Assembly: GCA_025054635.1 (NCBI GenBank) | Contig: JANWZM010000001.1 | Coordinates: 1 to 34,505 of the forward strand | Origin: Thermoflexales bacterium | GTDB taxonomy: Bacteria > Chloroflexota > Anaerolineae > J036 > Brachytrichaceae | DNA: 34,505 nt | Reading direction: 5' to 3' | Shown: positions 1 to 34,505 of the stretch, piece by piece | Layout of the letters: each line of letters begins with the position of its first letter | Numbering within the stretch: the first letter of the stretch is position 1 | Position numbers and translations under genes: made by a program | Notes under the pieces: generated by a model | The model's input: only the letters and a program-made list of their open reading frames with translations | Databases searched by the model: none | Told to the model about the DNA's origin: nothing

Positions 1-160
1 AGCTCAGGCAGAGCCAAAAACCAAGAAGCGCACGACCAAGGCTGCCAAAGAGGACGTGCCTGAGCGCAAGGGCAAAGCAGCCAAGCGCTCCAAGGCGGAG
101 AAGGCGAAACCTGCAGCGAAAACCCAGAAGCGCAGCAAAAAGCGCAGCAAGAGCAAATGA
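1..160 (+). CDS. C-terminal tail of an upstream gene (partial, Lys/Ala-rich)
   Basis: The frame reading codons from base 2 is open for 52 codons and stops at TGA 158-160. The peptide is almost entirely Lys, Ala, Arg, Ser and Pro, ending in repeated KRSK/RSKSK. This is a disordered, nucleic-acid-binding type of tail. Such tails occur on DNA topoisomerase I, histone-like proteins and some RNA-binding proteins; nothing here distinguishes them, so no function is assigned. The stop overlaps the next start as ATGA (157-160), so the two genes are probably co-translated. The start lies outside the window. The coding call rests on the open frame, the strong residue bias and the overlap. Confidence 0.6.
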   Translation, partial: AQAEPKTKKRTTKAAKEDVPERKGKAAKRSKAEKAKPAAKTQKRSKKRSKSK

Positions 161-1785
161 GCGTGCTCCAGGCAGCGCTGATTGCGCTGATGTATGCCTT
201 TGCGCGGTCTGCGTTCAACGCTGGGCTTGGGGGCTATGTGCTCTCGCAACCGCTCGTGGCTGGCACGCTTGCAGGTGCGCTGCTCGGCGATCCGCTGCGC
301 GGGGCGCAAATTGGCGGTGCGTTCAACTTGGGCACACTTGCCCTGAGCCAGCTTCGCGTGCGCTTAGGACCAGACATCGCGCTAGTGGGTTACGTTGGCG
401 TGCCGCTGATGCTGTTGAGCGGGCTGCGCCCTGATGAGGAGGCGACCGCAGCGTTGTTCGGCGCGCTGCTCGTCTTCGGCACCGTCCTCAGCTTCGCGCG
501 CGGTCTGTTCAACACGCTGATCGCGCACTGGGTGGATTACTTCGCCGACCGGGGGCAAATTGAGGCCGTCGCCATTGTCAGCGTTGTGCCGACCCAGATC
601 TGGACGGTGCTCACCGCGTTCATCCCCGCATTCGGGATGCTGTTGTTTGATGCGCCTACGCTTGGCGGGATCGCTACCTCCATCCCGGCGTGGCTGCAAG
701 CCGCGCTGCGCCTGACGCAAACCTTGCTTGCAGCGCTCGGCATTGCCGCGAGCCTGCGACTGGTCGCGCAAGGGAGCGGGTTCGCATACTTTCTCCTCGG
801 TTGGGCGCTTGCGCCCTTTACTGGGCTTGTCCAAGCAACGCTGCTCGGCGTCAGCGCGGCGACGATCCATGCCTACCTAACGCGGCGGACGCTCAGCGCA
901 GGTCGGGATACGCTGGTGACGGACGTGCTGCCCTCTGAACAAAGCGAGGTTTACACCGCTCGGCGGCAGCTCGCCTGGGCTGAAGCACAAATGGCGTTCC
1001 TGCTGTGGATGTTCTTCCACGACGCGGGAGCAAACTTCGAGCGGCGGCAGAATCTGGGCTTCGCTGCAGCGCTGGCGCCTGTGGGGCGCGCGCTGTGCGA
1101 GACGCTAGAAGAGCGGATCGCGCTGCTTCGACGCACACTCACGCTGTTTGCAACGGAGTGGACGTTTGGTGCAGCGCTGGTCGGCGCCGTTGTTGCGCTG
1201 GAGGAGCGCCGCGCCAACGGCGAGGCGATCAACGACGCTGAGCTGGTCGGAGCAAAGCTAAGCGGCATGGCTGCCCTGAACGCGCTCGGCACGGCAATTA
1301 TGACCAACGGGCTGGCCTCGCTGTTGGTTGCGATCGGCGTGGACTTAGCGAACGCTGGCTCGCTGCTCGGCGTGGCGTTGTTTGTCGTCGTGCAGTCGCT
1401 TGCCGTGATCGGGGTTGGGTTTGCCAGCTTCAACCTCGGCTTCGGCTACGTGCGCCGCTTTGCGGAGCGCGCTCGGCTGAACAACTGGTTGCGCCCTGCC
1501 TTGTTCGGCGCGACTCGTCTAGGGGCATTTACGCTCGGCTTGCTTGTCCCGGTATTTGTGCCGCTGAGCTTGCCCGAGGGTGCAGCGTTGACCATTGGCT
1601 CAGTCGTTTGGTCGCCCCAGACGCGCGTGCTGGACGCCACCTTGCCGAACGGCATCCCCCTGTTGCTCACGCTGAGCTTGTGGGTGCTGCTGCGGCGGCG
1701 CTGGCAGCCGCTCACCCTATTTGGGGTGTGCCTCATCGCGGCTGTGTTCGGCGGGGCAGTGGCAGAGCTGCTCGGTTGGTTCTAG
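157..1785 (+). CDS. Fused mannose-family PTS EIIC-EIID membrane protein
   Basis: A 542-residue membrane protein. The N-terminal ~230 residues resemble the sorbose/mannose-family EIIC permease, with the motif QPLVAGTLAGALLGDP followed by a Gly-rich stretch and several hydrophobic helices. Residues ~270-530 resemble EIID: FERRQNLGFA, a VVALEERRANGE helix and later membrane segments. In known mannose-class systems IIC and IID are separate chains that form one sugar channel with the cytoplasmic EIIA/EIIB phosphocarriers. Here they are one polypeptide, and no EIIA, EIIB, HPr or EI lies in the window. Its substrate and energy source are therefore unknown. The ATG overlaps the upstream stop (ATGA) and no strong ribosome site is seen. 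Recognition of both halves is by motif only. Confidence 0.75.
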   Translation: MSVLQAALIALMYAFARSAFNAGLGGYVLSQPLVAGTLAGALLGDPLRGAQIGGAFNLGTLALSQLRVRLGPDIALVGYVGVPLMLLSGLRPDEEATAALFGALLVFGTVLSFARGLFNTLIAHWVDYFADRGQIEAVAIVSVVPTQIWTVLTAFIPAFGMLLFDAPTLGGIATSIPAWLQAALRLTQTLLAALGIAASLRLVAQGSGFAYFLLGWALAPFTGLVQATLLGVSAATIHAYLTRRTLSAGRDTLVTDVLPSEQSEVYTARRQLAWAEAQMAFLLWMFFHDAGANFERRQNLGFAAALAPVGRALCETLEERIALLRRTLTLFATEWTFGAALVGAVVALEERRANGEAINDAELVGAKLSGMAALNALGTAIMTNGLASLLVAIGVDLANAGSLLGVALFVVVQSLAVIGVGFASFNLGFGYVRRFAERARLNNWLRPALFGATRLGAFTLGLLVPVFVPLSLPEGAALTIGSVVWSPQTRVLDATLPNGIPLLLTLSLWVLLRRRWQPLTLFGVCLIAAVFGGAVAELLGWF

Positions 1786-1868
1786 CAAGCTACCCCCTTA
1801 CCTTCTCCCCAAGGCTTGCGAGCGCATGCGACGCGGTTAGCGGACTCTAAGGCAGAGCCCGTGATCTT

Positions 1869-1874
1869 TATAAT
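1869..1874 (+). promoter_or_regulatory. Candidate -10 element (TATAAT) of the DJ-1/PfpI gene
   Basis: A perfect TATAAT lies 48 bases before the ATG at 1923; no convincing -35 is seen. It leaves a leader of about 40 bases containing a strong AGGAGG (1911-1916). This gene thus has a conventional leader, unlike many others in the window. Confidence 0.5.
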
Positions 1875-1922
1875 GCCGCATACCCGAAATTTGTCACCCC
1901 CTTAGGACCCAGGAGGACAAGC

Positions 1923-2522
1923 ATGGCGAAGAAGATTCTCTTTCTGGTTGGCGACTACGTCGAGGACTACGAGGTGATGGTGCCGTTTCAGGCGCTGGCT
2001 GCGCTCGGCTACGAAGTCCATGCAGCCTGCCCCGACAAGGCGGCCGGCGACTTTGTGCGCACCGCCGTTCACGACTTTGAGGGCGATCAGACCTACAGCG
2101 AGAAGCGCGGTCACAATTTCACCCTCAACAAGACCTTCAGCGAGATCAACGAGGCTGACTACGACGCCCTGGTGATCCCTGGTGGGCGCGCGCCGGAGTA
2201 CATCCGCCTCAACAAACGCGTGCTGGAGATCACCCGCCATTTCTTCGAGACAAACAAGCCTGTTGCGGCAATTTGTCATGGGCTGCAAGTGCTCGCCGCG
2301 GCTGGTGTGCTCAAAGGGCGGCACTGCACAGCCTACCCTGCCGTCGGGCCAGACCTCGAGCTCAACGGCGCGGTTTACTGCGACATGGCGTCGCACGAGG
2401 CAATGACCGACGGCAACCTGGTCAGCGCTCCAGCGTGGCCTGCCCATCCGCAGTGGCTGAGCCAGTTCCTGAAGGTGCTCGGCGCACGTATCGAAATCGA
2501 GCCTGAGCCAGCCCTGGCGTAA
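1923..2522 (+). CDS. DJ-1/PfpI family protein (class I glutamine amidotransferase-like)
   Basis: A 199-residue single-domain protein of the DJ-1/PfpI superfamily, whose members are cysteine hydrolases, glyoxalases or protein-repair enzymes. The nucleophile elbow is AAICHG with Cys118 and His119, and the conserved acidic residue is in the first loop (GDYVED, Glu14). The family's VIPGG turn is at ~84-88. The length is normal for a PfpI-type protein. The start is fixed by AGGAGG 6 bases upstream. It is followed ~110 bases later by a cytochrome c gene on the same strand; no functional link is evident. The substrate cannot be told from sequence. Homology is clear; the biochemical role is open. Confidence 0.88.
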
Positions 2523-2635
2523 GTTGTCATCTTAAAGCGCGGGCAGCCTAGTACACCGCCTCCCGCCGTGCGTGCAGGGTGCACGTTGTGCTCACGCTGG
2601 GCTGCGTGTGCTTCGTTTGAGTGTTGGAGGTGTGT

Positions 2636-3178
2636 GTGAACAAATTTCGTCTTGCCTTTGTGGCAACTCTCGGTTTCGCAGCAGCAGGATTGCTGAGCTC
2701 GAGCTGTGCGCAGCAGCCCCGCGTTGCTGAGCGGACGCCGACTGAGACGCGCGTGGTGTCCCCTTCTGCTGAGGAAGCAGGGCGCTACCTCATCCTGATG
2801 GGTGGGTGCAACGATTGCCATACGCTCGGTTGGGAGCAGTCCGGTGGGAAGATGCCTGAAAGCGAGTGGCTGACGGGCAGCCCAGTTGGCTACCGCGGGC
2901 CGTGGGGCACGACCTACGCGACAAACCTGCGCTTGTATGTGCAGGCGGTCAGCGAGGACGAGTGGGTGCGCATGTTCCGCGAACGCAATGAGCGTCCCCC
3001 CATGCCGTGGGTGAACTACCGCACCATCCACGAGAGCGACCTGCGGGCAATTTACCGCTTCATCCGCAGCCTCGGTCCAGCCGGCAAGCCAGAGCCAGAC
3101 TACGTGCCCCCGGACAAGGAGCCGATGACCCCCTACCTCTCCTTCGTGCCGATCATGCCTGCGAACGGCGGGCAGTGA
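2636..3178 (+). CDS. Exported c-type cytochrome (mono-heme)
   Basis: A 180-residue protein from the preferred GTG start at 2636, which has GGAGG (2626-2630) 5 bases upstream. The ORF track starts 15 bases earlier at another GTG. The N-terminus MNKFRLAF followed by a hydrophobic stretch and LLSSSC is a signal peptide. The Cys could be lipidated, but the lipobox is imperfect (Ser at -1 to -3). One heme site CNDCH (Cys58, Cys61, His62) is present, and Met123 in PPMPW is the likely distal ligand. The tail DLRAIYRFIRSLG is typical of class I cytochrome c domains. It should be a periplasmic or membrane-attached electron carrier. No oxidase or dehydrogenase partner is nearby. It ends just before a strong hairpin. 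Confidence 0.85.
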   Translation: MNKFRLAFVATLGFAAAGLLSSSCAQQPRVAERTPTETRVVSPSAEEAGRYLILMGGCNDCHTLGWEQSGGKMPESEWLTGSPVGYRGPWGTTYATNLRLYVQAVSEDEWVRMFRERNERPPMPWVNYRTIHESDLRAIYRFIRSLGPAGKPEPDYVPPDKEPMTPYLSFVPIMPANGGQ

Positions 3179-3213
3179 ACGCACTGGCTGCAAGCAAGCA
3201 GCGCGCTACGCGA

Positions 3214-3253
3214 TCTCACCCCCATTCCCTCTCCAAAGGGGATGGGGGTGAGA
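3214..3253. terminator. Strong hairpin between convergent genes (terminator or REP-like repeat)
   Basis: Left arm TCTCACCCCCATTCCC and right arm GGGGATGGGGGTGAGA pair at 15 of 16 positions around an 8-base loop. It sits between the convergent ends of the cytochrome c gene (3178) and glnS (3315), where a bidirectional terminator is expected. There is no clear U-tract. C/G-rich hairpins of this sort recur as dispersed repeats in some bacterial genomes, and a looser relative lies at 6636-6679. Confidence 0.6.
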
Positions 3254-3314
3254 GCTGAAACCCTATCCGTAACCTGGTTTTCGTCGAGGGGGAAGTCTCT
3301 TGGGTAGAGACCCA

Positions 3315-4991
3315 TCATCCATTCTGGTTGGCGCGCGCCCAAGCGTCCTTGAGGGTGACTGAACGGTTAAACACCAGGTGTCCCGGGCGCGAGTCGGGAT
3401 CGACAACGAAATACCCTAGCCGTTCGAATTGGTAGTGCTTGCCTACGGGCGAATCAGCCAAGCACGGCTCGGCAAACCCGGTGACTACTTCGAGCGAGCG
3501 TGGGTTCAGGTAATCGAGAAAGGTTTGCCCCTCTTCTGTGTTGTCGGGGTCAGGGCGCGTGAACAGGTGGTCGTAGAGCCGAGCTTCGATTGGGATTGCG
3601 TGAGCTGCGCTAACCCAGTGGATGGTTGCCTTGACCTTGCGCCCGTCGGGCGCGTTGCCACCACGCGTCTGCGGGTCGTAAGTACAGCGCAATTCGACGA
3701 TGTTCCCTTGGGCATCTTTAACAACGTCCACGCAGCGGATGAAGTACCCGTAGCGCAGGCGCACCTCGCGCCCTGGGGCTAAGCGGTAAAACTTCGGCGG
3801 CGGGTTCTCCATGAAGTCGTCCTGCTCGATATAGAGCACGCGGCTGAATGGCACAAGGCGAGTGCCTGCGCTGGGGTCTTCGGGGTTGTTTATCGCCTCA
3901 AGGTGCTCAACTTTGTCCTCGGGGTAATTCTCCAGCACCACGCGCAGCGGGCGCAACACAGCCATCACGCGCGGCGCAGTGCGGTTGAGCTCGTCGCGCA
4001 GGCTGTGCTCGAGCATGGCGATGTCAACCATGCTATCGGCTTTGGCAACACCGATGCGCGCGCAAAAGTCGCGGATGGCGCTCGGCGTGTAACCGCGCCG
4101 GCGCAAGCCGCGCAAAGTCGGCATCCGCGGGTCGTCCCACCCTGAGACGTAGCCTTCACGCACAAGCTGGATCAGCTTGCGCTTGCTCAGGACTGTGTAG
4201 CTGAGGTTGAGGCGTGCGAACTCGATCTGGCGTGGGGCGAAGATCTCTAGCTCGCGCAAGAACCACTCGTAAAGCGGGCGGTGGTCTTCGTACTCCAGCG
4301 AGCACAGTGAGTGGGTGATCCCCTCGATGCTGTCGCTCTGACCGTGGGCGAAGTCGTAGGTCGGGTAGATGCACCACTTCGTCCCTGTGCGGTGATGCGG
4401 GGCGCGGATGATCCGGTACATGACTGGGTCACGCAAGTTGATGTTGCCCGACGCCATGTCGATCTTCGCGCGCAGTGTGCGGCTGCCCTCTGGGAACTCG
4501 CCAGCACGCATTCGGGCAAACAAGTCCAGGTTTTCCTCGACGCTGCGGTTGCGCCACGGGCTTTCGCGCCCGGGGGTAGTCAGCGTGCCGCGATACTCGC
4601 GCAGCTCATCTGGCGAAAGGTCGCACACATACGCTTTGCCCTTCTTGATCAGCTTAACTGCGAACTCGTAGAGCTGCTCGAAATAATCGCTGGCGAAGAA
4701 AAGCCCATCCCACTGGTAACCCAACCAACGCACGTCTTCGATGATGGCGTCAACGTATTCCTGCTCCTCTTTAAGCGGGTTGGTATCGTCGAAGCGCAAG
4801 TTGCACGTGCCACCGAACTCTCTGGCGATCTCAAAGTCGATGTGCATTGCCTTGGCATGACCAATGTGCAAGTAGCCGTTGGGTTCAGGCGGAAAGCGCG
4901 TGCGAACGTAGGTAAATCGCCCAGAGGCTAGGTCTTCACGGACTGCGGTGCGAATAAAGTCGGACTTGACAGCAGTCGTCTCAGCGCTCAT
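3315..4991 (-). CDS. glnS: Glutaminyl-tRNA synthetase
   Basis: A 558-residue class I aminoacyl-tRNA synthetase that charges tRNA-Gln with glutamine in the cytoplasm. Visible signatures are [14 protein letters not shown] with the HIGH motif at 42-45, RFDDTNP, and the KMSKS-equivalent VLSKRKL at ~267-273. The C-terminal beta-barrel anticodon-binding region follows, with [10 protein letters not shown] and [12 protein letters not shown]. These distinguish GlnRS from GluRS. Length matches bacterial GlnRS. A direct GlnRS means the organism need not rely only on the Glu-tRNA(Gln)/GatCAB route. The ATG at 4991 has no obvious SD, and a TATACT box ends 11 bases upstream, suggesting an almost leaderless mRNA. 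It is convergent with the cytochrome c gene. Confidence 0.97.
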
Positions 4992-5002
4992 CGGGAGCTA
5001 AG

Positions 5003-5008
5003 AGTATA
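5003..5008 (-). promoter_or_regulatory. Candidate -10 element (TATACT) of glnS
   Basis: TATACT on the minus strand ends 11 bases before the glnS ATG. A weak -35 (TTCTTA) lies 16 bases further up. The implied 5' leader is only a few bases, consistent with the missing SD. Confidence 0.45.
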
Positions 5009-5210
5009 CCGTCTGGGAGATCTCTAAGAAGAGGGAATGGCTAAAAACGCGAAGTCTTGACAAAGACGACGCCCTGAAGACCTGCGCTGCGCCAGACGCG
5101 CCTGATTTCGGCAACCTGCAAACAACCACACCCTAGCCGCTACCGCCGAGTGTAGTGCGCCGTGCGTCGCTGCATTACGCGCTGTGCCTTGCTTCGAGCG
5201 CAGGCAACCG

Positions 5211-6431
5211 CTACAGCCGCTCGCTGAGCACAGCAGGCAGTGCTGCGTAGAAGTTCGTCGCTTGAACCACGTCGTCTAACCGCACCTGGTCGAGCACAGT
5301 GTGAGCGTGGCGCTCGTCGCCCGGTCCAAACCCAATGCAGGGGATGCCTGCAATGCCAGCCCAATACGTGCCGTTGGTTGAGAAGTCCCACTTGCCAGAG
5401 CTTGCTCGCTGCCCGAACACCAGCTCAGTTGTGTCGAGCGCAGCTCGAACCAGCGGATGTGACTCCTCCAGCGCCCAAGCAGGGTAGTACTTGTCAACCT
5501 CCAGCACAAACCCATTCCAGCTCGGCTCTGCATACTTGAGCATGCTCAACGCGACTTCAGCAGGGTCAACGCCACTGCGATCAATGATCGCCTGCACCTC
5601 AGCAAGCGCGCTTTCGACGGTATCGCCGAAGGTCAACCGGCGGTCGATGTAGAGTGTCGCCTGGTCGGGCACAGCGTTGATGCTGGCGGTGCTGACGCGC
5701 ATGTCGCTGACGGTGATCGTCCCTTTGCCCAAGAACGCATCCGTGCGCAGCGTGGCATCCAGGTCGCGGATGCCAGCGATGATCGGCAGAAGCTTGTAGA
5801 TAGCGTTGTCGCCTAGCCAGTTGCTTGCGGCGTGCGCGCTGCGCCCTTTAGCGACAACCTGCATCTCGACACGTCCCTTGTGTCCGCGATAGACTTGCAT
5901 TCGGGTTGGCTCGCCGATCACAACCACGTCGGGGCGCACTTTGGGGTCATGCTCGACAAACACGCGAGGAGCAATGCCGTCGCACCATTCCTCGATATTG
6001 CCAAAGTAGTAAGCCGTCCAGCCTTCCAGCAGTCCCAACTCGCGGGCGAGGGCGATGCCATAGACCATGCCAGGCGTGCTGTTTTTCTCATCGCATGCAC
6101 CGCGCGCGTAGAGAACACCATCTTCCACCTTGCCCTCAAACGGATCCCAGCCCCACTGCGAGCGGTCACCGATGCCAACTGTGTCAATGTGCGAGTCGAA
6201 CACGATCACGCGCGAACCGTTGCCAACCCGCCCGAGGAGGTTGCCCTGGACATCCCAGCGCACCTCGTCGTAGCCTAGCCGGCACATTTCCTCCCCGATG
6301 CGCTCGCCGACTGCTTTGATCTGCGAATCCATGCTGGGGATTGCACAAATCTCGCGCATCAGGCGAGTGATGTCGTCTCGATGCGCCTCCACGCGAGCGC
6401 GCAAGGCTTGAACGTGTTGAGGAGTAATCAT
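5211..6431 (-). CDS. M20 family metallohydrolase, YgeY-like
   Basis: A zinc-dependent M20 peptidase/deacylase, 406 residues from ATG 6431 (the ORF track starts one codon earlier at a GTG). In ORF numbering the metal and catalytic residues are visible: HIDTV (His82, Asp84), GACDEKN (Asp115), the catalytic pair Glu148-Glu149 in NIEEW, GEPT (Glu175), and a late HAH near 376-378. The lid domain starts at GHKGRVEMQV with GRSAHAAS. GEPTRMQVYRGHKGR and LGDNAIYK resemble the YgeY group, often annotated as selenium-metabolism hydrolases. No selenium or purine-degradation gene adjoins it, so that role is not supported. The substrate is unknown; an N-acyl amino acid or dipeptide is the family norm. A TAGAAT box ends 11 bases before the ATG. 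Confidence 0.87.
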   Translation of the reverse strand: MITPQHVQALRARVEAHRDDITRLMREICAIPSMDSQIKAVGERIGEEMCRLGYDEVRWDVQGNLLGRVGNGSRVIVFDSHIDTVGIGDRSQWGWDPFEGKVEDGVLYARGACDEKNSTPGMVYGIALARELGLLEGWTAYYFGNIEEWCDGIAPRVFVEHDPKVRPDVVVIGEPTRMQVYRGHKGRVEMQVVAKGRSAHAASNWLGDNAIYKLLPIIAGIRDLDATLRTDAFLGKGTITVSDMRVSTASINAVPDQATLYIDRRLTFGDTVESALAEVQAIIDRSGVDPAEVALSMLKYAEPSWNGFVLEVDKYYPAWALEESHPLVRAALDTTELVFGQRASSGKWDFSTNGTYWAGIAGIPCIGFGPGDERHAHTVLDQVRLDDVVQATNFYAALPAVLSERL

Positions 6432-6442
6432 CACAGCGCTTC

Positions 6443-6448
6443 ATTCTA
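6443..6448 (-). promoter_or_regulatory. Candidate -10 element (TAGAAT) of the M20 hydrolase gene
   Basis: TAGAAT on the minus strand ends 11 bases before ATG 6431; no SD lies between them. This is another near-leaderless arrangement. The -35 is not evident. Confidence 0.4.
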
Positions 6449-6635
6449 ACGAGGTGGCAAGCAGAGAGCATGGAGGGAGTGTCTAGGCTCGAATACATGG
6501 TGCGTGGCATGTCGGTTTGCCCTCGCCCCTGCGTACCTCTACTCAAGAGAGGAAGGATACTTCACGCGCTGAACTACACTTACGCTCGAAGTGAGGGAGT
6601 GACGACTCTTGCAGGGCAAAACGTCTCGCTCTGCT

Positions 6636-6679
6636 CTCACTTCCGCCCCCTTTCCTGCAGGAGCGGGGGAGGGTGCGAG
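6636..6679. repeat. Imperfect C/G-rich hairpin, possible REP-like repeat
   Basis: A CCCCC block and a GGGGG block flank the perfect 10-base palindrome TCCTGCAGGA (6653-6662). The outer arms CTCAC and GCGAG pair imperfectly. It occupies the divergent gap between the M20 gene and the pseudouridine synthase gene. It also covers the GTG at 6673 used by the ORF track, which argues for the downstream start at 6697. Confidence 0.5.
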
Positions 6680-6696
6680 GCACTTCCCCGGGTTGT

Positions 6697-7629
6697 ATGC
6701 CAACTCGAATCCTCACCCTGACCACGAACGACAGGCTTGACCGCGCGCTCGCTGCTGTGCTGCCTGAGCTCAGCCGATCCGCCATACAGCGCTTGATTGA
6801 CCAAGGGCGCGTGCGCGTCAACGGCGCTCCGCGCCAAGCCTCCGCGCGCGTTCTCCCAGGCGACCAGGTGTGGATTGACCTGCCGGATCCTGAGCCTGAT
6901 TTGCCTCAGCCGGAGCGGCTTCCCCTCGCTGTTCTCTACGAGGACGCTTGTGTCGCTGTAATAGACAAGCCTGCCGGGATGGCGACCCATCCAGCCGCAG
7001 GCAAGCGCAGCGGCACGGTTGTCAACGCCTTGCTTGCGCGTTTCCCCCAGCTTGCCGCAGTTGGCGATCCCTGGCGTCCTGGGATCGTTCACCGCCTAGA
7101 CAAGGAGACCAGCGGCGTGCTCATTGTCGCCAAGACCGTCGAAGCCTTGTCCGCCTTGCAAGGGCAGTTCAAAGCACGCACAGTTCACAAAACCTATCTT
7201 GCGCTCTGTGTCGGTTGGGTTCAACCTGAAAGTGGTGTCATCCGCAGACCAATTGCACGTGACCCGCGCCACCGCCAGCGCATGGCTGTCATTGCTGGGG
7301 GGCGCGCGGCAGCGACGCAGTTCGGGGTGATTGAGACGTACGCCCTCGACGATAGTCAGTATCGCTACACCCTTTTGCGCGCCCACCCCCTCACTGGGCG
7401 CACCCATCAGATCCGCGTGCATCTAGCCGCGCTGGGCTTTCCCATCGTTGGGGATGCCACCTACGGTTCTCGAAAAGACCTCCTCACGCGCCGCTTTGCG
7501 CCTAGGCATCTGCTTCACGCAGCAGCGATTGAGTTTGTCTCTCCCGCAACAGGGGAAACTGTTCGAGTCGAAGCGCCGCTGCCAGCGGACATGCACGCCG
7601 CGCTCGAGCAGCTCAGGCGTGCAAAGTAG
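6697..7629 (+). CDS. rluD: RluA/RluD-family 23S rRNA pseudouridine synthase
   Basis: A 310-residue enzyme that isomerises uridine to pseudouridine in structured RNA, most likely 23S rRNA. From the preferred ATG at 6697, residues ~12-60 form an S4 RNA-binding domain (RLDRALAAVLPELSRSAIQRLI and RVRVNG). The catalytic motif GIVHRLDKETSG carries the active Asp135. Downstream are KTYLAL and HPLTGRTHQIRVHLA, typical of RluC/RluD enzymes. The ORF track begins 24 bases earlier inside a hairpin; the ATG start fits the family N-terminus better. RluD rather than RluC is inferred from general resemblance only. The DtxR-like gene follows on the same strand after ~140 bases. Confidence 0.88.
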   Translation: MPTRILTLTTNDRLDRALAAVLPELSRSAIQRLIDQGRVRVNGAPRQASARVLPGDQVWIDLPDPEPDLPQPERLPLAVLYEDACVAVIDKPAGMATHPAAGKRSGTVVNALLARFPQLAAVGDPWRPGIVHRLDKETSGVLIVAKTVEALSALQGQFKARTVHKTYLALCVGWVQPESGVIRRPIARDPRHRQRMAVIAGGRAAATQFGVIETYALDDSQYRYTLLRAHPLTGRTHQIRVHLAALGFPIVGDATYGSRKDLLTRRFAPRHLLHAAAIEFVSPATGETVRVEAPLPADMHAALEQLRRAK

Positions 7630-7771
7630 GAGGCGATAAGCCTAGCCAGGTTAACTCAGTTTCACTCAGCTTTTTAGCAGTTTGCAAGCTCGGCGTAAAC
7701 TGAGGGTCACAGTCAATTTTGTCAGTCGTACTTCTCGCTTGGAGCAAGCGCCCGTAGCATACAAGGCATCT

Positions 7772-8485
7772 GTGCCGAACCTATCGCGCCTATCGTCGGC
7801 GTCGGTCGCCGTATTGGTGCTGCTCAAAGAAATCTTTCTGCTCTCGCTAGAGGGCAGACGGGTTACGCTGATCATCCTGGCAAAACAGTTGGGAGTAACT
7901 CCCCCAGCGATCTCGCGCCGAGCGCAGAAGTTGGTGCGACGGGGCTTGCTGGCGCGCGATGGTGCGTGTGGGTTGCGCTTGACTGAGACTGGGCGAAGGC
8001 TTGCGCTATACGCACTGCGCAAACAGGAAATCTTTGAAGCCTTCTTGGTTTGTACGCTGGGTTACCGTTGGGAGGAGCTAGGTAACGCTGGCGAGAGCGC
8101 GCTGCGCATGGACGACGAGCTTATCGAGCGGATGTACGCGCGCTCAGGTCGCCCAGCGCGCTGTCCGCATGGGCTGCCGATCCCAACTAGGGAGGGTCAG
8201 TTTTCCCTCGGCAACACGGTAGCCCTAGCTGTGCTTTCCCCTGGGCAGGCTGCACGAGTTAGCCACGTGCTGACGCGCGAAGGCACGCTGCTGAGCTATC
8301 TCGCCGAGCTTGGTTTGCGCCCAGGCAACCATGTCACTGTAGTCGAGCACATCCCTTTCGGTGACTTGCTCAAGGTGCGTGTCAATCGGGACGCTGCTGA
8401 TCAAGAACACATCATCAGTGCGGCGCTTGCGCAAATCGTCTTCGCAGAGGTCAATCCAGCGCAGCCTAGTGACACTGCCCGCTGA
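7772..8485 (+). CDS. DtxR/MntR-family regulator with FeoA-like C-terminus and altered metal sites
   Basis: A 237-residue protein from GTG 7772 (AAGG 5 bases upstream); the track's TTG start at 7682 adds a non-homologous tail. Residues ~31-68 are a winged helix (VTLIILAKQLGVTPPAISRRAQKL). Residues ~80-140 match the DtxR dimerisation domain and end in the family signature CPHGLPIP. Residues ~150-230 are a FeoA/SH3-like domain. The metal ligands look lost: the His expected in RRH-LLE is Gln85, the region expected to hold the second His reads EELG, and the E--H pair of the next helix is absent (ESALRMDDE). It may therefore bind DNA without classical Fe/Mn sensing. Its targets are unknown. It is convergent with the O-antigen ligase gene. 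Confidence 0.72.
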   Translation: MPNLSRLSSASVAVLVLLKEIFLLSLEGRRVTLIILAKQLGVTPPAISRRAQKLVRRGLLARDGACGLRLTETGRRLALYALRKQEIFEAFLVCTLGYRWEELGNAGESALRMDDELIERMYARSGRPARCPHGLPIPTREGQFSLGNTVALAVLSPGQAARVSHVLTREGTLLSYLAELGLRPGNHVTVVEHIPFGDLLKVRVNRDAADQEHIISAALAQIVFAEVNPAQPSDTAR

Positions 8486-8502
8486 CTTAATGCGGAGCAG
8501 CC

Positions 8503-9939
8503 TCACCGAGCGCATGGGGTGTGCGTCTGTTGGCTCGCAGCGGCGAGCGCCAGCGCCAGACAAAACAGCATGACTGCGTTGTGAAAGTCAATGCTGAAGA
8601 AGTAGTGATCGAAGATGCCACCGATGAGCACACCAACGACGGCTGCATGTGCGCCGAGGAAGACCGCCGCGCGCGCGTCGTCTTGCGCTGCGCTGCGCCA
8701 GGCGCGAGCAGCGTAAGCGAACAAAACCAAGATCACCCCAGCAAAAGCGAGCAGACCAACCAGCCCCATCTGCTGTGCGATCAGCAGATACATCGAGGAC
8801 ACGCCGATATACAAGTCCACATCAGGAGTGCTGATAAAGCCGACGCCGAAGAGCGGGTAGCGCTCGATCAAGCGCAGGGCGTCCTTGTATTCCCCGAAGC
8901 GCATCTGCGTTGCCAGGTCGCGTCCCTGAAAGCCCTCAACGAAATGGACGACAAGGTCGCGCGTTTGTGGCAGCACCAGCACCAGCCCGATGCCCAGCGC
9001 AAGCAGCGCGAGGACGCTGCGGTAGCGCAGCATGCCCACCAGAGCTGCGGCGGCAGCAAACGCCAGCATCGCCCCACGCGAGACGGTCAACCCAAGCGCG
9101 AGGACAATCGCAGCTAGGCACAGCACGACGACGCCACGCGGCAGGAGAGGTCTGCGTGCGAAGGCTTGTGGCAGACCAATAGCCCCTACAACGAGCAAGA
9201 AGCCGCCGAAAGCGTTGGGGTCAATCCAAAGCCCTGTCGCGCGCTGCATCAGCGCGGGATCATCCCGAATGAAGCGCAGCACCTCTGGACCAGTCGGGTA
9301 GCCGAATGGGCGCAGGGCGGAAAGCGCACGGATGGCAAGGTCGTCTGGGATCAGGTAGAGCGCAATCCCGATCAGCGCTGATAGCCCGCCGATCAGCACG
9401 ACCAGCCGAACGACGAGACGCTCCAGTCCTGCTTGCGCAATCACCGATGCAAGCAAGAGCACACTGAGCAAACTGAGCAGCAACTCAACAAAGCGGCGAA
9501 GCACCAACGGTGTGAGCGCGCCATTCGGCAACCCGATGACAAATGTGATAACAGCAACCAGAACGAGCGCGAGCAGCGGCAAGGTGATCGGGAAACGCTG
9601 CAAGGGCAGAGCAGGCTTGCCAAGCATCGGGCGCAGCACCCAAGCTACCCATACACCGATCAGCGCCAGGTCGAGGAACGTCGGCGTGAAGACGAACCGC
9701 ACAGGCAGCGCGAAACGCGGCAACACGCCGATCACCACAACCAACAGGAACAGCGCTCGGCGCAGATCGGCTATACCCCACGCTGCGACGAGGGCGCCGC
9801 CGACGCCAGCAACCAGGAACAGGGGATTTGTGAAGACTGCTGCTGCACCGATTCCAACGCCAGCAAGTGCGGCGCAGAGCGCAACAACAGCCCACTCAGG
9901 AAAGTGAGCATGTCCTCTCGGCAGCGGCAGGGACGCCAT
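8503..9939 (-). CDS. O-antigen ligase / Wzy-like polytopic membrane protein
   Basis: A 478-residue protein with roughly a dozen hydrophobic segments and a large loop before LTVSRGAMLAFAA. This arrangement and the later QMRFGEYKDALRLIERYPLFGVGF motif are typical of the O-antigen ligase/Wzy_C family. These proteins polymerise or transfer surface glycans on the outer face of the inner membrane. The substrate cannot be deduced, and no other polysaccharide gene is in the window. Its ATG lies 3 bases after the clpX-like stop, so the two are co-transcribed. It converges on the DtxR-like gene with a 17-base gap. Confidence 0.75.
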   Translation of the reverse strand: MASLPLPRGHAHFPEWAVVALCAALAGVGIGAAAVFTNPLFLVAGVGGALVAAWGIADLRRALFLLVVVIGVLPRFALPVRFVFTPTFLDLALIGVWVAWVLRPMLGKPALPLQRFPITLPLLALVLVAVITFVIGLPNGALTPLVLRRFVELLLSLLSVLLLASVIAQAGLERLVVRLVVLIGGLSALIGIALYLIPDDLAIRALSALRPFGYPTGPEVLRFIRDDPALMQRATGLWIDPNAFGGFLLVVGAIGLPQAFARRPLLPRGVVVLCLAAIVLALGLTVSRGAMLAFAAAAALVGMLRYRSVLALLALGIGLVLVLPQTRDLVVHFVEGFQGRDLATQMRFGEYKDALRLIERYPLFGVGFISTPDVDLYIGVSSMYLLIAQQMGLVGLLAFAGVILVLFAYAARAWRSAAQDDARAAVFLGAHAAVVGVLIGGIFDHYFFSIDFHNAVMLFCLALALAAASQQTHTPCAR

Positions 9940-9942
9940 GGC

Positions 9943-11214
9943 TCACGCAGCGCGGTCAAGTTGGACGCCGATCAAGCGACCAGCAGCATCGTATAGCCGC
10001 GGGCGGGACTGCCCTCGAATGGCTGGCGCGTCAACAACAACCCGGCGAATGTCGCGGCGCGACGGGACTTCGTACATCACGTCGAGCAGGACGCGCTCAA
10101 TAACCGCGCGCAAAGCCCGTGCGCCGCTGCCCTGCTGCAATGCCTCGTCGGCAGCCGCAGCCAGCGCATCGTCGGTGAAGCTCAGCTCAACCCCGTCCAA
10201 GCTCAGCAGGCGTTGGTACTGCTTGACGAGCGCGTTGCGCGGTCGAGTGAGCACATCGATCAGTGCAGCGCGATCGAGCGCCTCCAGGGTCACCACAACA
10301 GGCAGTCGCCCGATCAACTCGGGGATCAAGCCGTAGCGCCGCAAGTCTTGGGGCAAGACGCGAGCGAGCAAGCCTGACTGGGGCAGCGCTGAAGCCTGCG
10401 TTGGCAAGCTCATCCGCCGCCGAACCCCCAGCCGCTCAGCGATCAGTGCCTCCAATCCGTCGAAAGTGCCGCCGCAGATGAACAAGATGTCCGTCGTGTC
10501 TATCTTGATCATCTCGGCTTGAGGATGTTTGCGCCCGCCATAAGGGGGCACATACACCTGGCTGCCCTCAAGAATCTTGAGCAGCGCTTGCTGCACGCCC
10601 TCACCAGAGACATCGCGGGTGATGCTGGGGTTGTCGGCGGACTTGCGTGCGATCTTGTCGATCTCGTCAATATAGACGATCCCGCGCTGGGCGCGCGCAA
10701 CATCGCCTTCAGCCGCTTGCAGCAGACGGGTGAGGATGGTTTCAACGTCCTCGCCGACATAGCCTGCCTCAGTCAGCGCCGTGGCGTCAGCGATGCAGAA
10801 AGGGACATCGAGCAGCTTTGCCAAGGTCTGCGCCAGCAGCGTCTTGCCGCAGCCAGTCGGCCCGATGAGCAGCACATTGCTCTTGGCAATCTCGACATCC
10901 GTGAAGCGCGCTTTGTTCTCAATGCGCTTGTAGTGGTTGTACACAGCGACCGCGAGTGTGCGCTTTGCTTCCTCTTGACCAACGACGTGAGCGTCGAGAT
11001 GCTTGTAAATCCGGCGCGGGGTGAGAGCGGTCAACCCCGGACGAGTGCTTGACGCGGGGGGGCGAGTTTCGTCGTTGAGCAGGGCTTGGAAGGTGCGGAC
11101 GCACTCGTCGCAAATGAACACCCCTCGCGGACCTGCGATCAACCGATTGACGCTCAGCTCGCTCTTGCCGCAGAACGAGCAGCGCTGCGCTGGGGTCGCC
11201 GTCGCGCGGAGCAC
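9943..11214 (-). CDS. clpX: ClpX-type AAA+ unfoldase, IGF loop not recognisable
   Basis: A 423-residue protein from GTG 11214, matching the usual ClpX length; the track's start at 11310 adds a non-homologous N-terminus. Numbered from 11214, the zinc-binding domain is CSFC (12-15) and CDEC (35-38). Walker A is GPTGCGKT (118-125), and Walker B is VYIDEIDK. The GYVG pore loop, GGRKHP loop and [12 protein letters not shown] are also present. The segment that usually carries the ClpP-docking tripeptide IGF reads [16 protein letters not shown], with no IGF/LGF. It may work without ClpP or use a variant contact. No clpP or tig adjoins it; the partner is an O-antigen ligase gene. A TATACT box ends 7 bases before GTG 11214 and lies inside the longer ORF, favouring the short start. 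Confidence 0.88.
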
Positions 11215-11221
11215 ATTCGCA

Positions 11222-11227
11222 AGTATA
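11222..11227 (-). promoter_or_regulatory. Candidate -10 element (TATACT) of clpX
   Basis: TATACT on the minus strand ends 7 bases before GTG 11214, so transcription would begin at or next to the start codon. No clear -35 is seen. Confidence 0.4.
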
Positions 11228-11364
11228 AGCCTGCTGACAAGGAGTGAATGGGAGACGACTGCGTAAATACACGCAAGGGCGTGTTGTCCCGCTCTTACCC
11301 TCTGTTCCACTTCCCATCGAAGGATAGGGAATTCGCATCTTGCTTTAAGTCCAGATACTCCCTG

Positions 11365-11370
11365 TAGAAT
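11365..11370 (+). promoter_or_regulatory. Candidate -10 element (TAGAAT) of the UDG gene
   Basis: TAGAAT ends 8 bases before the ATG at 11379, with no room for an SD. TTGCTT at 11340 is a possible -35 but its 19-base spacing is long. The mRNA is predicted to be leaderless. Confidence 0.45.
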
Positions 11371-11378
11371 CGCCCTGC

Positions 11379-12011
11379 ATGGACGACCTCAAGCGGATCG
11401 CTGACGAAGTGCGCGCTTGTCGCTTGTGTCCCCTAGGTGGCATGCGCAAGAACGCTGTCCCCGGCGAAGGCCCAGCAAACGCGGAAGTCATGTTGATCGG
11501 TGAAGGGCCAGGTTTCCACGAAGATCAGCAGGGGCGTCCGTTCGTCGGACCCTCTGGGCAATTCCTCAATGAGCTGCTTGCCATGGCGGGCTACCAGCGA
11601 GAGGAAGTGTTCATCACCAACGTGATCAAATGCCGCCCGCCGGGCAACCGCGATCCGCTGCCCGAGGAGATCGCTGCATGTGCGCACCACCTTGACCGGC
11701 AGATCGCGCTGATCAACCCCAAAGTGATCATCACGCTTGGGCGCTACTCAATGGCGAAGTTCTTCCCTGGCGCGAAGATCAGTGCAATCCATGGGCAGGC
11801 GCGCCGCGTGGACGGTCGAACCGTCGTCGCCATGTTTCACCCTGCGGCAGCGTTGCACCAACCTGCGCTGCGCGCTGCGATCGAAGAGGACTTCCGCCGC
11901 TTGCGCGACATTGTCCGCGAGGCAGAGCAAAAAGCCGAGCAGACAGAACAACCCGCTAAGCGCACCAGTGGCAACAGCGCGTCGGGCGGCGAACAACTCA
12001 GCCTGTTCTAG
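11379..12011 (+). CDS. Type-4 uracil-DNA glycosylase with C-terminal clamp-binding-like motif
   Basis: A 210-residue family-4 UDG that removes uracil from DNA to start base-excision repair. Four Cys for the 4Fe-4S cluster are visible (Cys14, Cys17, Cys85, Cys101), together with the active-site motif GEGPGFHED (41-49), [10 protein letters not shown] and the HPAAALH motif (154-160). After ~175 there is a charged, disordered linker rich in Glu, Lys, Gln and Ser. The protein ends in QLSLF (206-210), which matches the bacterial sliding-clamp-binding consensus QL(S/D)LF. This suggests recruitment to the replisome. Type-4 enzymes are common in thermophiles. menA follows after 6 bases, apparently only a co-transcribed neighbour. 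Confidence 0.92.
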
Positions 12012-12017
12012 GCAGCG

Positions 12018-12893
12018 ATGATCTCGCCTTGGATTCTAGCGGCTCGGCTGCGAACGCTGCCGGCTTCGGTTGCGCCGGTGCTGGTTGGCACTGCGCTGGC
12101 AGTGCGGCAGGGCATGTTTGACCTTCCGATATTCCTGGTCACCCTCGCCACAGCGCTTCTGCTGCAGGTTGGGGCTAACTATGCCAATGATGTCTTCGAC
12201 TACCTGAAGGGTGCAGATCGCCAGCGCGTCGGCCCAATGCGCGTCACGCAGAGCGGGCTGTTGACGCCAAGGCAGATGTTGATTGGGACAGGTGTTGTCT
12301 TTGGGCTGGCGGCACTGTTGGGTGTTTACCTGGTTCTCATCGGAGGTGCACCGATTGCGCTCGTTGGGATTGCCTCAATTGTCTTTGCGCTTGCTTACAC
12401 TGCTGGTCCAGTGCCGCTGGCGTATCGCGGTTTGGGCGAGGTCGCTGCCTTCCTGTTCTTTGGCTTAATTGCTGTCGGCGGCACATACTACCTGCAGACA
12501 AGAACCTACAACGTTGCAGCGCTTGTCGCTGGATTGCCGCAGGCGTGTCTTGCCGCTGCGATCCTGGTTGTGAACAACTTGCGCGACCTCGACACAGATC
12601 GCGCGGCGGGCAAACGCACCCTCGCGGTGCGCTTGGGCGACCGCGCCACGCGGGTTGAGTACCTCGCTCTGCTCAGCGGGGCGTTCCTCTCCTTAGCAGC
12701 ACTTCGGGGCGTCGGCGGGATCGGCTGGGGCTTCGCCTTGCCCTGGCTCGCAGCCCCCCTCGCAGCTAGATTGGGACGGGCGCTTTGGCAAACCCCGCGC
12801 AGCCCAGCGCTGAACCCTATCTTGGCGCAGACTGCCCAGCTCAACCTCGTCTTCGCTGTGCTGCTCGCAGCCGGGCTGCTTCTGCCGATCTAG
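12018..12893 (+). CDS. menA: 1,4-dihydroxy-2-naphthoate prenyltransferase (menaquinone synthesis)
   Basis: A 291-residue UbiA-superfamily membrane prenyltransferase. It has the two Asp-rich motifs: NYANDVFD (54-61) in the first half and NNLRDLDTD (186-194), followed by GKRTLAVRLG, typical of MenA. MenA attaches a polyprenyl chain to dihydroxynaphthoate in the cytoplasmic membrane, giving demethylmenaquinone. About eight hydrophobic helices are seen. No other men gene is in the window, so assignment rests on the motifs; a related UbiA transferase is the alternative. It starts 6 bases after the UDG stop and abuts the convergent methyltransferase stop at 12894. Confidence 0.85.
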   Translation: MISPWILAARLRTLPASVAPVLVGTALAVRQGMFDLPIFLVTLATALLLQVGANYANDVFDYLKGADRQRVGPMRVTQSGLLTPRQMLIGTGVVFGLAALLGVYLVLIGGAPIALVGIASIVFALAYTAGPVPLAYRGLGEVAAFLFFGLIAVGGTYYLQTRTYNVAALVAGLPQACLAAAILVVNNLRDLDTDRAAGKRTLAVRLGDRATRVEYLALLSGAFLSLAALRGVGGIGWGFALPWLAAPLAARLGRALWQTPRSPALNPILAQTAQLNLVFAVLLAAGLLLPI

Positions 12894-13787
12894 CTACAAA
12901 GGCTCAGGCGACTTGAAGTCGTAGAGCGCGCCTTCAACGCGCCAGCGCACCTTGTCCTGGTCAGAGATCAGCCAATCGCCCTCTCGCCGCACAGGTGCGC
13001 CAGAGATCGGGCTGCGGAAGATTGACTCGCACGGTGGCAATCTTGCCGCAGGTTGTCGCACTCCTGCGCGAAGGGACAAGAAAACGCTGGGCGCAAATAG
13101 CGCGCGCTGCCCAGCACGCTGCAGCATGGCATCCAAGGAGACCATCAAGCTCAGCGGTAGGATGCGCTTGAGAAGGTTCAAGCGCAGAAACGACACGGGC
13201 AGCGCCGACTGGACGACGAAGCCTGCTTGCTGTGCTTGGAGCTGCATCCAGCGCGGATGGAAGTCAAAGTGCAACGCGACAAACTCGACTGGCTCGGGCG
13301 TGTATGGGCTCCAAGGTTGGCGACGCAGCGCGTGGCGCAGCATCGCCTTTAGATTGCGCTTGTTGGCGAACTCCAGCACGAATGTCCCGCCCTCGGCTAA
13401 GACGCGACGGATCTGCTCGAGCGCGGCAGGCACATCAGCGAGATGGTGAACGACGCGGATCATCGTCGCGGCATCGAACGCGCCCGCCGCGAAGGGCAAG
13501 CGATACACATCAGCAACGACAAAGCGGAAGCGCGGGTCACTTCCCCAACGCGCAATGGCGTCGTGCAGCATCGAGCGCGCGTAGTCGAGCAGCACGACCT
13601 CCTCGTAGCCAGCATACAAGTCTGCCAAGCGACCAAAGCCAGCGCCTAGCTCAATCAGCCGCTTGCCCGACGACGGTAACAGGCGGCGCAGCGCCACGCG
13701 CTCGACAGCGTCTTCGTAGGCGCGGTCAGCGTTCTGCCAGAAGCGCACCCGATAGTCTGACCCTTCGTAGTCGCAGCATGCGCTCAT
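12894..13787 (-). CDS. Class I SAM methyltransferase with Trm112-like C-terminus
   Basis: A 297-residue protein. The SAM-binding fold starts with motif I LIELGAGFGRLADL (~44-57). The acidic end of beta-2 is LLDYA, and VVADVYRLPFAAGAFDAATMIRVVHHL carries motifs II/III, typical of Ubi/Men-type methyltransferases. The last ~45 residues (FRSPISGAPVRR ... WRVEGALYDFK) look like a Trm112-like module that has lost its zinc cysteines. The substrate is unknown; the neighbouring menA is on the opposite strand, so a quinone role is only a possibility. The ATG overlaps the HAD stop (ATGA), placing it last in an operon with era. Confidence 0.8.
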   Translation of the reverse strand: MSACCDYEGSDYRVRFWQNADRAYEDAVERVALRRLLPSSGKRLIELGAGFGRLADLYAGYEEVVLLDYARSMLHDAIARWGSDPRFRFVVADVYRLPFAAGAFDAATMIRVVHHLADVPAALEQIRRVLAEGGTFVLEFANKRNLKAMLRHALRRQPWSPYTPEPVEFVALHFDFHPRWMQLQAQQAGFVVQSALPVSFLRLNLLKRILPLSLMVSLDAMLQRAGQRALFAPSVFLSLRAGVRQPAARLPPCESIFRSPISGAPVRREGDWLISDQDKVRWRVEGALYDFKSPEPL

Positions 13788-14479
13788 GGGTGCGGCGGCA
13801 GCAGCTTCAGAACATCCCCCAAACGGCGCACACGGCGGGCGTAGTAGTGCTCGAAGACATCGCGCGGATCAACTAGGATGGCGTCCATGCCGACGTTCAG
13901 CGCGCCAACGACATCGGCAAAAAAGTTGTCACCGATGTAAACCGCCTCCTCTGGTGGCACGTCTCCAGCCATTTCCAGGGCGCGGTAGAAGATACGCGGC
14001 TCAGGTTTGTAACAGCCCGCTTGCCCCGCCGACAACGTGAAGTGAAAGAACTCGCGCAAGCCATACCGCTCAACAATCGGGTCAAGCGGCTCTTCGCGGT
14101 TTGAGACCAAGCCGACGATGAAGCCTGCTTGGTACAACGTGCTCAACACAGGGCGCGTGTCAGCGAAGACCACGTCCTGGGGGTCGTAGTCCTCGAACAA
14201 ATCTTGGATTTGCTGAGCACAAGTGGTGCAGTCGCGCACGTTCATCGCGTCGAGCAGGATTTGGTTGTAGTTCACCCAAAAGCTGCGCTTGTCGTAGCGC
14301 GCCAAGTCGATGTCAACCCGCGCGCTTGCCCAATAGCGGTGCGCCTCGCGCTCGCAGATTTTGATCTGCTTCTCGGACAAGGCGATGCCGACGCGCCCCG
14401 CGTACTCGATGAACGCCTCAAATCCCTCGGGCTGGTTTGCCCGCAACGTGCCGTCTAGGTCAAAGAGGATTGCCCGCAT
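13784..14479 (-). CDS. HAD-superfamily hydrolase
   Basis: A 231-residue haloacid-dehalogenase phosphatase. Motif I is FDLDGTL with nucleophile Asp7 and Asp9 from the start at 14479. Motif II is LVSNREE, motif III is the Lys of CYKPEPRIF, and motif IV is YIGDNFFADV. A helical cap lies between motifs I and II (subfamily I). The track's longer start at 14515 would run into era; ATG 14479, 7 bases after the era stop, gives the normal family N-terminus. It probably dephosphorylates a small metabolite; the substrate is not predictable. It is coupled to the methyltransferase by an ATGA overlap. Confidence 0.86.
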   Translation of the reverse strand: MRAILFDLDGTLRANQPEGFEAFIEYAGRVGIALSEKQIKICEREAHRYWASARVDIDLARYDKRSFWVNYNQILLDAMNVRDCTTCAQQIQDLFEDYDPQDVVFADTRPVLSTLYQAGFIVGLVSNREEPLDPIVERYGLREFFHFTLSAGQAGCYKPEPRIFYRALEMAGDVPPEEAVYIGDNFFADVVGALNVGMDAILVDPRDVFEHYYARRVRRLGDVLKLLPPHP

Positions 14480-14486
14480 AGGAACT

Positions 14487-15491
14487 TCATGATGCGCGCA
14501 AGAATCGCTCGACAAGCCTTTCGTCCTTGCGCCAGCCTGGGCGTACCTTCACCCATAGTTCGAGGAAAACCCGTTGCCCAAGCTCACGCTCGATTTCGTG
14601 TCGGGCGCGCGTGCCGATTTGCTTGAGGCGCTCGCCCCCCCTGCCGATGACGATCATCTTTTGAGAATCGCGCTCGACGTAAAGTGTAGCCGCGATGAAC
14701 ACCACTCCGTTTGGGCGTTGCTGCCAGTCTTCAATTGCAACCGCAAGCACATGAGGCACTTCGTCCTCGAGGACGGCTAACGCCTGCTCGCGGACTAACT
14801 CGGCAGCGAGCATCTGTTGGCTTTGGTCGGTATGTTGCCCCGCAGGGAAGTAGCGCGGACCATAGGGCAGCCGCTCCAGTAACAGCGCCAGCAGCTTGTC
14901 CAGGTTGTCGCCGCGCAGAGCGGAGACCAACATCGCGGGCTGCTCGACAGGGCTGCCTTGATCAGTCAAGGGAGGCAGCTCAGCTTGCAGCAGCGCCTGA
15001 TGTGCCTCAACGTGCTCGGCAAGCTGCTGTGGCTTGACCAGGTCGGCTTTATTCATCGCCAGCAGTTTGGGCTGAGGAAGGGCACGGATGCGCTCGGCGA
15101 CACGCTGGTCGTCCTCGTTGGGCATGTGGCTGACGTCAGTCACAAACAGAACAATGTCGCAGTCCCTCAACGCGGCTTCTGCCTCGCCGACCATGAAGCG
15201 GTTGATCGCCTGGCGCGGCTGATGGATGCCGGGGGTGTCCACAAAGATCACTTGGGCTTCGGGCTGCGTGAGAATGCCCATCAAGCGGCGGCGGGTGGTT
15301 TGCGGCTTGGGTGAGATGATCGCCACTTTGTGACCAACAAGCGCGTTCACCAGGCTGGACTTGCCGACATTGGGCTTGCCGACAACCGCGACGAAGCCGG
15401 AGCGGTGGTCTGCGGGTAGGGCGTCTTGCTGACCGCTCAGGAACGCCTCGATGATGCTGCGGTTCTCGTCGTCGTGCGCTTCAGTGCTCAT
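14487..15491 (-). CDS. era: GTPase Era (30S ribosome assembly)
   Basis: A 334-residue GTPase with a KH domain that binds 16S rRNA and helps small-subunit maturation. Motifs are GKPNVGKSS (G1, 38-45), PKPQTTRRR (switch I, 61-69), DTPG (G3, 85-88), NKAD (G4), VSAL (G5) and KH signature VIGRGGERLKQIG. It has an N-terminal extension of ~30 residues compared with typical Era. The ATG overlaps the end of the upstream FAD/2Fe-2S gene by 11 bases, so translation is probably coupled. It is followed by the HAD and methyltransferase genes in one operon. Confidence 0.96.
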   Translation of the reverse strand: MSTEAHDDENRSIIEAFLSGQQDALPADHRSGFVAVVGKPNVGKSSLVNALVGHKVAIISPKPQTTRRRLMGILTQPEAQVIFVDTPGIHQPRQAINRFMVGEAEAALRDCDIVLFVTDVSHMPNEDDQRVAERIRALPQPKLLAMNKADLVKPQQLAEHVEAHQALLQAELPPLTDQGSPVEQPAMLVSALRGDNLDKLLALLLERLPYGPRYFPAGQHTDQSQQMLAAELVREQALAVLEDEVPHVLAVAIEDWQQRPNGVVFIAATLYVERDSQKMIVIGRGGERLKQIGTRARHEIERELGQRVFLELWVKVRPGWRKDERLVERFLRAS

Positions 15492-16890
15492 AAGCTAGTT
15501 GCTGCGCAGCGCGCCGAAAGGCGTCCAGGATGGCGTAGTAGCCCGTGCAGCGGCACAAGTTGCCGCTGATGCTTTCTTTGATCTGGGCTTCTGTCGGCTG
15601 CGGATGCTCCTCGAGCAGCGCGACGCCGCTCATGATGAAACCGGGGGTGCAGTAGCCGCACTGGACAGCGCCGGTGTCAATGAACGCCTGCTGCAGAGGG
15701 TGCAGCCCCTCGCCCTGGTTTAGCCCCTCGATGGTGACGACTTCTGCGCCGTGAGCGTGGGGGGCTGGCACTAGGCACGCCATCACTGCGCGCCCGTCCA
15801 AGATCACCGTGCAAGCGCCGCATTCGCCCTCGCTGCACCCTTCCTTCACGCCGACCGTGCCGCAGTCCTCGCGCAGCAGGCGCAGCAGCGTTTTGTGCTT
15901 GGCATCGGGGTTGTCAACTGTGTGCGCTTTGCCGTTGACAGTGAGCTGGATCGCGCCATTGAGCGGGCGCGGCGCGTGCACGGCGCTGCCGAGTTGCCGC
16001 AGCAACACGGGCGGCTCGCTCCAGCCGCGTCGCTCCTCCCCCGCAGCGATACGCTGGAGGGCGCGTTGCACGCACACCTTGACCATGTCGCGGCGATAGG
16101 CGGCGCTGCCGCGCACATCGTCAATCGGCGAGCTTGCCTCTGCTGCCAGTGCAGCCGCCTGGGCGATAGTCTGTGCATCGAGAGACTTGCCGCGCAGGGC
16201 TTGCTCAGCCCGCCGAGCGCGAATGATCGTCGGCGCGACTGCGCCCAGAGCAATCCGAGCCTCTGTGCAGCGACTGCCGTCCAGCGAGATAACCACCGCA
16301 CAGTTGACAATTGAGATCGCCTGAGCGCGCCGCAGACCGAGCTTAAGGAAGCAGCCGCGCTGGTCGGAGCGCAGCGCAGGGAAGCTGATATCAACCAGCA
16401 GCTCGTCTGGTTGCAGCAGTGTTTTGCGCACGCCCGTGTAAAAGGTCTCCAGCGGCAAAATGCGCTCGCCGCGTAGCGAGCGCAGCTTGACCACTGCGTC
16501 CAGCGCGATCAGCGGCGGGATGGTGTCGTTTGCGGGCGAAGCGGTGATCAGGTTGCCTGCGACGGTGGCGCGGTTGCGAATTTGCGGCGCGCCGACCTCG
16601 CGACATGCCTGCGCGAGCGGCAGAGCGCGATCCACGCACAGCGCGCTGCTCACTACGTCCGCGTGAGTGGTCAACGGGCCGAGGTGAATCCAGCCGTGCT
16701 CGTCTAGAGTGATCTCGCTGAGCGCAGGCAGACAGGCAATATCGATCAGCGTGCAAGGCGGACGCACGCCGCGGTCAAACTCAACCAGCAGATCCGTGCC
16801 GCCCGCGATCACGCGCGCTTGAGGCGCATGCTCCGCCAGCAGCGCAAGCGCCTGGTCGAGGGATTGTGGGATGAGATAGTCGCGCCACAT
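15481..16890 (-). CDS. Fused FAD-binding / 2Fe-2S subunit of a molybdenum hydroxylase (XdhB-XdhC / CoxM-CoxS type)
   Basis: About 469 residues from ATG 16890 (the track starts three codons earlier at a GTG). In ORF numbering, residues ~1-290 are a CoxM/XdhB-type FAD module: VIAGGTDLLVEF (30-41) and ATVAGNLITASPANDT (111-126). Residues ~315-472 are a 2Fe-2S module with the plant-type cluster Cys355/360/363/375 and the second cluster Cys414/417/449/451 (CGYCTPG and CRCTGY). These parts carry electrons from a molybdopterin subunit in xanthine dehydrogenase or CO dehydrogenase. Here FAD comes before FeS in one chain, and no molybdopterin subunit is adjacent. The substrate is unknown. It heads the operon with era and overlaps its start by 11 bases. 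Confidence 0.88.
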   Translation of the reverse strand: MWRDYLIPQSLDQALALLAEHAPQARVIAGGTDLLVEFDRGVRPPCTLIDIACLPALSEITLDEHGWIHLGPLTTHADVVSSALCVDRALPLAQACREVGAPQIRNRATVAGNLITASPANDTIPPLIALDAVVKLRSLRGERILPLETFYTGVRKTLLQPDELLVDISFPALRSDQRGCFLKLGLRRAQAISIVNCAVVISLDGSRCTEARIALGAVAPTIIRARRAEQALRGKSLDAQTIAQAAALAAEASSPIDDVRGSAAYRRDMVKVCVQRALQRIAAGEERRGWSEPPVLLRQLGSAVHAPRPLNGAIQLTVNGKAHTVDNPDAKHKTLLRLLREDCGTVGVKEGCSEGECGACTVILDGRAVMACLVPAPHAHGAEVVTIEGLNQGEGLHPLQQAFIDTGAVQCGYCTPGFIMSGVALLEEHPQPTEAQIKESISGNLCRCTGYYAILDAFRRAAQQLAYEH

Positions 16891-17319
16891 CAGATACACA
16901 CTTTACAACATCAGCTCGCCAGGGCATTTCGGCGGGAAGTTCACCCCATGCACCAGCAAGCGCTGAAAGCCTTGCGCGTGAGAGGACATTCTGACTCGAA
17001 AGCGCAAGCGATGCCTGCGCGCGACGCACACGCTGCAACAGCACCTGCGTCGTGAAGCACAGCCCAAACGGTCGCTCGAGCACATGACGCTGCTTGCGCG
17101 AAGGTCGCGCCTGAGAAGGCGCAGACGTAACCAGTTGAAGCAAATGATGCTAAGCCGAGGCACAACTCGGCTGTGTTGACGCGACAGACGCACTGTTTTG
17201 TTGGTGGCAGATAGTAGCGCTGCTCGTGCGCTGCCGGAGTAGGTTATGACTTGAGAGGCGAGGGCTTGAGAATGAGCTTCACTTAATCGGTTGCGACGGT
17301 GATAGTTAAGATTTGCGCG
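16891..17319. other. 429-base divergent intergenic region with three clear hairpins, no gene seen
   Basis: This lies between the FAD/2Fe-2S gene (-) and the CopD gene (+). The ORFs called here are Arg/Cys-rich shadows. Three inverted repeats stand out. At 17022-17052, CGACGCA/TGCGTCG encloses GCTG/CAGC with 3-base internal loops. At 17107-17122, GCGCCT/AGGCGC closes a GAGA tetraloop. At 17153-17172, AGCCGAG/CTCGGCT has a 6-base loop. They could belong to a structured leader or small RNA, or be chance in GC-rich DNA. Confidence 0.35.
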
Positions 17320-18186
17320 ATGGATTGGAGCGGCGCGGTTTTGCCCACCCTCTCGCGCTGGTTTGTGCTATCTGCGTTCATTGCGCTTTTTGGTGCGTTG
17401 AGTTTCCCCCCTTTGGTCATGCGTGGCGGTTCTGTGGCTGCGCTGCGCGCGCAGATCCAGCCACATGCAAGGCGATGGGTCTCTGCTTGGATCGCCATCG
17501 CAGCTACAGCAAGCCTGCTTGACGCGCTCGCCCAACGGACAGGATGGAGCTTCATCACGCTTGGGGCGCGCGTGATCCTGCTCGGAGCGTTGTGGATGTG
17601 TGTGCGCCGGTCACTAACGCTTCCAACGCTGTTCTTCGGTGGGCTGTTGCTGCTCTCGCAGAGCTTTCAGGGGAATGCGGCGCGCGAGGCTGCCTGGGCG
17701 CTAGCGGTGTTGGCTGACTGGGTTCACCTGCTGTTCTCAGCCATTTGGCTTGGTGGCGTCGCGTTCCTTGCGGCTGTGGTGCTCCCGCAGGCACGGCGAG
17801 ACGCAGCTTCTCTACGTCCACTTGGCAGAACGGTCGAAGCGTTCTCACCGCTGGCAGTGATGAGCGTGCTCGCCATCGGTTTGACCGGCATCATGCAAAG
17901 CGCCAGCCTGATCGGCAGTGTTGAGGCACTCGCAGGCACATTACACGGCAGAGCACTGCTTGCCAAACTGGGCGGTTCTGCCGTGCTGATTGGATTTGGG
18001 GCATTCCATTTGCTGGTGATTAGCCCAAGGCTAAATGCATGGCGCGCGCAGGCAGAGACGCTCGCGCAAGCCGCACAGCGCTTCAGCGTGAGCCTTGTCG
18101 CCGAGGCTGCTACTGCGCTGTTCGTGATTGCTGCCGCGGCCGCGATGACCATCCTCCCTGCGGCGCGCGATGCCTTCCAGCCCTAA
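17320..18186 (+). CDS. CopD-domain membrane protein (copper resistance/uptake type)
   Basis: 288 residues from ATG 17320; the track's GTG at 17299 adds seven unlikely residues. It has about eight hydrophobic helices. The C-terminal part carries the CopD signature ADWVHLLFSAIWLGGVAFL, then FSPLAVMSVLAIGLTGIMQS. CopD-type proteins sit in the cytoplasmic membrane and are linked to copper handling, often with CopC. No CopC, copper ATPase or metal-binding Met/His cluster is near, so the copper role is by family only. A weak TAAGAT box ends 7 bases before the ATG. It converges on the FmdB-type gene with a 16-base gap. Confidence 0.75.
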   Translation: MDWSGAVLPTLSRWFVLSAFIALFGALSFPPLVMRGGSVAALRAQIQPHARRWVSAWIAIAATASLLDALAQRTGWSFITLGARVILLGALWMCVRRSLTLPTLFFGGLLLLSQSFQGNAAREAAWALAVLADWVHLLFSAIWLGGVAFLAAVVLPQARRDAASLRPLGRTVEAFSPLAVMSVLAIGLTGIMQSASLIGSVEALAGTLHGRALLAKLGGSAVLIGFGAFHLLVISPRLNAWRAQAETLAQAAQRFSVSLVAEAATALFVIAAAAAMTILPAARDAFQP

Positions 18187-18202
18187 TGGAGCGACGGGAC
18201 GG

Positions 18203-18481
18203 CTAGTCGCTCTTCTCAGCGGTTGCCGCTGGCTCCTTGTCGGCTGTCTTCTCACCCTCGGCTTTGCCGTTCCCGTCGCCGTTTTTAGCTGCCTTGCTGC
18301 TCTGTCGGCTGTCCGTGATGTACCAACCGCTGCCCTTGAACGTAATGGCGACCTTGCTCACAACACGATAGACGCTCTCTCGGCTGCACTCTGGGCAGAC
18401 CCGAACTGGATCGTCGGTGAACCGTTGCACGCGCTCGAACTTGTAGCCACAGTCAGGACAAGCATACTGGTACGTTGGCAT
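18203..18481 (-). CDS. FmdB-family zinc-ribbon protein
   Basis: A 92-residue small protein. The N-terminal 45 residues form the FmdB/CxxC regulatory zinc ribbon: MPTYQYACPDCGYKFE and CPECS give four Cys. This is followed by a short conserved VAITFKGSGWYITD block. The C-terminal 35 residues are a Lys/Ala/Glu-rich, probably disordered tail. These proteins are widespread and their role is not firmly known; some are called regulators of amidase operons. The length and start are usual for the family. A perfect TATAAT ends 10 bases before the ATG, so the mRNA has almost no leader. Confidence 0.9.
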   Translation of the reverse strand: MPTYQYACPDCGYKFERVQRFTDDPVRVCPECSRESVYRVVSKVAITFKGSGWYITDSRQSSKAAKNGDGNGKAEGEKTADKEPAATAEKSD

Positions 18482-18491
18482 AGCGGCTCGG

Positions 18492-18497
18492 ATTATA
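18492..18497 (-). promoter_or_regulatory. Candidate -10 element (TATAAT) of the FmdB-type gene
   Basis: A perfect TATAAT on the minus strand ends 10 bases before ATG 18481. It shares the context CCCTATAATCC with the aspartokinase promoter at 22689. Confidence 0.5.
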
Positions 18498-18604
18498 GGG
18501 ATCGCTGCGTTAGCAGAACATTAGGGGGAAGTAGGCTGACTTTAGTTGATGGGCTGAAGTCCTGCCCTGCGGTCAGCTATCGTCCTGTCCTCGTCCCCGC
18601 TCCT

Positions 18605-18759
18605 CATTGCGACCACGCCCAGCGCAATTGCCAGTGTGCCTTGACCTGAAGCGTGCCTGTTACGATGAATGCGGCAGTCACGACTGCAACAACAGTGCGG
18701 AACCACTCGGCAACACGGGCGTCCATCTGCCGAAAGGCAACCTCATCCACGACCTCGAC
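18605..18759 (-). pseudogene. Decayed fused copy of crp and DUF2892 fragments
   Basis: Two adjacent stretches copy the intact pair ~0.8-1.1 kb downstream. Bases 18703-18759 match the crp gene at 19868-19924 with about three differences, encoding VEVVDEVAFRQMDARVAEW. Bases 18605-18702 match the DUF2892 gene at 19446-19529 at roughly 85%, encoding RTVVAVVTAAFIVTGTLQ. The DUF2892 part carries a 5-base insertion (GTCAA on the minus strand) that shifts its frame. The two fragments are joined at CCAC-CGG, a short sequence both parents share, so ~340 bases between them are missing. ORF 18604-18942 reads through this scar and is not a real gene. Confidence 0.8.
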
Positions 18760-19367
18760 CCAGGACTTAGGCATCAGCGGTGCTTGCCGCCGACGGCAAG
18801 GGGCTGCGCAGTAGCGCTGAGCAGCGCGCGGGCAGAGCCGCGCTGCGGAGGGTGACGGCGTACGCCACGCAGACGGGCGTGGTGCTAGCGCAGGAAGTAG
18901 TGCGCGCAAAGACACCAGCAACAAGATTGCGGCGTTGCCCAATGTGCTGGCACAGGTTGAACTGTGCGGTCAGGTGGGGAGTGACCGATGCGGCGCATGC
19001 ACAGAAGAAGCGCATTCAACCTATCCAGCGCCCATGTTTTTGAAGCAAAGCGGCAAGCAGCCCGCAAAGCACAGAGAAATGGCAGGGGGTAGGGCGCGCA
19101 CGGCGCACCTGCGTTCAAGCACGATGGGGCGCACACGATGCGCTCCATCGTGCCTGTCGCTCCAAGCTGCTGTAGGGGCGCGTTGCACGCGCTCGCCTAG
19201 GGCGCGCTGCGCATGCCGCATGTTCACCCCTGCTCCTCTCACAGAGAGCTGCCTGACACAGACTCAGGGGCAAGGCAGCGCGAGGAGCGCCATGCACTTG
19301 GAGCTGAGCGCTGCTGAGGACTGAAAATAGCTACGGCGTGTGTGTCTCTCTCAGGGGGACGAGCCAC
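18760..19367. other. Gene-free, hairpin-rich stretch (~600 bases)
   Basis: No convincing ORF is present. Visible inverted repeats are CTTGCCG-CCGA-CGGCAAG at 18783-18800 and a strong near-perfect 15-bp stem at 19119-19153. Several GGGCGCG-type blocks around 19080-19210 are partly inverted copies of each other. Together with the adjacent pseudogene, this looks like a decaying or repeat-prone segment between two regulated loci. Confidence 0.4.
19119..19153. repeat. Near-perfect 15-bp inverted repeat hairpin
   Basis: Arms GCACGATGGGGCGCA and TGCGCTCCATCGTGC pair at 14 of 15 positions around a 5-base loop. It lies downstream of the intact DUF2892 gene on the minus strand. It could act as a terminator for crp-DUF2892, though there is no U-tract, or belong to a dispersed repeat family. 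Confidence 0.55.
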
Positions 19368-19571
19368 CTACTTCCGTGCGCCAGTGTTAATGCGGAACGG
19401 CAAGTAAGCCGGGCACACCCCGACCAGGCTGGTGAGCAAGAACATCACTGCGACTACGCCCAGCACAACTGCAAGCGTGCCCTGAAGCGTGCCCGTGACG
19501 ATGAGCGCAGCAATCACGACTGCAGCAACAGTGCGAACCACACGGTCAATCGTGCCCATGTTCTTAACCAT
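19368..19571 (-). CDS. DUF2892 (YgaP-like transmembrane domain) small membrane protein
   Basis: A 67-residue protein with two hydrophobic helices (VVRTVAAVVIAALIVTGTLQ and LAVVLGVVAVMFLLTSLVGVCPAYLPF). It has the family pattern MGTIDRVVR at the start and VGVCPAYLPF at the end. DUF2892 is the membrane part of YgaP-type proteins, elsewhere joined to a rhodanese domain and tied to sulfur or thiol chemistry. Here it stands alone. AGGAGG lies 10 bases upstream of the ATG. It follows the Crp/Fnr gene after ~100 bases containing a TGTGA/TCACA palindrome, so it is probably that regulator's target. A degenerate copy lies at 18605. Confidence 0.85.
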   Translation of the reverse strand: MVKNMGTIDRVVRTVAAVVIAALIVTGTLQGTLAVVLGVVAVMFLLTSLVGVCPAYLPFRINTGARK

Positions 19572-19633
19572 CGCGCTTGAACCTCCTGAGCAGTTATTCT
19601 GATTGGAGTTTAGCAGGCAGGGTGCGGGCTGTC

Positions 19634-19648
19634 TGTGACTTTGTCACA
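19634..19648. promoter_or_regulatory. Candidate Crp/Fnr-type operator
   Basis: TGTGACTTTGTCACA is a perfect palindrome of 6-bp arms around TTT. It resembles the CRP site TGTGA-N6-TCACA but has a 5-base spacer. It lies between the crp stop and DUF2892, ~70 bases before the DUF2892 start, where an activator would bind. Confidence 0.5.
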
Positions 19649-19672
19649 CTTGCTTCAGAACAACCGTTGCGC

Positions 19673-20404
19673 TCAGGCGACTTGCGCACGGCGCTGCAAG
19701 CTGTCTCGGTTGCGCAAAAGAATGAAACCTCTACCTGTCTCAACCATCCCATCTGCGACGAAGTCCTGCAAGATGCGGCTGACGACCTCGCGCGACGTGC
19801 CGAGGTCAGCTGCAATTGCTTGATGAGTGGCTTTCACTTGGTCGCTGCTGCCTGCATGCACGAGTAGCCACTCGGCAACACGGGCGTCCATTTGCCGAAA
19901 GGCGACCTCATCCACGACCTCGATCACTGCTGCCAGCCGCTGTGAGAGCAGGTTGAACACGTAGCTCCGCCAGAAGGCATAGCGGTCAATCCAAGTGCGG
20001 AATGCCTCGGCTGCAACCATCACTGCTTCAGCGTTTTCCTCAGCAACTGCAACAGCAGGAAACTGTCGGTTGCCCAGAATGCAGTTGATTGTCAGGATGC
20101 AACTCTCGCCGCGTTCGAAGCGATAGAGGGTGATCTCGCGCCCGGTTTCGCTGACCTTAAACACGCGCACCACACCTTTGAGCATGAATGCGAGCGCGTT
20201 GCACTCGTCGCCCTCCGCGAAGATCTGAGACCTTGCAGGCACTCTAATTACGGTCGCATGATCTCGAAAGTCGCAGAGGAGGCTGCTGCTCTGCGTAGCG
20301 AGCCCAGGAAGAGCGTTCAGGGCTTGTTTGAACTCTTGATCTGTAAGCACGATGAGCGCGTGGTGCGTTGACTTGCGCCTGGTAACGCTTGGGCGACTTG
20401 TCAA
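19673..20404 (-). CDS. Crp/Fnr-family transcriptional regulator
   Basis: A 243-residue regulator. Residues ~35-145 are a cyclic-nucleotide-binding-type beta-roll (VPARSQIFAEGDECNALAFMLKGVVRVFK and GREITLYRFERGESCILT). The long dimer helix follows (VIEVVDEVAFRQMDARVAEWLL). The HTH is HQAIAADLGTSREVVSRILQDF, with the usual S-R-E-V-V-S-R recognition helix. It lacks an Fnr-type N-terminal Cys cluster, and its ligand is unknown. The TTG start overlaps the aquaporin stop (TTGA), suggesting coupling; a start ~18 codons downstream is possible. DUF2892 follows, with a CRP-like palindrome between. A short piece of this gene is duplicated at 18703-18759. Confidence 0.9.
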   Translation of the reverse strand: MTSRPSVTRRKSTHHALIVLTDQEFKQALNALPGLATQSSSLLCDFRDHATVIRVPARSQIFAEGDECNALAFMLKGVVRVFKVSETGREITLYRFERGESCILTINCILGNRQFPAVAVAEENAEAVMVAAEAFRTWIDRYAFWRSYVFNLLSQRLAAVIEVVDEVAFRQMDARVAEWLLVHAGSSDQVKATHQAIAADLGTSREVVSRILQDFVADGMVETGRGFILLRNRDSLQRRAQVA

Positions 20405-21129
20405 GTGCGACGCCCCGTGTTCTTCTTTGGCGGCGTCGGCTCGCTCTTGCTTGGCTCGATCAGGCTGCTGTACACGATTGCAGCAAGTCCACCGCCAAGC
20501 ACTGGGCCGATCAAGTAAATCCAGATCTGGCTGAGGTCACCCGCGATCAACGCAGGGCCGAGCGATCGGGCTGGGTTGAGCGAGGCGCCAGTCAATGCGC
20601 CGCCAGCAAGGATGACGCCAGCCAGCGTCAAGCCGACCACAAGCCCAGCCAGATTGCCTGCGCGCCCCTTGACTGCAGCCTGCAGCACGACGAACGCAAG
20701 CAGGAAAGTCAACACCGCTTCTACGAACAGCGCGCCAATGCTGTTCACGTAAAGCGCGTTATACGAAAACGCGCCGAACTGGGCGGCAGGTCGCAGCCCC
20801 CCTTGTCCGATCAGCAACGCATTTAGCAGCAGCGCAGCGAGGATGCCAGCGACGAGCTGAACCACGACATAAATGCCTGCTCTAGCCCAGTCGATCCCTC
20901 CAGCGATGGCGGCAGCAAGCGTTACTGCTGGGTTGAGCAGCGCCCCACTGATGTGCCCTAGCGAATACGCAGCAAAGACCACGACCAAGCCATGAGCAAA
21001 GGCAGGCACCAGCGGCCCGCCCGCATACCCAGTCTGCGAGGAGACCCAAACGGCGGCTGAGCCGACGAACACAAGCGCAAACGTGCCGATGAACTCTGCA
21101 AGGAACGCTCTCAGGTCTTTAGAAGCCAT
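20401..21129 (-). CDS. Aquaporin (MIP family channel)
   Basis: A 242-residue six-helix channel with both NPA boxes: LLNPAVT (66-68) and LNPARS (185-187, Arg188). Loop spacing fits aquaporins. In the selectivity filter, the residue 15 before Arg188 is Ile173, where the E. coli water channel AqpZ has His, and the residue 6 before is Ala182. Ile at this site is reported for archaeal AqpM, so passage of water plus other small solutes is possible; this is inference. The Lys/Pro/Thr-rich C-terminal tail is cytoplasmic. The stop overlaps the crp start. Confidence 0.93.
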   Translation of the reverse strand: MASKDLRAFLAEFIGTFALVFVGSAAVWVSSQTGYAGGPLVPAFAHGLVVVFAAYSLGHISGALLNPAVTLAAAIAGGIDWARAGIYVVVQLVAGILAALLLNALLIGQGGLRPAAQFGAFSYNALYVNSIGALFVEAVLTFLLAFVVLQAAVKGRAGNLAGLVVGLTLAGVILAGGALTGASLNPARSLGPALIAGDLSQIWIYLIGPVLGGGLAAIVYSSLIEPSKSEPTPPKKNTGRRT

Positions 21130-21184
21130 GATTGATTGATCTCCGATGATGAGTTTCTGTGTCCCAGTAGGGTGTCCAGACGAG

Positions 21185-22624
21185 CTAACAGGGCTGGGTT
21201 AGGAAGTGCAGGGCACGCACGGCGTCATCGCAGCGGTCTTCAGCAACGATGAAGCTGATGGCGCACTCGGATGACCCCTGGGCAATCGCATATACGTTGA
21301 TGTGATGCTCGCCGAGCGTGCCGAACACGCGCCCGCTGACGCCTGGGGTCTCCGAGATGCCTGCGCCAACTACAGTGATGATTGAGGCGCGGTCAAATGC
21401 CTCAACGCCGTCAATCTCGCGGTGCGCGATCTCATCTTGGAAGGTTTCCTTCAGCGCAGCAACGATGTTGGCGGCAGCAGCGCGCGGCACAACAAAGCAG
21501 ATGCTCTGCTCGCTCGACGCCTGCGAGATCATCAGTACGCTGGTGCCTGTGCGCGCGACAGTGCTGAACGTGCGCGCAGCGATGCCCGGAACGCCCTTCA
21601 TCCCTGAGCCGGCGACTGTGATCAGGCTGACGTTTTTGATCGCCGTGATCGCCTTGATTGCGCCGTCCGCCTTTGAAGCGTCTGCTTGGTAAACAATCAA
21701 CGTCCCAGGGTGAGTGGGGTTGAAGGTGTTCTTCACGCGCAGGGGGATGTTTTTCTCGATCAGCGGCGTGATGGTCATTGGGTGCAGCACAGAAGCGCCG
21801 AAGTAAGCCATCTCGCTGATCTCCTGTGCAGTGAGTGTGGCGATTGTGCGCGCCTCGGGGACGATGCGAGGGTCTGTCGTGAGCACGCCGTCCACGTCAG
21901 TGTAGTTGAAGACGATGTCGGCGTCGAGCACGGCTGCGATGATGCTGGCGCTGTAGTCGCTGCCGCCGCGCCCGAGCGTCGTGGGCACGCCGCTCTGCGT
22001 TGCACCGATGAACCCTGTGACGACCGGAACTAAGCCGCGCTCGAGCATCGGCAGCAGCCGCGCGCGCGTTCGCTCGCGGGTCAAATCCATCAGCGGGCTA
22101 GCGGACTGATAGCGGTCGTTGGTGACGATCAGCTCAGTCGCGTCAACGGCTTCAGCCGAGATGCCTGCGCTGCGCAGCGCGCCCGCAAGCACGCGCGCTG
22201 CCATGCGCTCGCCCAGCCCAGCGATTGTGTCGAGCGCACGCGGCGTGACTTCGCCGAGCACGCGCACGCTGGCGCATAGCGCCTCGAAGCCGTCCAGCAA
22301 GTCGTCAACTTCATTGCTGATGTCGCGGCGGTCATCCAGGTTTGTCACAAGCGCGTCAATCGCAGCGTGGTGCTTGTCGGCGAGCAAGCGACGGGTGCGT
22401 TGGTAGGTGTCGGCGTCGCCGCCAGCAGCGCTGCGCGCTGCGTTCAACAGCAGGTCGGTGACCTTGACCGTGTCCTGGGGATCAGGAGACTTACCCATCG
22501 CCGAGGTCACGACGACGACGTGGTCGTAACTGGAGACCGCCTCGCGGACGATATGCGTCACCTGGCGCATCGCCTGCGCGTCGCTCACCGAGGTGCCGCC
22601 AAATTTAAGAACAGCGATTGACAT
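21185..22624 (-). CDS. lysC: Aspartate kinase (large, ACT-regulated)
   Basis: About 479 residues from ATG 22624, which gives the standard N-terminus MSIAVLKFGGTSV. The track's start at 22723 lies upstream of the promoter. It phosphorylates aspartate, the first step to Lys, Thr and Met. Signatures are KFGGTSV, GFIGATQSGVPTTLGRGGSDYSA and NYTDVDGVLTTDPR. The C-terminal ~170 residues hold two ACT domains (ISLITVAGSGMKGVPGIAARTFS and VVGAGISETPGVSGRVFGTLGEHHINVYAIAQGSSE), the sites for feedback inhibition. No homoserine dehydrogenase is fused. A TATAAT lies 65 bases upstream. Confidence 0.95.
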   Translation of the reverse strand: MSIAVLKFGGTSVSDAQAMRQVTHIVREAVSSYDHVVVVTSAMGKSPDPQDTVKVTDLLLNAARSAAGGDADTYQRTRRLLADKHHAAIDALVTNLDDRRDISNEVDDLLDGFEALCASVRVLGEVTPRALDTIAGLGERMAARVLAGALRSAGISAEAVDATELIVTNDRYQSASPLMDLTRERTRARLLPMLERGLVPVVTGFIGATQSGVPTTLGRGGSDYSASIIAAVLDADIVFNYTDVDGVLTTDPRIVPEARTIATLTAQEISEMAYFGASVLHPMTITPLIEKNIPLRVKNTFNPTHPGTLIVYQADASKADGAIKAITAIKNVSLITVAGSGMKGVPGIAARTFSTVARTGTSVLMISQASSEQSICFVVPRAAAANIVAALKETFQDEIAHREIDGVEAFDRASIITVVGAGISETPGVSGRVFGTLGEHHINVYAIAQGSSECAISFIVAEDRCDDAVRALHFLTQPC

Positions 22625-22688
22625 GGGCTGTGCAGGTTTAAACCTAGTGAACTCAGAGACTGCGCCTGCTTGATCCTTAAGCGCTGGG

Positions 22689-22694
22689 ATTATA
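22689..22694 (-). promoter_or_regulatory. Candidate -10 element (TATAAT) of the aspartokinase gene
   Basis: A perfect TATAAT on the minus strand lies inside the over-long ORF of the track. It would give a ~55-base leader to ATG 22624, supporting that start. No riboswitch-like fold is evident in the short leader. Confidence 0.45.
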
Positions 22695-22780
22695 GGGGTG
22701 ACCTGCCTCGCTGCAGCCTGCAAGAGGTAGTACCTGGCTAGTTACGCCGTTGCTTGCGACTGCGCGCTTGCAGGGACAGG

Positions 22781-23530
22781 CTATTCCCACTCCAACTCAA
22801 CCCACTGCACTTCAGTTGTCTCAACGAAGGCAAAGCCGTGCCGACGAGTTGAGGCGCGGTAGTTGTCGATCCAAGCCACGAACCCAAGTGGCTCGCTTGG
22901 TGGATGTGCTGCGCGCAGCACTTCAATCCCATCCACGCTGAAACGCGCTGCATCGGGACGCCAATCCAGCTCAAAGGCGTGCCACTCGGTGAGGTCAAGC
23001 GAGATCGGCGCTTCGCGCGCGCGTAAGGCATGTTTAGCAAACCCAGCTGCAACCTCGCGCACCAACGGCAGGCGCAGCACTGCGTTAGCAAGCGTCTGCG
23101 CCCCTCGCGCCTGAAGCAGACGTGTAATCCCCGGTCTACTGGCGTTTAGCACTGAGGCTTTCAAACCCCAACCAGGCATCCCTGGAGCGAGCGCGAGGTC
23201 GCTCTCGGGCGAGTTATAGAAGAACCACACGTGCTGGGGCGGCGCGATCACATCGCCGCCGCGCGTGAAGGGGTGATTCCAAAAGCCAAATCCTGCTGTG
23301 CCCTTCAACCTGCCCGCGGGGTGCGAGCAGCGCACCCGCACACACAGGCGCAGCGGGGGGTGGCTAATGAAGACACGCGGCAAGGCGTGAGGATAGTTGT
23401 CCAGTTGGGCGTCCGCGTAAGTTTGGCTGGAAGTTGGCGGCAGAACCAAACGCGCGCGATTGCCTGCTCGCTCAACGCGCCCGCCGCCGACCAAGTGATC
23501 CTTCAAGTCCTCCAATCGGATCGTGTTCAT
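22781..23530 (-). CDS. Uncharacterised protein, concanavalin A-like (GH16-like) beta-sandwich
   Basis: 249 residues from ATG 23530, which overlaps the argH stop (ATGA); the track's 23563 start adds eleven residues. It has no signal peptide or membrane segment. WHAFELDWRPDAARFSVDGIEV closely resembles a strand pair in GH16 and related ConA-like proteins. GTAGFGFWNHPF and PPQHVWFFYNSP are other recognisable blocks. The catalytic E-x-D-x-x-E of GH16 is not present, so a lectin-like or unrelated role is more likely than hydrolysis. It is the last gene of the dnaB-argH operon, which suggests constant low expression rather than a specific pathway. Function is not assigned. Confidence 0.75.
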   Translation of the reverse strand: MNTIRLEDLKDHLVGGGRVERAGNRARLVLPPTSSQTYADAQLDNYPHALPRVFISHPPLRLCVRVRCSHPAGRLKGTAGFGFWNHPFTRGGDVIAPPQHVWFFYNSPESDLALAPGMPGWGLKASVLNASRPGITRLLQARGAQTLANAVLRLPLVREVAAGFAKHALRAREAPISLDLTEWHAFELDWRPDAARFSVDGIEVLRAAHPPSEPLGFVAWIDNYRASTRRHGFAFVETTEVQWVELEWE

Positions 23531-24924
23531 GGCGTGTCCACGCGCTGCTTGAGCTGCATCCACTCCTGTCGCGCTGAGCGCAGTTGGCGGCGCACGGCTT
23601 CGGGCGCAGTTCCACCGTCAACAGCACGCGAGGCAAGTGACTGCCTGAAGTCGAAGACCTGCGCGACATCCGTCCCGAACTGCGGGGAGATCGAGCGCCA
23701 GTCGGAGGGAGTCAGGTCTTGCAGCGAGATGCCGCGCTGCTCAGCCAGCGCAACAGCGCGTCCAGTGAGGTGATGTGCCTCGCGGAACGGCACGCCTTTG
23801 CGCACCAGATACTCCGCGACGTCCGTCGCCAGCATCGCAGGCTCGAGCGCTGCCGCCATGCGCTCAGCGTTGACGCGCAAGGTGCGCACTGCGCCGGCAA
23901 CGACCGGCAGCGTGAGCCGTAGCGTGTCCAGCGAGTCAAACAGCGGCTCTTTGTCCTCCTGTAGGTCTTTGTTGTACGCCATCGGCAGCCCTTTGAGCAT
24001 CGTCAGCACGCTGACCAGATTGCCAATCAGCCGCCCACTCTTGCCCCGCGCGAGTTCCATGGCATCGGGGTTTTTCTTTTGGGGCATCAGGCTAGAGCCA
24101 GTGGCGAAGGCGTCGTCGAACGTGACGAAGCCGAACTCAGCCGTGGAGAACACGATCAAATCCTCGGCGAGCTGGGAGAGGTGAACGCCGATGAGCGCGC
24201 AATCGAACAGCAGCTCGGCGACGAAATCGCGGTCGCCGACACCATCAATCGAGTTTTGGGTGATGGCGTGGAAGCCAAGATCGCGCGCGAGCGCATGGCG
24301 GGCGATGCCAAAAGGGTTGCCAGCCAGCGCGCCAGAGCCAAGCGGCAGCGCCGCAGTGCGCCGTGCACAGTCCAACATCCGGTCAGCGTCGCGGGCAAGC
24401 GGCCAGAAGTGGCTTAGGCACCAGTGCGCAAACGAGACTGGCTGGGCACGCTGAAGGTGGGTGTAGCCTGGCATCAGGGTCTCGGTGTGCGGCTCAGCTT
24501 GCGTCAGCAGCGCCTCTTGCACCTTGAGCAGCGCGCCGATCAGCTCATAGGTTGCCTTGAGCGCGAACAACCGCAGGTCAGTCGCCACCTGATCGTTGCG
24601 GCTCCGCCCCGTGTGCAACTTGCCGGCAACCTCGCCGACGAGTTCCTTCAGCCGTCGTTCGACCGCAGTGTGGATGTCCTCATCTGTCGGCTGGACGGCG
24701 AACGCGCCTTGAGCAAACTCAGCGCGGATGGCGGCTAGCCCATCGAGCAGGGTGCGCAGCTCGTCATCCGTCAGTAGCCCTGCGCGCGCTAACGCACGCG
24801 CATACGCCATGCTCCCTGTGATGTCCGCCTCCCATAGTCGGATGTCGAAGCTGATGGAGTCGTTGAACTGTTTCATCTGAGCGTCCAGCGCGCCGCTGAA
24901 ACGCCCGCCCCAAAGTGTGCTCAT
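23527..24924 (-). CDS. argH: Argininosuccinate lyase
   Basis: A 465-residue fumarase/aspartase-superfamily enzyme that cleaves argininosuccinate to arginine and fumarate. Motifs: WGGRFSGALD at the start, HTGRSRNDQVATD (~104-116), GYTHLQRAQP (His156) and the signature GSSLMPQKKNP (276-286) with the catalytic Ser. Length is standard. No other arg gene is nearby. Its ATG overlaps the upstream loader gene's stop (ATGA), and its stop overlaps the next gene's ATG, so it is embedded in the replication operon. Confidence 0.97.
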   Translation of the reverse strand: MSTLWGGRFSGALDAQMKQFNDSISFDIRLWEADITGSMAYARALARAGLLTDDELRTLLDGLAAIRAEFAQGAFAVQPTDEDIHTAVERRLKELVGEVAGKLHTGRSRNDQVATDLRLFALKATYELIGALLKVQEALLTQAEPHTETLMPGYTHLQRAQPVSFAHWCLSHFWPLARDADRMLDCARRTAALPLGSGALAGNPFGIARHALARDLGFHAITQNSIDGVGDRDFVAELLFDCALIGVHLSQLAEDLIVFSTAEFGFVTFDDAFATGSSLMPQKKNPDAMELARGKSGRLIGNLVSVLTMLKGLPMAYNKDLQEDKEPLFDSLDTLRLTLPVVAGAVRTLRVNAERMAAALEPAMLATDVAEYLVRKGVPFREAHHLTGRAVALAEQRGISLQDLTPSDWRSISPQFGTDVAQVFDFRQSLASRAVDGGTAPEAVRRQLRSARQEWMQLKQRVDTP

Positions 24925-25661
24925 GGCTGCTTCTCTTCAATCGGTCGCAGACGGTAGTCCGGCGCGCGGTTCTCAACCACGCGGCACAGGCTAGTGTCCT
25001 GCAAGCGCGAGGCGAGCCGCTCCTCGAACTGACTCGGGTGCACGTTGGTGGCGATCATCGTCGGCAGACGGTTGCGCCAGCGGTAGTCGAGAATCTCGAA
25101 GATCCAGCCCTCGCTCAGCGGCGAGTTTGCCTCTGCCCCCAAATCGTCGAGGATGAGCACGGGCGCGGCCTTGAACACCTGCTTGCGGCGCTCCAGCAGA
25201 CTGCCGCCGTCCTCGGTGCGCGTGTTCATTGCCTCGAACAGCGAGGCGATCAGGTCGGGCGCTGAGATAAACAGCGAGGGCACGCCGCGCGCCATCAGCG
25301 CGTTGTCCACTGCCGCGCACAAGTGCGACTTGCCGCAGCCCCGCGCGCCGTGTATCACAAGCCAGCTGTCTTCTGGGTCTTCGGCAAACCGTTGTGCTGC
25401 GCGCAGTGGGGTGAGCAGCAATGGCTCGGGGCGTCCGTTGAAGGTGGTTTGGAAGGTGTCGAACGTCTGCTGAGCCGAGAGCGCGCTGCGCGAAGCGTAG
25501 GCTTGCAGCGCGCTGACGCGCCACTCCTGCACCATGTGGCACTTCGGGCAGGGCTTGAGGTTGCCGTGCGCGTCCAGCACGAAGCGCCGGTTCTGGCAGT
25601 AGTCACATTCCGGTCCGCCGTCGCGCGGGGGCAGAGGTGCGTCGGGGTCGCTCAGGTTCAT
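24921..25661 (-). CDS. DnaI/DnaC-like AAA+ helicase loader
   Basis: A 246-residue AAA+ ATPase. The N-terminus has four Cys (CDYC 19-22 and CPKC 38-41) forming a zinc module, as in DnaI-type loaders. Walker A is HGARGCGKSH (104-113), Walker B is LILDDLGAE (169-177), and the later ATNVHPSQFEERLASRL contains sensor I and the Arg-finger region of DnaC/DnaI proteins. Its likely role is placing the DnaB helicase on DNA. Its operon with dnaB and a DnaD-like gene supports this strongly. The ATG overlaps the DnaD-like stop (ATGA). An IstB-type transposase helper is the main alternative, but no transposase is present. Confidence 0.88.
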   Translation of the reverse strand: MNLSDPDAPLPPRDGGPECDYCQNRRFVLDAHGNLKPCPKCHMVQEWRVSALQAYASRSALSAQQTFDTFQTTFNGRPEPLLLTPLRAAQRFAEDPEDSWLVIHGARGCGKSHLCAAVDNALMARGVPSLFISAPDLIASLFEAMNTRTEDGGSLLERRKQVFKAAPVLILDDLGAEANSPLSEGWIFEILDYRWRNRLPTMIATNVHPSQFEERLASRLQDTSLCRVVENRAPDYRLRPIEEKQP

Positions 25662-27085
25662 TTCGACTTCTTCTTCCTGTCGAAGAACGCATCAATCTGG
25701 GCAAGCTCCTCGTCCACTCTCTGGCGCGCAGCCTCGCGATCTGCCTCGGTGTAGGAGACCTGCGGGAGGCGTCGCCTACTAGCTCGCCCGCGGGCAGATT
25801 TGCCTACTGCGCTTGGCTCGTCCTCCACGACCTTGCGGATGTAATCCCAGCGTAAGGCGTTCGCCTCAGCCGCCTTGTCGAAGGCAGCCTGCCAACGGGC
25901 GAGGTCGCTGACGCGCTGCGCAAGCTCGTTGATCTGGGCAGCGATCTTCGGGTCGAGCTTCGGGTTGACGCGGCGGCGGTACTCGTCGAAGGCGAATCGT
26001 GCTGCCTCGTTAGCGGGCTCAGGCAGAAAGATGGAGGAGCTGGGGTCTTTGAGCAGTTTGCGGATGTAAGCCCAGCTCCGCTTGCCTCGCGCGCGCGCAT
26101 GCGCGAAGATGGCAGGCCACTGGTCGAGGGTGTTGTGCTCTTGCAGGATCGAGCGCATCTCCTCAACGATTGCGCTGCTTGGCGGGGCGCCGAACGCGGC
26201 TTCGTAGTATTGGATCGCCCGCTGAATCTGTGCGTCCGCCTGCACGTATCCAGACTGCAGTGCGAGCGCAGCCTCTTCGCGCTCCTGCAAGCGTGAGAGC
26301 AGCTCATCCATCCTCAAGACACCGTCGCGGACGATCTGCTTCAGCGCCTGGATGACGGTCGGCTCGCCGAACAACGCGATCGCGTGTTCGAGCAGTCTGT
26401 ATTCGTGCCCTGTGGGCAGACGCCCCACAAGGTCACGGAAGGCGATCACTCCAAGCGGCGCTGCACCAGCGCCTTGTTTGAAGTAGTAGAACGCCGAAGG
26501 CTGAGCAGGCGGCGTTGACTCGATGGTTTGGCGGCAGTGATACAGCGTGCGCGGAGGTAGGTTGGCTGGGCGCGGGTCGAGCAGCGCTGTTTGAATGCGG
26601 TCGAGCAGCTCTTCGAGCACATATCCATCGGCGAGCCACTCCTCGACAAGCTCAACCTCCGCGGGCGTTGGTACGTAGTCCTCAGCAAGCTCCAATTCGG
26701 CGACCCTCTGGCGCAGCGCCTCGACAGCGCGTTCCAAGTCGAGCCTGAGCGTCGCGGTCAAGCTGTCTCCGTTCGCGCCGGCAAGCTGCTCAGCCGCCTG
26801 ATTGCCGCTAGGTGTGTTGGGGAAGAAGCAGGCTTGCTCGCCGACCTGGGCGCAAACCAGCGCGCCGCGCTGGACCGCGCGCTGGAGCGACGGCTTGACG
26901 CTGAGCGCAGGGAAGCTCACCCCCTCCTGCACGAGCGGGTGACGCTGCACTTCTGCCTCGGTAACGAAGGGCGCGGCGCTTGGCTTCTGGCTGAGCAAGT
27001 GTAACGCTGCCAGGGTCACTTTTGCCTCGGTGAGATCGTCCACCTCAGGCAGAAAGCGGATGATGAAGTCCTCAATGAGATTCAT
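25658..27085 (-). CDS. DnaD-domain replication protein with tandem DnaD-like repeats
   Basis: A 475-residue protein. Residues ~1-100 look like a winged-helix N-terminal domain. Residues 288-348 match the DnaD_2 domain: YYEAAFGAPPSSAIVEEMRSIL, ending in WAYIRKLLKD. Residues ~380-422 look like a second copy (IAAQINELAQ ... RWDYIRKVVED), and 138-190 may be a more diverged one. The last 50 residues are basic and helical. In Firmicutes DnaD works with DnaB- and DnaI-type proteins to open the origin and load the helicase. Here it lies between dnaB (2-base gap) and the DnaI-like gene (ATGA overlap), so a loading role is likely. Confidence 0.82.
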   Translation of the reverse strand: MNLIEDFIIRFLPEVDDLTEAKVTLAALHLLSQKPSAAPFVTEAEVQRHPLVQEGVSFPALSVKPSLQRAVQRGALVCAQVGEQACFFPNTPSGNQAAEQLAGANGDSLTATLRLDLERAVEALRQRVAELELAEDYVPTPAEVELVEEWLADGYVLEELLDRIQTALLDPRPANLPPRTLYHCRQTIESTPPAQPSAFYYFKQGAGAAPLGVIAFRDLVGRLPTGHEYRLLEHAIALFGEPTVIQALKQIVRDGVLRMDELLSRLQEREEAALALQSGYVQADAQIQRAIQYYEAAFGAPPSSAIVEEMRSILQEHNTLDQWPAIFAHARARGKRSWAYIRKLLKDPSSSIFLPEPANEAARFAFDEYRRRVNPKLDPKIAAQINELAQRVSDLARWQAAFDKAAEANALRWDYIRKVVEDEPSAVGKSARGRASRRRLPQVSYTEADREAARQRVDEELAQIDAFFDRKKKSK

Positions 27086-27087
27086 GG

Positions 27088-28428
27088 CTACAGTTCGACC
27101 CTCTCGCGCGCAAGGTTCTTGAACGAGGTCAGGCGCTTATCGAAGAACAGCATCACTTTGCCTGTCGGACCGTTGCGGTTCTTAGCGACGATGATTTCGG
27201 CTATGTTCTTATACTCCGTCATTTCATTGTATATCTCGTCACGATAGATAAAAATAACGATATCAGAGTCCTGCTCAATGCTCCCGCTCTCGCGCAGGTC
27301 GCTGAGCATTGGGCGCTTGTCGCTGCGCTGCTCGACAAGACGAGAGAGCTGGCTGCCAGCAATAAGCGGCACACGCAGCTCGCGGGCGATGGACTTGAGG
27401 GCACGCGAGATATAGCTGATCTCCTGCACGCGATTGTCGCCGCGGCCGTTTTGGTCGCCTTGCATCAGTTGCAGGTAATCAACGACGATGAGGTCAAGTC
27501 CGTACTCCTGGTAAATGCGACGGGCTTTGGTGCGCAGCTCGAGTGGGCTGAGCGAAGGCGTGTCGTCGAGGAAGATGTGCAAGTCGGCAAGCTGCATGGC
27601 GACGCGAGTGAGCAGCCCCCACTCCTCATCGCGCAGGTCAGCCATGCGCAACCGCTGCGAGTCAATTCCCGTCTCGCTGGCGACAAGGCGATGGACGAGC
27701 TGCTCAGTGCTCATTTCCAGGCTGAAGATGGCGACGCGCTGGCGGTAGCGGCGCGCAGCTTGATACGCAATGTTAAGCATCAGCGAGGTCTTTCCCACAC
27801 CCGGTCGTGCAGCGATGATGATCAAATCGCCCTTCTGCAAACCACCAGTCAGGCGGTCGAGGTCGTGAAAGCTGGTGGGGATGCCGAGCGGTTCGTTGCG
27901 GTGCTCGTGCATGTATTCCATCCGCTCGTAAAAGGCGCTGATCGCTTGACGAAGGGTCACCATGTGCCCTTCGCCGTGCCCCTCAGTGGCAGCGAAGATA
28001 GCCGCCTCGCTGCGCTCGACAACCTGCTCGATGGGCAGCGACTGGTCGTAGGCAATGCGCGCGACTTCGCTCGCAGCCGCGATCATGCGACGGCGCACTG
28101 CCAAATGCTCTACGGCTCGAGCATACGCCTCGACGTTGAGCGCCGTTGGGACAACCGTGGTCAAATAGGCAAGGAACGCCTCTCCGCCAACCTCCTCTAG
28201 CCGATTTGTCCGCGCAAGCTCCTGAGCGACGGTCAGTAAGTCAATCGGTTGACGCTGCTCTTGCAGGGTCAACATCGCCCGATAAATCCACTGGTGCTTG
28301 ATGACATAAAAATCCTCGGGTCTGAGGCGTGCCATCACGCGCGGCAATGACTCTGGTTCAATCAAGATGGAGCCGAGCACGGCTTCTTCAGTTTCGACGC
28401 TATGAGGAGGCAAAACGGGATCAGCCAT
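27088..28428 (-). CDS. dnaB: Replicative DNA helicase DnaB
   Basis: A 446-residue hexameric 5'-3' replicative helicase. The N-terminal primase-interacting domain starts PPHSVETEEAVLGSIL. The RecA-like domain has Walker A ARPGVGKTS (207-215), FSLEMSTEQLVHRL, Walker B LIVVDYLQLM and a C-terminal KNRNGPTGKV motif. No intein is present and the length is usual. It is the first gene of an operon with the DnaD-like protein, loader, argH and an unknown protein. A GATAAT box ends 11 bases before the ATG with no SD, so the mRNA is probably nearly leaderless. Confidence 0.97.
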   Translation of the reverse strand: MADPVLPPHSVETEEAVLGSILIEPESLPRVMARLRPEDFYVIKHQWIYRAMLTLQEQRQPIDLLTVAQELARTNRLEEVGGEAFLAYLTTVVPTALNVEAYARAVEHLAVRRRMIAAASEVARIAYDQSLPIEQVVERSEAAIFAATEGHGEGHMVTLRQAISAFYERMEYMHEHRNEPLGIPTSFHDLDRLTGGLQKGDLIIIAARPGVGKTSLMLNIAYQAARRYRQRVAIFSLEMSTEQLVHRLVASETGIDSQRLRMADLRDEEWGLLTRVAMQLADLHIFLDDTPSLSPLELRTKARRIYQEYGLDLIVVDYLQLMQGDQNGRGDNRVQEISYISRALKSIARELRVPLIAGSQLSRLVEQRSDKRPMLSDLRESGSIEQDSDIVIFIYRDEIYNEMTEYKNIAEIIVAKNRNGPTGKVMLFFDKRLTSFKNLARERVEL

Positions 28429-28743
28429 CGGCAGCGGGAATTATCTACCCGTATTCCAACTCAGAACGCCCGAGAAGATTCTCAGCGGTGCACGAATTGT
28501 CTCGCTAGTTCGGTCGAGCCTCCGAGCAAGATTGCCAGGGGCGGGTGCTGAGTTCGGCTTTTGCAGCGACGACAACGACTGCGCTTGCAGCACAGAGATA
28601 AGGCTATCCAGTTCCGACTCGTGGAAATCCAGCGCTGATCGCAGTTGCACGAGGAGCGAAGGGGTGACGCCTCTGTGCGAGGGAGGGGCATCCTGTTGCC
28701 GTTGCCGCACTGCGTGCGCTCGCCTAGTGATGCCCCCCTGGGT
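28429..28743. other. 315-base gap between the feo and dnaB operons
   Basis: It contains the dnaB promoter at its left end. The block around 28658-28690 (GGGGTGACGCCTCTG and neighbours) loosely resembles the repeat near 6590. The 89-codon ORF 28441-28710 (-) includes a helical-looking stretch but no recognised domain or SD and covers both the repeat and the promoter. I do not call it a gene. Confidence 0.35.
28440..28445 (-). promoter_or_regulatory. Candidate -10 element (GATAAT) of dnaB
   Basis: GATAAT on the minus strand ends 11 bases before the dnaB ATG; no SD follows and no clear -35 is seen. Confidence 0.4.
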
Positions 28744-30147
28744 TTATCCCCCGCTTGGGAACAACCCCAGCAAGCGCGCAAGGCTCGCAGTAACAAACGT
28801 CACGAGGAAGGCTGTGCCCAGTGTGATGACAACGCTGACTGCAGCCCAGAGGCGCGAGCGGGTCTCCTTGTAGATAGTGATGATCGTTGTTGCACAAGGG
28901 TTGTGCAGCAGCGAGAACAGCATCAGGTTCACCGCTGTCAGCAGCGTCCAGCCGTGTTGACCGACAAGCAGGGCGCGGATCGCCTCGGCGCCCTCGGGCG
29001 CCTCGATCATCCGACCAGCACCTGTGTAGATCATCATCATCGTCGGCACGACGATTTCATTGGCAGGGATGGCGATGATGTAAGCGAGAATGATCGTGCC
29101 GTCCAGCCCGAACAACCGCCCGAATCCGTCCAGCGCTTGGGCAATCGCGGATGCCAGGCTGGACTCGCCGAACGGGATGTTGCCGAGCACCCAGATCACC
29201 GCACCGGCAGGTGCAGCTGTGCTCATCGCGCGCAGCAACACAAAGATCGTCCGGTCAATCAGTGAGGTGTACAGAATCCGCAAGATGTTTGGGCGGCGGT
29301 AGGGGGGCAACTCCAGGGTGAAAGCGGAAGCTTCCCCGCGCAGCAGCGTCCGCGACAGCAGCCAGGACATCAGCAGGGTAAAGCCGACGCCGATCAGGAC
29401 AACCGCAACTACCGCGCTGGCAGCGATGAGCGCTGTTGCAGGCCCGCTGAACCCCGCTGCGACAAACACCGTCGCCAGCATGATCAAGGTGGGGAAGCGC
29501 CCGTTGCAGGGCACGAAGTTGTTCGTCAAGATGGCGATCAGTCGCTCGCGCGGCGAGTCAATGATTCGCGTAGCGACCACGCCTGCAGCGTTGCAGCCCA
29601 GCCCCATCGTCATCGTCAGCGCTTGCTTGCCATGCGCCCCAGCTCGCTTGAACAGCCAGTCCAGGTTGAACGCGACGCGCGGTAAGTAGCCCAAATCCTC
29701 TAGGATGGTGAACACCGGGAAGAAGATCGCCATCGGCGGGAACATCACCGAGACGACCCAAGCCAGCCCGAGGTACACCCCGTCCCAGACAAAGCCGGTC
29801 AGCCACCATGGCGCACCGACCTGCTCGAATAAGCTACGCCCCAGGTCACCCAAACCAAACAACAGATTTGCCAGTGCTTCAGAGAGGACGTTCGCTCCCG
29901 AGACTGTCAGCCAGACGACTACTGCGAGCAGCACGAGCATGACGAGCAGACCAGTCACCGGCCCGGTAACGATCTGATCAATCCACTGATCGAGGTCGCG
30001 TCCGCGCTGTCCTCTTGTGTGAACGGCACGACGGGCGATTCGGCTGGCTTCAGCGTAGAGCGTTTGCGCGATCGCGTCACGGAAGTCGGACGGCAGCGCG
30101 CGGCGCAACGCCTCTGCGCGGCTCAGCACGTGCTCAGGCGATGACAT
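28744..30147 (-). CDS. feoB: FeoB permease half (membrane part of split ferrous iron transporter)
   Basis: 467 residues from ATG 30147, which has GGAGGG 6 bases upstream; the track's start at 30177 is a TTG overlapping the upstream gene. It begins with the end of FeoB's helical domain, then has ~9 hydrophobic helices. The two Gate regions are clear: MGLGCNAAGVVATRIID with TNNFVPCNGRFPTL, and later LLHNPCATTI, with the conserved Cys residues. It forms the Fe(II) channel in the cytoplasmic membrane. The GTPase is encoded by the gene just upstream. The separate SD and clean ends argue that the split is real and not a sequencing frameshift. Confidence 0.93.
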   Translation of the reverse strand: MSSPEHVLSRAEALRRALPSDFRDAIAQTLYAEASRIARRAVHTRGQRGRDLDQWIDQIVTGPVTGLLVMLVLLAVVVWLTVSGANVLSEALANLLFGLGDLGRSLFEQVGAPWWLTGFVWDGVYLGLAWVVSVMFPPMAIFFPVFTILEDLGYLPRVAFNLDWLFKRAGAHGKQALTMTMGLGCNAAGVVATRIIDSPRERLIAILTNNFVPCNGRFPTLIMLATVFVAAGFSGPATALIAASAVVAVVLIGVGFTLLMSWLLSRTLLRGEASAFTLELPPYRRPNILRILYTSLIDRTIFVLLRAMSTAAPAGAVIWVLGNIPFGESSLASAIAQALDGFGRLFGLDGTIILAYIIAIPANEIVVPTMMMIYTGAGRMIEAPEGAEAIRALLVGQHGWTLLTAVNLMLFSLLHNPCATTIITIYKETRSRLWAAVSVVITLGTAFLVTFVTASLARLLGLFPSGG

Positions 30148-30163
30148 CTCGCACCCTCCCTCT

Positions 30164-30997
30164 CTACTGTTGTCCAACGACGGCGATTTGGCGACTCAAG
30201 CGCGACTCGGGCACGTGCTGGCGGCGGGCGATCTCTGCCAGTTCGCCGCTGAGCAGCGCTTGTTGCAGGCGCGCATCGCCATCAAGTAGGCGCAGCGCGA
30301 CCCACCGCGCGTTGGGCAACCCTGGCGCCAACGACTCAATCAGGGGGACAAGCTCGTCCAGCGCGGCTTGGAGCTGCGGGGTGTAGCACACGCGGCGAGG
30401 CTGAGTTTGCAGACGCCCGGCGATCACATCAGCAACGCTGCTGAGCAGCGCCATCACCCCCTCACCGGTGCGCGCGACGATCGGCACGGCTGGCACACCT
30501 AAGTCGCAGCTGAGCGCGCGCGTGTCCACCTCAATTCCCTTGCGCCGCGCTTCGTCGATTAGATTGACCGCGACGACCGCCTTGTCGGTGATCTCCAAAA
30601 TTTGCAAGATCAGGTTCAGGTTGCGTTCGAGCGCGGTCGCATCAGCGACGATGACCGTGCAGTCGGGCTGCCCAAACAGTAGAAAATTGCGCGCCACTTC
30701 CTCGTCCTGCGAGGTGGACAGCAGCGAGTAGGTGCCTGGCAGGTCAACCAGCTTGTAGCGAACGCCGTTGAACTGATACCCGCCCTCTGCTCGGCGGACG
30801 GTCTTGCCAGGCCAGTTGCCGGTGTGCTGCTTCAGTCCTGTCAGCGCGTTGAACAGCGTTGACTTGCCCGTGTTCGGGTTGCCCGCCAACGCGATAACGT
30901 GGTCGAAGCGATCCATCTTGATGCCCATGCGCTCCAGTTGGGCGAAGGCAGGGCAGGTCGCGCACGATTCGCTGGGGACAAATGCAGCGTTCTTCAT
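30164..30997 (-). CDS. feoB: FeoB GTPase half (split ferrous iron transporter)
   Basis: A 277-residue cytoplasmic G protein, equivalent to NFeoB. G1 is GNPNTGKST (39-47), switch I includes TGNWPGKT, G3 is DLPGTYSL (85-92) and G4 is NLID (145-148), the usual FeoB-type variant. After the G domain comes the start of the helical GDI-like region, and the chain then stops. An N-terminal CATC pair (12-15) could bind metal. It gates the permease encoded next. The start lies 2 bases after the regulator gene's stop. Alternative internal Met starts exist (Met24, Met28), the latter closer to typical FeoB. Confidence 0.94.
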   Translation of the reverse strand: MKNAAFVPSESCATCPAFAQLERMGIKMDRFDHVIALAGNPNTGKSTLFNALTGLKQHTGNWPGKTVRRAEGGYQFNGVRYKLVDLPGTYSLLSTSQDEEVARNFLLFGQPDCTVIVADATALERNLNLILQILEITDKAVVAVNLIDEARRKGIEVDTRALSCDLGVPAVPIVARTGEGVMALLSSVADVIAGRLQTQPRRVCYTPQLQAALDELVPLIESLAPGLPNARWVALRLLDGDARLQQALLSGELAEIARRQHVPESRLSRQIAVVGQQ

Positions 30998-30999
30998 CG

Positions 31000-32010
31000 T
31001 CAGTAATGCGCAATCGGTCGGACAAGGATGTGGTCAGCCTGCTCCTTGCGCAGAGCGATCAGCGTGCCTCGCACGCGATAAGCGCGCGGCTCACCGACGA
31101 ACGTCTGCATCTCTGGTCGGACGGTTGCGCCAACTGTCAGCCCGAGGTCGAGCAGCCGTCGGCGCGTCAGTCCTTGCAGTGCCGGGTCAATCTGGACAAC
31201 TTCACCCTCTCGGTGCAGGGGCAACTTCGAGAGCGGCAAGGCGTCGCCGTCGAAAACTCGCTCTGTCGGCAGCAGTGGGCTAACGCTGACGTTTGCGGCA
31301 ATGGCAGGTGCAAGACGATACTCGTTCTCGCCATCGCTGATGGTCAGACGCTGCGGGGTTCGCTCCAGCACGCGCACTGTCTGACCGAGCTTCAAGCCTG
31401 CCGCAGCGATCTGCTGGTAGGCAACTGCAGGCTCATCCTCGATGTGCACGATCCGCCCTGGCTCGTCCGTGGGCCAGTCGGTGAGCGGGCAAGACGCACG
31501 GCTTGGCATCTCGCCAGCGCGATCAGGGATCGGATCGCCGTGGGGATCTTGCTGAGGGTATCCCAGATTTGCTTCGAGTGCCTCAACCTCCGCCTCACTC
31601 AAGGTGTGCTCGCGACGGTGTGCCTCGGCGTGAATTTGTGCCAGCGGCATCCTCGCCTCATCTGCAAGGTAGCGCTCCCACAGCCGATGGGCGCGCAGCA
31701 CGTTCAACGCCCAGCGCTCACCAGCAGGCGTCAAGTGAAGCTGCTCCGCACGCGACTGGAGCAAGCCTTGCGCTTCCATCCGCTCAATCAGCCGAACGGT
31801 CTGCGCCCGAGACAGCCCCAGTGCCCCACTCAACGACTCTGGCGAAGCGTGCCGCCCCTGGTGCTCGCGGTTGAGCAAGTGCTTGAGCGCGTCCTCGACT
31901 TGCTCGCGCTCTTGCTGTGCTCGCCAGGCACGATAGCTCGCTGCAAGCCTGCTCCTTAATGCGAGGGCGAGCAACCCTGCGAGTAGCACAACAGGGATCA
32001 ACCACTCCAT
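31000..32010 (-). CDS. Membrane-anchored DtxR-family regulator fused to two FeoA domains
   Basis: 336 residues. Residues 3-18 are a hydrophobic helix (LIPVVLLAGLLALAL) followed by Arg-rich sequence, so the rest faces the cytoplasm. Residues ~38-100 are a winged helix (SLSGALGLSRAQTVRLIERMEAQGLL). Residues ~105-162 are the DtxR metal/dimer domain with ligands kept: His108, Glu112, His127, Glu134-His135, then DPHGDPIP. Two FeoA/SH3-like domains follow (~184-245 and ~260-333). It probably senses Fe(II) or Mn(II), controls the feo operon and supplies FeoA function to FeoB. An in-frame TAA two codons before the ATG leaves no room for a longer form, so the membrane helix is not a start-site error. 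Confidence 0.85.
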   Translation of the reverse strand: MEWLIPVVLLAGLLALALRSRLAASYRAWRAQQEREQVEDALKHLLNREHQGRHASPESLSGALGLSRAQTVRLIERMEAQGLLQSRAEQLHLTPAGERWALNVLRAHRLWERYLADEARMPLAQIHAEAHRREHTLSEAEVEALEANLGYPQQDPHGDPIPDRAGEMPSRASCPLTDWPTDEPGRIVHIEDEPAVAYQQIAAAGLKLGQTVRVLERTPQRLTISDGENEYRLAPAIAANVSVSPLLPTERVFDGDALPLSKLPLHREGEVVQIDPALQGLTRRRLLDLGLTVGATVRPEMQTFVGEPRAYRVRGTLIALRKEQADHILVRPIAHY

Positions 32011-32030
32011 AATTTAGGCTTGCCTAAATT
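32011..32030. promoter_or_regulatory. DtxR-type operator overlapping the feo promoter
   Basis: AATTTAGGCAAGCCTAAATT (minus strand) is a palindrome with two perfect 9-bp arms. TTTAGGC/GCCTAAA arms resemble DtxR/IdeR-family boxes. It abuts the ATG of the DtxR-FeoA gene, overlaps the last three bases of the -10 box and covers the predicted transcription start, so bound protein should block transcription. Autoregulation is the simplest reading. Confidence 0.75.
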
Positions 32031-32057
32031 ATAGCGCAGCGGCACTGCGTGCACCAA
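32028..32057 (-). promoter_or_regulatory. Promoter of the feo operon
   Basis: A perfect TATAAT (32033-32028, minus strand) has TTGGTG 18 bases upstream (32057-32052) as -35. It directly overlaps the palindromic operator. The leader would be ~10 bases. Confidence 0.6.
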
Positions 32058-32126
32058 GCTGAGCTGCGGACAAAGCGCAACAAGACCTGATGGCGCAGGG
32101 TCTCTCAGTCATTTGTCTGTGCGGCG

Positions 32127-32132
32127 TATGAT
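32127..32132 (+). promoter_or_regulatory. Candidate -10 element (TATGAT) of the MFS gene
   Basis: TATGAT ends 8 bases before the ATG at 32141; no SD fits between them, predicting a leaderless mRNA. No good -35 is seen. Confidence 0.4.
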
Positions 32133-32140
32133 GTTCACGC

Positions 32141-33487
32141 ATGGCATCTGTCGTAGAGACTGCCCCTTATGCCGACCAGCGCGCCACAGGCGTTTACCAC
32201 CAAGTCGATGTTCCCCGCAACGTCGTTGCTTTCACTGCTGACATGGCAGCGTTCATGGTGGGCACATACTTCATTCCCGCCACCACTGTTCTGGTCGGCT
32301 TAGCTGCGCAGCTTACTGATGACAAGACGCTGATTGGCGCTGTGGGGATGGCTTGGCCTGTCTCGTGGTTTCTGCCGCAGCTCATTGCAGCACAAATCGT
32401 TCGGGGGAGACGGTGGCAGAAGCCCTACCTGGTTGTTCCGAGCCTGCTAGGGCGGAACGCGTTTCTGCTGATCGCGCTTTGGCTTCTGATTACCCAAGCC
32501 CAGGCGCCTGTGCTGACGATTTGGGTGTTGATCGGGGGCATTGCGCTGTTCAACCTATGCGATGCACTGGCTGGGGTTGCCTGGTTCGACATGCTCAGTC
32601 GGGCGCTCTCGCCGCGGGTGCGGGCGCGCGCTGTGTCTGTTGGCCAATTCGTGGGCGCTGTGCTTGGCGTTGGCGCTGGCATTATCGTTGAGCGTGTGCT
32701 CTCGCCACAAGGGTTGCCCTTCCCGCAAAACTACGCCCTCATCTTCGGCTGCACGTGGGTGTGCATGATGCTATCGCTGGGCTTGATCGCGCTGGTGCGC
32801 GAAACCCCGATGGACGAGACAGAAAGCGCCCACGCGCAGCGCCAAGGTTTTGTCCGTAGTCTGTTTGAGGCGTTGCGCACAGATCGCCTGTTCGTGCGAG
32901 TGCTTGTGGTGCGCTTGTTGACTGGGGTTGAGCTGATGGCAGCCTCGTTCTACTTGGTCTTCGCTCGCGATCAGCTCGGGTTAGGGAATTCAGCCACAGG
33001 CATTTTCAACATGGCGCTCATCATCGGGGGGATTGTAGGGATCGCGCTGTTTGGCTGGGTCGCTGATCGCTTCACGGCGCTCGGCGTGCTTCGCACAGCC
33101 GCGTTCATGCAGTTGCTTGCCCCATGCATTGCGTTCGCGTTCGTCTTCGTCAGCGCGGATGGGATATGGCAACTTGTCGGGTTGATCGCGTTCGTGATCG
33201 TGTTTGCCTTGCGCGGTGCGATAGAGCACTCGTTAGTGATAGGCGTCGTCGGCTACCTGCTTGACGCGGCTGCGGAGCGCCACCGAGCGATGTATGTCGG
33301 CGCGCTGAACACCCTTGGCGGCATTGTCGCGCTCTCTCCGCTGCTTGGCGGCGTCTGGCTGGATGGGCTTTCAGCAACTGGGCAGGGTGAGCTAGGGTAC
33401 GCCGTGATGTTTGGCGGCGTTGCGCTGATTGCTGGCACGGGGGCGTGGCTCAGCCTGAAGCTGCCGCGCGTTTCCAGACAACCTTGA
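32141..33487 (+). CDS. Major facilitator superfamily transporter
   Basis: A 448-residue protein with about twelve hydrophobic helices in two halves, joined by a central charged loop (ETPMDETESAHAQRQGF). The second half carries GWVADRF, an MFS-type motif between helices. A ~30-residue hydrophilic N-terminus precedes the first helix. The substrate cannot be told. It is divergent from the feo operon with 130 bases between, but no DtxR-like box lies next to its own promoter. It is convergent with the homocysteine methyltransferase gene. Confidence 0.82.
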   Translation: MASVVETAPYADQRATGVYHQVDVPRNVVAFTADMAAFMVGTYFIPATTVLVGLAAQLTDDKTLIGAVGMAWPVSWFLPQLIAAQIVRGRRWQKPYLVVPSLLGRNAFLLIALWLLITQAQAPVLTIWVLIGGIALFNLCDALAGVAWFDMLSRALSPRVRARAVSVGQFVGAVLGVGAGIIVERVLSPQGLPFPQNYALIFGCTWVCMMLSLGLIALVRETPMDETESAHAQRQGFVRSLFEALRTDRLFVRVLVVRLLTGVELMAASFYLVFARDQLGLGNSATGIFNMALIIGGIVGIALFGWVADRFTALGVLRTAAFMQLLAPCIAFAFVFVSADGIWQLVGLIAFVIVFALRGAIEHSLVIGVVGYLLDAAAERHRAMYVGALNTLGGIVALSPLLGGVWLDGLSATGQGELGYAVMFGGVALIAGTGAWLSLKLPRVSRQP

Positions 33488-33496
33488 GCGCAGCCT

Positions 33497-34375
33497 TCAA
33501 GCGCGCAGTGCCGCGGCGAGGGCTTGGACGTGCTCTGGGCGCGTGCCGCAGCACCCGCCAATCAGTGTTGCGCCAGCAGCGCACCATCGCTGCGCGGCTT
33601 CAGCGTAGGCTTCTGGCGTATCGCCGCCGTCCATCGTCCACTCGCCTGTGTCTGGATCCACGCGCCCGGCGTTCGCATAAGCGCCAATCGGGATGTCAAG
33701 CGGCGTGACTGCGCGCAGCAGGCGCACGGCTGATTCAGTCTGCGCCGTCGGCACACAGTTCACGAGGATGGCTTGCGGCGCAAACGCCAGCACCGCGCGC
33801 ACAGCGTCAGCGAGCGACTCGCCACTGAGCAGATCGTTCTGGGCGTTAAGGGTAAAGCTCACCCAAAATGGCTTGCCTGTCGCCATAGCTGCGCGCGCTG
33901 CAGCGCAAGCCTCGCGGAGCGTGTTCTGGGTCTCAATCAGGATCAGGTCCACACTTGCATCGGCGAGGTCACGGGCAAGCATAGCGTGCTCATCGTCGAG
34001 CGTTGCTTGGTCGGGGACAAGCTCGGGCATGTAGCAATCCTCGACAGGAGCGATGCTGCCTGCCAGGCGCACGATGCCGGTTGCATCTGCCTGAGCGATT
34101 GCAGCGCGCGCCAGGGCAACGGCGCGAAAGGTCAGCTCACGGGCGCGGTGAGCCATGTCTGCTTTTGCCAGCGCGCGCACGTTGGTGCGGAAGGTGTTTG
34201 CGGTGATCACCTGCGCCCCAGCGCGCACATACTCCACGTGAATTTGCTGAACGAGCGCTGGCGCCTCGTCCAGCGCGCGCGCAGACCACAGAGGTAGCGC
34301 GATGTTCGCGCCTCTGCGCCCAAGCTCAGTGCCCATCGCGCCATCGAGAAGTATCGGCTTCACTGCCTGGGTCAT
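33497..34375 (-). CDS. Homocysteine S-methyltransferase family protein
   Basis: A 292-residue single-domain zinc enzyme (betaine/S-methylmethionine-homocysteine methyltransferase or MetH N-terminal type). Motifs are LLDGAMGTELGRRG at the start, ITANTFRTN, and the zinc ligands: Cys in ILVNCVP and the Cys-Cys pair in IGGCCGTRPEH. It transfers a methyl group to homocysteine to form methionine; the donor could be S-methylmethionine or similar and is not predictable. No cobalamin domain is fused. The ATG follows the upstream gene's stop by 3 bases (TGAGGAATG), so it is in an operon with it. Confidence 0.88.
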   Translation of the reverse strand: MTQAVKPILLDGAMGTELGRRGANIALPLWSARALDEAPALVQQIHVEYVRAGAQVITANTFRTNVRALAKADMAHRARELTFRAVALARAAIAQADATGIVRLAGSIAPVEDCYMPELVPDQATLDDEHAMLARDLADASVDLILIETQNTLREACAAARAAMATGKPFWVSFTLNAQNDLLSGESLADAVRAVLAFAPQAILVNCVPTAQTESAVRLLRAVTPLDIPIGAYANAGRVDPDTGEWTMDGGDTPEAYAEAAQRWCAAGATLIGGCCGTRPEHVQALAAALRA

Positions 34376-34378
34376 TCC

Positions 34379-34504
34379 TCAATCATCCACCACGACACTC
34401 CCGAGCTTGACCTCTCCAGCGCCAAAGCGTGTTGGGCGGCGCTGCCCCGTGTTCGGGTCGTACCGACCGACAAGCAAGGTCAGCGCGCCGCGGTAGTTGT
34501 CGGG
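34379..34504 (-). CDS. C-terminal fragment of an upstream gene (partial)
   Basis: The minus frame from the window end is open for 41 codons to TGA 34381-34379. It encodes ...NYRGALTLLVGRYDPNTGQRRPTRFG...LGSVVVDD. The GRYDPNTGQR turn and LGSVVV strand look like the C-terminal beta-domain found on some membrane glycosyltransferases (dolichyl-phosphate-mannose type). That likeness is from memory of the family and is tentative. Its stop sits 3 bases before the methyltransferase ATG. The rest of the gene lies outside the window. Confidence 0.55.
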   Translation of the reverse strand, partial: PDNYRGALTLLVGRYDPNTGQRRPTRFGAGEVKLGSVVVDD

Positions 34505-34505
34505 C

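Follow-up and report, generated by a model that had tools for sequence, protein, structure and literature searches.

Locus and gene assignment

The window, i.e., the whole stretch of 34,505 nucleotides of the Thermoflexales contig that was analyzed, carries a gene for a family-4 (type-4) uracil-DNA glycosylase (UDG), the parts of which are listed in Table 1. The open reading frame starts with an ATG codon. In profile searches the protein scored 194.2 bits against TIGR00758 (UDG_fam4, cut-off 125.3) and 128 bits against PF03167 (cut-off 24), while the archaeal equivalog NF040953 gave 217 bits, under its own cut-off of 250. Motif 1 (GEGPG at residues 41–45, fitting the family form GE(A/G)PG), motif 2 (HPAA, residues 154–157) and the cysteines C14, C17, C85 and C101 occupy columns of alignment A1 that are invariant or nearly so; among 32 diverse orthologues C14, C17 and C101 are invariant and C85 is conserved in at least 90%. 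These four cysteines are presumably the ligands of an Fe-S cluster.

Table 1. Coordinates of the UDG gene, its parts, the downstream gene and two radical-SAM genes referred to in the text.
Feature	Position	Strand	Evidence
Family-4 (type-4) uracil-DNA glycosylase gene, 210 aa	11379..12011	+	ORF; TIGR00758 and PF03167; fold match 4zbx
Ordered catalytic domain, residues 1–189	11379..11945	+	AlphaFold2 pLDDT >93; conserved columns in alignment A1
Disordered linker, residues 190–205	11946..11993	+	pLDDT ~60; A1 columns 189–248 unconserved in sequence and length
C-terminal beta-clamp-binding-type motif QLSLF, residues 206–210	11994..12008	+	A1 columns; position counts
menA (1,4-dihydroxy-2-naphthoate polyprenyltransferase), downstream of UDG	12018..12893	+	NF004751, 319 bits
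rSAM_link_UDG	L358:1504-2703, genome G053	-	TIGR03916 match below cut-off
rSAM_link_UDG, copy in own genome	G000:C46:22297-23349 (L374)		Ends QLALPM

An AlphaFold2 model was built from 32 orthologues and compared with known structures using Foldseek. The best match was the Sulfolobus tokodaii family-4 UDG (4zbx; E 1.7e-22, TM 0.81–0.88), followed by the UDGs of Thermotoga maritima and Thermus thermophilus. Membership of family 4 is confirmed at the level of sequence, and the Fe-S domain is expected from its family to excise uracil. As no other UDG-superfamily gene was found in the organism's draft genome (2.69 Mb, 92.8% complete), this protein is probably its main uracil-DNA glycosylase.

The menA gene starts 6 bases past the UDG gene, and most members of the window's own family share this gene order. 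Both genes are probably co-transcribed, and menA lies outside the mechanism discussed below. The clpX gene adjoins the UDG gene in divergent orientation; a tblastn comparison of clpX with the fetched flanks of relatives, which are short, returned no match.

In the model, the mean pLDDT is at least 93 for residues 1–190 and drops to ~60 for the last 20 residues. No secondary structure is predicted after residue 189 and the tail is left unpacked, so that the C-terminal motif is predicted to be accessible within a flexible region. The first-pass annotation had described a type-4 UDG with a disordered-looking linker and QLSLF as its last five residues. The two profile scores above cut-off and the translated reading frame confirm the first and the last of these statements, and the model agrees with the second, although the linker ahead of QLSLF is short (~16 residues). 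QLSLF fits the pattern Q-aliphatic-x-[LM]-[FL] that known clamp ligands follow (PMC11139829) and is close to its optimum, QL[SD]LF. The tail does not match the PIP box Qxx[ILM]xx[FYW][FYW]; it is a pentapeptide of the bacterial type ending at F210.

The C-terminal motif is conserved across Chloroflexota

Of 60 near relatives, 59 had an orthologue or homologue of the UDG, as did 149 of 151 genomes drawn phylum-wide; relatives carrying names were Thermoflexales and Candidatus Roseilinea (Chloroflexota). From both genome sets and from named genome contigs, 198 distinct Chloroflexota orthologues could be read to the C-terminus. Ninety-two of them end in exactly QLSLF, 134 in QLxLF and 140 in Q[LM]xLF, and the pattern Q-aliphatic-x-[LM]-[FL] is present near the C-terminus in 182. 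When the last 40 residues of each orthologue were shuffled 2000 times, terminal QLxLF occurred on average 0.006 times and Q-aliphatic-x-[LM]-[FL] 1.4 times (maximum 7). With a more permissive motif (QxxL/M/F-F/L/W, at the end or at most 12 residues from it) the count rises to 194 of 198. An origin of the tail by chance or as an artefact of metagenome assembly is ruled out by the 198 orthologues and the shuffles. The conservation of the tail in relatives, which the first-pass annotation had proposed to check, thus extends beyond close relatives to the whole phylum.

The motif positions were counted in 195 orthologues. Q stands at position 1 in all 195 and L or M follows in 188. Position 3 varies freely (S, R, T, N and others), position 4 takes L, M or F with a single I, and position 5 takes F or L and rarely W. 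In alignment A1, Q206 is invariant, and L207 and F210 are conserved in at least 90%. The residues tolerated at each position match the published grammar of known clamp ligands (PMC11139829). At the DNA level, the 92 exact copies of QLSLF are encoded by 74 different 15-mers, which indicates that selection acts on the peptide. Judged from these sequences, a clamp-binding-type peptide is kept by strong purifying selection.

Conservation of a C-terminus could also reflect common descent or a role in packing of the fold, without any binding partner. Indeed, all cases belong to essentially one orthologous group. However, the residues in front of the motif have diverged beyond alignment, with a distance of 36 to 101 residues (median 45) from the motif-2 histidine to the motif glutamine and tail segments that consist to 90% of P/E/K/S/Q/A/D/G/T/N/R, whereas the five motif residues stayed. 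In addition, AlphaFold2 does not pack the tail onto the domain, and in the crystal structures of the T. maritima and S. tokodaii family-4 UDGs the chain stops with the domain and lacks the motif. Descent or packing is therefore considered very unlikely.

A conserved hydrophobic C-terminus might instead serve as a degradation or quality-control tag, i.e., a C-degron for ClpXP or a similar protease. In 171 of 195 orthologues the motif closes the protein, and the neighboring clpX is divergent; both would suit such a function, but the other 24 orthologues have 1–10 residues past the motif, and degrons usually require a free end. Moreover, the invariant residue is the glutamine at position -5 and not one of the last two residues, and substitutions in the motif follow the pattern seen in clamp ligands. 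The proximity of clpX does not indicate targeting, and clpX was not matched in the short flanks of relatives. Taken together, this makes a degron extremely unlikely.

The motif is clearly absent from four of the 198 orthologues (L024, L029, L230 and L234), two of which belong to the window's own family. L024 contains at most a degenerate QRNFL. These four orthologues suggest that a clamp link is dispensable in some lineages. A frameshift was considered for L024 and L029, but other downstream frames do not restore the motif; the loss looks real in both, although a sequencing error further upstream may still account for it.

One orthologue (L048, G023:C78), encoded on the minus strand in a frame of 559 aa, has an in-frame insert of ~350 aa exactly ahead of the Fe-S cysteine equivalent to C85. 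The insert begins with C and ends with HN. Its ends are Hint-like, with PF14890 and the Hint models scoring under their cut-offs, and it contains a DUF559-like endonuclease region. From its sequence, the insert is a probable intein.

Distribution outside the orthologous group

In the same Chloroflexota genomes, none of 20 paralogous UDGs carries a real clamp motif; the only match to the regular expression, QALLL, lies inside a helix-like stretch. The motif is also absent from 16 type-4/UdgX UDGs from Clostridia, Actinomycetota, Cyanobacteria, Nitrospirota, Proteobacteria, haloarchaea and phages, in a comparison in which other bacterial phyla were represented by plasmid and phage records only.

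Viral type-4 UDGs were collected by an alignment-based scan of viral contigs, after a single-sequence scan had given no match. The motif was found in one of 73 proteins, some of which are fused to DNA polymerase or truncated at contig ends. This protein (L244, on IMGVR_UViG_3300009620_001209) ends in QMELF and scores closest to the Chloroflexota group, and the contig possibly belongs to a phage with a gene taken from its host. Many of the viral domains (L246, L247, L250, L262 and others) lie in frames of ~800–1000 aa that resemble annotated phage DNA-polymerase fusions.

On a FastTree tree of the catalytic domain with 265 rows, the details of which are soft, seven changes are needed to explain the tail trait, and the Chloroflexota rows make up nearly one side of a branch.

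QLxLF could be rejected as a common C-terminus: in five genomes, the DNA pattern encoding Q-L-x-L-F-stop was matched 1–8 times each, about as often as reversed-pattern controls. It occurs five times in the 2.69-Mb genome of this organism, where no credible gene other than the UDG ends with it. In the four other Chloroflexota genomes, the credible genes ending in QLxLF were the UDG and one radical-SAM protein.

A clamp-like C-terminus was also observed in most of 30 Chloroflexota copies of rSAM_link_UDG, a putative DNA modification/repair radical-SAM protein whose match to TIGR03916 is below cut-off. The C-termini include QLHLF, QMNLF, QLSLW, QLALF, QLRLF and QLPLF. This makes it a candidate for a second repair protein carried on the clamp.

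The cognate sliding clamp

The genome encodes a single DnaN (TIGR00663, 272 bits). Its peptide pocket was compared with that of E. coli DnaN, the positions of which were taken in part from PMC11139829. L155, T172, G174, R176, L177, P242, N320, Y323, M362, P363 and M364 are kept, whereas H175F, R246S and R365N are changed and V247I and V360L are conservative replacements. Nearly all core pocket residues are therefore shared with E. coli DnaN. The organism's own DnaE carries an internal QGMLF, as would be expected if this lineage uses the usual clamp motif. DinB was considered as a second clamp ligand and rejected, as no DinB was found in this draft genome; the Y-family polymerase profile PF00817 gave no match at E<=0.001 in the 92.8%-complete draft. 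The QLSLF peptide of B. subtilis PolC has a KD of 3.8 uM for B. subtilis DnaN and binds more tightly to the clamp of E. coli (PMC12309361).

Discussion

From the conserved motif and the modeled tail, it is very probable that this housekeeping family-4 UDG is tethered to the replication sliding clamp via its QLSLF tail; the replisome tethering inferred in the first-pass annotation is thereby supported. The Fe-S catalytic domain would excise uracil, while the flexible, compositionally biased linker of variable length would present the C-terminal QLSLF. Given the motif, the pocket and their conservation, QLSLF is predicted to dock in the hydrophobic pocket of DnaN. Docking would concentrate the UDG on clamps at and behind the replication fork, a zone in which dUMP is misincorporated and cytosine is deaminated in exposed single strands. 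It may thereby speed the removal of uracil from new DNA, and the abasic site may be passed to other clamp-bound repair factors. The tail trait would be ancestral to, or very old within, Chloroflexota.

The tail might be a clamp ligand that serves hand-off or restricts repair and not uracil scanning coupled to the fork. The UDG would then be placed on clamps left at nicks or gaps together with Pol I, ligase and AP endonuclease. Sliding clamps persist behind the replication fork, which suits such a role. A further point in its favor is the precedent of mycobacterial Nei2 and XthA, base-excision-repair enzymes that work with the beta clamp (PMC9690074); these enzymes and their fold differ from the UDG, and the Nei2 motif was described as ‘peculiar’ and lies near the dimer interface (PMC9690074). 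However, the docking step is common to the fork-coupled model, and sequence does not separate fork coupling from hand-off at gap-filling clamps. Hand-off or restriction in place of fork-coupled scanning is possible but rather unlikely, and tethering of uracil repair to replication is the preferred reading.

C-terminal clamp motifs are known in polymerases: B. subtilis PolC ends in QLSLF and E. coli Pol II in QLGLF, and Pol IV also has such a motif (PMC12309361, PMC11139829). These pentapeptides are identical or nearly identical to that of the UDG, which is not a polymerase. A functional parallel is found in archaea, where the family-4 UDGs of Pyrobaculum aerophilum, Sulfolobus and Pyrococcus furiosus bind PCNA through PIP boxes (PMC6202378). 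They belong to the same enzyme family and follow the same logic of a short clamp-binding peptide, but theirs is a PIP box directed at PCNA, whereas the Chloroflexota UDG would use an extreme C-terminal QLxLF for DnaN. No tail of this kind is present in the UDG of S. tokodaii, to which the closest solved structure belongs. Human UNG2, cited in PMC6202378 as linked to PCNA, likewise combines a UDG with a sliding clamp, but it is a family-1 UDG and the clamp is eukaryotic PCNA. The comparison with PCNA-linked UDGs that was drawn in the first-pass annotation thus holds as an analogy: here the peptide is QLxLF and no PIP box, and the clamp is a different one. In UNG2, the PIP box sits at the N-terminus.

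Coupling of UDGs to the clamp is established in archaea and eukaryotes. For bacterial UDGs, type-4 enzymes included, no description of binding to the beta clamp was found in the open literature, and neither ‘uracil’ nor ‘glycosylase’ appears in a 2024 review of the beta clamp (PMC11139829). On the sequences and the model, the protein is best read as a phylum-wide clamp-tethered UDG that parallels the UDG-PCNA link in bacteria by convergence. There is perhaps an even chance that a dedicated tail on the main family-4 UDG links uracil excision with the replisome throughout Chloroflexota, in convergence with the UDG-PCNA coupling of archaea and eukaryotes, and that this link forms part of a wider clamp-borne toolkit for uracil and base repair, to which the clamp motif of rSAM_link_UDG would also point.

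Like that of archaea and human cells, uracil repair across Chloroflexota is thus probably linked to replication by a tether. The phylum-wide motif makes the coupling of bacterial uracil repair to replication directly testable, and it suggests that the link between UDGs and sliding clamps has more than one evolutionary origin, with clamps and peptides that differ.
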